Source of the DNA: Ignavibacteria bacterium
Lineage (GTDB): Bacteria > Bacteroidota > Ignavibacteria > Ignavibacteriales > SURF-24
DNA: 47,167 bases
Direction of reading: 5' to 3'
Assembly: GCA_025612375.1 (NCBI GenBank)
Contig: JAAXKN010000034.1
Coordinates: forward strand, 1 to 47,167
In this document: positions 1-47,167 of the stretch, in pieces
How the letters are laid out: each line of letters starts with the position of its first letter
Numbering within the stretch: the first letter of the stretch is position 1
Program-made: the position numbers and the translations under genes
The notes under the pieces: model-generated
Seen by the model: only the letters and a program-made list of their open reading frames with translations
Database searches by the model: none
What the model was told of the DNA's origin: nothing

Positions 1-39
1 TATTGTAAATTTTTTCTTTATGAAAATAAATACAAATAT

Positions 40-47
40 TATTTTTG
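40..47 (+). promoter_or_regulatory. Possible Bacteroidetes-type -7 element upstream of rmuC
   Basis: The octamer TATTTTTG matches the TAnnTTTG consensus of the -7 box used by the primary sigma factor of Bacteroidetes. It lies 58 bases before the rmuC start codon in AT-rich sequence. No clear TTTG -33 box is seen at the proper spacing, so the call rests on the -7 box and position only. Confidence 0.25.
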
Positions 48-105
48 CCTAAGTTACGTATGAAATAAATTAATAATTACAGAACCGGCCTCAAGGAGTA
101 AATAT

Positions 106-1464
106 ATGCAGGAACTGCTGCTTTTTATAATACTGTTTATGCTGACGGTAATTCTGCTCCTTACCGTTAGGATATGGAAAAACAGCGCGCATGAGACTTC
201 AAGCAAGCTGCCAGATGAACTCAGGGGGATGCTCTCTGAAGGCTTCAGCAGGACAGAAAAGGAAATCAGGGCCGAATTTTCTTCCAGCCGTTCTGAGGCA
301 AATAATCAGTCAGTTCAGCTTAGAACGGAATTAAACAACATTTTCAGGCTCCTGGAAGACTCCCTTCTTAAGCGGATGGTAGACTTATCAAAACTCCAGA
401 AGTCGCAGCTCGACATTTTCAGTGGAAACTTAGTTTCCCTTTCGAAAACAGTTGACGAAAAGATTGCGGCACTGACGCAGACAAACGAAAAGAAATTCGA
501 AGAGCTAAAAGAAAAAGTGCAGGAAAAGCTTGGGGAACTTCAGACCAGCAATTCACAAAAGCTGGAAGAAATGCGTCTAACTGTGGATGAGAAACTGCAG
601 TCCACCTTGGAAAAAAGGCTGGGCGATTCTTTCCGTCTGGTAAGTGAACGCCTTGAAATGGTGCACCGCGGGCTTGGTGAAATGCAGAGCCTGGCAAACG
701 GGGTTGGCGACCTGAAGCGTGTACTTTCAAATATCAAAACCCGGGGCACCTGGGGGGAAGTACAGCTTGGCAGCCTTATTGAACAGATACTTTCGCCGGA
801 GCAGTATTCGAAAAATGTTGCCACAAAAAAGAACAGCTCCTGCATCGTGGAGTATGCCGTAAAAATGCCCGGGCGCGGCAACTCTCCGGAAGAAGCACTA
901 TGGCTTCCTATAGATGCCAAATTCCCTCTTGAAGACTACCAGAGGCTCTGTGAGGCACAGGATTCAGCAGAAACGGCTTTTGTTGAAGAAAGCGCCAAAG
1001 CCCTGGAGAACAGGATAAAATCTGAAGCCCGGGACATAAAGGAAAAGTACCTCGATCCCCCGAACACAACAGACTTTGCAATACTTTTTCTGCCCGTAGA
1101 GGGCCTTTATGCAGAAATATTAAGGCGTCCCGGCCTGACAGAGAAGATTCAGAATGAATTCCGCGTAATAGTTGCAGGGCCTACGACACTGACGGCAATA
1201 TTAAACAGCCTTCAGATGGGATTCAGAACACTCGCAATTGAGAAGCGTTCCAGCGAGGTCTGGAACCTGCTCGGGATGGTTAAAACTGAATTCAGTAATT
1301 TCGGCACCATTCTGGACAAAACCCGGAAAAAGCTGCAGGAGGCAAGCAACACAATTGAAAATGCCTCAGTGGCATCAAGGAGAATTGAGAGGAAATTAAA
1401 GGACGTACAGGCTCTTCCGGCCAGTGAGGGCCTTGAGTTATTAATTGAAAACACTGAGGATTAA
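106..1464 (+). CDS. rmuC: DNA recombination protein RmuC
   Basis: A 452-residue protein with one N-terminal membrane segment (about residues 3-24), a long charged coiled coil (about 60-190) and a C-terminal RmuC domain (about 190-430). Conserved blocks visible are TWGEVQL near residue 214, PIDAKFPLEDY near 267, and PTTLTAILNSLQMGFRTLAI near 359. RmuC proteins are related in fold to restriction-endonuclease-like nucleases and limit DNA inversions between repeats; the membrane anchor and coiled coil are usual. The start is supported by AAGGAG at 93-98, seven bases before the ATG. Length fits the family. It appears monocistronic. Family identification is firm; the biochemical role is poorly known in the whole family. 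Confidence 0.9.
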   Translation: MQELLLFIILFMLTVILLLTVRIWKNSAHETSSKLPDELRGMLSEGFSRTEKEIRAEFSSSRSEANNQSVQLRTELNNIFRLLEDSLLKRMVDLSKLQKSQLDIFSGNLVSLSKTVDEKIAALTQTNEKKFEELKEKVQEKLGELQTSNSQKLEEMRLTVDEKLQSTLEKRLGDSFRLVSERLEMVHRGLGEMQSLANGVGDLKRVLSNIKTRGTWGEVQLGSLIEQILSPEQYSKNVATKKNSSCIVEYAVKMPGRGNSPEEALWLPIDAKFPLEDYQRLCEAQDSAETAFVEESAKALENRIKSEARDIKEKYLDPPNTTDFAILFLPVEGLYAEILRRPGLTEKIQNEFRVIVAGPTTLTAILNSLQMGFRTLAIEKRSSEVWNLLGMVKTEFSNFGTILDKTRKKLQEASNTIENASVASRRIERKLKDVQALPASEGLELLIENTED

Positions 1465-1486
1465 TTAGGAAAATTTCCATATATTC

Positions 1487-1541
1487 GCGGTTAAATACGT
1501 TTTAACGGATATAACCGCTTAATTTATTGCCCGGTTAAGCG
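1487..1541 (+). other. Competing inverted repeats in the rmuC-kinase intergenic region
   Basis: In the 254-base gap 1465-1718 three hairpins share bases and cannot all form: GTTAAA (1490-1495) with TTTAAC (1501-1506); GCGGTTA (1487-1493) with TAACCGC (1512-1518); and CGCTTAA (1516-1522) with TTAAGCG (1535-1541). No U-run follows, so this is not a standard terminator. The rest of the gap is AT-rich, with a direct repeat of GATAGCTTT just before the kinase gene, and no gene that I can support. Confidence 0.35.
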
Positions 1542-1718
1542 ATAATATGTAATGATTCGGAACACCCTCTTTAAAATCGACAAAAAAAGGGGATGTATGT
1601 GAGACTCAGCTTGTATTTGATCCTATTGAGCAGGCAGGATTCCATGTTGATTCCTGAGGTTAATTAGTTAAATCATTTAAAAAGATAGCTTTTTTACGAT
1701 AGCTTTGGAATTTCTTTC

Positions 1719-3809
1719 ATGATAAAAATCCGTACCAAGATCTCTGTTATCTTAGCTTTGATTTTTTTCTTAAATGCGCTTGCAGTTATATCATTTTTGG
1801 ATTTATACCTGCTGATTGCTCTTGAGGCACTGGTCTTTTCAGTTGTTTCAGTACTTTTGTGGAAGTGGGTTGCCGTCCCGGTCAATAATCTCTATAAAAG
1901 CTTTCAGAATGAAAATCTGTCTTTAATTCTGCCTCTTTTAGAAGAAAAATCCGAATTCGGGGAGTTTGCAAACTTTTTAACCAGCTTTATAAAACAGAGG
2001 AAAGACCTTGAGTACGGAATCAGGCACAGGCGACTTGCTGAATCTGAACTTAAGCGTGCACACATTGAGCTGGAAGAAAGGGTGGTTCAAAGGACAAATG
2101 AACTTCTTGTGACAAATCAGCTTTTGAAAAATGAGATTGAAGAAAGGAAATCCATTGAGCGTTCTCTTACTGAAACGGAAGACAATCTGCGCGTCCTGGC
2201 AGAAACCACAAAGGATGTCCTCTACCGCTTAAGATACGCTACTTTAACCTACGATTATCTGAGCCCCGCTATAAGCAACCTGACGGGCTACACATTTGAA
2301 GAGATAAACCAGATCGGCCTTGCTGGGATCATTAAAAAGAGGGAATTTCACAGCCAGTCGAATGCAGAAGAGGTAAAAAAGCTAAGAACTGACTCAGGTT
2401 TTAAAGAATATCAGGCAGATTACCTGATCTGCCGGAAAAACGGCGAACTTATCTGGGTCAGTGATCATTCCTTTGCATGGCGCGAAAAGTCAGGTGAACT
2501 CATCGGCTCTGTTGGAGTACTGCAGGATATTACGAAAAGAAAGCTTTCAGAAATAATGCTTCAGCGCCAGGATGAAATTTTGAAGGCAATAAGCTTTCAG
2601 GCTGAGATGTTCCTGAAATCTTCCAGATGGGATGAAAACATTGACCAGGTGCTCAAAAGACTTGGTGAGGCAGCACAGGTAAGCCGCGTATACATATTCA
2701 GGAATAAAACTGATGAGGAAGGCTTGCTTTTAATGCAGCAGCTTTATGAGTGGACAGCCGAGGGGATTCCCCCCCAGATTGATAACCCCATACTTCAGGA
2801 ACTGCCTTACAGTAATGTATTTACTGATTCTGAAGTCAGTGCTTTACGCAGGAATGAAGTTTCTATCAGCAATCTGGAAACTATGGCCCCGGAAGGAAAG
2901 CCCTTAATCGAAGCACAGGATATCAAATCTCTGGTAATCGTTCCAATTTTCGTCGGGAAAAACTGGTGGGGTTTCATTGGATTTGACGACTGTCTGGAAA
3001 TAAGGGATTGGTCGTTTGCTGAGACTGAAGCCCTGAAGACAGCCGGCGATATGATTGGGGCTGCAATGCTGCAGAACTCCTATGAAGATGAGCTCATTAA
3101 GGCAAAGCAGCTTGCCGAGCGTTCAGACAGGCTGAAGACTGACTTCCTTACACAGATGTCGCATGAGATCAGAACTCCCCTTAATACAATTCTAAGCTAT
3201 ATTTCGCTTATTAAAGAAGATGTTGAGAGTAGAAATTTTGAGGACCTGCCGCTGTTCTTTGAAACAGTTGATAATGGGGGTAAAAGGCTTATCCGTACAA
3301 TCGACCTCATACTTAATATGTCGCAGGTGCAGACAGGCAACATTGAGTGCAAATATGCAGAACTCGACCTGTCCGAAGAAATCCTGGGGCTTCAGCAGGA
3401 ATTTTCAGTTATTGCCGAGCGCAAGGGGCTTGAGCTTTCTTTTAACAATAATGCCGCAAAAAGCAGCATAATTGGCGACAAATATACGGTAGACCAGATA
3501 TTTGAAAACATTATCGGCAATGCCATCAAGTTCACCCCCTCGGGAAAAATTGATGTAAATCTTTATAACCGCAACGGCAGCGTTTGCGTGGACGTTAAGG
3601 ATACCGGTATCGGGATTCTGAAAGAGTACATTCCTCACCTTTTTTCCCCTTTTTCGCAGGAGGAAACGGGCTATACAAGGCGCTTTGACGGAAACGGCCT
3701 TGGCCTGGCACTTGTGAAAAAATATGCAGAACTAAATGAGGCCGAAATTTATGTGCAGTCAGAAAAAGGAGTAGGCTCTACCTTTACGGTATCTTTTAAG
3801 AAATTCTAA
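1719..3809 (+). CDS. Orphan membrane PAS-GAF sensor histidine kinase
   Basis: A 696-residue two-component sensor. Two hydrophobic segments at about 8-25 and 30-50 anchor the N-terminus with almost no loop between them, so sensing is probably membrane or cytoplasmic. A coiled coil (about 85-150) leads to a PAS domain with its PAC end near GVLQDITKRK (about 151-275), a GAF domain (about 285-445), a HisKA domain with MSHEIRTPLN and phospho-acceptor His482, and an ATPase domain showing the N box (NIIGNAIKFTP), G1 box (DTGIGI) and G2 box (GNGLGLALV). No receiver domain is fused and no response regulator gene is adjacent. No good Shine-Dalgarno sequence precedes the ATG at 1719, so the start is moderately certain. 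The signal and the partner cannot be read from sequence. Confidence 0.88.
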   Translation: MIKIRTKISVILALIFFLNALAVISFLDLYLLIALEALVFSVVSVLLWKWVAVPVNNLYKSFQNENLSLILPLLEEKSEFGEFANFLTSFIKQRKDLEYGIRHRRLAESELKRAHIELEERVVQRTNELLVTNQLLKNEIEERKSIERSLTETEDNLRVLAETTKDVLYRLRYATLTYDYLSPAISNLTGYTFEEINQIGLAGIIKKREFHSQSNAEEVKKLRTDSGFKEYQADYLICRKNGELIWVSDHSFAWREKSGELIGSVGVLQDITKRKLSEIMLQRQDEILKAISFQAEMFLKSSRWDENIDQVLKRLGEAAQVSRVYIFRNKTDEEGLLLMQQLYEWTAEGIPPQIDNPILQELPYSNVFTDSEVSALRRNEVSISNLETMAPEGKPLIEAQDIKSLVIVPIFVGKNWWGFIGFDDCLEIRDWSFAETEALKTAGDMIGAAMLQNSYEDELIKAKQLAERSDRLKTDFLTQMSHEIRTPLNTILSYISLIKEDVESRNFEDLPLFFETVDNGGKRLIRTIDLILNMSQVQTGNIECKYAELDLSEEILGLQQEFSVIAERKGLELSFNNNAAKSSIIGDKYTVDQIFENIIGNAIKFTPSGKIDVNLYNRNGSVCVDVKDTGIGILKEYIPHLFSPFSQEETGYTRRFDGNGLGLALVKKYAELNEAEIYVQSEKGVGSTFTVSFKKF

Positions 3810-3828
3810 GTCACTTGCGCCTTTTTTC

Positions 3829-3896
3829 AGTTTACCGGTAAATTTCTTTTTTTCACCGATTATGTCTTTGGAAATGTTTCTTTGATGTTATTTTTG
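3829..3896 (+). promoter_or_regulatory. Promoter region of the LiaF-LytS-LytR operon
   Basis: TTTG at 3867-3870 is followed after 18 bases by TATTTTTG at 3889-3896, a near match to the Bacteroidetes promoter (TTTG, 19-21 bases, TAnnTTTG). The start codon lies 31 bases further on. Upstream sits a perfect 12-base palindrome TTTACCGGTAAA at 3831-3842, and the -33 box lies in an imperfect direct repeat (ATGTCTTTG at 3862-3870, ATGTTTCTTTG at 3874-3884), a layout of the kind LytTR regulators bind. The promoter is reasonable; the operator roles are inference. Confidence 0.45.
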
Positions 3897-3927
3897 TAGT
3901 AGATAAAATAATCAAAGAGGAATTACA

Positions 3928-4686
3928 ATGAGTGAGATTAGAAGAAGATCCGGAAGAACACTTTTTCTTGGCGCTGTAATTATTGTTATAGGCGTCCTTT
4001 TGCTTTTAGCCAACCTGGACATGCTGATGTTCCCTTTAAGGGAATTCACTTACTTCCCGCAGGGAATCCTGATTTTAATAGGCATTATTTTAATGGCAAA
4101 CGGGAATTTCAGGGGAGGCTCCATACTGACCATTCTCGGAGTTCTATTCTGGGCATCACACCATTATGATTACGACATCTGGACCATATGGCCTGTACTG
4201 CTGATAATACTCGGCGTATACATTTTGCTTGGCGTCGGCCGCCCGCACAGAAGATTCAGGGACCATGCTGCCGAGAAGATTGCAGACCATGTAAATGAAC
4301 ACTTCAAGCAGAGATTTGACAGAGGAGCTAACTCAGCAAGCGAAGACTTCCTCGATGAAACAGCTGTCTTCAGCGGCATAAAAAAATCTGTTACTTCAGA
4401 AAATTTTCAGGGCGGCAGAATAACTTCAATCTTCGGGGGCTCGGAAATAGACCTTTATAACTGTAAACTGGCTCCCGGAAATAACATTCTTGAAGTAACG
4501 GCAATCTTCGGCGGAACCACGCTTTTTATTCCCAGGGACTGGAAGGTGGTCGTTGAGGCGACCCCGATTTTAGGCGGCTTTTCAGACGAAAGAAGAAAAG
4601 ATCCCAGCATTACATATTCAGACGACAGAAAGCTGGTCATAAGAGGGCTCCTGCTCTTTGGCGGCGGGGAAATTAAAACCGCATAA
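3928..4686 (+). CDS. LiaF-like membrane protein (DUF5668 plus LiaF C-terminal domain)
   Basis: A 252-residue protein with four closely packed membrane segments between about residues 12 and 98, then a charged linker, then a soluble domain (about 140-252) with repeated glycine-rich turns (SIFGGSEIDL, AIFGGTTLFIP, PILGGFSD, LLFGGGEI). This matches the LiaF/DUF2154 C-terminal beta fold. In Firmicutes LiaF inhibits the LiaSR envelope-stress system. Here it is the first gene of a unit with a LytS-type kinase and LytTR regulator, starting two bases before the kinase gene, so a modulatory role on that kinase is the natural guess. Start supported by AGAGG about seven bases upstream. The domain call is good; the function is inferred from context. 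Confidence 0.8.
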   Translation: MSEIRRRSGRTLFLGAVIIVIGVLLLLANLDMLMFPLREFTYFPQGILILIGIILMANGNFRGGSILTILGVLFWASHHYDYDIWTIWPVLLIILGVYILLGVGRPHRRFRDHAAEKIADHVNEHFKQRFDRGANSASEDFLDETAVFSGIKKSVTSENFQGGRITSIFGGSEIDLYNCKLAPGNNILEVTAIFGGTTLFIPRDWKVVVEATPILGGFSDERRKDPSITYSDDRKLVIRGLLLFGGGEIKTA

Positions 4687-4688
4687 TT

Positions 4689-5741
4689 ATGAGTAATCCG
4701 CTTCTCATACTAAGAAACTTTCTCTTTTACCTGTTTATATGGATAACGGTTGGCGTTATCCATATATTATTTCTTTACAATTCAGCAAGCCTGAGCCTTA
4801 AGGATTCAATTTCAGACAGCATTGTCTTTAACATAGTCTACATGGGCCTGGGCCTGGGATTGTGGTACCCTGTTAAGTTTCTTTCCATAGAAAACCGCAG
4901 CAGTTCCCGCTTCGCCCTTCAGCACGTACTGGCAGCTCTTTCCACTTCGGTTTTATGGCTTGGGTTGTCTGCCCTTATTTTGCTAGTAGTATTAAATCCC
5001 GGAAGGGAACTTGACAGCTTCCTTATGCGGACTGCAGGATGGAGAATTCTTATAGGTGTTATGTTATATGTTATAATTGCCTCATTTTATTACCTTTACA
5101 TTTTTTACAACAGCTACAATGAAAAGCTAATAAAGGAGTCAGAGCTCAAAAGCTATGCCCGGGAAGCCGAGCTGAAATCCTTAAAGTATCAGATCAATCC
5201 CCACTTCCTGTTTAACAGCCTTAATTCCATAAGCTCACTTACGCTGACGGATCCATCAAAGGCGAGGGAAATGACAATAAAGCTTTCCGAGTATATGAGA
5301 ATGACGCTCTCGGAAAGTGAAAAACAGTTCCATAATCTTTCAGAAGAGATTAAAAATGTAAGGCTTTATCTCGATATTGAAAAAGTGAGGTTTGGAAGTA
5401 AATTTGAGTATGTTGAAGAGCTCGCTTCCTCCTCAAGCGGAGTAATGATCCCGCCAATGATTCTTCAGCCTCTTTTAGAGAATGCGATAAAATACGGCGT
5501 ATATGAAAGCCTTGAGAAGGTTATAATTAAGTTAAGCTGCCAAAAAGAGAATAATTATCTGAAAATCTCGGTTGAAAACAACTACGACCAGGAGGCCGTA
5601 TCCCCGTCAGGGGAAAAAATAGGATTGAAGAATATACTAAACAGGCTCTCCTTAGTTTACCATCAGGATAATTTACTCGTTGTAGATAACAGGGATGGCA
5701 TTTTTAAGGTAAATATATTTATTCCTTTGGGAGAATCTTAA
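4689..5741 (+). CDS. LytS/YehU-family sensor histidine kinase
   Basis: A 350-residue kinase of the LytS type. Four membrane segments fill residues 1-150, followed by a short coiled coil and the His_kinase domain with the motif INPHFLFNSLNS, whose phospho-acceptor is His172. The ATP-binding part contains PPMILQPLLENAIKYG (N box) and a glycine-rich GLKNILNRL segment. It begins two bases after the LiaF-like gene and ends five bases before the LytTR regulator gene, so the three are surely one operon. No extracellular sensor domain is present; sensing probably uses the membrane segments or the LiaF-like partner. Confidence 0.9.
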   Translation: MSNPLLILRNFLFYLFIWITVGVIHILFLYNSASLSLKDSISDSIVFNIVYMGLGLGLWYPVKFLSIENRSSSRFALQHVLAALSTSVLWLGLSALILLVVLNPGRELDSFLMRTAGWRILIGVMLYVIIASFYYLYIFYNSYNEKLIKESELKSYAREAELKSLKYQINPHFLFNSLNSISSLTLTDPSKAREMTIKLSEYMRMTLSESEKQFHNLSEEIKNVRLYLDIEKVRFGSKFEYVEELASSSSGVMIPPMILQPLLENAIKYGVYESLEKVIIKLSCQKENNYLKISVENNYDQEAVSPSGEKIGLKNILNRLSLVYHQDNLLVVDNRDGIFKVNIFIPLGES

Positions 5742-5746
5742 AAACC

Positions 5747-6496
5747 ATGAGTAAAATAAATACAGTCATAATTGATGACGAACCCCTTGCCAGAGAAATC
5801 GTAAAGGCGTATCTGAAAAATTTCCCGGAAATTGAAATTGCCGCTGAATGCGATAACGGGTTCCAGGGAATTAAGGCAATAAATGAATTTAAGCCCGACC
5901 TCATTTTTCTTGACGTCCAGATGCCGAAAATCAACGGATTTGAGATGCTTGAACTTTTAGAAGAGCTCCCTGTGGTAATTTTTACAACTGCCTACGACCA
6001 GTACGCGCTGAAAGCCTTCGAGGCAAATGCGGCAGACTACCTGCTGAAGCCTTTTTCAGAAGAAAGGTTTTCCGAGGCGATAAGCAAAGCTTCTTTCTTC
6101 CTTGCCGATAAAAAGAGAAACGAGGAAACCCTGGGAAACGTTTTTGAACAGATGGATAAAAAGAAAGAATTCCTGGAAAGAGTAGTCGTCAAAAACGGCC
6201 CCAGGATACACATCATTCCGGCAGATAAAATTTCTTTTATTGAGGCCCAGGATGACTATGTAATGATTAATACTGCTGAAGGCCGGTTCCTGAAGCAGAA
6301 AACGATGAAATTCTTTGAAGACCACCTTAATCCCGAGGAGTTCATAAGGATACACCGCTCCTTCCTCGTGCGCCTGTCTGAAATAAAACAGATAGAGCTC
6401 TTTGAAAAAGAGACCTACCGCGTTCAGACCTCAGGCGGTAAATTCCTCCCGGTAAGCAAGAGCGGGTACTCGAGACTGAAGGAAATTTTCCAGTAA
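5747..6496 (+). CDS. LytTR-family response regulator
   Basis: A 249-residue two-domain regulator. The receiver (about 4-120) has the acidic pair Asp10-Asp11, phospho-acceptor Asp56 in LIFLDVQMPK, the conserved Thr in FTTAYD and Lys in LLKPFS. The C-terminal LytTR DNA-binding domain (about 145-249) shows ISFIEAQDDYVMI and FIRIHRSFLV. LytTR proteins bind direct repeats of about 9-10 bases. It is the cognate regulator of the LytS-type kinase just upstream by operon structure. The repeats around 3862-3884 in the operon promoter are candidate sites for autoregulation, which is inference. Confidence 0.92.
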   Translation: MSKINTVIIDDEPLAREIVKAYLKNFPEIEIAAECDNGFQGIKAINEFKPDLIFLDVQMPKINGFEMLELLEELPVVIFTTAYDQYALKAFEANAADYLLKPFSEERFSEAISKASFFLADKKRNEETLGNVFEQMDKKKEFLERVVVKNGPRIHIIPADKISFIEAQDDYVMINTAEGRFLKQKTMKFFEDHLNPEEFIRIHRSFLVRLSEIKQIELFEKETYRVQTSGGKFLPVSKSGYSRLKEIFQ

Positions 6497-6504
6497 ATCC
6501 TTCA

Positions 6505-6528
6505 GTAAATCTTACCTGTAAGATTTAC
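6505..6528 (+). terminator. Perfect 11-bp inverted repeat after the LytTR gene
   Basis: GTAAATCTTAC (6505-6515) and GTAAGATTTAC (6518-6528) form a perfect AT-rich hairpin nine bases after the regulator stop codon. CAGTAAATC is also repeated directly at 6491-6499 and 6503-6511. There is no clean U-run, so it may be a weak terminator or a binding site rather than a classical terminator. Confidence 0.4.
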
Positions 6529-6635
6529 ATTAATAGGTTTTAGTCCCGGGTTTCGGCATAAATTTCACGGTGGCCCTATTTTTGAAGCTTTTCCTCTAAA
6601 ATTAATTGTCCAATGGTTATCAATCAGAGGTGATT

Positions 6636-6890
6636 ATGTTCATAAAGAAAAGCGAAAAATATTTAAGCGTTGAGGAAGCAGCACTTATCCTGGGCAAAAG
6701 CATAGGCCAGATAAACCTTTATGTCTGGCTTCACATTATACACGACGTTGAAAAAGTGGGCGATTACTACATTATTCCAAAAGAAGAAGTCTACAGGCTT
6801 CAGGGCGACAGCAGGACTTACGACGACAAGCTTGAGGACAGGAAAGCCTATGAGGAAACCATTGAAGACAGCAGTTCATTCAGCTATTAG
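6636..6890 (+). CDS. Small excisionase/MerR-like helix-turn-helix protein
   Basis: An 84-residue protein whose segment from about residue 9 to 50 (YLSVEEAALILGKS, then YVWLHIIHD, then YYIIPKEEVYRL) has the layout of the HTH_17/excisionase family: a helix-turn-helix, a wing-like strand pair and a closing helix. The C-terminus is acidic. I prefer the ATG at 6636 because AGAGG at 6626-6630 lies five bases before it; an in-frame TTG at 6606 has no ribosome site. It stands alone between the LytTR operon and the aldehyde dehydrogenase. No integrase or phage genes are near, so it may be a small regulator or a mobile-element relic. Its last codons lie in a 15-bp tandem repeat. Target unknown. Confidence 0.65.
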   Translation: MFIKKSEKYLSVEEAALILGKSIGQINLYVWLHIIHDVEKVGDYYIIPKEEVYRLQGDSRTYDDKLEDRKAYEETIEDSSSFSY

Positions 6891-6937
6891 ACATTCAGCA
6901 ATTAAAGATTCAGTTATCAATCATTCAGCCATTAAAC
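6878..6937 (+). repeat. Four tandem copies of a 15-bp repeat
   Basis: Four back-to-back units: ATTCAGCTATTAGAC (6878-6892), ATTCAGCAATTAAAG (6893-6907), ATTCAGTTATCAATC (6908-6922) and ATTCAGCCATTAAAC (6923-6937). The consensus is roughly ATTCAGCnATTAAAn. The first unit encodes the last residues and stop codon of the helix-turn-helix gene; the other three are non-coding in that frame. The unit length is a multiple of three, so copy-number changes would not shift frames. Confidence 0.85.
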
Positions 6938-6949
6938 TCCCCCTGTTCT

Positions 6950-6997
6950 TGAGGTGATTGGCTGCGGCCTTCTCGGAAAGCCCGGCTAATCACCTCA
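6950..6997 (+). terminator. Long hairpin downstream of the helix-turn-helix gene
   Basis: TGAGGTGATT (6950-6959) pairs perfectly with AATCACCTCA (6988-6997), and three further pairs (one G-U) extend the stem. The loop is GC-rich and can fold again (GGCCTT against AAAGCC). There is no immediate U-run, so it could be a terminator, part of a small RNA, or a relic of an inverted repeat. The rest of 6998-7125 is AT-rich leader of the next gene. Confidence 0.4.
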
Positions 6998-7074
6998 GGC
7001 ATGTTAAATTTTCTCCTCTTTTTTCACTCCATAATTTAATTTGATTAAAAAAGAATATTTTTTATTTTGGACAA

Positions 7075-7082
7075 TAAATTTG
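7075..7082 (+). promoter_or_regulatory. Possible -7 element of the aldehyde dehydrogenase gene
   Basis: TAAATTTG matches TAnnTTTG and lies 43 bases before the ATG at 7126. A TTTG at 7040-7043 is too far upstream to be its -33 partner, so confidence is low. Confidence 0.22.
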
Positions 7083-7125
7083 AATTAATTCATTAGGATC
7101 CGGAATAAGATTTTAGGGTAACCAT

Positions 7126-8703
7126 ATGAATCTAGACAAAGATCTTCAGTCAATTCAGGAAGCCAGGGATTTAGCCAGGAAGGCTAAAGAAGCACAGCTG
7201 GAATTCAAGCATTATAGCCAGGAACAGGTAGACAAGATAATCAAGGCAATGGCTGAGGCCGGCTTCAAAGAAGCAGAACGCCTGGCTAAAATGGCCTGCG
7301 AGGAAAGCGGCTTCGGCAAGTGGACTGACAAGAAAATCAAAAACGAATTCGGAACGAAAGCCGTTTACGAATACATTAAGGATCTTAAGACCGTAGGCGT
7401 TATTTCAAGCGAGATGAACGGCAAACTCGTAAAAATTGCCGAACCTATGGGAGTTGTTGCTGCCCTTGTGCCTTCAACAAACCCCACTTCAACAGCAATG
7501 TTTAAGTCGCTTATTTCCTTAAAATGCCGTAATGCAATTGTCTGCAGCCCTCACCCAAGAACTGCAAACTGCACCCGGGAGGCTTTAAGAGTACTTTCCG
7601 ATGCAGCCGAAAAAGCAGGCGCACCCAAAGGGCTTATGCAGTGCATGACCGTCCCCACGGTTGAAGGCACTGAAGCTTTAATGAAAGATAAAAACGTTGC
7701 CGTAATCCTTGCCACCGGAAGCACACCGATGGTTAAAGCCGCCTACAGCGCCGGGAAACCCGCATACGGGGTTGGCCCGGGAAACGTTCCGGCCTTTATT
7801 GAGCGCACTGCAAATTACAAGAAAGCAGTTGCTGATATAATTTTTGGAACTACGTTTGACAACGGCACACTCTGCTCTTCAGAACAGGCAATGATTGTTG
7901 ACAGGCCTCTTTACGACAAAGTAATTGAAGAAGTAAAAGCCCAGGGCGGCTACTTTGTTTCAGGCGAAGAAAAAACAATGCTCTCGCGCGCAATAGCAAA
8001 AGAAGGAAGAATAAACCCTGATATCGTTGGAATGCCGGCACCGTGGATTGCCAAGTACGCAGGATTTTCTGTCCCTGAGACCACGAGAGTTCTTGTAGCT
8101 GAAATTACAAAAGTCGGAAAAGACGAACCCCTTTCGATGGAAAAGCTTTCCCCGATACTTGCCCTTTACACAGTTGACGGCTGGCTGGAAGGCTGCCATA
8201 AATGTATTGATATACTCAATTTCGGCGGCGTCGGCCATTCAATGTCTATACACTCAGGCGACAACGACATAATCATGAAGTTTGCTCTTGAAAAACCGGC
8301 CTTCAGGATTTTGGTCAATACAGTTAACTCTCTTGGCGCTGTGGGATATACTACAGGACTTGCTCCTTCGCTTACACTTGGCCCCGGAACTTGGGGAGGC
8401 TCAATAGTATCCGAGAACGTTACGGCCAAACATCTGATGAATATTAAAACCCTGGCCTTTGAGGTAAACCCCATCAATCAGGGTAACAGCGTTTCTTCAT
8501 ACGGCTCCGCTGCCGGAAGTTCTCAAAGCTTCATGCAGCAGATAGAGGAACGCCTGCGGGCACGCGCCGGCAACCCCGGACTCACCTTTACGGCTGAGAC
8601 AAAAAAGCCGGATTTTTCGGAAAAGAAAACTGAAGGCGCCGTTTACGGCAGCGGCATGACAAAAGATACTATTGATAAGATAATCCGTGAGTTTAAGAAG
8701 TAA
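7126..8703 (+). CDS. CoA-acylating aldehyde dehydrogenase (acetaldehyde dehydrogenase type)
   Basis: A 525-residue member of the EutE/PduP/SauS branch of the aldehyde dehydrogenases, which convert an aldehyde, CoA and NAD(P)+ into acyl-CoA. The N-terminal segment (DKDLQSIQEARDL) resembles clostridial acetaldehyde dehydrogenases. The active-site Cys250 lies in DNGTLCSSEQ, and the nucleotide-binding region shows PSTNPTS and ATGSTPMVKAAYSAG. After the catalytic fold ends near residue 470 there is a flexible linker and a short C-terminal amphipathic helix (MTKDTIDKIIREFKK, residues 511-525). Such tails serve as encapsulation peptides in microcompartment enzymes, but no shell gene is in view. The natural substrate (acetaldehyde, propionaldehyde or sulfoacetaldehyde) cannot be chosen from sequence. 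It is a single-gene unit with a strong terminator. Confidence 0.87.
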   Translation: MNLDKDLQSIQEARDLARKAKEAQLEFKHYSQEQVDKIIKAMAEAGFKEAERLAKMACEESGFGKWTDKKIKNEFGTKAVYEYIKDLKTVGVISSEMNGKLVKIAEPMGVVAALVPSTNPTSTAMFKSLISLKCRNAIVCSPHPRTANCTREALRVLSDAAEKAGAPKGLMQCMTVPTVEGTEALMKDKNVAVILATGSTPMVKAAYSAGKPAYGVGPGNVPAFIERTANYKKAVADIIFGTTFDNGTLCSSEQAMIVDRPLYDKVIEEVKAQGGYFVSGEEKTMLSRAIAKEGRINPDIVGMPAPWIAKYAGFSVPETTRVLVAEITKVGKDEPLSMEKLSPILALYTVDGWLEGCHKCIDILNFGGVGHSMSIHSGDNDIIMKFALEKPAFRILVNTVNSLGAVGYTTGLAPSLTLGPGTWGGSIVSENVTAKHLMNIKTLAFEVNPINQGNSVSSYGSAAGSSQSFMQQIEERLRARAGNPGLTFTAETKKPDFSEKKTEGAVYGSGMTKDTIDKIIREFKK

Positions 8704-8730
8704 AATTTTTAGAAATGTTTTGAAAGTTTT

Positions 8731-8761
8731 AAGCATGCTGCATCTGCAGCATGCTTTTTTT
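8731..8761 (+). terminator. Rho-independent terminator of the aldehyde dehydrogenase gene
   Basis: A perfect 11-bp stem, AAGCATGCTGC (8731-8741) and GCAGCATGCTT (8746-8756), with an ATCT loop, is followed by a run of T to 8761. It lies between convergent genes, only seven bases from the lptB stop codon; on the minus strand the U-run is weak. Confidence 0.9.
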
Positions 8762-8768
8762 ATATCCC

Positions 8769-9509
8769 TTAATATCTGTCCAGTTTGAACTTTTCTCCCA
8801 AATAAAGCTTTCTTACGTCGGCATCCTCAGCCAGGACTTCTGCCGTTCCGTATTTGAAAATGTTGCCGCTAATAAGGATGTAAGCTTTATCCACAATGCT
8901 CAGTGTCTCGTGAACGTTATGGTCTGTAATCAGTATACCTATACCCCGGTTTTTAAGGTTGGCAACAATATTCATGATGTCTTCAACTGCAATAGGATCA
9001 ACTCCCGCAAAAGGCTCATCCAAAAGGATAAATTTTGGATTTGTTGCAAGGGCTCGTGCAATTTCAGTTCTTCTTCTTTCCCCTCCGCTGAGCTGAAAGC
9101 CAAGGCTCTTACGGATATGAGTGATATTTAAGTCCTCAAGAAGCTGATTGCAGCGTTCTTTTCTTTCCTTAGAGGACAAGTCCATCACCTGGAGCACTGC
9201 CATCAGGTTTTCCTCGACGCTGAGGCGGCGGAATATTGAAGCTTCCTGGGGCAGGTACCCTATTCCAAGCCTCGCCCTTTTATACATCGGCATTTGTGTT
9301 ATATTCTCAGAATCCAGAAACACCTTGCCGCTTTCGGGCTTTATCATACCAACTATCATGTAAAATGTCGTGGTCTTCCCTGCTCCGTTAGGTCCCAGAA
9401 GGCCGACAATTTCGCCCTGTGTAACCTGAACGGATACTTTTTTCACGACTGTCCGCTTTTTATATATTTTTACCAGGTCTTCGCTTCTTAATGTTAAAGA
9501 ATGTTCCAT
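8769..9509 (-). CDS. lptB: LPS export ABC transporter ATPase LptB
   Basis: A 246-residue ABC ATPase that powers LPS extraction from the inner membrane with LptF, LptG and LptC. Walker A GPNGAGKT is at residues 39-46; the Q-loop lies in [17 protein letters not shown], the signature is LSGGERRR, Walker B is [13 protein letters not shown] and the switch His is in TDHNVHE. The [11 protein letters not shown] segment and the length (about 241 in E. coli) mark LptB among ABC ATPases. I start at the ATG at 9509; longer in-frame versions would run into lptA. It is the last gene of the kdsA-to-lptB cluster, 37 bases after lptA. LptF and LptG genes are not in this window. Confidence 0.93.
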
Positions 9510-9546
9510 TTTAATTTCTTCTTTATTGAATTTTCCGGAGCTGTAA

Positions 9547-10902
9547 TTATAGTGCCTGAAGGAGCGACTTTTTTTCGGGCCTGCCCGTTTTAATGAAAAA
9601 CGCGGGCAAAGTGAAAGAAAGTTCATTATTCTGAACCAGGTTTTCAGGATAATACTCACTTACGGGTGAAGTATATAATTTCACCTCACTTACGGCTTTT
9701 TTATTGAAAAATATTTTTGCCTTCTGCGCGCTCGACTTTGTAAGCCCGTTCGCCTCATCTTTTTCATACATGTAATAAATGCTCAGGACATTACCGTTAA
9801 CGTCTGTATGCTGAATGCCTGTAGAGTCAAAGTAGATTGTCATCTGGTCGCCTGAAATCTGGTCGTATCTGGTATCATAGCCTTCATTATGCGAAAGTAT
9901 AAAACAATTATTATAAACCTCAATTCTCCTCATGCGGTTGTTTTCGGTAAAAATATTCACCGAGTCACCTGAGAGCTGTGTGTCTTCGTACCAGAGAACG
10001 GGCACATTTGTATCCTTTGGGCGCTTATATGTAATTATCTTTTCCGCATTTCTGTAATATATCGAATAATTATTGGCTGACGCAAAACTGCCCCTTAGAA
10101 TTCTTACTGAGTCTGTTGCAACAAAGGTCCTCGAGGTGTCGTTATAGGATTCCATCGTGCGCGAGGAGATAATAAGCGTATCCTTCTTTCCGTCTGCCGT
10201 GGTATCGACCTGCATTAAAAGAGGCTTCTCATTTATCAGCGTGTATTTTTTCAGCGCGTAGTTCTCAAGATGGTTTCCGTAGACAACAACATTATTCCTG
10301 GAGTTTGATACCTGGACGTTCCCGTCCGCAAAGGTTGTCCTTGTCGCCCTCAGGTGTGTCATGCTGTCAGCTTCGATCGTATTAGTGGAGTCATTTATCG
10401 TAACGCTGCCGGTTGCAACGGCACGGTTTTCATTTTTATAATAGTTCAGGACGCTGCACGTCATTGTGGAAACCGTGTCATAAAGCTTTACTTTATCGGA
10501 AAAATAAGCTCTTTGCTCATTAAAGTAATAGTTTCCGTTTACCGCAGTCAGAATAACTTTTCCGTCATTTAATTTTACTCCGGTTTTGCATTCAGCTATT
10601 CTGTCGTTGCCGTAATAATATCCTCTTTGGGCTTCAATTGTAAGCGTATCCTGCCTGACTACAACATTGCCTTCCAGTATGGCATTATTCCTTGCCAGGT
10701 ACTGTGTGGCTTTCTGGCATGTAATTACTATGTTCCCCTGCCTGAGTACAACGTGGCCTATTACCTCTCTGATGCTCTCCCCGCCGATGAGTTTGCCTGC
10801 AAGGCTGTCGCCGGTAACAGTAATGAGTCCTCCGGTACGCCCCTGTCCTGAGGCCACAAAAGAACTAAAAAATATGATAAATGCTGCAATTACTGTTTTC
10901 AC
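9547..10902 (-). CDS. lptA: LptA/OstA-like periplasmic LPS-transport protein
   Basis: A 451-residue exported protein with a clear signal peptide (about 1-19). The mature part shows repeated OstA-type beta strands, for example [56 protein letters not shown] and [20 protein letters not shown]. LptA proteins build the periplasmic bridge that carries LPS from the LptBFGC complex to LptD. It is longer than E. coli LptA (about 185 residues), as is common in Bacteroidota OstA-like proteins. Its start overlaps the end of lptC by four bases (ATGA), which shows translational coupling, and lptB follows. Confidence 0.82.
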
Positions 10903-11495
10903 GGCATAGCTCCGGCGCCTTCAGGAGTTGTGACAAATGTAGGCTTATAGATGACATAGTTGCTCAGGTTCTGGTCAGCAACCACACCGTAGCCCTGTAT
11001 TTTTTCAGTTGGAGAAGTAATTGTAACGAACTTATCCGAGACAATTTTCCTGTCCTTGCTTCTCCACATGAGCTCCTGCGTCTTCAAAACTGTTCCGATG
11101 TCGTTTTTAGCCACAACGCTGTCGATGGCATACATGTTATTTGTAATGCCGTCAACTTTGCCTTTAAGAGAGGTTAATGTGGATGCTTTCTGTCCGTTCT
11201 CGCTGTAGAAGTCAATTCTCACAGTGTCTAAAAGTGTTTCTTTCCTGCTATCAAAAACCTTTGCGTGTGAAGAAGTCAGAATTGCCTTCAGGTGGCCTTC
11301 GTCCGTAAACATCATTTTGAAATTCCAGCTCTCCTGCGATGGTATTTCACCCTCCTTTGTTCCGGCAAGAACGGGAGGCTTGATCTTATCCTCAGAACAG
11401 CCCACAAATGAAATGGCAGAAGCCATAAACAAAAATGCAATTCCCACAATTAAGTGATAATTGCATTTAACATTCTTTTTCCGCAGAATTTTCAT
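10899..11495 (-). CDS. lptC: LptC-related LPS export lipoprotein
   Basis: A 198-residue protein with an N-terminal hydrophobic segment ending in a possible lipobox (ISFVGC, Cys near residue 33), then an LptC-type beta fold (WNFKMMFTDEGHLKAILTS, ATSLKGKV-like turns and KIVSDKFVTITSPTEKIQG). The segment KIVSDKFV...GYGVVAD resembles LptC C-terminal strands that pass LPS to LptA. E. coli LptC keeps a membrane anchor; here it may be lipid-anchored. It overlaps kdsD and lptA by four bases on each side, so it is tightly coupled within the operon. The family call rests on weak local similarity plus very strong context. Confidence 0.78.
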   Translation of the reverse strand: MKILRKKNVKCNYHLIVGIAFLFMASAISFVGCSEDKIKPPVLAGTKEGEIPSQESWNFKMMFTDEGHLKAILTSSHAKVFDSRKETLLDTVRIDFYSENGQKASTLTSLKGKVDGITNNMYAIDSVVAKNDIGTVLKTQELMWRSKDRKIVSDKFVTITSPTEKIQGYGVVADQNLSNYVIYKPTFVTTPEGAGAMP

Positions 11496-12469
11496 CTTGC
11501 CTGAAGGCCCAGTTTTACAAGGTCGTGGAGATGTACTATTCCCATTGGACGGCTTGCCTCATCTATTACGATGAGTGAGGTTATCTTAAAGTTTTCCATG
11601 TACTGCAGGGCAAAGGATGCCAGATAATCCTCTTTTATAGTTTTAGGGTTCCTGGTCATAATATCTTCAGCCTTTAGTGAATTGAAACTAATTGTTTTCT
11701 CCAGGAGTCTTCTTAAGTCGCCGTCAGTAATGATCCCAGAGAGAACGCCGTTTTCATCAACAACTGTAGTCATTCCAAGGCGCTTTGAGGTAATTTCAAG
11801 TATTGTATCCTTCAGTGATGCCATACAGTTTACGACCGGAATATCCTCTCCTTTTATCATCAGCTCCGAGATCCTGAGAGAGAGTCTTTTACCTAGGCTT
11901 CCTCCCGGATGCAGGAGTGCAAAATCCTCTTTCGTAAAGCCCCTTAATTCCAGCAGTGCCATCGAAAGTGCATCCCCCATTACGAGTGTTGCCGTGCTGG
12001 ATGCCGTTGGAGCCAGGTCATACGGGCAGGCTTCTTCCTTAACGCCAACGTCGAGCACAAATTTGCATTCCCTGGCCACCCTGGAATTCTTATTTCCAAC
12101 CATGGCTATCATTACCACATTCAGCCTTTTTAAGAGCGGAATGAGATTTATAATTTCTTCTGTGTTGCCGCTTTTGGATATCAGGATTACAACGTCTTCC
12201 TGTCTAACCATACCAAGATCCCCATGCAGGGCATCCGTCGGATGCAGATATATGGCTGGCGTGCCGGTAGAATTCATCGTAGCCACTATCTTGCGGGCAA
12301 TAAGCCCCGACTTTCCCATCCCCGTAAGGATAACTCGTCCTTTGGATTTATAAATAATTTCAACCGCACGGGCGAAATCACCGTCAATTCTTTCCATTAA
12401 ACCTGCAACAGCTTCAGCTTCCTTGCAGACTACTTCTTTTGCTTTCTGTATAATTGTTTCGATAGACAA
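11492..12469 (-). CDS. kdsD: Arabinose-5-phosphate isomerase (KpsF/GutQ/KdsD family)
   Basis: A 325-residue enzyme with an N-terminal SIS sugar-isomerase domain (about 30-180) and two CBS domains (about 205-325). Motifs include ILTGMGKSGLIARKIVATM, HPTDALHGDLGMV and SKSGNTEE for the SIS domain, and LSGIITDGDLRRLL and MGIVHLHDLVKLG for the CBS pair. It converts ribulose-5-phosphate to arabinose-5-phosphate, the first step of Kdo synthesis. CBS domains may bind a nucleotide, as in the family. It lies between the unrecognised gene (one base gap) and lptC (four-base overlap). Confidence 0.94.
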   Translation of the reverse strand: MSIETIIQKAKEVVCKEAEAVAGLMERIDGDFARAVEIIYKSKGRVILTGMGKSGLIARKIVATMNSTGTPAIYLHPTDALHGDLGMVRQEDVVILISKSGNTEEIINLIPLLKRLNVVMIAMVGNKNSRVARECKFVLDVGVKEEACPYDLAPTASSTATLVMGDALSMALLELRGFTKEDFALLHPGGSLGKRLSLRISELMIKGEDIPVVNCMASLKDTILEITSKRLGMTTVVDENGVLSGIITDGDLRRLLEKTISFNSLKAEDIMTRNPKTIKEDYLASFALQYMENFKITSLIVIDEASRPMGIVHLHDLVKLGLQAR

Positions 12470-12470
12470 T

Positions 12471-13238
12471 CTAACCTCTTTTAAATATTTTAAATAAGGA
12501 CTTTTCCTTATCTTTTTTTTCTGTACTTACAAATATAGAATAATCCAGACTGATTTTCTTCCAATACTTATTGTAAATGAGAAAAGCCGAGCCAAGGTCC
12601 TGGTCTGAAAGTTCAAACGATGGATCAAAGACCAGCTTTGAATTCAGTGCCAGCCTGGGATCACGTATATGTTTAACCCTGATAACCTCATTAAAAAAGT
12701 TCGTTACCGGGATCAGGTGGTTAATTCCAGTCCCAGCTTCATAAACCCAGATTCTCTTATGCTCACTGGCAATTGCCAGGACCACACTGCCCGGAACAAG
12801 ATGCACTTCCCTCACCTTTGAATTGTCTCCCGGGGCATTCTGGCCCGGCCTCCAGGAAGAATAGCTCCACCTTTTTATTTCACTTAGCTGCGGGGGCAGA
12901 ATCTTTCCGCCGGTTCTTGAAATATCAAACTCTATCTGTCCTTCAAACTCTTCATGAATTACAACGTAAACCTCAGTTTCTTTATAGATGAGGCTTCCTA
13001 TGGCAAAGACCGGAACGGGAGGCATTGTTTCATCAACAGACTCTTCCTTTTTACCCAGCACAAAATCAGTATCGCCGAAACGCCCGCGCCCTATAACAAA
13101 CAAGTCTTCAATTTTCTCACGGTAGATATTATATCCCAGGCGGTCTGAAGGCAGGACAGAAAAAAGCCACTCTTTCTCCCTTGAAGAAAGTCTTCTTGGA
13201 AAGCTCTCGCCATTACCGGGTAAATCATTTGGATTCAT
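12471..13238 (-). CDS. Unrecognised protein in the Kdo/Lpt operon
   Basis: A 255-residue soluble protein I do not recognise. It has no signal peptide and no membrane segment. The middle looks rich in beta strands (PVFAIGSLIYKETEVYVVI, EFEGQIEFDISR, VREVHLVPGSVVLAIAS, KRIWVYEAGTG) and the C-terminus is lysine-rich. Its start lies inside kdsC (14-base overlap) and it ends one base before kdsD, so its translation is coupled to the Kdo enzymes on both sides. Codon use looks like its neighbours. A role in Kdo/LPS synthesis or its control is a guess from position only. The ATG at 13238 is the natural start because the upstream overlap provides GGCAA-type spacing but no better site. Confidence 0.8.
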   Translation of the reverse strand: MNPNDLPGNGESFPRRLSSREKEWLFSVLPSDRLGYNIYREKIEDLFVIGRGRFGDTDFVLGKKEESVDETMPPVPVFAIGSLIYKETEVYVVIHEEFEGQIEFDISRTGGKILPPQLSEIKRWSYSSWRPGQNAPGDNSKVREVHLVPGSVVLAIASEHKRIWVYEAGTGINHLIPVTNFFNEVIRVKHIRDPRLALNSKLVFDPSFELSDQDLGSAFLIYNKYWKKISLDYSIFVSTEKKDKEKSLFKIFKRG

Positions 13239-13719
13239 TTGCCTGTTGTTCTCTTGCCTTAGATATCAAATCCAAAACATCCGAAAGTACCGTCTTTTCT
13301 TCAGAATCCTTTGTAACGTAACTGACAATTCTTTTTACTTCACGCCTTGCGCTGTGCGGCGCGGCGCTGAAGCCCGTTTTCATCAAAAGGGGGATGTCCA
13401 GTATGTCATCACCGACAAAGCCGATGTTATCATAGCCGAGATTATACTTCTTTAACAGTATTTCAGCCTGTGAGACTTTATCTATTGAGTGCGAAAACAC
13501 TTCCTTAAGGCCAAGCTCCTTAACCCTTTGAATGAGGCCTAAGTCTTCAGTAGCCGAAATAATTCCGCACATAAGGCCTAAGTTTTCAGCCTTCAGGAGA
13601 TCCTTCTTCAAATCCGAGAGGGCCTTCTCCGTCCCGGTTGTGTCTTCCGGCGGAAGGACAACGCCATGAAGGTCAAAAAGCAGGAATTTTAATTTACTCA
13701 GCAGGTTATAAAGAACCAT
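13225..13719 (-). CDS. kdsC: KdsC-like HAD protein with altered motif I
   Basis: A 164-residue HAD-superfamily protein with the C-cap-less KdsC layout. Motif I is FDLHGVV: nucleophile Asp16 is present but the second Asp, the usual general acid, is His18. Ser55 (motif II), Lys81 (motif III) and GDDILDIP at 103-110 (motif IV) are present. It also lacks the DGxGI block that follows motif I in typical KdsC and the late GGxG. KdsC hydrolyses Kdo-8-phosphate to Kdo. Placement between kdsA (14-base overlap) and the unknown gene (14-base overlap) supports the role, but its activity is uncertain because of the motif I change. E. coli KdsC is longer (188). Confidence 0.75.
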   Translation of the reverse strand: MVLYNLLSKLKFLLFDLHGVVLPPEDTTGTEKALSDLKKDLLKAENLGLMCGIISATEDLGLIQRVKELGLKEVFSHSIDKVSQAEILLKKYNLGYDNIGFVGDDILDIPLLMKTGFSAAPHSARREVKRIVSYVTKDSEEKTVLSDVLDLISKAREQQANESK

Positions 13720-14527
13720 TGGACTTCACAGCTTCATCAAGTTTTTGAATTCCCGAGAGTAAATCCCTGAGCTTTGAAAGAGGGAACTGACTTGCTGCGT
13801 CACTGAGGGCATGAGCGGGATCAGGATGAACTTCCATAAAAAGGGCGTCAATGCCAACGGCTACGGCCGCCCTGGCAATCGGCGGAATAAACTTAGGCTG
13901 TCCGCCTGAAATTCCCCCCTGTGAAGGAATCTGTACTGCATGAGTAGCATCCATTACAACGGGGTAGCCAAGCTCTCTCATTATAACCAGTGACCGCATG
14001 TCAACAACAAGATTGTGATAGCCGAAGGTTGTTCCCCTTTCAGTAAGCATTACATTTTTATTTCCTGTTGAAGCCACCTTTTCTGCCGCATGCTTCATAT
14101 CTTCAGGAGCCAGAAACTGCCCTTTTTTAATGTTGACTGCCCTGCCGGTTTTCCCGGCTGCAATCAGGAGGTCCGTCTGCCGGCAGAGGAATGCCGGTAT
14201 CTGGAGAACGTCCGCAACACATGAAATTCTCTCAGCCTCGCTTTCGGTATGAATATCTGTCAGGATGGGCACGCTTAGAGAGTCTTTCGCCTTCTGAAGT
14301 ATCTTAAGTGCCATGTCCTCATTAAGGCCGGTAAAAGAATCCAGGCTTGTTCTGTTGGCTTTCCTGTAGCTGGACTTGAATATGAAAGGGATTCCCAGCT
14401 CCGAGGTAATCTTCTTAATCTCTTCGGCGGTCTTAAGTGTTATTTCCTCGCCTTCAATAACGCAGGGGCCTGCAATTAAAACAAGGGGATTGCCGCCGCC
14501 GATCCTGATATTTGATATTTCTACCAT
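13706..14527 (-). CDS. kdsA: 3-deoxy-8-phosphooctulonate (Kdo-8-P) synthase, metal-dependent type
   Basis: A 273-residue TIM-barrel synthase that condenses PEP and arabinose-5-phosphate to Kdo-8-phosphate. Family motifs: LIAGPCVIEGEE, FKSSYRKANRTS, TDIHTESEAE, CRQTDLLIAA, NIKKGQFLAPEDM, LTERGTTFGY and MDATHAVQ. Cys22 in AGPC occupies the position of the metal-binding Cys of the Aquifex-type enzyme, where E. coli has Asn. A His (DATH), Glu (MEVH) and Asp (ALSDA) complete the metal set, so this is probably a class II, metal-requiring enzyme. It is the first gene of the Kdo/Lpt cluster and overlaps kdsC by 14 bases. GGGA five bases before the ATG supports the start. Confidence 0.95.
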   Translation of the reverse strand: MVEISNIRIGGGNPLVLIAGPCVIEGEEITLKTAEEIKKITSELGIPFIFKSSYRKANRTSLDSFTGLNEDMALKILQKAKDSLSVPILTDIHTESEAERISCVADVLQIPAFLCRQTDLLIAAGKTGRAVNIKKGQFLAPEDMKHAAEKVASTGNKNVMLTERGTTFGYHNLVVDMRSLVIMRELGYPVVMDATHAVQIPSQGGISGGQPKFIPPIARAAVAVGIDALFMEVHPDPAHALSDAASQFPLSKLRDLLSGIQKLDEAVKSNGSL

Positions 14528-14604
14528 TTATTCCCGTATAAGTTTAATATTAAGCTCTGAATCTTACCGCTTAAATAATTCCTTTTAGTTTTTTTACGCA
14601 GCTT

Positions 14605-15636
14605 TTACTCTCCGAAGAGATTGCTGCTTTCATTCCGGTTTGTTCTTTTTATTCCGAAACGTATATAAGCCAGGTCCGTTGCCTCGCGGCCTCTTGGCGT
14701 GCGCTGAATGAATCCCTGCTGAATTAAGAACGGCTCATAGACTTCCTCTATCGTCCCCGGATCCTCATTTACGGCAACAGCCAGCGTGCTCAGGCCCACT
14801 GGTCCTCCCTTGAACTTTTCAATAATGGCAAGAATAATATCCTTATCCATTTCATCTAGGCCGTATTCATCCACGTCAAGCGCGTCAAGGGCCTTTTTAA
14901 CCACAGCCAGGTCGATTATTTTTTTATCCTCATAGTCCGCAAAGTCGCGTGTACGTCTTAAAAGCCTGTTTGCAATTCTCGGTGTACCGCGCGAACGTTT
15001 AGCAAGTTCATAGGCCGCTTCCTCCTCGATCTTCAGGCCAAGAAGCCCTGAGGATCTTTTTACGATTCTGCTTAGGAGCTCCGAGTCGTAATAATCCAGG
15101 CGCGCCTTTATTCCAAAGCGGTCGCGCAGCGGTGCCGTTAATAGTCCTGCTCTTGTTGTAGCCCCGACAAGCGTATACTTGGGCAGGCGGATCTGCACAG
15201 AGCGTGCATTTGGACCGCTGTCTATCATAATGTCCAGCGTATAGTCTTCCATTGCCGAATAGAGGTATTCTTCAACTACAGGGCTCAGGCGGTGGATTTC
15301 ATCAATAAAAAGGACGGATTTTTCCTCGAGGTTAGTAAGCAGGCCGGCCAGGTCGCCGGGTTTTTCAAGAACCGGTCCCGAAGTAATTTTAATTCTGGAG
15401 CCCATCTCGTGAGCAATAATGTGGGCAAGTGTAGTTTTACCCAGCCCCGGAGGTCCTGTAAGAAGAACGTGGTCGAGTCCTTCGTCCCTTTTGAGGGCAG
15501 CGGCAATAAAGACCTTCAGATTATCTGTGATCTTTTTCTGCCCCATGAATTCATCAAAACGGCTAGGGCGGAGGCTCTGTTCAAAGAGCCTTTCCTCATC
15601 GTTTGGATTTGCATCAGTGTTTTCTGATTTTCTCAT
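14605..15636 (-). CDS. ruvB: Holliday junction DNA helicase RuvB
   Basis: A 343-residue AAA+ motor of the RuvAB branch-migration complex. Walker A is GPPGLGKTT, Walker [11 protein letters not shown], sensor 1 VGATTRAG, then LRDRFGI, and sensor 2 [12 protein letters not shown]. The C-terminal winged helix shows [16 protein letters not shown] and [13 protein letters not shown]. Length matches the family (about 336-345). It follows the HGSNAT-like gene after 12 bases and so may share its transcript; ruvA and ruvC are not in the window. No good Shine-Dalgarno sequence precedes the ATG. The 77 bases to kdsA contain a promoter-like AT-rich stretch only. Confidence 0.96.
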
Positions 15637-15648
15637 TAAATTAACTTT

Positions 15649-16770
15649 TTATTTTTGTACCTGAATACTGCCTGAATCAACTTCTCTTTTCTTAATTCTG
15701 ACCTTTACGAACTGAAATCCCTGTACCATGCTGATCATGAGCGATATCATTAAAATTGCAGCGCCGATCGTGCTCCATACGCTAAAACTCTTTGCAAAAA
15801 TGCTCCAGAGGCCCATCGTCCAGGCGCTTCCATATAATATAATGAGGTGAACCACATAAATCGGAAGTGTATTTCTCCCGATGTGAAAAATTATAGGCGG
15901 AACCTTCTTTACCATAATTGCCAGGTAAGACATCCCGCTGTTTAAGAGTAAAACGATGCCAAGCCTGAAAAATATCAGGTTGGGACTCGTTGTCCAGAAA
16001 TTACTCTGCTTGTAGATTGCCAGTTCCAGAGTATTTCCTATCAAAGAAATTGCAATAAAAAGAAATGCCATGTATAAAAGGTTCAGGCTGAACCTTTTTG
16101 TAGTGAAAACCTCGCTGTTGTGTGCAAGATAGCTTCCGAGGACGGCACCGGCAAAGATGAATCCAATCCATGGAATGAGCGGAAAAAGCGAGCCTGTCCC
16201 CTGGTAAAGGTATCCTGCAATTGGAAGCGGCAGAAACTTAATCCAGTCAATTTTCGAAAAGAGGGGATAAAGTGAAAATGCAACAAAAGCCGCCGTTGAA
16301 AAGACCAGTACGTCCCTTAAGTTAAATTTCTCTGCCAGGTAAAGCAATCCGATTAAGAACAGTATGCCGAAGCCGATTAAATGCAGTACATCGACCTGGA
16401 AAAATGTCTGCCACTGAGATGCACTGACATTGTAGAAGTCGAATATATAAGGCGTTGGATATCTTAAAAAATAAGCCAGCCCCACAAGCAGCAAAAATCT
16501 TTTCAGCCCCTTTTTTGCCCTGGGATTTTCACTGAAAGGGATTTTATTCATGCGGAACAGGTAAGTAAAAACAGTTCCCGAAGAAAAAAGGAAAATCGGA
16601 GCCGTCAGGCCCCTCATGAAGAACCAGAAACTAAATAAAGGTGAGTCAAATGTTCTGTAGCTGTCTGCAAGAAGTGTATCTACTGTGTGCCCCTGAACCA
16701 TCATTAGTACGGCAAAAGCCCGCATAAGATCAATAAATATGATTCTGTTTTTTTTCTTGTCTTTCAACAT
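15649..16770 (-). CDS. Multipass membrane protein of the HGSNAT/DUF1624 acyltransferase family
   Basis: A 373-residue polytopic protein with about ten hydrophobic segments. The N-terminal block IFIDLMRAFAVLMMVQGHTV, the segment LTAPIFLFSSGTVF and the later IFHIGRNTLPIYVVHLII are typical of membrane acyltransferases related to heparan-alpha-glucosaminide N-acetyltransferase (DUF1624). Such proteins move acetyl or acyl groups across the membrane onto sugars; the substrate here is unknown. The ATG at 16770 (AGAG a few bases upstream) is a better start than an in-frame TTG at 16794. It precedes ruvB by 12 bases. The 258-base upstream gap holds AT-rich sequence and the hairpin of the next operon. 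Confidence 0.75.
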   Translation of the reverse strand: MLKDKKKNRIIFIDLMRAFAVLMMVQGHTVDTLLADSYRTFDSPLFSFWFFMRGLTAPIFLFSSGTVFTYLFRMNKIPFSENPRAKKGLKRFLLLVGLAYFLRYPTPYIFDFYNVSASQWQTFFQVDVLHLIGFGILFLIGLLYLAEKFNLRDVLVFSTAAFVAFSLYPLFSKIDWIKFLPLPIAGYLYQGTGSLFPLIPWIGFIFAGAVLGSYLAHNSEVFTTKRFSLNLLYMAFLFIAISLIGNTLELAIYKQSNFWTTSPNLIFFRLGIVLLLNSGMSYLAIMVKKVPPIIFHIGRNTLPIYVVHLIILYGSAWTMGLWSIFAKSFSVWSTIGAAILMISLMISMVQGFQFVKVRIKKREVDSGSIQVQK

Positions 16771-16973
16771 TATTATCTCTAAAAGTATCTCCAAAAGTCA
16801 CAAAAACATAAAATCTATAATTCTGGATGTAAAAATACGTAAAGTATCCCAATAATTAAACAGTTATTTAGGATAAGTAGTTCTTTTTGGTATATGCTTA
16901 AAGGATAGCGATTTTAATGAAAAATTGAAACATAATTATTGTTCCCGGCTCAGGAATCGTGGGAAGCAAGAGG

Positions 16974-17007
16974 CCGTGAAAAAGCAAAAAAGCTTACTTT
17001 TTCACGG
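16974..17007 (-). terminator. Hairpin after the mutase small-subunit gene
   Basis: CCGTGAAAAAG (16974-16984) pairs perfectly with CTTTTTCACGG (16997-17007), 21 bases past the stop codon on the minus strand. The inner part also carries GCTTTTTTGC, which can give the U-run for a nested terminator. Likely the end of the transcript that begins upstream near gatC. Confidence 0.6.
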
Positions 17008-17028
17008 TTCTCCTGAAGCAGAATGATC

Positions 17029-17436
17029 TTAATCTCTGGGGTGGGTATTGCAATAGTTTGTAATGAACTCAATTACCTGGGAGGTTGGGGTTCCAGGGGT
17101 AAAAAGTTCTCCGACACCGATGTTTCTCAGTTCCTTGAGGTCTCCTTCAGGAATAATTCCCCCTCCTGTAAGAAGCACGTCATTGAGTCCTTTTTCCTTC
17201 ATGAGGGACATAATCCTCGGGAAAATTGTCATGTGTGCGCCTGAAAGAATGCTTATTCCAATAACATCCACGTCTTCCTGTATTGCAGCTTCAACTATCA
17301 TTTCCGGAGTCTGTCTTAAACCGGTATAAATTACTTCCATACCTGCATCTCTTAATGCTGCAGCAATTACCTTTGCACCTCTGTCATGTCCGTCGAGACC
17401 AGCTTTAGCAACAAGAACTCTGATTTTTTTATCCAT
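17029..17436 (-). CDS. Methylmalonyl-CoA mutase small (B12-binding) subunit
   Basis: A 135-residue stand-alone cobalamin-binding domain. The [10 protein letters not shown] motif gives the B12-ligating His17; SILSGAH and LTGGGIIP complete the cofactor pocket. This corresponds to the C-terminal domain of methylmalonyl-CoA mutase, which in many archaea and some bacteria is a separate subunit that pairs with a catalytic large subunit; ethylmalonyl or isobutyryl-CoA mutase small subunits look the same. No large subunit is in this window. AGGAG six bases before the ATG supports the start. The HIT gene ends 12 bases upstream, so both are probably on one transcript. Confidence 0.9.
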
Positions 17437-17448
17437 TTAAGTCTCCTT

Positions 17449-17859
17449 TTACTGAATTTCCTGCCTTATTCTGTCGGCAAATTTCTTCATTTCAGTTTCT
17501 TTATAGTTTTTTAGATTCAGCATGAATTTGATCTCATCGTTAAAATAGCGGGGGGTTATGTGCACGTGGAAATGAAAGACCGACTGCCCTGCTGCTGCAC
17601 CATTATTCGTAAAAATGTTGTAGCCGTCGGGTTTTAAGCCCTTCACAATTGCATCAGTAACCTTCCTGGTTGCATGAATAAGTGAGTGGAGGCTGTCTTC
17701 CGGAATATCCAGAAAATCCACATAATGGCCTCTTGGCACAACCAGTATATGCCCGAAATGTATCGGCTTTATATCCAGAAACGAGACTACCTTGTCATCT
17801 TCATAAATTATCTCGGCCGGTGACCTGCCGGCAATGATATCACAGAAGATACAGTTCAT
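17449..17859 (-). CDS. HIT-family nucleotide hydrolase
   Basis: A 136-residue histidine-triad protein with the motif HFHVHI carrying the catalytic His and the N-terminal block CIFCDIIAGRSPAEIIYED typical of the HINT branch. Cys3 and Cys6 with two His residues form the zinc site in related enzymes. HINT proteins hydrolyse adenosine phosphoramidates and aminoacyl-adenylates; the physiological substrate is uncertain. It lies 12 bases before the mutase small subunit and 100 bases after the PLP deaminase gene. Length is slightly longer than the common 105-120 residues because of a C-terminal helix. Confidence 0.9.
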   Translation of the reverse strand: MNCIFCDIIAGRSPAEIIYEDDKVVSFLDIKPIHFGHILVVPRGHYVDFLDIPEDSLHSLIHATRKVTDAIVKGLKPDGYNIFTNNGAAAGQSVFHFHVHITPRYFNDEIKFMLNLKNYKETEMKKFADRIRQEIQ

Positions 17860-17959
17860 ATGACCCGCTATTTTCTTATGACAAAATTACTAATTTTTCC
17901 ACCAAAAGCGCCACTTTATTTATGGAGCCTGGCATCTTATTTTTTCCCTGAATACACTC

Positions 17960-18919
17960 TTAAAAGGCCAGATATTTTTCTTTCTTTGAAAACACCCCGA
18001 AAAGCCCACCCGTATGCACAAAAAGGACGTCGGTCTTTACTTTTCCTTTCAGAAAATTTTCATTAAAGGCATAAAAAGCCTTTCCTGTATAGGCCGGGTC
18101 CAGAATTATGCCGCTGCTGTGCGCAAAAGACCTGATCACTTCCAGCTTTTCTTCCGTGATATTCTTATAGCCCTCAGCGGAATAACCGTCAAGTATTTCA
18201 AGGTTAGTTTCATCTATTTTGCACGGCAGCTTGTATATCCTGATACATTCTTCGGCTAAAGCAAGGATTCTTTCTCTCATTTCCCCGGCCGAATAGAGTA
18301 CATTTACGGCATAAACCTTAAGTTTCAGCTTATTCAGAGCCGCCCCAACCAATAGTCCGGCGCTTGTTCCTCCGGAGCCGCAGGCTGTAATAATGCCTTT
18401 TAACCGGTTTAAGCTGGTCTGGAATTTCAACTCCTCAATAAAGTTGATGTAGCCCCAGATGCCAAGAGGTGAAGAACCGCCCTCAGGAACGACAAAAACC
18501 TTCTCCCCTTTTGCCCGGGCCAGAGAGTATTCTTCTTCCATAACGGAGTTAACCCGTAAATACTCATTTTTGTCCAGGTAACGTATATCTGCTCCTAAAA
18601 ACCTGTCCAGAAAGAGGTTGCCTTCAGCTTTGTTAGATTTTTTCCCCCAGAGGAATAGCTTTACATCAAAGCCCTGTGCCTTTGCAGCTGCAACGGTTGC
18701 TCTTGAATGGTTTGACTGCTCACCGCCGCAGGTGAAAATTTTTGTAGCGCCCTCTTTTTTAGCCTGGAAAAGAATAAATTCAAGCTTTCTTACCTTATTC
18801 CCTGAAAGTTCAAGACCCGTAAAGTCATCCCTTTTCATGAGGAAGTCTGCCCCGTTAAAACTCATTTTCTGCAGAGGTGTAGGGACGTTTGCAAGCTGTA
18901 TGCGTTTTGGGTATTTCAT
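17960..18919 (-). CDS. PLP-dependent D-cysteine desulfhydrase / ACC deaminase family enzyme
   Basis: A 319-residue fold-type II PLP enzyme. The cofactor lysine lies in SGNKVRKLEF, the substrate-contact loop is CGGEQSNHSRATVAAA, and the phosphate loop is ACGSGGTSAG. These match the family that contains 1-aminocyclopropane-1-carboxylate deaminase and D-cysteine desulfhydrase; in bacteria without plant association the second is more likely (D-cysteine to pyruvate, sulfide and ammonia). It starts 12 bases after kdsB, so it shares that transcript. No good ribosome site is visible. Confidence 0.82.
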   Translation of the reverse strand: MKYPKRIQLANVPTPLQKMSFNGADFLMKRDDFTGLELSGNKVRKLEFILFQAKKEGATKIFTCGGEQSNHSRATVAAAKAQGFDVKLFLWGKKSNKAEGNLFLDRFLGADIRYLDKNEYLRVNSVMEEEYSLARAKGEKVFVVPEGGSSPLGIWGYINFIEELKFQTSLNRLKGIITACGSGGTSAGLLVGAALNKLKLKVYAVNVLYSAGEMRERILALAEECIRIYKLPCKIDETNLEILDGYSAEGYKNITEEKLEVIRSFAHSSGIILDPAYTGKAFYAFNENFLKGKVKTDVLFVHTGGLFGVFSKKEKYLAF

Positions 18920-18931
18920 GGCAATTAACTT

Positions 18932-19693
18932 TTAGTGATTAATTCTGAACATTTTACTGTAATATCTTCTTGCCAGTTCAAGGTCCTCTGGCGTGTCAAC
19001 CGAGAGGCTTTCAAGTTCGGTTACGACAATCTTGATCTTAAAGCCGTTTTCCAGCATTCTGAGCTGCTCAAGTTTTTCAATCCTTTCCAGATCCGTGGGC
19101 GGCAGGCTCGTAAATTTAAGAAGGGCTTCCCTTCTGTAAACGTAAAGCCCAATGTGCTTATAGATGTCGGCCACCCTGAGACTTTCAAGATGGCTCCTGG
19201 CATCCCTTACAAAGGGGATCGGCGAACGCGAGAAGTAAAGAGCAAAGTTGTGGTAATCGAAGACCACTTTCGGTATCGAAGGGTTTTCAAGCTCCTCAAC
19301 TGTTGTAATCTTTTTCGCCAGGGTAGAGACATTTACGCTGCTGTCGAAGAACAGGGGTTCAATTGCCTCATCTATCATTCTTCCCTGAATAAAAGGCTCA
19401 TCCCCCTGAATATTGACTATAATATCTGCATGCGGCATGTTCTGTGCAACATATGCAATCCTGTCAGAGCCGGTTGCAATGTCCTTTGGAGTTACTATTA
19501 CCCTTGCTCCAAAGTCCCTTGCCACCTGGGCAACTTTTTCGTCATCTGTTGCAATTATCACCTCATGCAGCATTTTTGATTTCTGGCTGCTTTCATATGT
19601 GTGCTGTATCATCGGTTTGCCTCCGATATCGGCAAGAGGCTTGCCCATAAGCCTGGTCGAGGCGAACCGGGCCGGAATTATTCCTAGATTCAT
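18932..19693 (-). CDS. kdsB: CMP-Kdo synthetase (3-deoxy-manno-octulosonate cytidylyltransferase)
   Basis: A 253-residue nucleotidyltransferase that activates Kdo with CTP before transfer to lipid A. Motifs are IPARFASTRLMGKPLADIGG (nucleotide loop), IVNIQGDEPFI (metal-binding Asp), and SRSPIPFVRD with GLYVYRREALL further on. Length fits E. coli KdsB (248). It is not in the kdsA-lptB cluster but only about 4 kb from it on the same strand, in a group with gatC and the PLP deaminase. The gap from gatC is 21 bases. Confidence 0.95.
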   Translation of the reverse strand: MNLGIIPARFASTRLMGKPLADIGGKPMIQHTYESSQKSKMLHEVIIATDDEKVAQVARDFGARVIVTPKDIATGSDRIAYVAQNMPHADIIVNIQGDEPFIQGRMIDEAIEPLFFDSSVNVSTLAKKITTVEELENPSIPKVVFDYHNFALYFSRSPIPFVRDARSHLESLRVADIYKHIGLYVYRREALLKFTSLPPTDLERIEKLEQLRMLENGFKIKIVVTELESLSVDTPEDLELARRYYSKMFRINH

Positions 19694-19714
19694 TTATTTT
19701 TTGGCCTAAAGTTT

Positions 19715-20008
19715 TTATTCAACATTAATTACTTTGGGGACCTTGAAGAATTCCTCTGTAGCGTCGGGGGCATTCTTCAGGGCTTCTTCTCTCGGAACCG
19801 AAGGCGTACGCTTGTCCTCACGCAGCACTTCAGAAACTTCAACGGGATATGAGAGCGGCTCCACATCCGTGGTATCAAGCTCGTTTAATTTTTCCATATA
19901 ACCAAGTATCTGATTCAGCTCACCGGTAAAGCTATCCAGCTCGGTTTCACTGAATTTCAGCTTGGCCAGGGCGGCTATGTATTCAACATCTTTTCTTGTA
20001 ACGGACAT
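19715..20008 (-). CDS. gatC: Asp/Glu-tRNA amidotransferase subunit C
   Basis: A 97-residue GatC protein: VTRKDVEYIAALAKLKFSE at the N-terminus, LNQILGYMEKLNELDT in the middle and VEPLSYPVEV followed by LREDKRTPS. GatC links GatA to GatB in the complex that turns Glu-tRNA(Gln) and Asp-tRNA(Asn) into Gln- and Asn-tRNA. gatB lies 18 kb away in this window on the other strand and gatA is not here, so the complex is encoded at scattered sites. It precedes kdsB by 21 bases. Confidence 0.94.
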   Translation of the reverse strand: MSVTRKDVEYIAALAKLKFSETELDSFTGELNQILGYMEKLNELDTTDVEPLSYPVEVSEVLREDKRTPSVPREEALKNAPDATEEFFKVPKVINVE

Positions 20009-20082
20009 ATTTAAGACCTGATAAATTAAATTCTAATATAAATAATCTTTTTCAAATAAATAAGTTACCGGAGTATCTTTCA

Positions 20083-21189
20083 TTACTCCAGAGCTTCAGA
20101 CTGCGAAAGTTTTCTTACCGCGGCAATCCTTTTCTTTATTGAGGGATGGCTGTAGAAGAACCACTCCACAACGGGATGGGGCTCCTTGTCGCCCAGGTTC
20201 TGCTCGTTGAGCTTTTCAAGGGTTCTAATGAAGGCTTCGGCCTTTGCCGTAGACTCAATGGCGTAGCGGTCGGCCTGGTATTCATGCTTTCTGGACAGGG
20301 AGCTTGTTATCGGAGTTTCAACTACTCCCAGCACCATTCCCCACAAAAGGAGTATCGGGATAGCCGAGACCTGCGTAATGGAACTGTATCCAAAGTATGG
20401 AAGCGAGATTCTGTATAAAAGAGCCAGCAGGTAGAGAGTAAGGAAGCTGAAAACAGTGCCTACAACAATATTAATAATGATATGTTTATACTTGTAATGC
20501 CCCAGCTCGTGGGCAATTACGGTTTCAATCTCATCTGAAGAGTATCCATCAAGGAGGTTATCCCCCAGGAGTATTCTTTTGGATTTTCCCATACCCGTAA
20601 ATGCCGCGTTAGCCTTTCTTGTATTCTTGCTCATATCAAACTTAAAAACACTCTTAAGCTTAAGGCCCGCATCCCTGGCAAGCCTTTCAAGGCGCGATTT
20701 AAGATCCTCATCTTCAAGAGGGGTAATCTTATAGAATAAGGGCATTATTAGAACAGGCACTATCCTGGCCAGGACAACAGAAACCAGAAACAGTATGATT
20801 GCAAACGGCAGCCACCAGAGGTTTCCGAAGCGGTTAAGGACGTAGTAAAAAATAAATAAAAGCGGAATTCCGATAACGCCTGAAACCATTGCGCCCTTGG
20901 CACTCTCCCACATCCAGGCGCGGAATGTCTGGTTTGACAGGTTATATTTATGCTCCAGATAAAATTCCGTGTAGTAGTTTACAGGGAAAGAAAGAATTGA
21001 GCCCGCAATACTTAAGGTTATTATAAATGCAATAAAAAGCAGGTAACTGTTTGAAATGAAGCCTGCGAGGTAGTCTTCCAGCCTGAGGCTTAAGCCCGAT
21101 TTTAAGAATAAGAATACGATAAGGAAAGACAAGATTCCCTTCGTTATGCTTACTCCAAGTTTAATATTATTATATCTTTTTGAATCCAT
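20083..21189 (-). CDS. M48-family membrane zinc metalloprotease (Ste24/HtpX-like)
   Basis: A 368-residue integral membrane protease. Membrane segments occur near residues 15-35, 45-65, 95-115, 125-150 and two more after the active site. The HEXXH zinc motif is in IETVIAHELGHYKYKH and the third ligand Glu is in RKHEYQADRYA. The N-terminal segment NYYTEFYLEHKYNLSNQTF matches the CAAX-protease 1 N-terminal domain, so the layout is closer to Ste24 than to short HtpX. In bacteria these enzymes are linked to membrane protein quality control. It lies 74 bases before gatC; a strong terminator of the upstream YHS gene separates the two. Confidence 0.9.
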   Translation of the reverse strand: MDSKRYNNIKLGVSITKGILSFLIVFLFLKSGLSLRLEDYLAGFISNSYLLFIAFIITLSIAGSILSFPVNYYTEFYLEHKYNLSNQTFRAWMWESAKGAMVSGVIGIPLLFIFYYVLNRFGNLWWLPFAIILFLVSVVLARIVPVLIMPLFYKITPLEDEDLKSRLERLARDAGLKLKSVFKFDMSKNTRKANAAFTGMGKSKRILLGDNLLDGYSSDEIETVIAHELGHYKYKHIIINIVVGTVFSFLTLYLLALLYRISLPYFGYSSITQVSAIPILLLWGMVLGVVETPITSSLSRKHEYQADRYAIESTAKAEAFIRTLEKLNEQNLGDKEPHPVVEWFFYSHPSIKKRIAAVRKLSQSEALE

Positions 21190-21247
21190 ACTTAAAAATA
21201 CCTATAACAAAATTTCAAGGCAATCTGAATAATCGCCCTTTTAGGTG

Positions 21248-21276
21248 AAAAAAAAAGCAGCCTATGGGCTGCTTTT
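21248..21276 (-). terminator. Rho-independent terminator of the YHS gene
   Basis: On the minus strand AAAAGCAGCC (21276-21267) and GGCTGCTTTT (21262-21253) form a 10-bp stem with a four-base loop, followed by a run of T continuing to about 21248. It begins 25 bases after the YHS gene stop and so closes the upstream unit. Confidence 0.92.
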
Positions 21277-21300
21277 GTCTCCTGGTCCTTAAAAAACTTT

Positions 21301-21636
21301 TTATTTCTTATATTTTGTTCCGTCCTCATTTAATCTGGCCGCATATTTTGCCGGATCTTTCTTGAATTTGGCTGTGCATTTATCGCAGCACAGGCCGTAA
21401 GTTTTGCCGTTGTAGGCAACGAGCACCATTTCGTCTTTTTCCAGATCCTCACCTGAAACCGGGCAGACTTTATTAAACGGCTTTCCCTCTTTCACATCCT
21501 GAACTTTATCTTCTTTAGACGAAACCGTGGTAGTCACCTTGCTCTTGCTTACCTGCTTCTTATCCTTCTGCTGCGCATTTACGCCGAGACTGAAAGACAG
21601 CATTATAAATAGTGTCAGTACTAACAGGTTTTTCAT
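21301..21636 (-). CDS. Exported YHS-domain protein
   Basis: A 111-residue secreted protein. A signal peptide covers about residues 1-22, a lysine/serine-rich linker follows, and the C-terminal part is a YHS domain with CPVSGEDL and YGLCCDKCTAKFKKDPAKY. The four cysteines are those expected for metal binding in YHS/TRASH-like domains. The ATG at 21636 is chosen because it gives a proper signal peptide and AAAGG lies nine bases upstream; a longer in-frame version has no ribosome site. YHS proteins often handle copper or other soft metals; here no copper gene is near, so that is inference only. It stands 109 bases after batE and has its own terminator. Confidence 0.83.
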   Translation of the reverse strand: MKNLLVLTLFIMLSFSLGVNAQQKDKKQVSKSKVTTTVSSKEDKVQDVKEGKPFNKVCPVSGEDLEKDEMVLVAYNGKTYGLCCDKCTAKFKKDPAKYAARLNEDGTKYKK

Positions 21637-21745
21637 TGTATTATACCTTTCTTTGTTTTTGTTTAATATATCGCTTCTTAAGTTACCGGGACCAGGTTTT
21701 ATTATAATAAGCATTTATCCGGTAAAAAGTTCCGGAAAACAATAA

Positions 21746-22501
21746 TTAAATTTTCTTCATCTCCCCTTCCGAGAGCCAGCCCACCTTCCCGTCGGCAAGT
21801 TTCACCTTCACCCAGCTGTCAACTTTATCCTCGAGGCTCACCTTTATTCCCTCGTGGACAATGAATGCGTCGCCGCTATGCTCATCCGGAGAAAGTTTAA
21901 CGGTTACTGAAGACTGGGTTACAACTGCATACTCCTTGCCGTTATCGTAATTGTACCTGGATATCAGGATAACAATGGACAGCAAAAACACAGCGGCAAA
22001 TGCCAGGCCGGAGATGAGGATCCACTTCTGAAGGGCCTGCCTTCTGGCAAAGAAGTACCAGCCTATAATTGCAAGGAATGTCAGGTAGACAAAGTAAGAA
22101 AACAGCGTCCATCCGTTTACGGAAAACAGGTTCAGGAGCTCTTCCCACCACCTTACAAGGAATATCTTGGGCATTGCTTCAATCTTATCAACTGTTCTTG
22201 CATTTGCTATCTTCAGGTTATATGCCACATCCTCGTCATTTGGTGAGATCTTCTGCGCTTTCTCATAATTTAAGATGGCGTAGCCTATCATACCCACCTT
22301 AAAGTATGAATTCCCCAGGTTGTAGTAAAGCTCTTTACCGGAGTAGCCGTCACTTACTATTTTCTGGTAAATTTCAATTGCCTTGTCATAGCTCCCCTGC
22401 TGGTAGAAGCTGTTGGCTTTTTGCATCAGGTTTTCCTCTTCGGAGGCATATGTAAACTTCATGCTGAAGAGGACCAGTAAAATTATCGACAAATATTTCA
22501 T
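21746..22501 (-). CDS. batE: BatE: TPR and SH3-domain membrane protein
   Basis: A 251-residue protein with a signal peptide (about 1-19), two to three TPR repeats (AIEIYQKIVSDGYSGKELYY, NLGNSYFKVGMIGYAILNYEKA), two membrane segments (about 133-150 and 158-180) and a C-terminal bacterial SH3 domain (VVTQSSVTVKLSPD to DGKVGWLSEGEMKKI). This is the layout of BatE of the Bacteroides aerotolerance operon. It is the last gene of the Bat operon, 30 bases after batD. It probably helps assemble a periplasmic complex; SH3 domains of this type often bind cell wall peptides. Confidence 0.85.
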   Translation of the reverse strand: MKYLSIILLVLFSMKFTYASEEENLMQKANSFYQQGSYDKAIEIYQKIVSDGYSGKELYYNLGNSYFKVGMIGYAILNYEKAQKISPNDEDVAYNLKIANARTVDKIEAMPKIFLVRWWEELLNLFSVNGWTLFSYFVYLTFLAIIGWYFFARRQALQKWILISGLAFAAVFLLSIVILISRYNYDNGKEYAVVTQSSVTVKLSPDEHSGDAFIVHEGIKVSLEDKVDSWVKVKLADGKVGWLSEGEMKKI

Positions 22502-22531
22502 ATATAATAAACTTTAGTTTAATTTTGTTTT

Positions 22532-24361
22532 TCAGACTTTATTCTTCTCCAGGTCCACTATGATGTTCACGGCCTGGTCGTACATTTCTTTCATTGCGCT
22601 TGCTCCGTCGTTCATAGGGGCAAAGCGGACAAACTCGCATTTCTCAACTGCCTGTTTTACTTCGCCTATAAGGTCTTCAGGAACACGGCTGTCTTTAAGC
22701 CTTTCAAGCGCACTCTCCAGCGTGAAAGAGGCCTTCGGAATGTGCAGCTTGTCTTCCAGGTAGCCGAAGAGAGCCAGGGAAATATCCGAATAAAACTCCT
22801 GCTGGTTGTTCATTTCCATCGATTTGCGGGCGGTCTTAAGCCTGTTGCGCGCCATCTTCTCGGCCCTGGTGTACTTCATGAGCTGTACGTTTCCTTCAAG
22901 CCTGTCATTTTTCCTTTTCCACGATATAACGCCTGCAAGCAGTAAAGCCGGCAGAATTGCGGCAGCCCAGAACCAGAAAGAGGAAACCATATAGCCGCCA
23001 TTTCTCGACAGGCTTTCTGTACCGGTCTTGATGTACCTGATATCCTCGCCTAAGAGCTTTACGTCCTCTTTATTAAAGCCCTGCGTATTTGCATAGGTGC
23101 CGTCGCCTTTTTGAACGTTAATCGAAAAAGCCGGGGAGGTCACGGTAACATACCTTTTTGTCCTGGGATTAAAGTACGAAAACTCAAATGGCGGAATTTC
23201 CTTCTGCCCTTCTGCTCTTGGTACCAGGAGGTATTCAATGGTCTTCTGCCCGTTGACGTAGCTGCCGGATCTGTTGACCTGGTCGTTAACCTTTGGGTCG
23301 TATTTTTCAAAGCCCGAAGGAAGCTGCGGCTCTTTTAATTCCAGCAGACTTATATTTCCTGTGCCTGACACTGTAAGCTTAAGTGAAACAGGTTCATTTG
23401 CCTTTACCGTATTTTTATCAACTTCAGCCTTGAAGCTGAACTCACCAACGGCTCCGTTAAATGAATTTGGTACGTTCTGCCCCGGCAAGGGAAGAACGTC
23501 AATTTTAAGCACATTTGACTTTGCAGTATATTCAACCGTCTGCCCCTGATTGAAAAACGGGTCGTTAAAGAACTCATCAAATATGTCGCCGCGTCTTCTC
23601 TGTTTCGGTACAATGACGGGAATCTTCAGTTCAAAGGGCGTTACGGAAAGCTGTCCTGTCTGCGTGGGAAACAGGGCTGCTTTTTTCAGTACGCCAACGT
23701 GATACTGCTTGCCGTTATATACTTCCGTTGTAAAATTTATAGTCCTGTTGCCGTCCAGTTCCTCAGCCCAGAAGCCCTGGTAGGTCGGGAGCTTAGATAT
23801 CTGGGGCGACGAAATATCCATTCTTGTATAGAGCTTATAGGTAATTGTAATCTGCTCACCTTTAAGCACCTTCTGCTTATCGGCAACCGCCCTTATAAAA
23901 ACGTTATCGCCAATGCTTTGTGAGGAGGCCGACTGGTTATGCTGCTGGCCCCGTGCGCCGTTTTGAGACGCCTGCCCTTTGGTTACAGTAATTGTAATCG
24001 GCTGCGTCCTAAGTGTTTTCCCCTTAAAATCGATCGATGCCGAACCGATTGTAAACCTTCCCTGGTTAGGTGCCTGAAGATAAAAGGAATAAGTTAAAGA
24101 TGCTGAAACGGCACCGTTTATAATCTGCATGCTGGTCGACTGGTTCGGGCCCGAGAGCACTTCAAAGTTCTTAAAGTCCGGAGCCCTGAAACTCCTCAGG
24201 GCATTAATATTGTCCCCGCCAAACTGAAATACCACCTGAAAAGGCTCGTTCTGCGGTACAGTCGTACTGTTTACGGATGCCGTAAACGACTGCGCATGAA
24301 GATTAGTACTCAGAAGTATTACGCTAAAAAGTAAAGAAAAAAATGTTTTTGTTTTACGCAT
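22532..24361 (-). CDS. batD: BatD: large beta-rich membrane-anchored protein
   Basis: A 609-residue protein with a signal peptide (about 1-23), a long beta-sandwich region (BatD family; for example VPQNEPFQVVFQFGGDN, KGEQITITYKLYTR, EFSFKAEVDKNTVKANEPVS), a membrane segment (about 463-482, FWFWAAAILPALLLAGVIS) and a cytoplasmic helical tail. Bat proteins contribute to oxygen tolerance or envelope stability in Bacteroides and Leptospira, though the mechanism is unresolved. The ATG at 24361 is preferred over an in-frame TTG seven codons upstream; neither has a clear ribosome site. It begins 28 bases after batC. Confidence 0.88.
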   Translation of the reverse strand: MRKTKTFFSLLFSVILLSTNLHAQSFTASVNSTTVPQNEPFQVVFQFGGDNINALRSFRAPDFKNFEVLSGPNQSTSMQIINGAVSASLTYSFYLQAPNQGRFTIGSASIDFKGKTLRTQPITITVTKGQASQNGARGQQHNQSASSQSIGDNVFIRAVADKQKVLKGEQITITYKLYTRMDISSPQISKLPTYQGFWAEELDGNRTINFTTEVYNGKQYHVGVLKKAALFPTQTGQLSVTPFELKIPVIVPKQRRRGDIFDEFFNDPFFNQGQTVEYTAKSNVLKIDVLPLPGQNVPNSFNGAVGEFSFKAEVDKNTVKANEPVSLKLTVSGTGNISLLELKEPQLPSGFEKYDPKVNDQVNRSGSYVNGQKTIEYLLVPRAEGQKEIPPFEFSYFNPRTKRYVTVTSPAFSINVQKGDGTYANTQGFNKEDVKLLGEDIRYIKTGTESLSRNGGYMVSSFWFWAAAILPALLLAGVISWKRKNDRLEGNVQLMKYTRAEKMARNRLKTARKSMEMNNQQEFYSDISLALFGYLEDKLHIPKASFTLESALERLKDSRVPEDLIGEVKQAVEKCEFVRFAPMNDGASAMKEMYDQAVNIIVDLEKNKV

Positions 24362-24389
24362 AGTAAAGTTGTTTATATTCAAATTTGTT

Positions 24390-25220
24390 TTACCAATCCT
24401 TATCGGTTTTAACCGGGCGCCCTTCGTGTTTGCGAAGTTTCTTCTGCAGGTCCAGTTCGTTATTCTTTAAGGCGTTCAATATTCTATCAGCCTCATCCTT
24501 CGACATTTTATTTTTATCCTGCTGCTGCTGATTGCCCTGGTTTTTATTCTGCTTGTTCTGGTCCTGTTTATTCTGGTCGTTGTTGTTCTGGTTGTTTTTA
24601 TTCTGATCCTGCTTGTTCTGATCGCTTTTATTCTGATCCTGTTTATTCTTATCCTTCTGATCCTTGTTCTGGTCCTGTTTATTCTGATCTTTATTCTGGT
24701 TCTGTTTGTTGTCCTTATTCTGCTTATTGTCTTTATTGTTCTTGTTCTGATTATTCTGATTCTGCTTAAGGAGGTTAAGGGCATAAGAAAGATTATACTT
24801 TGTCTGTGCATCTTTAGGATTCAGCTTCAGAGCCTTCTTGTAGGCGCCTATGCTTTCCTCTATTTTCTGCGACTTAATGAGTGAATTTCCGATATTGTGA
24901 TAAATGCCCGCCTGCTGAAGCTTATCCTGTGTTTTTTTAAGTGCCTGCTGATAAGACTTAACCGCCTCATCATACCGCTCCTGCTTATACTGCGCATCCC
25001 CGAGGTTAAAGTAACTGTTGAAATTATCGGGAGCCTTTTCCGTTCCCTTCTTAAAGTTTGCCTCGGAGTCGGCATACTTCTTCTGCCTGTAGAGGTCCAC
25101 CCCGCTATTTACAACACCGCGGAGGCTTTGCGCATTAGCTTCCGAAGAAATAAAGACAATAACCATAACGGCCAAAAGGCCTGCAATTTTTTTTGATCCC
25201 GTATATATTTTCTTTTTCAT
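24390..25220 (-). CDS. batC: BatC: TPR protein with Asn/Gln/Lys-rich low-complexity region
   Basis: A 276-residue protein with a signal peptide (about 1-31), three TPR repeats (NFKKGTEKAPDNFNSYFNLG, EAVKSYQQALKKTQDK, SIGAYKKALKLNPKDAQTKY) and then about 88 residues made almost only of N, Q, K and D (residues 152-239), followed by an ordered tail with DEADRILNALKNNELDLQKK. TPR proteins scaffold other proteins, here presumably the Bat VWA proteins. The ATG at 25220 is used; a TTG three codons upstream directly abuts the batB stop. A similar low-complexity region is seen in several BatC homologues, but its length is likely variable. Confidence 0.87.
   Translation of the reverse strand: MKKKIYTGSKKIAGLLAVMVIVFISSEANAQSLRGVVNSGVDLYRQKKYADSEANFKKGTEKAPDNFNSYFNLGDAQYKQERYDEAVKSYQQALKKTQDKLQQAGIYHNIGNSLIKSQKIEESIGAYKKALKLNPKDAQTKYNLSYALNLLKQNQNNQNKNNKDNKQNKDNKQNQNKDQNKQDQNKDQKDKNKQDQNKSDQNKQDQNKNNQNNNDQNKQDQNKQNKNQGNQQQQDKNKMSKDEADRILNALKNNELDLQKKLRKHEGRPVKTDKDW
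24504..24767 (-). repeat. Degenerate repeat tract encoding the N/Q/K/D-rich segment of BatC
   Basis: On the minus strand the DNA is a run of AAC/AAT, CAG/CAA, AAA/AAG and GAT/GAC codons. Units encoding DQNK and QDQNK recur about eight times with third-base variation, so the tract is protein-level repeat more than exact DNA repeat. It is prone to length change by slippage or recombination. Confidence 0.7.
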
Positions 25221-25229
25221 ACTGTGCAA

Positions 25230-26270
25230 CTATTCTATTCCTAGTTTTCTGTTCAGTTTCGACAAAAGAACATTTTTCTTTTCCGAAACAAAGAATTCTG
25301 CTATCAGGAGCACTACAGCTGCGGCCAAAAGATAGTAGTAGCGGTCCTCATAATCTGTAACTCTCGTGGTTCCGAATTCTGTTTTCTCCAGCTTTGAAAG
25401 GTCCCCGTAGATCATATCCAGCTCATTTCCGCCGGAACTTCCGCGGTAGTAGCGGCCCTTGCCTTCCCGGGCAATCTGCTGAAGTATAGGTTCATCGAGC
25501 TTTGTGACAACAATGTTGCCATCGCGGTCGAGCTTGTAGCCTGACTGAACGCCCTGGGCATTGTACTGCGGAATCGGCACACCGGAAGGAGAGCCGAGTC
25601 CAATTGTATAGATTTGAATATTCTTGTCTTCAGCATCCTTTACGGCATCCATAACGTCGCCTTCATGGTCCTCGCCGTCAGTAATGACAACCATTGCCTT
25701 CTGCGTTCTGGCGTCACCCTTAAATGACTTCGAAGCCAGCGTTATGGCTGAGCCTATTGCAGTACCGGGCTGAGGCACAGTGCTTGTACTTACGGCACTC
25801 AGGAGCAGCTTAGCCGCCGCGTAATCTGTGGTAAGCGGAAACTGTATGTATGCATCTCCGGAGAACACCACAAGTCCTATCCTGTCTCCCCTCAGCCTGT
25901 CAATTAAAGATGCAATTGAATGCTTAGCCATCTCAAGGCGGTTGGGCTTTATGTCCTCGGCTTTCATGCTGAGGGAAACGTCAAGCAGGATAAAGACGTC
26001 TATTCCTGTCTGCTTTACGTCTTCATACCGCGTTCCCACCTGAGGATTTGCCAGAGCAAGTATTAGTAAAATAAGTACCAGTACAATCATCCCGCTTTTT
26101 AAAAAGTATTTCAGCACACTCCTTTCAGGAACAAGCACCTTAAGGAGCTTTGCATCTGAAAACTTCTGGAGTAGTCTCTTCTGGTTTTTGAAAACCAGAT
26201 AGAAGAACAGAGCTATAAAGGGTACGATGTAAAGTACATATAAATATTCTGTATGTGCAAAACGAAACAT
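25230..26270 (-). CDS. batB: BatB: von Willebrand factor A membrane protein
   Basis: A 346-residue protein with two N-terminal membrane segments (about 8-26 and 58-76), a VWA domain (about 85-290) and a C-terminal membrane segment (about 309-327). The MIDAS metal site is complete: DVSLS, the threonine of PGTAIGSA and the aspartate of TDGEDHEGD. VWA domains with intact MIDAS bind partners through a divalent metal. It follows batA after 22 bases. Together BatA and BatB probably form the membrane core on which MoxR acts. Confidence 0.92.
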   Translation of the reverse strand: MFRFAHTEYLYVLYIVPFIALFFYLVFKNQKRLLQKFSDAKLLKVLVPERSVLKYFLKSGMIVLVLILLILALANPQVGTRYEDVKQTGIDVFILLDVSLSMKAEDIKPNRLEMAKHSIASLIDRLRGDRIGLVVFSGDAYIQFPLTTDYAAAKLLLSAVSTSTVPQPGTAIGSAITLASKSFKGDARTQKAMVVITDGEDHEGDVMDAVKDAEDKNIQIYTIGLGSPSGVPIPQYNAQGVQSGYKLDRDGNIVVTKLDEPILQQIAREGKGRYYRGSSGGNELDMIYGDLSKLEKTEFGTTRVTDYEDRYYYLLAAAVVLLIAEFFVSEKKNVLLSKLNRKLGIE

Positions 26271-26292
26271 GTGTTATCTCAAAAATCTTAAA

Positions 26293-27288
26293 TTAAGGTA
26301 TCTTTCTAAAAACCGTCCTGGAAAGCCCGATTTCAAACAGGAGTAAAATAAGTCCCCCTCCAAGCCAGCCGTAGAACAGTTCACTTGCATTGCGGTAGGA
26401 GGTGACTTCAACTTTTGTCTTCTCCATTTTATCTATCGACTGATAGATGTCTTCGAGCTTTCTGTTGTTGGTTGCACGGAAATATTTTCCGTCCGTAATT
26501 TCCGCCACTTTTCTTAAAGTAGTCTCGTCAATTTCAACCGGCATATTCTGGTACCTAATGCCGAAAGGGGTCTGAAACGGGTACGGAGCTTCTCCGATTG
26601 TACCAACGCCTATAGCATAAATCCTGATGCCGTAGGTCTTGGCAATCTGCGCTGCTGTTATCGGGTCTATTTCACCCGCATTGTTCACGCCGTCGGTAAG
26701 GAGAATGATAACCTTGCTTTTACCCTTGCTGTCCTTAAGGCGGTTAACTCCGTTTGCAATTGCCGTTCCTATTGCCGTCCCGTCCTGTATCATCCCGCTT
26801 TTCACGTCTTTTAAGAGCCCTCTTAAGACGGGGTAGTCAATTGTCAGGGGGCACTGCGTAAAGCTCTCGTATGAAAATATAACAAGGCCGATCTTGTCAG
26901 AAGTTCTTCCCTTTATAAAGTCGTCAATAACCTTCTTTGCAGCTTCAATTCTGTTAGGATGGAAGTCTTCGGCAAGCATACTGCCCGAGATGTCAAGGAG
27001 CATTGCAATGTCAATTCCTTCGGTATAAACGTTTTCCCCTGAGGCAAAGGTCTGAGGCCTTGCCAGGGCCACTATGAACAAAGCCAGGGCGCCCATTCTT
27101 AAGAATGCGGGCAGGTGCCTGAACCTTTCTTTAAGCGTCGGCTTGTATCCCCTGAAGACCCTGAGTGATGAATACGTGACTGAAGTGGTATTCTTCTTCC
27201 CGTTCTTAAAGTACCAGAACATCATAAGAGGAATAACCGCCAGGAGGTAGAGAATGCCCGGATAGGCAAAGCTGACATTATGAAACAT
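26293..27288 (-). CDS. batA: BatA: von Willebrand factor A membrane protein
   Basis: A 331-residue paralogue of BatB with two N-terminal membrane segments (about 8-26 and 55-75), a VWA domain with complete MIDAS (LLDISGSM, DGTAIGTA, LTDGVNN) and a C-terminal membrane segment (about 305-322). A perfect AGGAGG lies six bases before the ATG at 27288, which decides the start against an upstream in-frame TTG. It overlaps the preceding BatD-like gene by 11 bases, so translation is coupled. Confidence 0.93.
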   Translation of the reverse strand: MFHNVSFAYPGILYLLAVIPLMMFWYFKNGKKNTTSVTYSSLRVFRGYKPTLKERFRHLPAFLRMGALALFIVALARPQTFASGENVYTEGIDIAMLLDISGSMLAEDFHPNRIEAAKKVIDDFIKGRTSDKIGLVIFSYESFTQCPLTIDYPVLRGLLKDVKSGMIQDGTAIGTAIANGVNRLKDSKGKSKVIILLTDGVNNAGEIDPITAAQIAKTYGIRIYAIGVGTIGEAPYPFQTPFGIRYQNMPVEIDETTLRKVAEITDGKYFRATNNRKLEDIYQSIDKMEKTKVEVTSYRNASELFYGWLGGGLILLLFEIGLSRTVFRKIP

Positions 27289-28231
27289 CTGAAGCCTCCT
27301 GATTTTGTGCAACAGGATTCTTCACAGGCACTGTATCTTTAACTATCCTGCGGGCCTGAGCCATCATCTCCCCATTAATTGATTCCATCGGTACATACTT
27401 TGCAAATTTTACCAGATCGGCATTGTTTAAGAAATCCGAAGTGATCACCCTTATGTTTTCAGTTTCCTTAACCTTTGACAAATTATTTACCAGCTCGTTT
27501 GTTGTTATTTCAAGGGCCGGAACGCGGAATCTTTTTTCAAAGTATGTTCTTATAATATTTGTAATCTCCGTGTGGTATTCTTTTATGTGTCCCGACTGCC
27601 AGAGTTGTTTTTTCTCCAGTTCATCAAGAAGATCCAGTGCTTCTTCGTGAGGCTCCTTAATAACTACAGGAATAAGGCCCGCTTTCTGGCGTCTTTTTTT
27701 CCTGTAATTAAGATAAAGGTAAACTGCTCCTGCTATTACAATAAGAGCAACCAGGCTCCAGAGGAGAATCATCTTCCAGTCAAGAGGGATCTTAACAGGA
27801 TCTTTAATGTCCTTTATGTCTTCACCCTGAACTTTAAGGGTTTTTACAACAAAGGAGACCTCATTGGTAAGAAGGGATTTCTTCTGAGAACCCTTCGCAG
27901 AGTAATAAACATTTATTGGGGGAATTTTAGCTTCGCCCGAATCATACTTTGAGATTGTATACTTAAATGTTGTAACAAGCCTGCCGTCTTTTTCTTCCGA
28001 TGCAGGCTGAAGAGTCTCAATAAGCTCGGCACCCTTCAGGCTGTCTTTTAGTACAGGAGGGAAAACTTTAACGTCTTTTGCCGAATTAACGCTTATCGAA
28101 TAATTTATATAGTCCCCAACTTCATACGACTGCCTGTCCACACCTGCCCTTACGGTTACATCCTGTGCATGCATGCATGTGCCAAGAAGTATAAGCAGCA
28201 GGGCCGCAATTGTTATTTTATTTCTTACCAT
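27278..28231 (-). CDS. Short BatD-like membrane protein
   Basis: A 317-residue protein with a signal peptide (about 1-22), a beta-sandwich region similar in style to BatD (VGDYINYSISVNSAKDVKVF, EAKIPPINVYYSAKGSQKKS), one membrane segment (about 154-172) and a cytoplasmic helical part (HEEALDLLDELEKKQLWQ, ITNIIRTYFEKRF). This second part resembles the tail of BatD and of DUF4381-type proteins found between DUF58 and BatA in other Bat operons. It overlaps the DUF58 gene by seven bases and batA by 11. Its exact role is unknown; it probably is a structural partner of BatA. Confidence 0.75.
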   Translation of the reverse strand: MVRNKITIAALLLILLGTCMHAQDVTVRAGVDRQSYEVGDYINYSISVNSAKDVKVFPPVLKDSLKGAELIETLQPASEEKDGRLVTTFKYTISKYDSGEAKIPPINVYYSAKGSQKKSLLTNEVSFVVKTLKVQGEDIKDIKDPVKIPLDWKMILLWSLVALIVIAGAVYLYLNYRKKRRQKAGLIPVVIKEPHEEALDLLDELEKKQLWQSGHIKEYHTEITNIIRTYFEKRFRVPALEITTNELVNNLSKVKETENIRVITSDFLNNADLVKFAKYVPMESINGEMMAQARRIVKDTVPVKNPVAQNQEASDVS

Positions 28232-29100
28232 CTTCTCTCGCGCAATCTGAAAAATTCAACCAAAGGTTTCATATAGGATTTATCTGTCTGGACTTCAATT
28301 GCATCCAGGCGGTTTTTAAGGAAGAGCGACTTTCTTTCCTCCATTGCCTTACGTCTTGACAGACTGAACCACTTCTGCAGATCTTTTGAACTTGTATCAA
28401 CAAATCTTTCCTCGCCGGTTTCAGCATCCCTGAACTTCACGAGGCCTATTCCGGGAAGTGTCTTTTCTCTTTCATCACTCAGTACAATTCCAACCAGGTC
28501 GTGCCTGCGTCCCACGATTCTAAGGATCTTTTCATATCCCGAATCAAAGAAGTCCGAGATCAGGAAAGCAATGCTTCTTTTCTTGATTGTACTGTTCATA
28601 AATTCCAGAGCCTTCTTTAAGTCCGTTTCCCGTCCTTCAGGCTCAAAGGACAGGAGCTCGCGGATGATCCTGAGGACGTGCTTGCGCCCTTTTCTCGGGG
28701 GCACAAACCTTTCAATCCTGTCGCTGAAAAGTATGAGTCCCACTTTATCATTATTCTTCATGGCCGAAAAGGCAAGTATTGCACTCAGCTCGGCAGCAAT
28801 TTGCTGTTTTGTTTTCTCCACGCTTCCGAACAAGAGACTTCCGCTTAAGTCAACCAGAAGCATTACGGTAAGCTCACGCTCCTCCTCAAAAACCTTTATA
28901 AAAGGATGCCCGAAGCGGGCTGTAACGTTCCAGTCGAGATTTCTTACGTCGTCACCATACTGGTACTCCCGGACTTCAGAGAATTCCATTCCGCGCCCCT
29001 TGAAGACCGAATGGTATTCTCCCGAGAAGACCTGGTTAACAACTCCCCTGGTCTTTATTTCAATCTGGCGTACCTGTTTTAATAATTCTTTTGTCAGCAT
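28225..29100 (-). CDS. DUF58 (VWA-like) protein of the Bat operon
   Basis: A 291-residue soluble DUF58 protein. The hallmark block EFSEVREYQYGDDVRNLDWN is near residues 41-60, and a VWA-like domain follows with VDLSGSLLFGS as its metal motif. DUF58 genes nearly always follow moxR. The protein probably works as adaptor between the MoxR ATPase and the membrane VWA proteins. It starts 44 bases after moxR and overlaps the next gene by seven bases. Confidence 0.93.
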   Translation of the reverse strand: MLTKELLKQVRQIEIKTRGVVNQVFSGEYHSVFKGRGMEFSEVREYQYGDDVRNLDWNVTARFGHPFIKVFEEERELTVMLLVDLSGSLLFGSVEKTKQQIAAELSAILAFSAMKNNDKVGLILFSDRIERFVPPRKGRKHVLRIIRELLSFEPEGRETDLKKALEFMNSTIKKRSIAFLISDFFDSGYEKILRIVGRRHDLVGIVLSDEREKTLPGIGLVKFRDAETGEERFVDTSSKDLQKWFSLSRRKAMEERKSLFLKNRLDAIEVQTDKSYMKPLVEFFRLRERRW

Positions 29101-29144
29101 AACCTTTTTTCTTGATGTAACAGCTTAATACAACCATTTACTTA

Positions 29145-30131
29145 TCATGGCACTTCAATTTTATTCAGGATCTCCTGAATAACGTGTTCAGTTGTAATTT
29201 CCTCTGCCTCTGCCTCATACGTTACGGCGATGCGGTGGCGCAGTACATCCATGCAAATTGCCCTTACGTCTTCAGGAATAACATAGCCGCGTCTTCTGAT
29301 GAAAGCCATAGCTCTTGCGCCCAGGGCAAGATTAATTGTAGCTCTCGGGGAGGCTCCGTAGCTGATAAGATCTGCCAGGCCCTCAAGGCCGTATTCTTTA
29401 GGATTACGTGTAGCAAAAACAATGTCCAGAATGTAGCGGTCAATCTTCTCATCAACATAAATTTCCTGAATGAGGCCTCTTGCCCTTAATATGTCCTGCG
29501 GGGTAATAACAGGTTTAATTTTGCCATCCTGCTGGTTTTCCACATTCTGCTTCATGATCTTAAGTTCTTCCTCGCGTGAAGGATAGGTGATTTTAACTTT
29601 AAGCATAAACCTGTCCACCTGTGCCTCAGGAAGCGGGTAAGTTCCTTCCTGCTCAATCGGGTTCTGTGTTGCAAGTACCAGGAAAGGATCATCCAGCTTA
29701 AATGTTTCTTCACTTATTGTAACCTGGCGCTCCTGCATGGCTTCCAGAAGTGCGCTCTGTACCTTGGCAGGGGCACGGTTAATTTCATCGGCCAGGATGA
29801 AGTTTGAAAAAATAGGGCCTTTTTTTATAAAAAAGTTGCCGTCTTTCTGGTTATAGATCATTGTACCTATAAGATCTGCAGGAAGCAGATCCGGGGTAAA
29901 CTGAATTCTCTGAAATTTTGCCTTCATTGCTGAGGCCAGGGACTTTATGGCGAGTGTTTTTGCAAGGCCCGGGACACCTTCTAAGAGTATGTGCCCGTTT
30001 GCAAGAAGCCCTACAACAAGGCGTTCAACCATCGGTTTCTGCCCCACTATCACCTTGCCTATTTCGCTGAAAAGCAGGTCAACAAAAGCGCTTTCATTTT
30101 TTATTTTCTCATTAAGCTCTGTTATTTCCAA
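29145..30131 (-). CDS. MoxR-family AAA+ ATPase
   Basis: A 328-residue AAA+ ATPase and first gene of the Bat set. Walker A is GVPGLAKT (within LEGVPGLAKTLAIKSLA), Walker B is FILADEINRAP, then KVQSALLEAMQERQVT, and the sensor region shows VLATQNPIEQEGTYPLPEAQ. MoxR proteins act as chaperone-like motors that mature VWA-containing partners. The start codon is TTG at 30131: AGAGG lies six bases before it, and the next ATG would remove a conserved N-terminal helix, so the TTG is credible. The 78-base region upstream is AT-rich with no promoter that I can name. Confidence 0.93.
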   Translation of the reverse strand: MEITELNEKIKNESAFVDLLFSEIGKVIVGQKPMVERLVVGLLANGHILLEGVPGLAKTLAIKSLASAMKAKFQRIQFTPDLLPADLIGTMIYNQKDGNFFIKKGPIFSNFILADEINRAPAKVQSALLEAMQERQVTISEETFKLDDPFLVLATQNPIEQEGTYPLPEAQVDRFMLKVKITYPSREEELKIMKQNVENQQDGKIKPVITPQDILRARGLIQEIYVDEKIDRYILDIVFATRNPKEYGLEGLADLISYGASPRATINLALGARAMAFIRRRGYVIPEDVRAICMDVLRHRIAVTYEAEAEEITTEHVIQEILNKIEVP

Positions 30132-30209
30132 AGTTTTCCTCTGTTTTTTCTCAATATTTATATTAAAATTACATTTTTTACATTATTAAGGCTGAATAGG
30201 TTTCCGGCT

Positions 30210-30617
30210 TTAATATTTTTCTTTCATGTAAGTGAATGAAAAGCCGTCATATGCATTATCGGCCAGAATCAAAGTATCCTTATCCGCCTTCATTATAACC
30301 ATCGGGAGTTCCGGCCTGTCTGCAAAATGAATTATACTTTTCTCCTCAGTGGAATATATGCTTTTGCCTTTTTTAACTACAAAAGTAGTACTCCTTTCAA
30401 GAGCGCCTTTTGAATAGTAGTGTACGCTTCCAGCCTCCGTAAAGACCACTTTACTCCCCTCTTCGGGGCTGACGTCTGTAGTAGTCCCGCTAAATCCCCC
30501 GGATATTCTTACCAGGACCCAGCTCCCATAGAGCAGTTTTTCTTCATCGGGACCTGTAACATCGTAGCAGGAGCTGAAAATAATAGCACACATCAAAAAC
30601 AAAGCTGCCTTTTTCAT
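30210..30617 (-). CDS. Small lipoprotein of unknown function
   Basis: A 135-residue protein with a lipoprotein signal (hydrophobic stretch ending in IIFSSC, Cys near residue 17) and a beta-rich body (YGSWVLVRISGG, SKVVFTEAGSVHYYSKG, KDTLILADNAYDGFSFTYM). The pattern is like lipocalin-type lipoproteins of Bacteroidota, but I cannot assign a family. GGAGG five bases before the ATG at 30617 fixes the start. It lies between the RlmI-like gene (25 bases) and moxR (78 bases), so it may share their transcript. Confidence 0.72.
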   Translation of the reverse strand: MKKAALFLMCAIIFSSCYDVTGPDEEKLLYGSWVLVRISGGFSGTTTDVSPEEGSKVVFTEAGSVHYYSKGALERSTTFVVKKGKSIYSTEEKSIIHFADRPELPMVIMKADKDTLILADNAYDGFSFTYMKEKY

Positions 30618-30642
30618 CTTTTCCTCCAATACGAATATTTTT

Positions 30643-31815
30643 CTATATTACCTTAAGCACGGCAAACTTCAGGTAAGAAGTTTCCTCCATTGCAGGCAGC
30701 CTCGGGTGGTCAAGTGATGCACCGTTGAAATGTATGAGCTGCACCTGGCGCCCTGCTTTCTGGGCTGCGCTGTTAATGATCTGAATAAAACTATCCCGGC
30801 TGAGGTGATATGAGCACGATGAGGTGACTAAAAATCCCCCTTCCTCAACCAGCCCGAGAGCCATGCGGTTAAGCTTTTCATAGCCTTTCTGCGCCATGGG
30901 AAGGCTTTTTTTATTCTTTGCAAAGGCCGGGGGATCAATCATTACAACGTCAAACTTCTTTTTTTCATTCAGCATAGCCGTAAAGACGTCAAAAACATCT
31001 CCTGTAATGAAATCCGCCTTACAGGTTATATTATTAAGCTGGAAGTTCCCCCTTGCGTTTTCAACCTCGGCCTGCGAACTGTCAAGAAAAGTAACAGCCC
31101 CTGCCCCGGCTCTTGAGGCATGAAGCCCGAAGCCCCCGGAGTTGCAGAAGGCGTCAATTACAGTCCTGCCTTCCGTGATCCTTTCAATAAACTTTCTGTT
31201 ATCGGCCTGGTCAAAGTAAAACCCGGTCTTGTGCCCCCCTTCAAAATCGATCCTGTAGCTTACCTCCCCGTCGCTGATTACTTCAGACCTGCTGCTTCCA
31301 AGGTAAACCGTATCCTCTTCTGTCAGGCCTTCAAGGCGCCTGAAATAAGCCTCATTTTTGCTGAAAACGTTCTCTGCCTTAAGCTCAGTTTTCAGGACGC
31401 TTACAATCTTATCAATATTCTTCTGCATGCCGAAAGAATAAACCTGCATGACAAAAGTGTTGTTGTATTTATCGATAATAAGCCCCGGCATAAAATCACT
31501 TTCGCTGAACATGAGCCTGAAGGATTCGCGCCTTGGATAAAGGCTTTTTCTTAAGTCATACGCCCTCAGAAGCCTTTCCTTAAAAAAGCCGTGAAGGTCC
31601 TCTATTTTCCCCCGGCTTAAAAGCCTTAAGGCAATAAGAGAGTTTTTATTGTAAAACCCTGTTCCCAGGAAGTTATTTTTATAATCGTAAAGTTCCACCA
31701 CGTCACCATTTTGTGCCTCGCCCTCGAGTTTTGCAACTTCATTGCTGAATACCCAAAGGTGCCCATGCTTTATGCGGTGTTCCTCGTTTTTCCGAAGGTA
31801 TACCTGTGCCAACAT
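30643..31815 (-). CDS. RlmI-like class I rRNA methyltransferase
   Basis: A 390-residue enzyme with an N-terminal PUA domain (about 1-75; GHLWVFSNEV and GDVVELYDYKNNFLGTGFYN) and a Rossmann methyltransferase domain. SAM-binding motif I is VIDAFCNSGGFGLHASRAGA, the acidic turn is FLDSS and the catalytic motif IV is DVVMIDPPAFAK. RlmI methylates C5 of a cytidine in 23S rRNA; close paralogues have other targets, so the exact site is uncertain. AGAGG five bases before the ATG supports the start. Confidence 0.88.
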   Translation of the reverse strand: MLAQVYLRKNEEHRIKHGHLWVFSNEVAKLEGEAQNGDVVELYDYKNNFLGTGFYNKNSLIALRLLSRGKIEDLHGFFKERLLRAYDLRKSLYPRRESFRLMFSESDFMPGLIIDKYNNTFVMQVYSFGMQKNIDKIVSVLKTELKAENVFSKNEAYFRRLEGLTEEDTVYLGSSRSEVISDGEVSYRIDFEGGHKTGFYFDQADNRKFIERITEGRTVIDAFCNSGGFGLHASRAGAGAVTFLDSSQAEVENARGNFQLNNITCKADFITGDVFDVFTAMLNEKKKFDVVMIDPPAFAKNKKSLPMAQKGYEKLNRMALGLVEEGGFLVTSSCSYHLSRDSFIQIINSAAQKAGRQVQLIHFNGASLDHPRLPAMEETSYLKFAVLKVI

Positions 31816-31913
31816 TTAATCCTCTGTTTTAACATGGAAATTTAACATAAATCGCGTTAAGAATTAAGACAAAAAGTAAAAGACGGGATATTTATACCAG
31901 AGGATATCTATTT

Positions 31914-31950
31914 CAAAAAGAGGCTGCGGGCAAGCCTCGGCTTGCCCGCA
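31914..31950 (-). terminator. Strong terminator after the DUF302 gene
   Basis: TGCGGGCAAGC (31925-31935) pairs with GCTTGCCCGCA (31940-31950) across a CTCG loop; on the minus strand a CTTTTT run follows at about 31919-31914. It lies 25 bases after the DUF302 stop codon. The remaining bases to the RlmI-like gene are AT-rich. Confidence 0.88.
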
Positions 31951-31975
31951 TGAATGAAAAATTTGCAGATTCAGT

Positions 31976-32362
31976 CTATACGTTTTCCAGTACTCTTTTG
32001 AGCTTATCGGCAATTTCTGAGGCAACCGACTCAAGCTCCTCATTCTTTACAGTCTGCATTGAAACTCTCGGATTTATGGACGATACCTCTGTTTTTCCCT
32101 CACGGGTTTCCTGCACAATAATATTGCACGGCAGCATTGTTCCAATTTTATCCTCTGCCTGCAGGGCTTTATAGGCAAAAGGCGGGTTGCAGGCCCCGAG
32201 TATCTTGTATTTCCTGAAGTCCACGTCCAGCTTTTTCTTCAGAGTCTCTTTTACGTCAATTTCTGTCAGAACCCCGAATCCCTCTTTTTTCAGCTCCTCA
32301 GTAACCTTGCTGATAGCTTCGTCGAAGGAGAGATTTACAACCCTGGTATTATAGTATTCCAT
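31976..32362 (-). CDS. DUF302-domain protein
   Basis: A 128-residue soluble protein with the DUF302 fold: SFDEAISKVTEELKKEGFGV, TEIDVKETLKKKLDVDFRKY, KILGACNPPFAYKAL and GTMLPCNIIVQE. The family is widespread and small, of unknown function, sometimes found near thiol or metal genes. GGAGG seven bases upstream of the ATG at 32362 decides the start; a longer in-frame version lacks a site. It follows the reductase gene after 75 bases and ends at a strong terminator. Confidence 0.88.
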   Translation of the reverse strand: MEYYNTRVVNLSFDEAISKVTEELKKEGFGVLTEIDVKETLKKKLDVDFRKYKILGACNPPFAYKALQAEDKIGTMLPCNIIVQETREGKTEVSSINPRVSMQTVKNEELESVASEIADKLKRVLENV

Positions 32363-32437
32363 TTGTTTTCCTCCATCTTGTTTGTTTAATGTTTGATGCA
32401 GGAAATCCATGCAGGTTCCAGACGTTTTTAAGGCTTA

Positions 32438-33304
32438 TCAGGCTCTCCTGTTACTTACAGCATTAAAGAGGACCGAATAATCCATATCTGCAAAGCCTGC
32501 GTTTATAGTCTTGTTCAAGATTTCCTGCACGGCATCCAAAACAACTGTTTCAAGTCCCAGGCTCCTGGCCTCATCGGCAGCAAGTCTCACGTCTTTAAGA
32601 AGATGCTTTGCCGGGAAATTCACGTTTGAGAAATCATTCTTCAGCATATTGTTAAGCTTTACGTCAAAAGTTTTGGCATAAAGGGCACTGTTCCTAAGGA
32701 CGTTCATGAACTGCTCTACGTCAATCCCTTCATTCATAATTATACCAAGGCTTAAGGAAAAGGCAGAGGTTAGTGATGCAATCATCTGGTTGAGCGCAAG
32801 CTTCATGGCTGCAGCCTTTCCTGTTTCCCCGACATAAAGCGGTGCAGGCCCGAGGGCTTCTAAAACCGGGCGCCATTTGTCATAAAGCTCTTTTTCTCCT
32901 CCAACCATTATAACCAGTTTGCCTTCGGCTGCCTGCGGAATGCTGCCCAGGACCGGAGCCTCAATGTAGTCACCTCCTGCGGCAGCGACTTTTTCGGCAA
33001 TGGCCCTGCTTTCCGAAGGGGAAATTGTGCTCATCTGAATTATGGTCTGCCCCGAGAACTTTTCCTCTTCATCAGATGAAAACAGCATTTCATTAACTGC
33101 AGCGGCATCGCTGAGCATAAGAAAGACCGCTTCCCCCAGGTGCCTGGCCTCGTGTGCCGTTAAAGCGACCCTTGCCCCTTTCTGCTTCAGAGGCACTGTT
33201 TTCTCCAGCGTCCTGTTAAAAATATAAAGCTCATACCCGGCCTTAAGCAGCCTTTCTGCCATCGGGCTTCCCATCAGTCCGGTCCCAATAAATGAGATCT
33301 GCAT
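32438..33304 (-). CDS. NAD(P)-dependent beta-hydroxyacid dehydrogenase family protein
   Basis: A 288-residue reductase of the 3-hydroxyisobutyrate dehydrogenase/glyoxylate-succinic semialdehyde reductase family. The dinucleotide motif FIGTGLMGSPMAERLL is at the N-terminus, the substrate block is EAPVLGSIPQAAEGKL and the catalytic Lys lies in AAAMKLALNQMI. The Arg of FNRT after the second strand hints at NADPH preference. The ATG at 33304 has AAGGAG eight bases upstream. Physiological substrate unknown; a role in detoxifying small aldehydes is common in the family. Confidence 0.88.
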   Translation of the reverse strand: MQISFIGTGLMGSPMAERLLKAGYELYIFNRTLEKTVPLKQKGARVALTAHEARHLGEAVFLMLSDAAAVNEMLFSSDEEEKFSGQTIIQMSTISPSESRAIAEKVAAAGGDYIEAPVLGSIPQAAEGKLVIMVGGEKELYDKWRPVLEALGPAPLYVGETGKAAAMKLALNQMIASLTSAFSLSLGIIMNEGIDVEQFMNVLRNSALYAKTFDVKLNNMLKNDFSNVNFPAKHLLKDVRLAADEARSLGLETVVLDAVQEILNKTINAGFADMDYSVLFNAVSNRRA

Positions 33305-33445
33305 CTCCTGAACTCCTTTTCTTTGCAATTGTTCGGAATTAGTTTGTATGTAATATCATAATTATCTTTTGGCAATTATTCAACGAATGCTTTGTTGTAC
33401 TGTGCACTTTTGAGGTTCTTTCCATGCCGGGAGAGGTGTATCCAC

Positions 33446-33483
33446 AAATAAAAAAGCCCCTCAGAAGATAATCCGGGGGCTTT
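33446..33483 (-). terminator. Rho-independent terminator of bshB1
   Basis: AAAGCCCC (33453-33460) and GGGGCTTT (33476-33483) form the stem; on the minus strand the T-run continues to about 33450. It lies 34 bases after the bshB1 stop codon. The adjacent 33305-33445 shows nothing else that I can name. Confidence 0.85.
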
Positions 33484-33517
33484 CAAACTCAGTTGCAAAA
33501 CTTTACTCTTCTCAAAA

Positions 33518-34276
33518 TTATTTCCCTGTAGAATGGTTCACAGAGGAGTTACTGGCTTTTACCAGGTGCACCATGTCCATTTCAATATCCTCTTCACAGT
33601 AGAACGGTTCACCATAGTCCTTGCCGATCTTAAAGCCGTAGAGCTTAGCCCTGGATTCAACGAACTTCATAAAATTAGGCTGGCTTATAAATGTTTCAGG
33701 CTCAACGCTTTTAGGATTAAAGAACTGTGTGGCATAGGCTTTTACAGCGTTCATTTTATCTTCGAAGGTGTCGCTGACGTCTACGATAAATGACGGTGTA
33801 AAGGCGTATGTCTGCATATAGTAATACAGCTTACCGGGCCTGTAGGCATCCTGTTTTTTCTCCTTGTCGAAAGTCTTGATCTTTTCAAGGCCGGAGCTGA
33901 ACATTGCCCTTTTGACAACAGCGCTTGTATCGATATGGTCAGGATGGCGGTCGTTGAAATAAGGGGCAAAAATGATCTTCGGCCTGTACTTGCGCAGGCA
34001 CATAACAACTTTTGTAATATTTTCCTTTGAGACCTCAACACCTCCGTCAGGTATATGCAGGTTCTCACGGATTGCAAGTTTTAGACTGATTGCCGACTGA
34101 AAAGCCTCTTTCTGCCTTGTTTCGGCAGACCCGCGAGTGCCCAATTCACCCTTAGTGAAGTCTATTACGCCCACTTTCAAGTCACTTTTGGTAAATTTGG
34201 CAATTGTGCCGCCCATCGAGAGCTCGGCGTCGTCCGGATGAGCAGCAAAGACGAGTACATCTAAGTTCATATGCAT
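33518..34276 (-). CDS. bshB1: Bacillithiol biosynthesis deacetylase BshB1
   Basis: A 252-residue LmbE-fold zinc deacetylase. Metal-binding motif AAHPDDAELSMGG near the N-terminus and HPDHIDTSAVV in the middle are typical, and the block DFTKGELGTRGSAETRQKEA marks the BshB1 branch. The enzyme removes the acetyl group from GlcNAc-malate in bacillithiol synthesis. bshA and bshC are not in this window. The start could also be the second ATG two codons in. It is divergent from the Nfn pair, with 223 bases between. Confidence 0.9.
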   Translation of the reverse strand: MHMNLDVLVFAAHPDDAELSMGGTIAKFTKSDLKVGVIDFTKGELGTRGSAETRQKEAFQSAISLKLAIRENLHIPDGGVEVSKENITKVVMCLRKYRPKIIFAPYFNDRHPDHIDTSAVVKRAMFSSGLEKIKTFDKEKKQDAYRPGKLYYYMQTYAFTPSFIVDVSDTFEDKMNAVKAYATQFFNPKSVEPETFISQPNFMKFVESRAKLYGFKIGKDYGEPFYCEEDIEMDMVHLVKASNSSVNHSTGK

Positions 34277-34452
34277 GGGTTTTTCATGGTTGTTTTTGGT
34301 TAGAACAACATAAGAAAAATATTTAATTAAGTCATCAATAGATTATTAAAAATATTTATAGCCGTAATAATTTTTCGTAAGTTTATACCAAACCTTTTAT
34401 CCTTTTTCCATAATAGCTAAATTTCTTCTCTATTCATTTCATTTATTTTAGC

Positions 34453-34460
34453 TATATTTG
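34453..34460 (+). promoter_or_regulatory. Probable -7 element of the nfnAB-like pair
   Basis: TATATTTG matches TAnnTTTG and lies 40 bases before the ATG at 34500. No clean TTTG -33 box stands 19-21 bases upstream. The 223-base region 34277-34499 between divergent genes is strongly AT-rich and holds no gene. Confidence 0.4.
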
Positions 34461-34499
34461 GAACAATTTTTAAAACAACTAAACAATTTTTGAGCGCCT

Positions 34500-35408
34500 A
34501 TGTATAAGATCAGATCAGCTGAATTTCTTGCCCCGAATATTAAGAAATTCGTAATAGAAGCACCTAAGATCGCCCAGAAGAGGAAAGCCGGACAATTTGT
34601 TATTATCAGGATCAAAGAAGGCGGTGAAAGAGTTCCTCTTACTATTGCCGATTCAGACCCCTCAGAAGGAACGATTACAATAATTGTCCAGGGAATCGGA
34701 AAAACCACAAAGGAATTAAACACATTCAATTCCGGCGGCAGCATTCAGGATGTTGTCGGCCCGCTGGGCAAACCTTCACATATAGAAAACTTTGGCACTG
34801 CTGTCAGTATTGGCGGAGGCGTCGGCACAGCAATTGCCTATCCGACCGCTGTTGCCTTAAAACAGGCAGGAAATCATACGATCTCGATTATTGGCGGCCG
34901 TTCGAGAGAATTTGTAATTCTCGAAGACGAGATGCGCAAAGTCTGCGATGAGGTCTATCCAACAACCGATGACGGAAGCTACGGCTATCACGGTTTTGTA
35001 ACACAGAAATTAAAAGAGCTGATCGATTCAGGCAGAAAAATAGATTTTGTGCTCGCTATTGGCCCGATACCTATGATGAGGGCTATTGCCGAAACCACCA
35101 GGCCCTATGGAATTAAGACCATGGTCAGCCTCAACCCCATTATGGTTGACGGCACAGGAATGTGCGGCGGCTGCAGGGCTACGGTAGACAACAAGACTGT
35201 CTTTGTCTGCGTCGACGGCCCCGAATTCGACGCCCACAAGGTCGATTTTGATCTTCTTATGCAGAGGAATAAGTCTTATCTGGGTGATGAAAAAACGGCC
35301 CTTGAAATACTGGCACAGAGTGAGCAGGCAAAGGAAAAAAAGGACCATGAATGTAATTACGACAAGATGTTTTTTGCCAGAACATCCGGTGAAAACCTAA
35401 AAGTATAA
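34500..35408 (+). CDS. NfnA/SudB-type NAD(P)H:ferredoxin oxidoreductase subunit (FAD, 2Fe-2S)
   Basis: A 302-residue ferredoxin-NADP reductase-like subunit. The flavin-binding part shows RVPLTIADSDP, the NAD part SIGGGVGTAIAYP, and the C-terminal 2Fe-2S site VDGTGMCGGCRATV with VFVCVDGPEFDAHKVDF; the Asp and three Cys are the ligand set known from this subunit family. With the next gene it forms an NfnAB or sulfide-dehydrogenase-like enzyme. In strict anaerobes NfnAB bifurcates electrons from NADPH to NAD+ and ferredoxin. Its C-terminus extends about 30 residues with charged sequence. It starts the operon; the next gene begins 21 bases later. Confidence 0.9.
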   Translation: MYKIRSAEFLAPNIKKFVIEAPKIAQKRKAGQFVIIRIKEGGERVPLTIADSDPSEGTITIIVQGIGKTTKELNTFNSGGSIQDVVGPLGKPSHIENFGTAVSIGGGVGTAIAYPTAVALKQAGNHTISIIGGRSREFVILEDEMRKVCDEVYPTTDDGSYGYHGFVTQKLKELIDSGRKIDFVLAIGPIPMMRAIAETTRPYGIKTMVSLNPIMVDGTGMCGGCRATVDNKTVFVCVDGPEFDAHKVDFDLLMQRNKSYLGDEKTALEILAQSEQAKEKKDHECNYDKMFFARTSGENLKV

Positions 35409-35428
35409 AAAGCGAGCGGAGTAGATAA

Positions 35429-36850
<1,422 letters not shown>

Positions 36851-36871
36851 AAGCTCATATCTTAATTTATT

Positions 36872-36906
36872 AAAGCGGGCAGTAGACAATTGCCCGCTTT
36901 TTTTTT
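36872..36906 (+). terminator. Terminator of the nfnAB-like operon
   Basis: AAAGCGGGCA (36872-36881) pairs with TGCCCGCTTT (36891-36900) and is followed by T to 36906. It lies 22 bases after the stop codon. Confidence 0.93.
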
Positions 36907-36946
36907 ACTTTTCCATCAGCACATAAGATATTTTCAATAAATATTG

Positions 36947-37663
36947 ATGACTAAAACTAATCAGGCAAACAAAATGACAAAGACCACTCTACTTACCATT
37001 TTATTTTCTGCAGTCCTGTTTTCTACCATTTCTGCTTCTTATATGATGTCTCTTAAGAAGGGAGAAAAAATAGTTTTCTTCGGCGATTCAATTACACAGC
37101 TGGGAAACGATCCCGGAGGGTATGTAACTTTGGTGCGCGATACAATAGCCTCAAAATATCCGGGCTACGGCATTGAAGTAATAGGCGCCGGCATAAGCGG
37201 CAACAAGGTGCCGGATCTTGTTTCAAGGCTCGATAAAGACGTTCTTTCTGAGGGCCCCACTACAGTAGTAATTTATATAGGAATTAACGACGTCTGGCAC
37301 TATGCGCTCGGCATCGGCGGCACACCCAAAGATAAGTTCGAAGAGGGATTAAAGTTAATCATAGGGAAATGCACTGCAAACGGCGCACGCGTAATTCTAT
37401 GTACCCCCAGCGTAGTTGGAGAAAGATCCGACAGCCTCAATAAACTGGATCCAATGCTGAACGAGTATGCTGACATCAGCCGCAGGGTGGCAAAGGGAAC
37501 TAACAGCCAGCTTCTGGACCTGAGAGAGGCGTTCCTGCAGTATGAACGTGAGAACAACCCGAAGCAGCTCCACGAAGGCATTCTTACGCGCGATGCCGTA
37601 CACTTAAATGCAACGGGCAACAAATTCTTGGCCGGACTGATGCTGAAGGCCCTTGAGGAGTAA
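36947..37663 (+). CDS. Exported SGNH/GDSL-family hydrolase
   Basis: A 238-residue hydrolase with an N-terminal signal peptide and the four SGNH blocks: FFGDSITQ (Ser nucleophile), the Gly of GAGISGN, GINDVWH (Asn) and DAVHLN (Asp and His). Members are esterases or lipases acting on lipids, acetylated sugars or cell wall; the substrate cannot be told. The start is either the ATG at 36947 or the ATG at 36974; the second gives a more compact signal peptide (MTKTTLLTILFSAVLF). No clear ribosome site supports either. It is a single-gene unit. Confidence 0.85.
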   Translation: MTKTNQANKMTKTTLLTILFSAVLFSTISASYMMSLKKGEKIVFFGDSITQLGNDPGGYVTLVRDTIASKYPGYGIEVIGAGISGNKVPDLVSRLDKDVLSEGPTTVVIYIGINDVWHYALGIGGTPKDKFEEGLKLIIGKCTANGARVILCTPSVVGERSDSLNKLDPMLNEYADISRRVAKGTNSQLLDLREAFLQYERENNPKQLHEGILTRDAVHLNATGNKFLAGLMLKALEE

Positions 37664-37679
37664 AGCTGATATTTTTTAA

Positions 37680-37708
37680 GGAGCCGCACATAAGTCTACT
37701 GCGGCTCC
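37680..37708 (+). terminator. Hairpin after the SGNH hydrolase gene
   Basis: GGAGCCGCA (37680-37688) pairs with TGCGGCTCC (37700-37708), 16 bases after the stop. No U-run follows. A second weak hairpin, GCCCTT (37752-37757) with AAGGGC (37760-37765), sits just before the T-run at 37773 and could take over as terminator. Confidence 0.55.
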
Positions 37709-37826
37709 CGGACTTAAAGCCTCTTAAAAACTGCCATAATATTTCCTTCAGGCCCTTAAAAGGGCTATAAACTTTTTTCAGAATTCTTTATATTGCCTTT
37801 TTTATTATTAGCCATATAGTAAGCTT

Positions 37827-39269
37827 ATGAAGCAAGAATACGAAGCCGTCATCGGACTTGAGGTCCATGCCCAGCTCCTGACAGATACAAAAATTTTCTG
37901 CGGATGCTCCACAAAATTCGGAAATCCGCCTAACACAAACGTATGCCCGATATGCCTTGGGCACCCGGGCGTTCTGCCTGTACTTAATAAGAAAGTGGTG
38001 GAATTTGCCGTCCTGATGGGACTTGCCACTAACTGCAGAATCAATATGAATTCAGTTTTTGCAAGGAAAAATTATTTCTATCCCGATCTTCCCAAAGGAT
38101 ACCAGATCTCGCAGTTTGAAGCTCCTATTTGTGAGGATGGCTTCGTTGAAATTGAGCTTAAAGACGGTACAAAAAGAAATATCGGACTCACGCGCATTCA
38201 TATGGAGGAAGATGCCGGCAAATCGATACACGACCAGGCATATGAGACACTGGTTGATGTCAACCGCTGCGGGGTGCCTTTAATTGAAATTGTAAGCGAA
38301 CCCGATATGCACACTCCTGAGGAGGCCTATCAGTACCTCTCACAGATACGCCAGACGGTGCAGTACCTTGGCATATGCGACGGCAATATGGAAGAAGGCT
38401 CACTCAGGTGCGACGCCAACGTGTCAGTCAGGCTGAAAGGGGAAACAAGACTGGGGACAAAAACCGAAGTCAAAAATATGAACTCCTTCAGGAATGTGGA
38501 AAAGGCTCTCATCTATGAAATAGACCGGCAGATAGAAATTATTGAGGACGGCGGCAGGATTATACAGGAAACCCTCCTCTGGGATGCCGATGCCAACGTA
38601 GCCCTCCCGATGCGCAGTAAAGAAGAGGCACACGACTACCGCTACTTCCCCGAGCCGGACCTGATGCCTGTTGCAATAAGCCAGGAGTGGTTTGAGGAAA
38701 TTAAAAGAAGACTGCCCGAGCTCCCTAAAGAAAGAAATATGAGGTTTATCTCAGATTACAGCCTCCCTTCCTATGATGCCGGGGTTCTGACTGCTTCGCG
38801 TGAACTGGCTGACTACTACGAGAAAACTATTTCCGTTACAAAGGATTATAAAGCTGCCAGCAACTGGATTATGGGTGACGTACTTAAAATACTAAACGAG
38901 ACAAAGACCCCCGTAGAGAATTTCCCGATACATCCGGAAAACCTGGGAAGACTGATAAACCTCATTAACGACAACACCGTAAGCGGAAAAATAGCAAAGG
39001 ATGTTTTCCAGATAATGCTTGGTGAGGACAAAGAGCCCGGGACAATTATAAAGGAAAGAAACCTTGTTCAGATAACCGACACCTCGGAACTGGAAGGCGT
39101 AATAGACAGGGTAATTGAAAGCAATCCCAAAGACGTAAAAGAGTTCCTTTCGGGTAAAGAGAAGGTAATAGGATTTTTTGTAGGCCAGATTATGAAGGAA
39201 ACAAAGGGTAAAGCCAACCCAAAGGCTGTAAACGATATTCTGCGGGAAAAACTTAACGCTCTTAAATAA
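37827..39269 (+). CDS. gatB: Asp/Glu-tRNA amidotransferase subunit B
   Basis: A 480-residue GatB. The N-terminal block [20 protein letters not shown] is diagnostic; zinc ligands lie in FCGCST and CPICLGHPG; further blocks are [26 protein letters not shown] and [18 protein letters not shown]. The C-terminal YqeY-like tail ends in [15 protein letters not shown]. GatB is the kinase subunit that activates Glu-tRNA(Gln)/Asp-tRNA(Asn). gatC lies far away on the other strand; gatA is outside the window. Monocistronic, with a bidirectional terminator. Confidence 0.97.
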
Positions 39270-39270
39270 A

Positions 39271-39298
39271 AAAAACCGCCTTATGGCGGTTTTTTTTC
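39271..39298. terminator. Bidirectional terminator between gatB and the beta-barrel gene
   Basis: AAAAACCGCC (39271-39280), loop TTAT and GGCGGTTTTT (39285-39294) make a perfect 10-bp stem flanked by A-run and T-run, which gives U-runs in both directions. It serves the convergent genes on each side. Confidence 0.95.
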
Positions 39299-39309
39299 AA
39301 TATCTCAAA

Positions 39310-39975
39310 TTATAGTGGGAACTTTACAGTTGAAAGGAGCTGAAAGGTAAGAATTTTTGCTTCATCGTTCTCTTCAATATTTGAAAGACCATATCCGAAA
39401 GAAAACTGCGGAGCCAAGATAACACCACCCAGGTTAATATCAACACCTGACCCTAACTTCATTTCAAAACGTGCATTTGTGTTCCTGATTGTTCCCGTAT
39501 GTTTTGTAGCTCCGTCCGACTGGAATGTTACGCTATTACCAGATGAAGAAAGTTTATCTTCCCAGGAAGACTGAACAGGGAAACCCAAAGAAGGACCTAT
39601 AAAGAAGAAAAAGTTGCTGTTAGGTACAGTTACCTTAAATAACGGCTCGATCATAAAATAGGCCATGCTAAAGCCAACGGTTTCAGTATACGGGGTTGCA
39701 CCTGCTGTACCATCTACCGAATATGAAGCATACCTGTTGTCATAGAACTGCATGTTGGCCATTAAGCCTATGACCGGGGTAAAATTCATGTCTACTTGAG
39801 CGCCGATAAGGGCGCCAAAACCGTTTGTGGTTTCCGTAACGTCGGATCCTGATTGAATGTTAAAGTTCAGACCTACCTGCGGTCCTACTCTTAACCTGAA
39901 CTGTGCCTGACTGCTGTTTGAAGATAGCGATATCAGTAAAACCGATAAAGCAAGAACGGTCAACACTTTTTTCAT
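39310..39975 (-). CDS. Outer-membrane beta-barrel protein
   Basis: A 221-residue protein with a signal peptide (about 1-25, ending SQA) and alternating beta strands such as RLRVGPQVGLNFNIQSG, NGFGALIGAQVDMNFTP and ILAPQFSFGYGLSNIEEND, ending in an aromatic-containing strand (FQLLSTVKFPL). This matches the small PF13568-type barrels of Bacteroidota, of about eight strands. Function is unknown; such proteins stabilise or sense the outer membrane. GGGAG five bases before the ATG at 39975 fixes the start against a longer in-frame version. Confidence 0.82.
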   Translation of the reverse strand: MKKVLTVLALSVLLISLSSNSSQAQFRLRVGPQVGLNFNIQSGSDVTETTNGFGALIGAQVDMNFTPVIGLMANMQFYDNRYASYSVDGTAGATPYTETVGFSMAYFMIEPLFKVTVPNSNFFFFIGPSLGFPVQSSWEDKLSSSGNSVTFQSDGATKHTGTIRNTNARFEMKLGSGVDINLGGVILAPQFSFGYGLSNIEENDEAKILTFQLLSTVKFPL

Positions 39976-40002
39976 AGTAACTCCCTTTCTGATTATATTT
40001 TT

Positions 40003-40053
40003 AAAAACAAATGGGACGCATATTGGGGGGGAAATCCTGTCCCCATGCGTCCC
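40003..40053 (-). terminator. Terminator of sodA
   Basis: GGGACGCAT (40013-40021) pairs with ATGCGTCCC (40045-40053), and inside it G-runs and a C-run can pair further. On the minus strand ATTTGTTTTT follows the stem. It lies 54 bases after the sodA stop codon and just before the beta-barrel gene's leader. Confidence 0.7.
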
Positions 40054-40107
40054 AAAATAAAAACAAAAAGTTTTAATTTCAATTATCACAAGTCAAAATT
40101 CTTAAAA

Positions 40108-40704
40108 TTATTTTTTAAGATTCTCATTTACAAAATCCCAGTTTATGAGGTGCTCAATAAACGTAGTCAGGTAATCAGGCCTCCTGTTCTGGTAATCCAG
40201 ATAGTAGGCATGCTCCCATACGTCAACTGTCAGAAGCGGTTTTTCCCCGCGAGCAATCGGTGTATCGGCATTCGGGGTCTTTGTAATCTGAAGCTTCCCG
40301 CCTTTTAAGACCAGCCAGGCCCAGCCCGAACCGAACTGTGTTGCACCCGCATTTTTGAACTCTTCAACAAACTTCTGGTAGTTGCCGAAATCCTTTTCAA
40401 TCATACCGGCAATCTCGCCTGTGGGCATCCCTCCCCCGTTCGGCTTCATTGAATTCCACAGGAATGTATGATTCCACACCTGGGCTGCATTGTTAAATAA
40501 TCCGGTTTTGGATTGGTCGCCGTAAGTTTTCTTAACAATTGTTTCCACGTCGGCATTTGCCAGATCCGTTCCTTCCAGCATTTTATTGGCGTTTTGAACA
40601 TAAGCATTGTGGTGCTTGTCGTGATGGAATTCGAGTGTTTTTGCACTGATGTGCGGTTCAAGTGCGTTTTTAGCATATGGTAAATCAGGTAATGTAAGAG
40701 CCAT
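40108..40704 (-). CDS. sodB: Superoxide dismutase, iron type
   Basis: A 198-residue Fe/Mn superoxide dismutase. Metal ligands are His27 (EFHHDKHH), His79 (QVWNHTF), Asp161 and His165 (VDVWEHAYY). The block FNNAAQVWNHTFLW places the active-site Gln at residue 75, the position typical of Fe-SOD (Mn-SOD has Gly there and a Gln further on), so I read it as iron type, though cambialistic enzymes exist. Length is normal. A perfect AGGAGG lies at 40711-40716, six bases before the ATG. Confidence 0.95.
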   Translation of the reverse strand: MALTLPDLPYAKNALEPHISAKTLEFHHDKHHNAYVQNANKMLEGTDLANADVETIVKKTYGDQSKTGLFNNAAQVWNHTFLWNSMKPNGGGMPTGEIAGMIEKDFGNYQKFVEEFKNAGATQFGSGWAWLVLKGGKLQITKTPNADTPIARGEKPLLTVDVWEHAYYLDYQNRRPDYLTTFIEHLINWDFVNENLKK

Positions 40705-41001
40705 TTTTTTCCTCCTTTTTTGTTTCAGCTCTTCTGCACTTTATTTTTCGCCCTGGAAGAGAAGCGGTCTCCCCTTCGAAAAGCGCAGCGAGAGAGGGCT
40801 GAATTATTGTTCAGAATGTATATTAAAACAAAAATAAAATACGGTTTGACTTTATAAAGGAGGCTGAAAAGAAATAAATAGAGTATTTAATCTTTCAACC
40901 TAAACAGAGTATTTTCTTAAATACTAAATTCATGTTTAAAGTAAAAGATTTTTTAAATTTCGCAACAAAATAATTTATGAAGGGCGGATTTTCTTTTTAT
41001 C
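40705..41001. other. 297-base intergenic region upstream of the superoxide dismutase gene
   Basis: No gene seen on either strand. It holds the AGGAGG of the dismutase gene, a possible minus-strand -7 box TATTTTTG (40836-40829) 125 bases upstream of the start, and an AT-rich hairpin AGTATTT (40908-40914) with AAATACT (40919-40925). A GC-richer stretch at about 40750-40800 stands out from the AT-rich surroundings. Confidence 0.5.
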
Positions 41002-41886
41002 TTATTTAACGACTTCCAGAATGGACTGCCTGAGGGTTTTCTGCCCAATGCCGAAAGAGCGGAGTTTGGAGGTGTCCATGGACACGTCTTTTACCCCGTT
41101 GAGGCCCGGAATTTCAAACATCGACACTGCCCTAAGGAGCGATTTATCCAGGCCCGCAGCATCACAAAGCATGCTCCCAAGGCCGTAGCGCGAGATTCTT
41201 TCCTTGCCTCCGAAATTTATCACTTCTCCTTTTATATCCTTCTCAATAAGCGAAGAAATAACTTCTGCGGCATCGCTTAATGAAAGGGGGCTGCGGAACT
41301 GGTCGTAGAAAAGCCTGACCGGTTTTCCCTCTTTCAGGCTTTCATACATTGTGTGAAAGTGGCACCTTGAGTGATATAGGCCCAAGCCGAAAAGAAGTGA
41401 GGTCCTGAGTATAATGTAATTGCCCGTTGCGCTTTTTACAGCCTCTTCGCCCAGGAGCTTGGTTTCGGCATAAAGAGTTGCCGGGTTAAGCGAGGCATCT
41501 TCCTTAAGCATCATTCCGAGTGCTCCGTCATAAACCAGGTCCGTGGAAGTATAGACCATTTTCGCCTTGTACTTTTCACAAAGCAGGGCAATAATTCCTG
41601 TTGAACCCACATTAATTGCCACGACCTTGTCTTCAGGCATCCTGCCGGCTTTTTCCGAATTGGAAACAGCCGCCGTATGTATTACCACACCGGGGCGAAA
41701 TACCTGAAATACCTCCTCCAGGCATTTACCATCCAGTATGTCAATTCCGGCGGAATTAAAATCCTTGCAGTTACCCTTGTTCTCATTGTAAAGAGTAAGT
41801 ATTTCAGCCCTCCGGCTGAGCTCAATATTCAGGTACTGGCCTAAAAGCCCGCTTCCTCCTGTAATGAGTACTTTTAAGGCAGACAT
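41002..41886 (-). CDS. RmlD-like NAD-dependent sugar reductase
   Basis: A 294-residue extended short-chain dehydrogenase related to dTDP-4-dehydrorhamnose reductase. The nucleotide loop VLITGGSGLLGQYL is at the N-terminus, the Thr/Ser of TSTDLVYDG and the YAETKLLGEE motif (Tyr and Lys) form the active site. RmlD reduces the last intermediate of dTDP-rhamnose synthesis, but rmlA, rmlB and rmlC are absent here and sequence drift is visible, so another nucleotide sugar is possible. It overlaps the end of anmK by 13 bases and so shares its transcript. Confidence 0.78.
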   Translation of the reverse strand: MSALKVLITGGSGLLGQYLNIELSRRAEILTLYNENKGNCKDFNSAGIDILDGKCLEEVFQVFRPGVVIHTAAVSNSEKAGRMPEDKVVAINVGSTGIIALLCEKYKAKMVYTSTDLVYDGALGMMLKEDASLNPATLYAETKLLGEEAVKSATGNYIILRTSLLFGLGLYHSRCHFHTMYESLKEGKPVRLFYDQFRSPLSLSDAAEVISSLIEKDIKGEVINFGGKERISRYGLGSMLCDAAGLDKSLLRAVSMFEIPGLNGVKDVSMDTSKLRSFGIGQKTLRQSILEVVK

Positions 41887-43061
41887 ATCTTCCCCAGCAC
41901 AGTTTCTTTCCTGGCGCCTGTTACGCTCGGGAGGTTTGACGGATTTCCCGAAATGGTTTCATTTGCCAGAACGGCAAAACAGATCGCCTCCTTGGCATCA
42001 GAGGAGATCCCCAGCTCTTCAATGTTCATTACCCTGACCTTCTCTGTAAAATAGTCCTTCAGGAATTTCACCAGGGCAAGGTTCCTTGCTCCGCCTCCCG
42101 ATATAATGAGCTCGTCTATCTCTATTTTCCCGCGTATGAACTTCTCATAATTCCGGTAAATGGCATAAGCGGTAAAGTTTGTAATTGTCGAGATCCAGTC
42201 CTCAGGCGGAACATCCGTATACTTTTCCAAAAGATCCTTCAAGAAAGCCTCGCCATAAAGCTCGCGCCCGGTGGACTTTGGAGGAGCCTTTTCAATATAT
42301 GTATCCTTCTTTTTAAGCGCCTCTAAAAGCCCGGCATTTACTTTTCCCTTTAAGGCCGTCTTTCCGTCCTCGTCATACTCCTTTCCTAAAAAGCGCCTGG
42401 AAAGAATGTCAATCATCATGTTTCCCGGGCCTGTATCAAAAGCCCTTATTTCAACCGGTTTAGCTCCTCTCTTAAGGATGGTAAAGTTCGATATCCCACC
42501 AACATTCAGCAGCGCGCGGTTATGTTCATCGGAATACATGAGCAGGTAATCGAAGTATGGTACAAGGGGCGCCCCCTGCCCGTCAAAGGCTACGTCGCCC
42601 GTGCGGAAGTCCCCTACTGTAATAACTCCGGTCAACTTTGCAATTACTGCCGGGTCAGCTATCTGGAGTGTGGATCGCACCTCATAGCCGAACATTTCAT
42701 GTTTTTCCGGAAGGTGATGTATAGTCTGCCCGTGGCTTCCGATAAGATCCAGATTTTCTAAAGGAAAACTGTTTTTATTGCACAGGGCCTTAATTGCATC
42801 GGCATATATCATCGGAATAAGAAAGTTCAGGCGGCAAATGTCCTCGACATTGCTCGTCTCCTTTGCGGAATTCTTAAGCACCAGGTCCTTCAAGCCCTCG
42901 GGAAAGGGGTAGGCAAGAAAATCTATCTGCCTTAGCTTTGTTGTGGTGCCATTACCCGTAACTTCCAGAAGAACGGCATCCACACCGTCAAGCGAGGTGC
43001 CTGACATGAGTCCGACAACGTATTTTTTTTCTTTTTTGGATAGTTGAATTAAGTTTTGCAT
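41874..43061 (-). CDS. anmK: Anhydro-N-acetylmuramic acid kinase
   Basis: A 395-residue sugar kinase of the AnmK family, which opens the 1,6-anhydro ring of anhydroMurNAc and phosphorylates it to MurNAc-6-phosphate during cell-wall recycling. N-terminal block VVGLMSGTSLDGVDAVL (phosphate-binding) and the blocks GSHGQTIHHLPE, TVGDFRTGDVAFDGQGAPLVP and FDTGPGNMMID are diagnostic; IISGGGARN binds ATP. Length is slightly over the usual 370. It is divergent from nfo, with 86 bases between. Confidence 0.95.
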   Translation of the reverse strand: MQNLIQLSKKEKKYVVGLMSGTSLDGVDAVLLEVTGNGTTTKLRQIDFLAYPFPEGLKDLVLKNSAKETSNVEDICRLNFLIPMIYADAIKALCNKNSFPLENLDLIGSHGQTIHHLPEKHEMFGYEVRSTLQIADPAVIAKLTGVITVGDFRTGDVAFDGQGAPLVPYFDYLLMYSDEHNRALLNVGGISNFTILKRGAKPVEIRAFDTGPGNMMIDILSRRFLGKEYDEDGKTALKGKVNAGLLEALKKKDTYIEKAPPKSTGRELYGEAFLKDLLEKYTDVPPEDWISTITNFTAYAIYRNYEKFIRGKIEIDELIISGGGARNLALVKFLKDYFTEKVRVMNIEELGISSDAKEAICFAVLANETISGNPSNLPSVTGARKETVLGKICLP

Positions 43062-43147
43062 ATTCCTTTTATTTTTCCGTTTTCTCTTAATAAAGGTGAA
43101 CGTTAAAGACAGAATTGTTGTTAATTATTAAAAGTTAAAATTATCAC

Positions 43148-44008
43148 ATGAAAATCAATCATATTCTTGGCGCACATACATCAATTGCCGGCGGAGTAGA
43201 TAAAGCCGTTGACCTGGCCGGAAAACTCAATTTCCAGACAATGCAGATCTTCACCAAAAACGGCAACCGCTGGGCCGACGGACGAATCAATGAACAAACA
43301 ATTGAAAATTATAAAAATAAACTAAGTAAAACAAAAATATCCCCCGTCGTTGCTCATGATTCGTACCTCATTAACCTTTCGGCAAATAATGAGGAGCTGT
43401 TAAATAAGTCAATTGATGCTTTTGCAGATGAGCTTCAGCGCTGTGAAGCACTGGGAATTCCGTATCTCAACTTCCACCCGGGGGCTCATACGGGCCGTGG
43501 AGTTAAAGACGGCATAAAAACAATAATTGAATCCCTGAACATCGCACACCAAAGGACTAAGGATTTTAATGTAAAAAGCATGCTTGAACTTACCGCAGGA
43601 CAAGGGACGACACTTGGGAGCCGTTTTGAAGAGATAAGAGAAATCATAGACGGCGTTGAGGATAAAGAAAGGATGAGCGTCTGCATCGATACGGCGCATA
43701 TTTTTGCCGCCGGATACGACCTGAGAAGTGAAGAAGCATATGAAAAGACCATGAATGAGTTTGATGCAATCATCGGCCTTGACCTCTTAAACTGCATACA
43801 CATGAATGACTCAAAGAAAGAACTTGGAAGCCGTGTCGACCGCCATGCTCATATAGGGGAAGGTTTCATCGGGCTAGAAGGCTTCAGCAACATAATGAAC
43901 GACAAACGTCTTGAGAACGTGCCTAAAATCCTTGAAACCCCCAAGGATTCAAAAGAGCAGCTTGAAGACCTGAAAAATATAGCCACTCTCCTCAGCCTCT
44001 GCAAGTAA
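43148..44008 (+). CDS. nfo: Endonuclease IV (AP endonuclease)
   Basis: A 286-residue TIM-barrel AP endonuclease. Zinc-binding motifs: GAHTSIAGG near the N-terminus, NFHPGAHTGRG, MLELTAGQGTTLGSRFEEI (Glu), CIDTAHIFAAGYD, HMNDSKKELGSRVDRHAHIG. It cleaves next to abasic sites in base excision repair and can remove damaged 3' ends. It is the only plus-strand gene in the last 8 kb, flanked by anmK (divergent) and the DUF1460 gene (convergent). Start ATG at 43148 without a strong ribosome site. Confidence 0.97.
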   Translation: MKINHILGAHTSIAGGVDKAVDLAGKLNFQTMQIFTKNGNRWADGRINEQTIENYKNKLSKTKISPVVAHDSYLINLSANNEELLNKSIDAFADELQRCEALGIPYLNFHPGAHTGRGVKDGIKTIIESLNIAHQRTKDFNVKSMLELTAGQGTTLGSRFEEIREIIDGVEDKERMSVCIDTAHIFAAGYDLRSEEAYEKTMNEFDAIIGLDLLNCIHMNDSKKELGSRVDRHAHIGEGFIGLEGFSNIMNDKRLENVPKILETPKDSKEQLEDLKNIATLLSLCK

Positions 44009-44023
44009 GTAGAAGACAATAAT

Positions 44024-44058
44024 GAAAAAGCCCGGCTTTAATCATTAAAACCGGGCTT
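44024..44058 (-). terminator. Terminator between nfo and the DUF1460 gene
   Basis: AAGCCCGG (44028-44035) and CCGGGCTT (44051-44058) with an inner TTTAAT/ATTAAA pair form the hairpin. On the minus strand a CTTTTTC run follows, so it best serves the minus-strand dnaB transcript; on the plus strand the U-run is poor. Confidence 0.75.
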
Positions 44059-44080
44059 CGCTTAAAAAAATAATTTTATT

Positions 44081-44938
44081 TTATGGTTCCAGAGGCTCTA
44101 AGACCATTATGCCTGTCTGCTTTTTGTTCTTCATCAGGTAGTCTGCAAGTGGTTTATCCGTAATCTGAACCTTGCTTCCGACAATCGGAGCGTGCATGAA
44201 ATGAATCCTGCCGTCGTCTGCCTTAACTGCAATTCCGACGTGAGCTATATCCATGCCGTCCAGCCCGCTTGTAATTGCAATAAGGTATCCGTTCTTAATC
44301 TTGCCTTCAACACTTTTAATTTCTTCCTTAGGAATATAGTAATACTGCCTTGAGTTGATTTTGGATTCTATGTTTTTAATGGCGTTAAAATCTTCCTCAT
44401 TCCGGCTTATCTGCGCGTATTCCTTGCGGTTCTTCGTCATAAAGTTAACTTTCTTGGCGTACGGCTTTCCGCCTATTTCCTTTGTCACGTCCTTAACAAC
44501 GCCTTTTGAATTGTTGTCAAAGATCCAGTCGGAGAAGTAGTGAAGCCTTGAAGGGTAGCCCTGGAGCTTGCCTTCGCGGTATCTTACTTTTGTAAGCTCC
44601 GCCTGATAGTCTTCAAATGAAGTCTTGCCACTTTTAATGCACCTTGAAAATACGAGCGCATTTTCAAGAAAAGTTGTGCAGTCAAGCCCGGTAAGATGAA
44701 CTACGAGCTGCTCTTTTCCTTCGGTTTCAAGTGTATGGGCTTCATAGTTGAGCCCCAGAAAGCTCTTGCCAATTTCTGCAATAACGTCGTTAACCGGCTT
44801 TTTATTTAAGTTTTTTTCAACTGCAAGAGTAAATTTCTCACTGCAGATTTCCTTGTCCTTTGGTGTATAGATTGTCTGTGCAAATGACATTGTCGTCAGT
44901 ACCAGTGTAACCATTAAAAATGTAAATGCTCTTATCAT
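44081..44938 (-). CDS. DUF1460 (amidase-like, NlpC/P60-type fold) exported protein
   Basis: A 285-residue exported protein with a signal peptide (about 1-20). The block TGLDCTTFLENALVFSRC holds the putative catalytic Cys, and HVGIAVKADDGRIHFMHAP holds the His; both are typical of DUF1460, related to NlpC/P60 cysteine peptidases and annotated as N-acetylmuramoyl-L-alanine amidase-like. It probably acts on peptidoglycan fragments in the periplasm. The start overlaps the dnaB stop by four bases (ATGA). Confidence 0.83.
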   Translation of the reverse strand: MIRAFTFLMVTLVLTTMSFAQTIYTPKDKEICSEKFTLAVEKNLNKKPVNDVIAEIGKSFLGLNYEAHTLETEGKEQLVVHLTGLDCTTFLENALVFSRCIKSGKTSFEDYQAELTKVRYREGKLQGYPSRLHYFSDWIFDNNSKGVVKDVTKEIGGKPYAKKVNFMTKNRKEYAQISRNEEDFNAIKNIESKINSRQYYYIPKEEIKSVEGKIKNGYLIAITSGLDGMDIAHVGIAVKADDGRIHFMHAPIVGSKVQITDKPLADYLMKNKKQTGIMVLEPLEP

Positions 44939-46383
44939 ATCGGGTAATCTTCCTCAGTAATAGTTGTTGTTTGATTTGCTTCTTCAATATGTCTGACCAG
45001 TTCAAGATTTTCAAACCGGGCGTAATCCTTAAAGAACTTCAGGCGCACGTCCCCGGTAGGGCCGTTTCTCTGTTTTCCTATTATGATTTCGGCAACACCC
45101 TCGAGGCTGTTTCCGTCGGCATCCTGCTTCATGCCGTAGTATTCCGGGCGGTGAATGAACATTACAACGTCTGCATCCTGTTCAATAGAACCCGATTCAC
45201 GAAGATCCGAAAGCATAGGCCTTTTATCGGTTCTGGACTCAACGGCACGGTTGAGCTGTGCAAGAGCAATTACAGGTATATTCAGCTCCTTGGCCAATGC
45301 CTTCAGGGAGCGCGATATATGTGAAATTTCCCTTTCACGGCTTTCCATCTTTGTGGATGCATTCATAAGCTGAAGGTAATCGATCATAATAAGACCCAGG
45401 TTTTTCTCGGCTTTAAGCCTTCTGCACTTGGCTCTTATCTCAAGGATTGTCTGGCTTGGTGAGTCGTCAATAAATATCGGGGCCTCGCTGAGCTTGTGTA
45501 TGTTCCGGCTGAGCTTCGGGCCTTCCTCGTTAGGTAGTTTTCCTGTTCTTACAAGGTGGGCATTAAGCCTTGCCTCCGAGCATATCATACGGATTACCAT
45601 CTGTATTGTGGCCATTTCAAGGCTGAAGATGGCAACAGGTACCTTATGGTCAACCGCAGCATTGCGCGCAAGTGAAAGCGCAAAAGCCGTTTTACCCATG
45701 GAAGGGCGGGCTGCAATGATAATAAGATCCGACTTCTGGAAGCCTCCAAGCATATCGTCCATCTGATAAAAGCCTGTCGGCACTGCAAACTGCTGATGTT
45801 TTTTCGAATGTATAAGCTCAATATACTCCATAGCCTGAATAACGGCCTTATTCATCTGCGAATAAGACTTTTTCATGTGCGCTTCTGTAATTTCAAATAT
45901 CTGGCGTTCGGCACGGTCCAGAAGGTCAAAAGCGTCCTCGGCGCCTTCATAGGCACTCTGGGCAATTTCCATGGAGGCCGAAATCAGGCCCCTTAAGATG
46001 TGCTTTTCGAGCACGATCTTGGCGTGGTATTCTATATTTGCTGCCGAAGAGATATTCTGTGAAAGCCTGCTTAAATAAACTGCCCCGCCGACATCCTCAA
46101 CCTGCCCCTTCTTCTTCAGCTCTTCGTAGAGCGTTACGGTATCAATAGGCTCATTTGCCTCAAAGAGCGACTGCATGGCCTCAAAGATCAGCCTGTGCTG
46201 CTTAATGTAAAAAGCCTCAGGCGTAAGGAGCTCAATTCCTTTTGGAACGGCCTCTTTTTCTATCATCATTGCACCCAGTACCGCCATTTCCACCTCCGGA
46301 GCCTGAGGGGGCTTTACCGATGCGCTCTGAAGCATACTGAGATTAACCTCTTCTTTTGGAGCTTCTTTCTTAAACTTACTCAT
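44935..46383 (-). CDS. dnaB: Replicative DNA helicase DnaB
   Basis: A 482-residue hexameric helicase. The N-terminal domain shows PPQAPEVEMAVLGAMMIE; the RecA-like motor has Walker A ARPSMGKTAFAL, Walker B LIMIDYLQLM, and motif H4-type block LAQLNRAVESR followed by RPMLSDLRESGSIEQDADVV. Length (about 460-480) is normal and no intein is present. It follows the UDG gene by eight bases and is translationally coupled to the DUF1460 gene downstream. Confidence 0.97.
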   Translation of the reverse strand: MSKFKKEAPKEEVNLSMLQSASVKPPQAPEVEMAVLGAMMIEKEAVPKGIELLTPEAFYIKQHRLIFEAMQSLFEANEPIDTVTLYEELKKKGQVEDVGGAVYLSRLSQNISSAANIEYHAKIVLEKHILRGLISASMEIAQSAYEGAEDAFDLLDRAERQIFEITEAHMKKSYSQMNKAVIQAMEYIELIHSKKHQQFAVPTGFYQMDDMLGGFQKSDLIIIAARPSMGKTAFALSLARNAAVDHKVPVAIFSLEMATIQMVIRMICSEARLNAHLVRTGKLPNEEGPKLSRNIHKLSEAPIFIDDSPSQTILEIRAKCRRLKAEKNLGLIMIDYLQLMNASTKMESREREISHISRSLKALAKELNIPVIALAQLNRAVESRTDKRPMLSDLRESGSIEQDADVVMFIHRPEYYGMKQDADGNSLEGVAEIIIGKQRNGPTGDVRLKFFKDYARFENLELVRHIEEANQTTTITEEDYPI

Positions 46384-46391
46384 TTACTATT

Positions 46392-47141
46392 TTACCCCGC
46401 CATCATATCGTCATATAATTTTCTGAATTGCTGTACATCCTCCCAGGCAGCTCTTTTCCACTGAGGATTTCTCAGGAGTGCTGCAGGATGGTAGGTTACC
46501 ATTACTTTTGCTTTGCCGAGTTCATAAACGTTCCCCCTCATCTTCCCCAGGGAAAGCTTCAGATTAAGCAGTCCTGAAGCAGATATAAGCCCCAGGCACA
46601 GTATCAGTTTCGGCCTAATCATTTCAATCTGCCTGTGAAGGTAAGGAATACAGACCTCCATTTCACTTGGAAGAGGATTCCGGTTTCCCGGGGGGCGGCA
46701 TTTAAGAATGTTTGTTATATAAACTTCTTCTCTTGAAAACTTTATTGCGGCAAGTATGTCTGTTAAGAGCTTGCCGGCACGCCCGACAAAGGGCTTTCCC
46801 TGCAGGTCCTCTTCAGCTCCCGGAGCCTCGCCGACTACCATAACCTTCGCCTTCGGATTGCCTGAACCAAATACGAGGTTGTTCCGGGTCTTCTCCAGGG
46901 GACATTTATGGCACTCTTCCATAAACGCCTGCAGTTCAGCTAAATTCTTAGCATGAATGAATCCCTCTTTGCTCAGTTCATTTTCCATGTTATCCTCCCG
47001 CTCGTTCTGGTATCGTGCTACATCGGCCAACAGATCCAGGTCAATCTTCTCAAACCGCCTGTTTTCAAACATAAGCGGGCCGAAGATAGCTTCCTGATCC
47101 TTTAAGGCTTCGATTAATTTCTGAATGCTTTGTTCAACCAA
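46392..47141 (-). CDS. Uracil-DNA glycosylase family 4
   Basis: A 249-residue iron-sulfur uracil-DNA glycosylase. The catalytic motif is [20 protein letters not shown], the second motif is [11 protein letters not shown], and the four 4Fe-4S Cys are in CHKC (about residue 73) and [18 protein letters not shown]. An N-terminal extension of about 70 residues precedes the Fe-S domain. The start is TTG at 47141 (stop codon five codons upstream); no ribosome site is seen, and ATG at codon 51 (MENELSKEG) is an alternative. It is the first gene before dnaB. Confidence 0.88.
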
Positions 47142-47167
47142 TTTACTAAAGTTCGCTTATTTCTGAA

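Follow-up and report, generated by a model that had tools for sequence, protein, structure and literature searches.

A protein family fixed upstream of kdsD in the Kdo-supply and lipopolysaccharide-export operon of Ignavibacteria, with a tentative accessory role

Gene content of the locus

The stretch of DNA analysed here (the window, 47,167 nucleotides of an Ignavibacteria bacterium) carries on its minus strand an operon in the order kdsA, kdsC-like gene, X, kdsD, lptC, lptA-like gene and lptB, where X stands for the gene under study; kdsB is found on the same strand further upstream (18977..19681, the range of its profile match). The kdsA gene (13706..14527), coding for Kdo-8-phosphate synthase, matches TIGR01362 with 379 bits (cut-off 314), and kdsD (11492..12469, TTG start), coding for arabinose-5-phosphate isomerase, matches the KdsD/KpsF profile TIGR00393 with 339 bits (cut-off 204). 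On the export side, lptC (10899..11495) matches TIGR04409 with 86 bits (cut-off 38), the lptA-like gene (9547..10902; OstA_2/LptD_N) matches the OstA_2 profile, and lptB (8769..9659) matches TIGR04406 with 375 bits (cut-off 240); since the lptB profile begins at residue 57 of the open reading frame (ORF), the true start of this gene is probably downstream of the annotated one. The original prediction held all the neighbours of X to be assignable Kdo or LPS-transport genes, and this is borne out by the profiles for kdsA, kdsD, lptC, the lptA-like gene and lptB, but not for the window's "kdsC" (13225..13719), a short HAD gene with DxH replacing DxD, which is itself atypical, its 74.6 bits against TIGR01670 lying below the KdsC cut-off of 106.95.

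The product of this kdsC-like gene is degenerate, reading DLHG for DxDG and matching the KdsC profile only from its position 42. Among the 22 kdsC-like genes of the order, the window's included, the site of the second Asp of DxDG is occupied by D in 8, E in 9, H in 3, G in 1 and Q in 1, and the operon kdsC genes listed for the class retain DxDG. A second KdsC-type phosphatase with an intact DIDG motif is encoded elsewhere in the window's genome (L078:4965-5528, G000:C3); it scores 146 bits, above the KdsC subfamily cut-off, and 179.4 against a cut-off of 180 for KDN-9-phosphate phosphatase. Because of this intact second phosphatase, either KdsC-type gene could perform the Kdo-8-phosphatase step.

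The X gene itself (12471..13238, minus strand) starts with ATG and encodes a 255-residue protein of an undescribed family. Its start overlaps the kdsC-like ORF by 14 bases (13225-13238) and its stop is separated from the kdsD ORF by the single base 12470, exactly as originally read. The view that it belongs to no known family was upheld as well: X gave no match up to E 5 in Pfam and NCBIfam, whereas its neighbours match their own profiles, and none of the Kdo enzyme profiles (KdsA, KdsB, KdsC, KdsD) was matched. A sequence search of the PDB returned nothing below E 0.1, the best matches, at E 0.24 and 0.12, not being believed, and 64 aligned X sequences gave isolated weak matches only in Pfam, NCBIfam, PHROGs and PADLOC. 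Core LPS genes have been reported in Ignavibacteria (PMC5007114). The X gene is undescribed in the titles and abstracts listed by searches of the open-licence PMC literature. The order and content of the genes around X are those of the kdsA-kdsC-kdsD-lptC-lptA-lptB operon, found also in many genomes lacking X; unlike these genes, X is an added, optional component, and none of the scanned families contains a counterpart. X is a new, real and operon-fixed family, a component new to the libraries searched within an operon of a known kind.

Occurrence and position of X across genomes

X is present in 28 of the 59 near genomes, including the window's own and one (G001) with a C-terminal piece only, in 53 of 197 genomes of the window's class and, in a larger draw, in 109 of 391 class genomes, where the remnants in G001 (L047) and G640 (L193) are counted. 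In a phylum-wide draw of 395 genomes, which includes the window's class, the share from outside it not being stated, 26 genomes carry X and every match falls inside the class. The contig scans for X in genomes at large used short peptide patterns taken from the window protein or its close relatives; X-bearing named records (n=14) bear the names Ignavibacteriales, Ignavibacteria, Melioribacteraceae, Melioribacter roseus (a MAG), Stygiobacter and Bacteroidetes bacterium. The record of Stygiobacter electus strain 09-Me is one that carries X. Of the 197 class genomes, 182 have a kdsD gene (E<=1e-40), namely 51 of the 53 with X and 131 of the 144 without.

In nearly all loci X occupies one slot, after kdsA (with or without kdsC) and before kdsD. 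The kdsD gene follows it immediately and in the same orientation in 63 of 65 loci, the exceptions being one locus cut by a contig end (L112) and one described below (L107), and in 40 of 43 later loci, a count that includes L159, where kdsD is split over ORFs, and L173, where X is. The three later exceptions are L157 and L158, with no kdsD at that place, and L193, with an X remnant only; three of the 43 later genomes (G559, G587, G597) match records already in the earlier set and are not new. The gap between X and kdsD, counted to the longest kdsD ORF, has a median of 1 base, stays within 50 bases in 60 of 63 loci and reaches at most 219 (L029). The predicted linkage of X to the Kdo/LPS operon is thus a conserved neighbourhood within the class, and in the class loci checked the homologues did not lie mostly outside LPS operons. 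The pair persists where no lptC comes next (L103, L119, L081) and where kdsA is missing upstream, as in six loci of family f18 (L082, L083, L089, L092, L093, L095). Nineteen class loci lacking X have kdsA upstream in 15 cases, kdsC in 10 and lptC directly after kdsD in 17; as this arrangement of kdsA, kdsC, kdsD and lptC recurs there, such loci represent the same operon minus X.

Three genomes separate X from kdsD. In G118 (L107) X precedes lptC, and kdsA, kdsD and a weakly kdsC-like gene, all of a distant type, are on another contig (L135); the Kdo cassette of this genome has apparently been replaced while X remains before lptC. In G575 and G661 (L157, L158, L202, L203) lptC follows X immediately, the kdsD usually found between the two being absent, and a distant kdsD (45% and 44% identity) is carried elsewhere, flanked by genes that resemble, by eye, peptide-synthetase and polysaccharide-export genes. 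Because G118, G575 and G661 retain X without a local kdsD, a strict need of X for a neighbouring KdsD is excluded.

Several single loci depart from the common pattern in other ways. In G588 (L159), a genome related to G575 and G661, the local kdsD falls in two separate frames, and in G529 (L173) an in-frame stop, due to decay or sequencing error, splits X into two ORFs. Long open frames in G621, G535, G661, G575 and G588 were considered as X-kdsD fusions and rejected, the X ORFs being of 244 residues with no kdsD part. Two genomes of the order, G053 (L057) and G019, are without a recognisable orthologous kdsD: in the former the kdsC-like gene adjoins lptC and the locus has no kdsA or kdsD match, and the latter lacks any close kdsA (36% identity at best), yet kdsB and waaA matches are present.

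The checks suggested at first were whether X always sits beside kdsC and whether it accompanies atypical KdsC proteins, and neither link was supported. The fixed neighbour is kdsD; a kdsC-type gene is found in the operon of 35 of 64 X-bearing rows versus 19 of 49 rows lacking X, and in 14 independent pairs, few of them informative, the two genes changed the same way in 2.0, the other way in 0.5 and showed no difference in 11.5. A clear tie of X presence to kdsC is not supported, the raw lean not being borne out by these few pairs. Where X adjoins a kdsC in class loci beyond the window's order, that kdsC has the normal DxDG motif, and a tie to atypical KdsC is likewise not supported, again with few informative pairs. 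A replacement of a missing kdsB or waaA by X was rejected: kdsB is found in all 59 near genomes (58 above the cut-off) and waaA in 58, whether X is present or absent, the sole near genome without a waaA match (G003, 88% complete) being one that bears X. As both genes are present irrespective of X, the pathway can be completed without it. A link to the type of KdsA was also discarded, all 98 scored KdsA proteins reading GPC at the motif whose Cys, we take it, marks the metal type, with no variation.

Selection and descent

For the 12 of 13 X pairs that gave an estimate, dN/dS ranges from about 0.03 to 0.18, the values being rough and synonymous sites near saturation in most. Within the order, homologues of 31-50% identity occupy the same place, and with the low dN/dS this puts X far beyond chance; X is shown to be a selected gene. 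It is less conserved than kdsD, X identity being the lower of the two in 11 of 13 pairs. The correlation of distances is 0.61 for X and kdsD, 0.62 for X and lptC, and 0.81 for kdsD and lptC; since the X-kdsD value is no higher than that with lptC and lies below that between kdsD and lptC, there is no specific signal of X-KdsD co-evolution.

In the X tree, seven of the eight class families with at least two rows form starred clades (f7, f10, f12, f13, f14, f18 and f20; f5 does not). The 27 rows of the window's order are split in the quick tree, which places f13 within the group and L046 apart from it, two changes being required by starred branches; a tree holding the order as one clade had a higher likelihood and was not rejected (p-AU 0.868). 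Families within the order are mixed. The tree appears broadly to follow the deep lineages, which is compatible with descent and not decisive; purely vertical descent is not proven. When the presence of X is placed on the best kdsD tree (113 rows), 33 changes are counted, 14 of them forced by starred branches, and the label is hardly more clustered than when shuffled (mean 36.9 changes, 52 of 500 shuffles being as low). Gene remnants are found in L047 (G001), supported by tblastn, and L193 (G640), supported by a profile, and a tail-like stretch was seen by eye only in L048. Inheritance of X from the class ancestor followed by many losses is well supported, and we infer frequent loss of an old gene as the simplest account of the pattern. 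Because its tree broadly follows deep lineages and yet its presence has changed at least 14 times, X looks both ancient and dispensable.

It is very improbable that X is a hitchhiker, a decaying or mobile ORF that plays no part in Kdo supply: its patchy distribution, roughly as scattered as that of shuffled labels, and the remnants would suit this, but X has low dN/dS, a tree broadly tracking deep lineages and the same slot in nearly all loci, and the window protein found no match in plasmid and phage collections by tblastn; none of the viral contigs searched held X, and a mobile or selfish origin is disfavoured by the fixed position and the empty plasmid and phage searches.

Predicted structure of X

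The alignment used here holds 64 X rows, the loci at contig ends (L110, L112, L120) and the G001 piece being omitted and an inner start codon chosen for L092, L097 and L109. The predicted model of X is confident (pLDDT 89.5, pTM 0.83) and has a beta-rich core between helical ends, and the core (residues 45-178; 12705..13106, minus strand) predicted alone reaches a pLDDT of 92.8. Foldseek comparison with the PDB, of the whole protein and of the core, gave nothing at E<=0.001; the best PDB match of X (E 3.7e-3, TM 0.15) was not accepted as its fold, nor was the one row from a viral structure library (E 6e-4, TM 0.17, rmsd 14.8) believed. The VIA Z score is at most 3.1 for whole X. Residues 127-178 can be laid on single blades of WD40/kelch propellers, with Z up to 5.0 and an rmsd of 2.7 over 46 residues, but X shows mainly one blade-sized stretch and such Z values may be common for meanders, so that this modelled likeness seems too weak to be called a relationship.

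Six columns are invariant across the 64 rows: the start Met, L29, P30, Y36, P136 and F204; these look structural, with no catalytic-looking set among them. Conservation is also high, at 59-62 of 64 rows, for R15, E21, R143 and D212 (56-62 when E144 is added), and the first four could, judged from conservation, bind a phosphate-bearing ligand.

Within the core, a hairpin (residues 129-165; 12744..12854, minus strand) is reminiscent of a zinc ribbon. Of the 64 rows, 18 have Cys, Cys, Cys and Asp (14 rows) or His (4 rows) at positions 135, 138, 157 and 160, and every row with C138, 18 in all, also has C135 and C157. Like the TFIIB-type zinc ribbon (PF13453), these rows show a CPxC, another Cys further on and a D/H with a conserved W after it, but X rows score below the cut-off: weak PF13453 matches were obtained for three of 64 rows, all of family f10, the best reaching 19.1 bits against a cut-off of 22. 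The window protein lacks the four metal ligands, reading A135, D138, A157 and H160 (A/D/A/H in 14 of the 27 rows of the order, window included), and gave no match to PF13453. The hairpin may be a zinc ribbon from which the metal has been lost in several lineages.

The C-terminal tail (residues 234-255; 12474..12539, minus strand), a helix predicted with low confidence (pLDDT 56-71), is basic and hydrophobic. The last 22 residues have a mean charge of +4 and the remainder averages -5; a charge of +3 or more is found in 50 of 64 X tails versus 96 of 1235 internal X windows, and in the comparison tails of KdsD, KdsA and kdsC-like proteins in 3 of 93, 8 of 95 and 9 of 45, respectively. The hydrophobic moment is slightly above that of shuffles (mean z 0.60, 24 of 64 above 1). 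A fixed tail pattern was tried and fitted 30 of 64 rows only, and the charge result alone was retained. From the charge and the hydrophobic residues, contact of the tail with the membrane may be guessed.

Possible functions of X

Taken as a whole, and with slightly less than even confidence, we favour X as a dedicated, dispensable and non-catalytic accessory protein of the Kdo-supply and LPS-export operon of the class. It would be a binding protein rather than a step enzyme, tuning or organising the supply of Kdo-8-phosphate, and would most likely touch KdsD or another enzyme translated from the same message. The similar distance correlations with kdsD and lptC, and the three genomes that retain X in the absence of a local kdsD, speak against a partnership specific to KdsD. 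A role in binding, tuning or organising is preferred over catalysis because the invariant residues look structural and X is less identical than kdsD. More speculatively, the beta-rich core might be the binding part, its zinc ribbon being metal-free in the window's lineage, and the basic, hydrophobic tail might rest on the inner membrane, where WaaA uses Kdo. The stronger version of this proposal, in which X is a membrane-tethered, non-catalytic organiser or regulator and adds to the four known enzymes a control of Kdo flux encoded in the operon itself, ancient in the class and discarded time and again, is rather unlikely as it stands.

X could instead be an enzyme that modifies arabinose-5-phosphate, Kdo-8-phosphate, Kdo or CMP-Kdo, giving rise to a variant core sugar in some lineages. 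The fixed place amid pathway enzymes, an optional presence of the sort that suits a decoration step, and the conservation of R15, E21, R143, E144 and D212 are in keeping with such an activity, which is nonetheless unlikely given the structural look of the fully identical columns, the lack of a PDB match at the Foldseek threshold, an identity lower than that of kdsD in most pairs and the standard pathway genes that remain beside X.

A place on the export side, with X serving the LptC/LptA/LptB transporter as an adaptor in the cytoplasm or at the membrane surface, seems improbable. It draws on G118, G575 and G661, where lptC follows X with no kdsD between, and on a distance correlation with lptC that equals that with kdsD; against this, X-kdsD pairs exist with no adjoining lptC, and kdsD is the direct neighbour in 63 of 65 loci. 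That X, derived from a zinc ribbon and equipped with a basic tail, regulates the operon by binding its message or promoter is quite improbable: the cysteine set with D or H160 and the weak matches to a transcription-factor zinc ribbon point that way, but those matches are below the cut-off and confined to family f10, the window protein has no Cys at the ligand positions, and family scans gave no helix-turn-helix or RNA-binding match.

To our knowledge, Kdo supply is usually described as the work of four enzymes with no dedicated partner. The accessory protein favoured here could be approached through natural pairs with and without X, such as G000 and G001 of the same genus. A gene fixed beside kdsD across much of the class, yet often lost, suggests that the Kdo supply of these bacteria is controlled or organised at an additional level.
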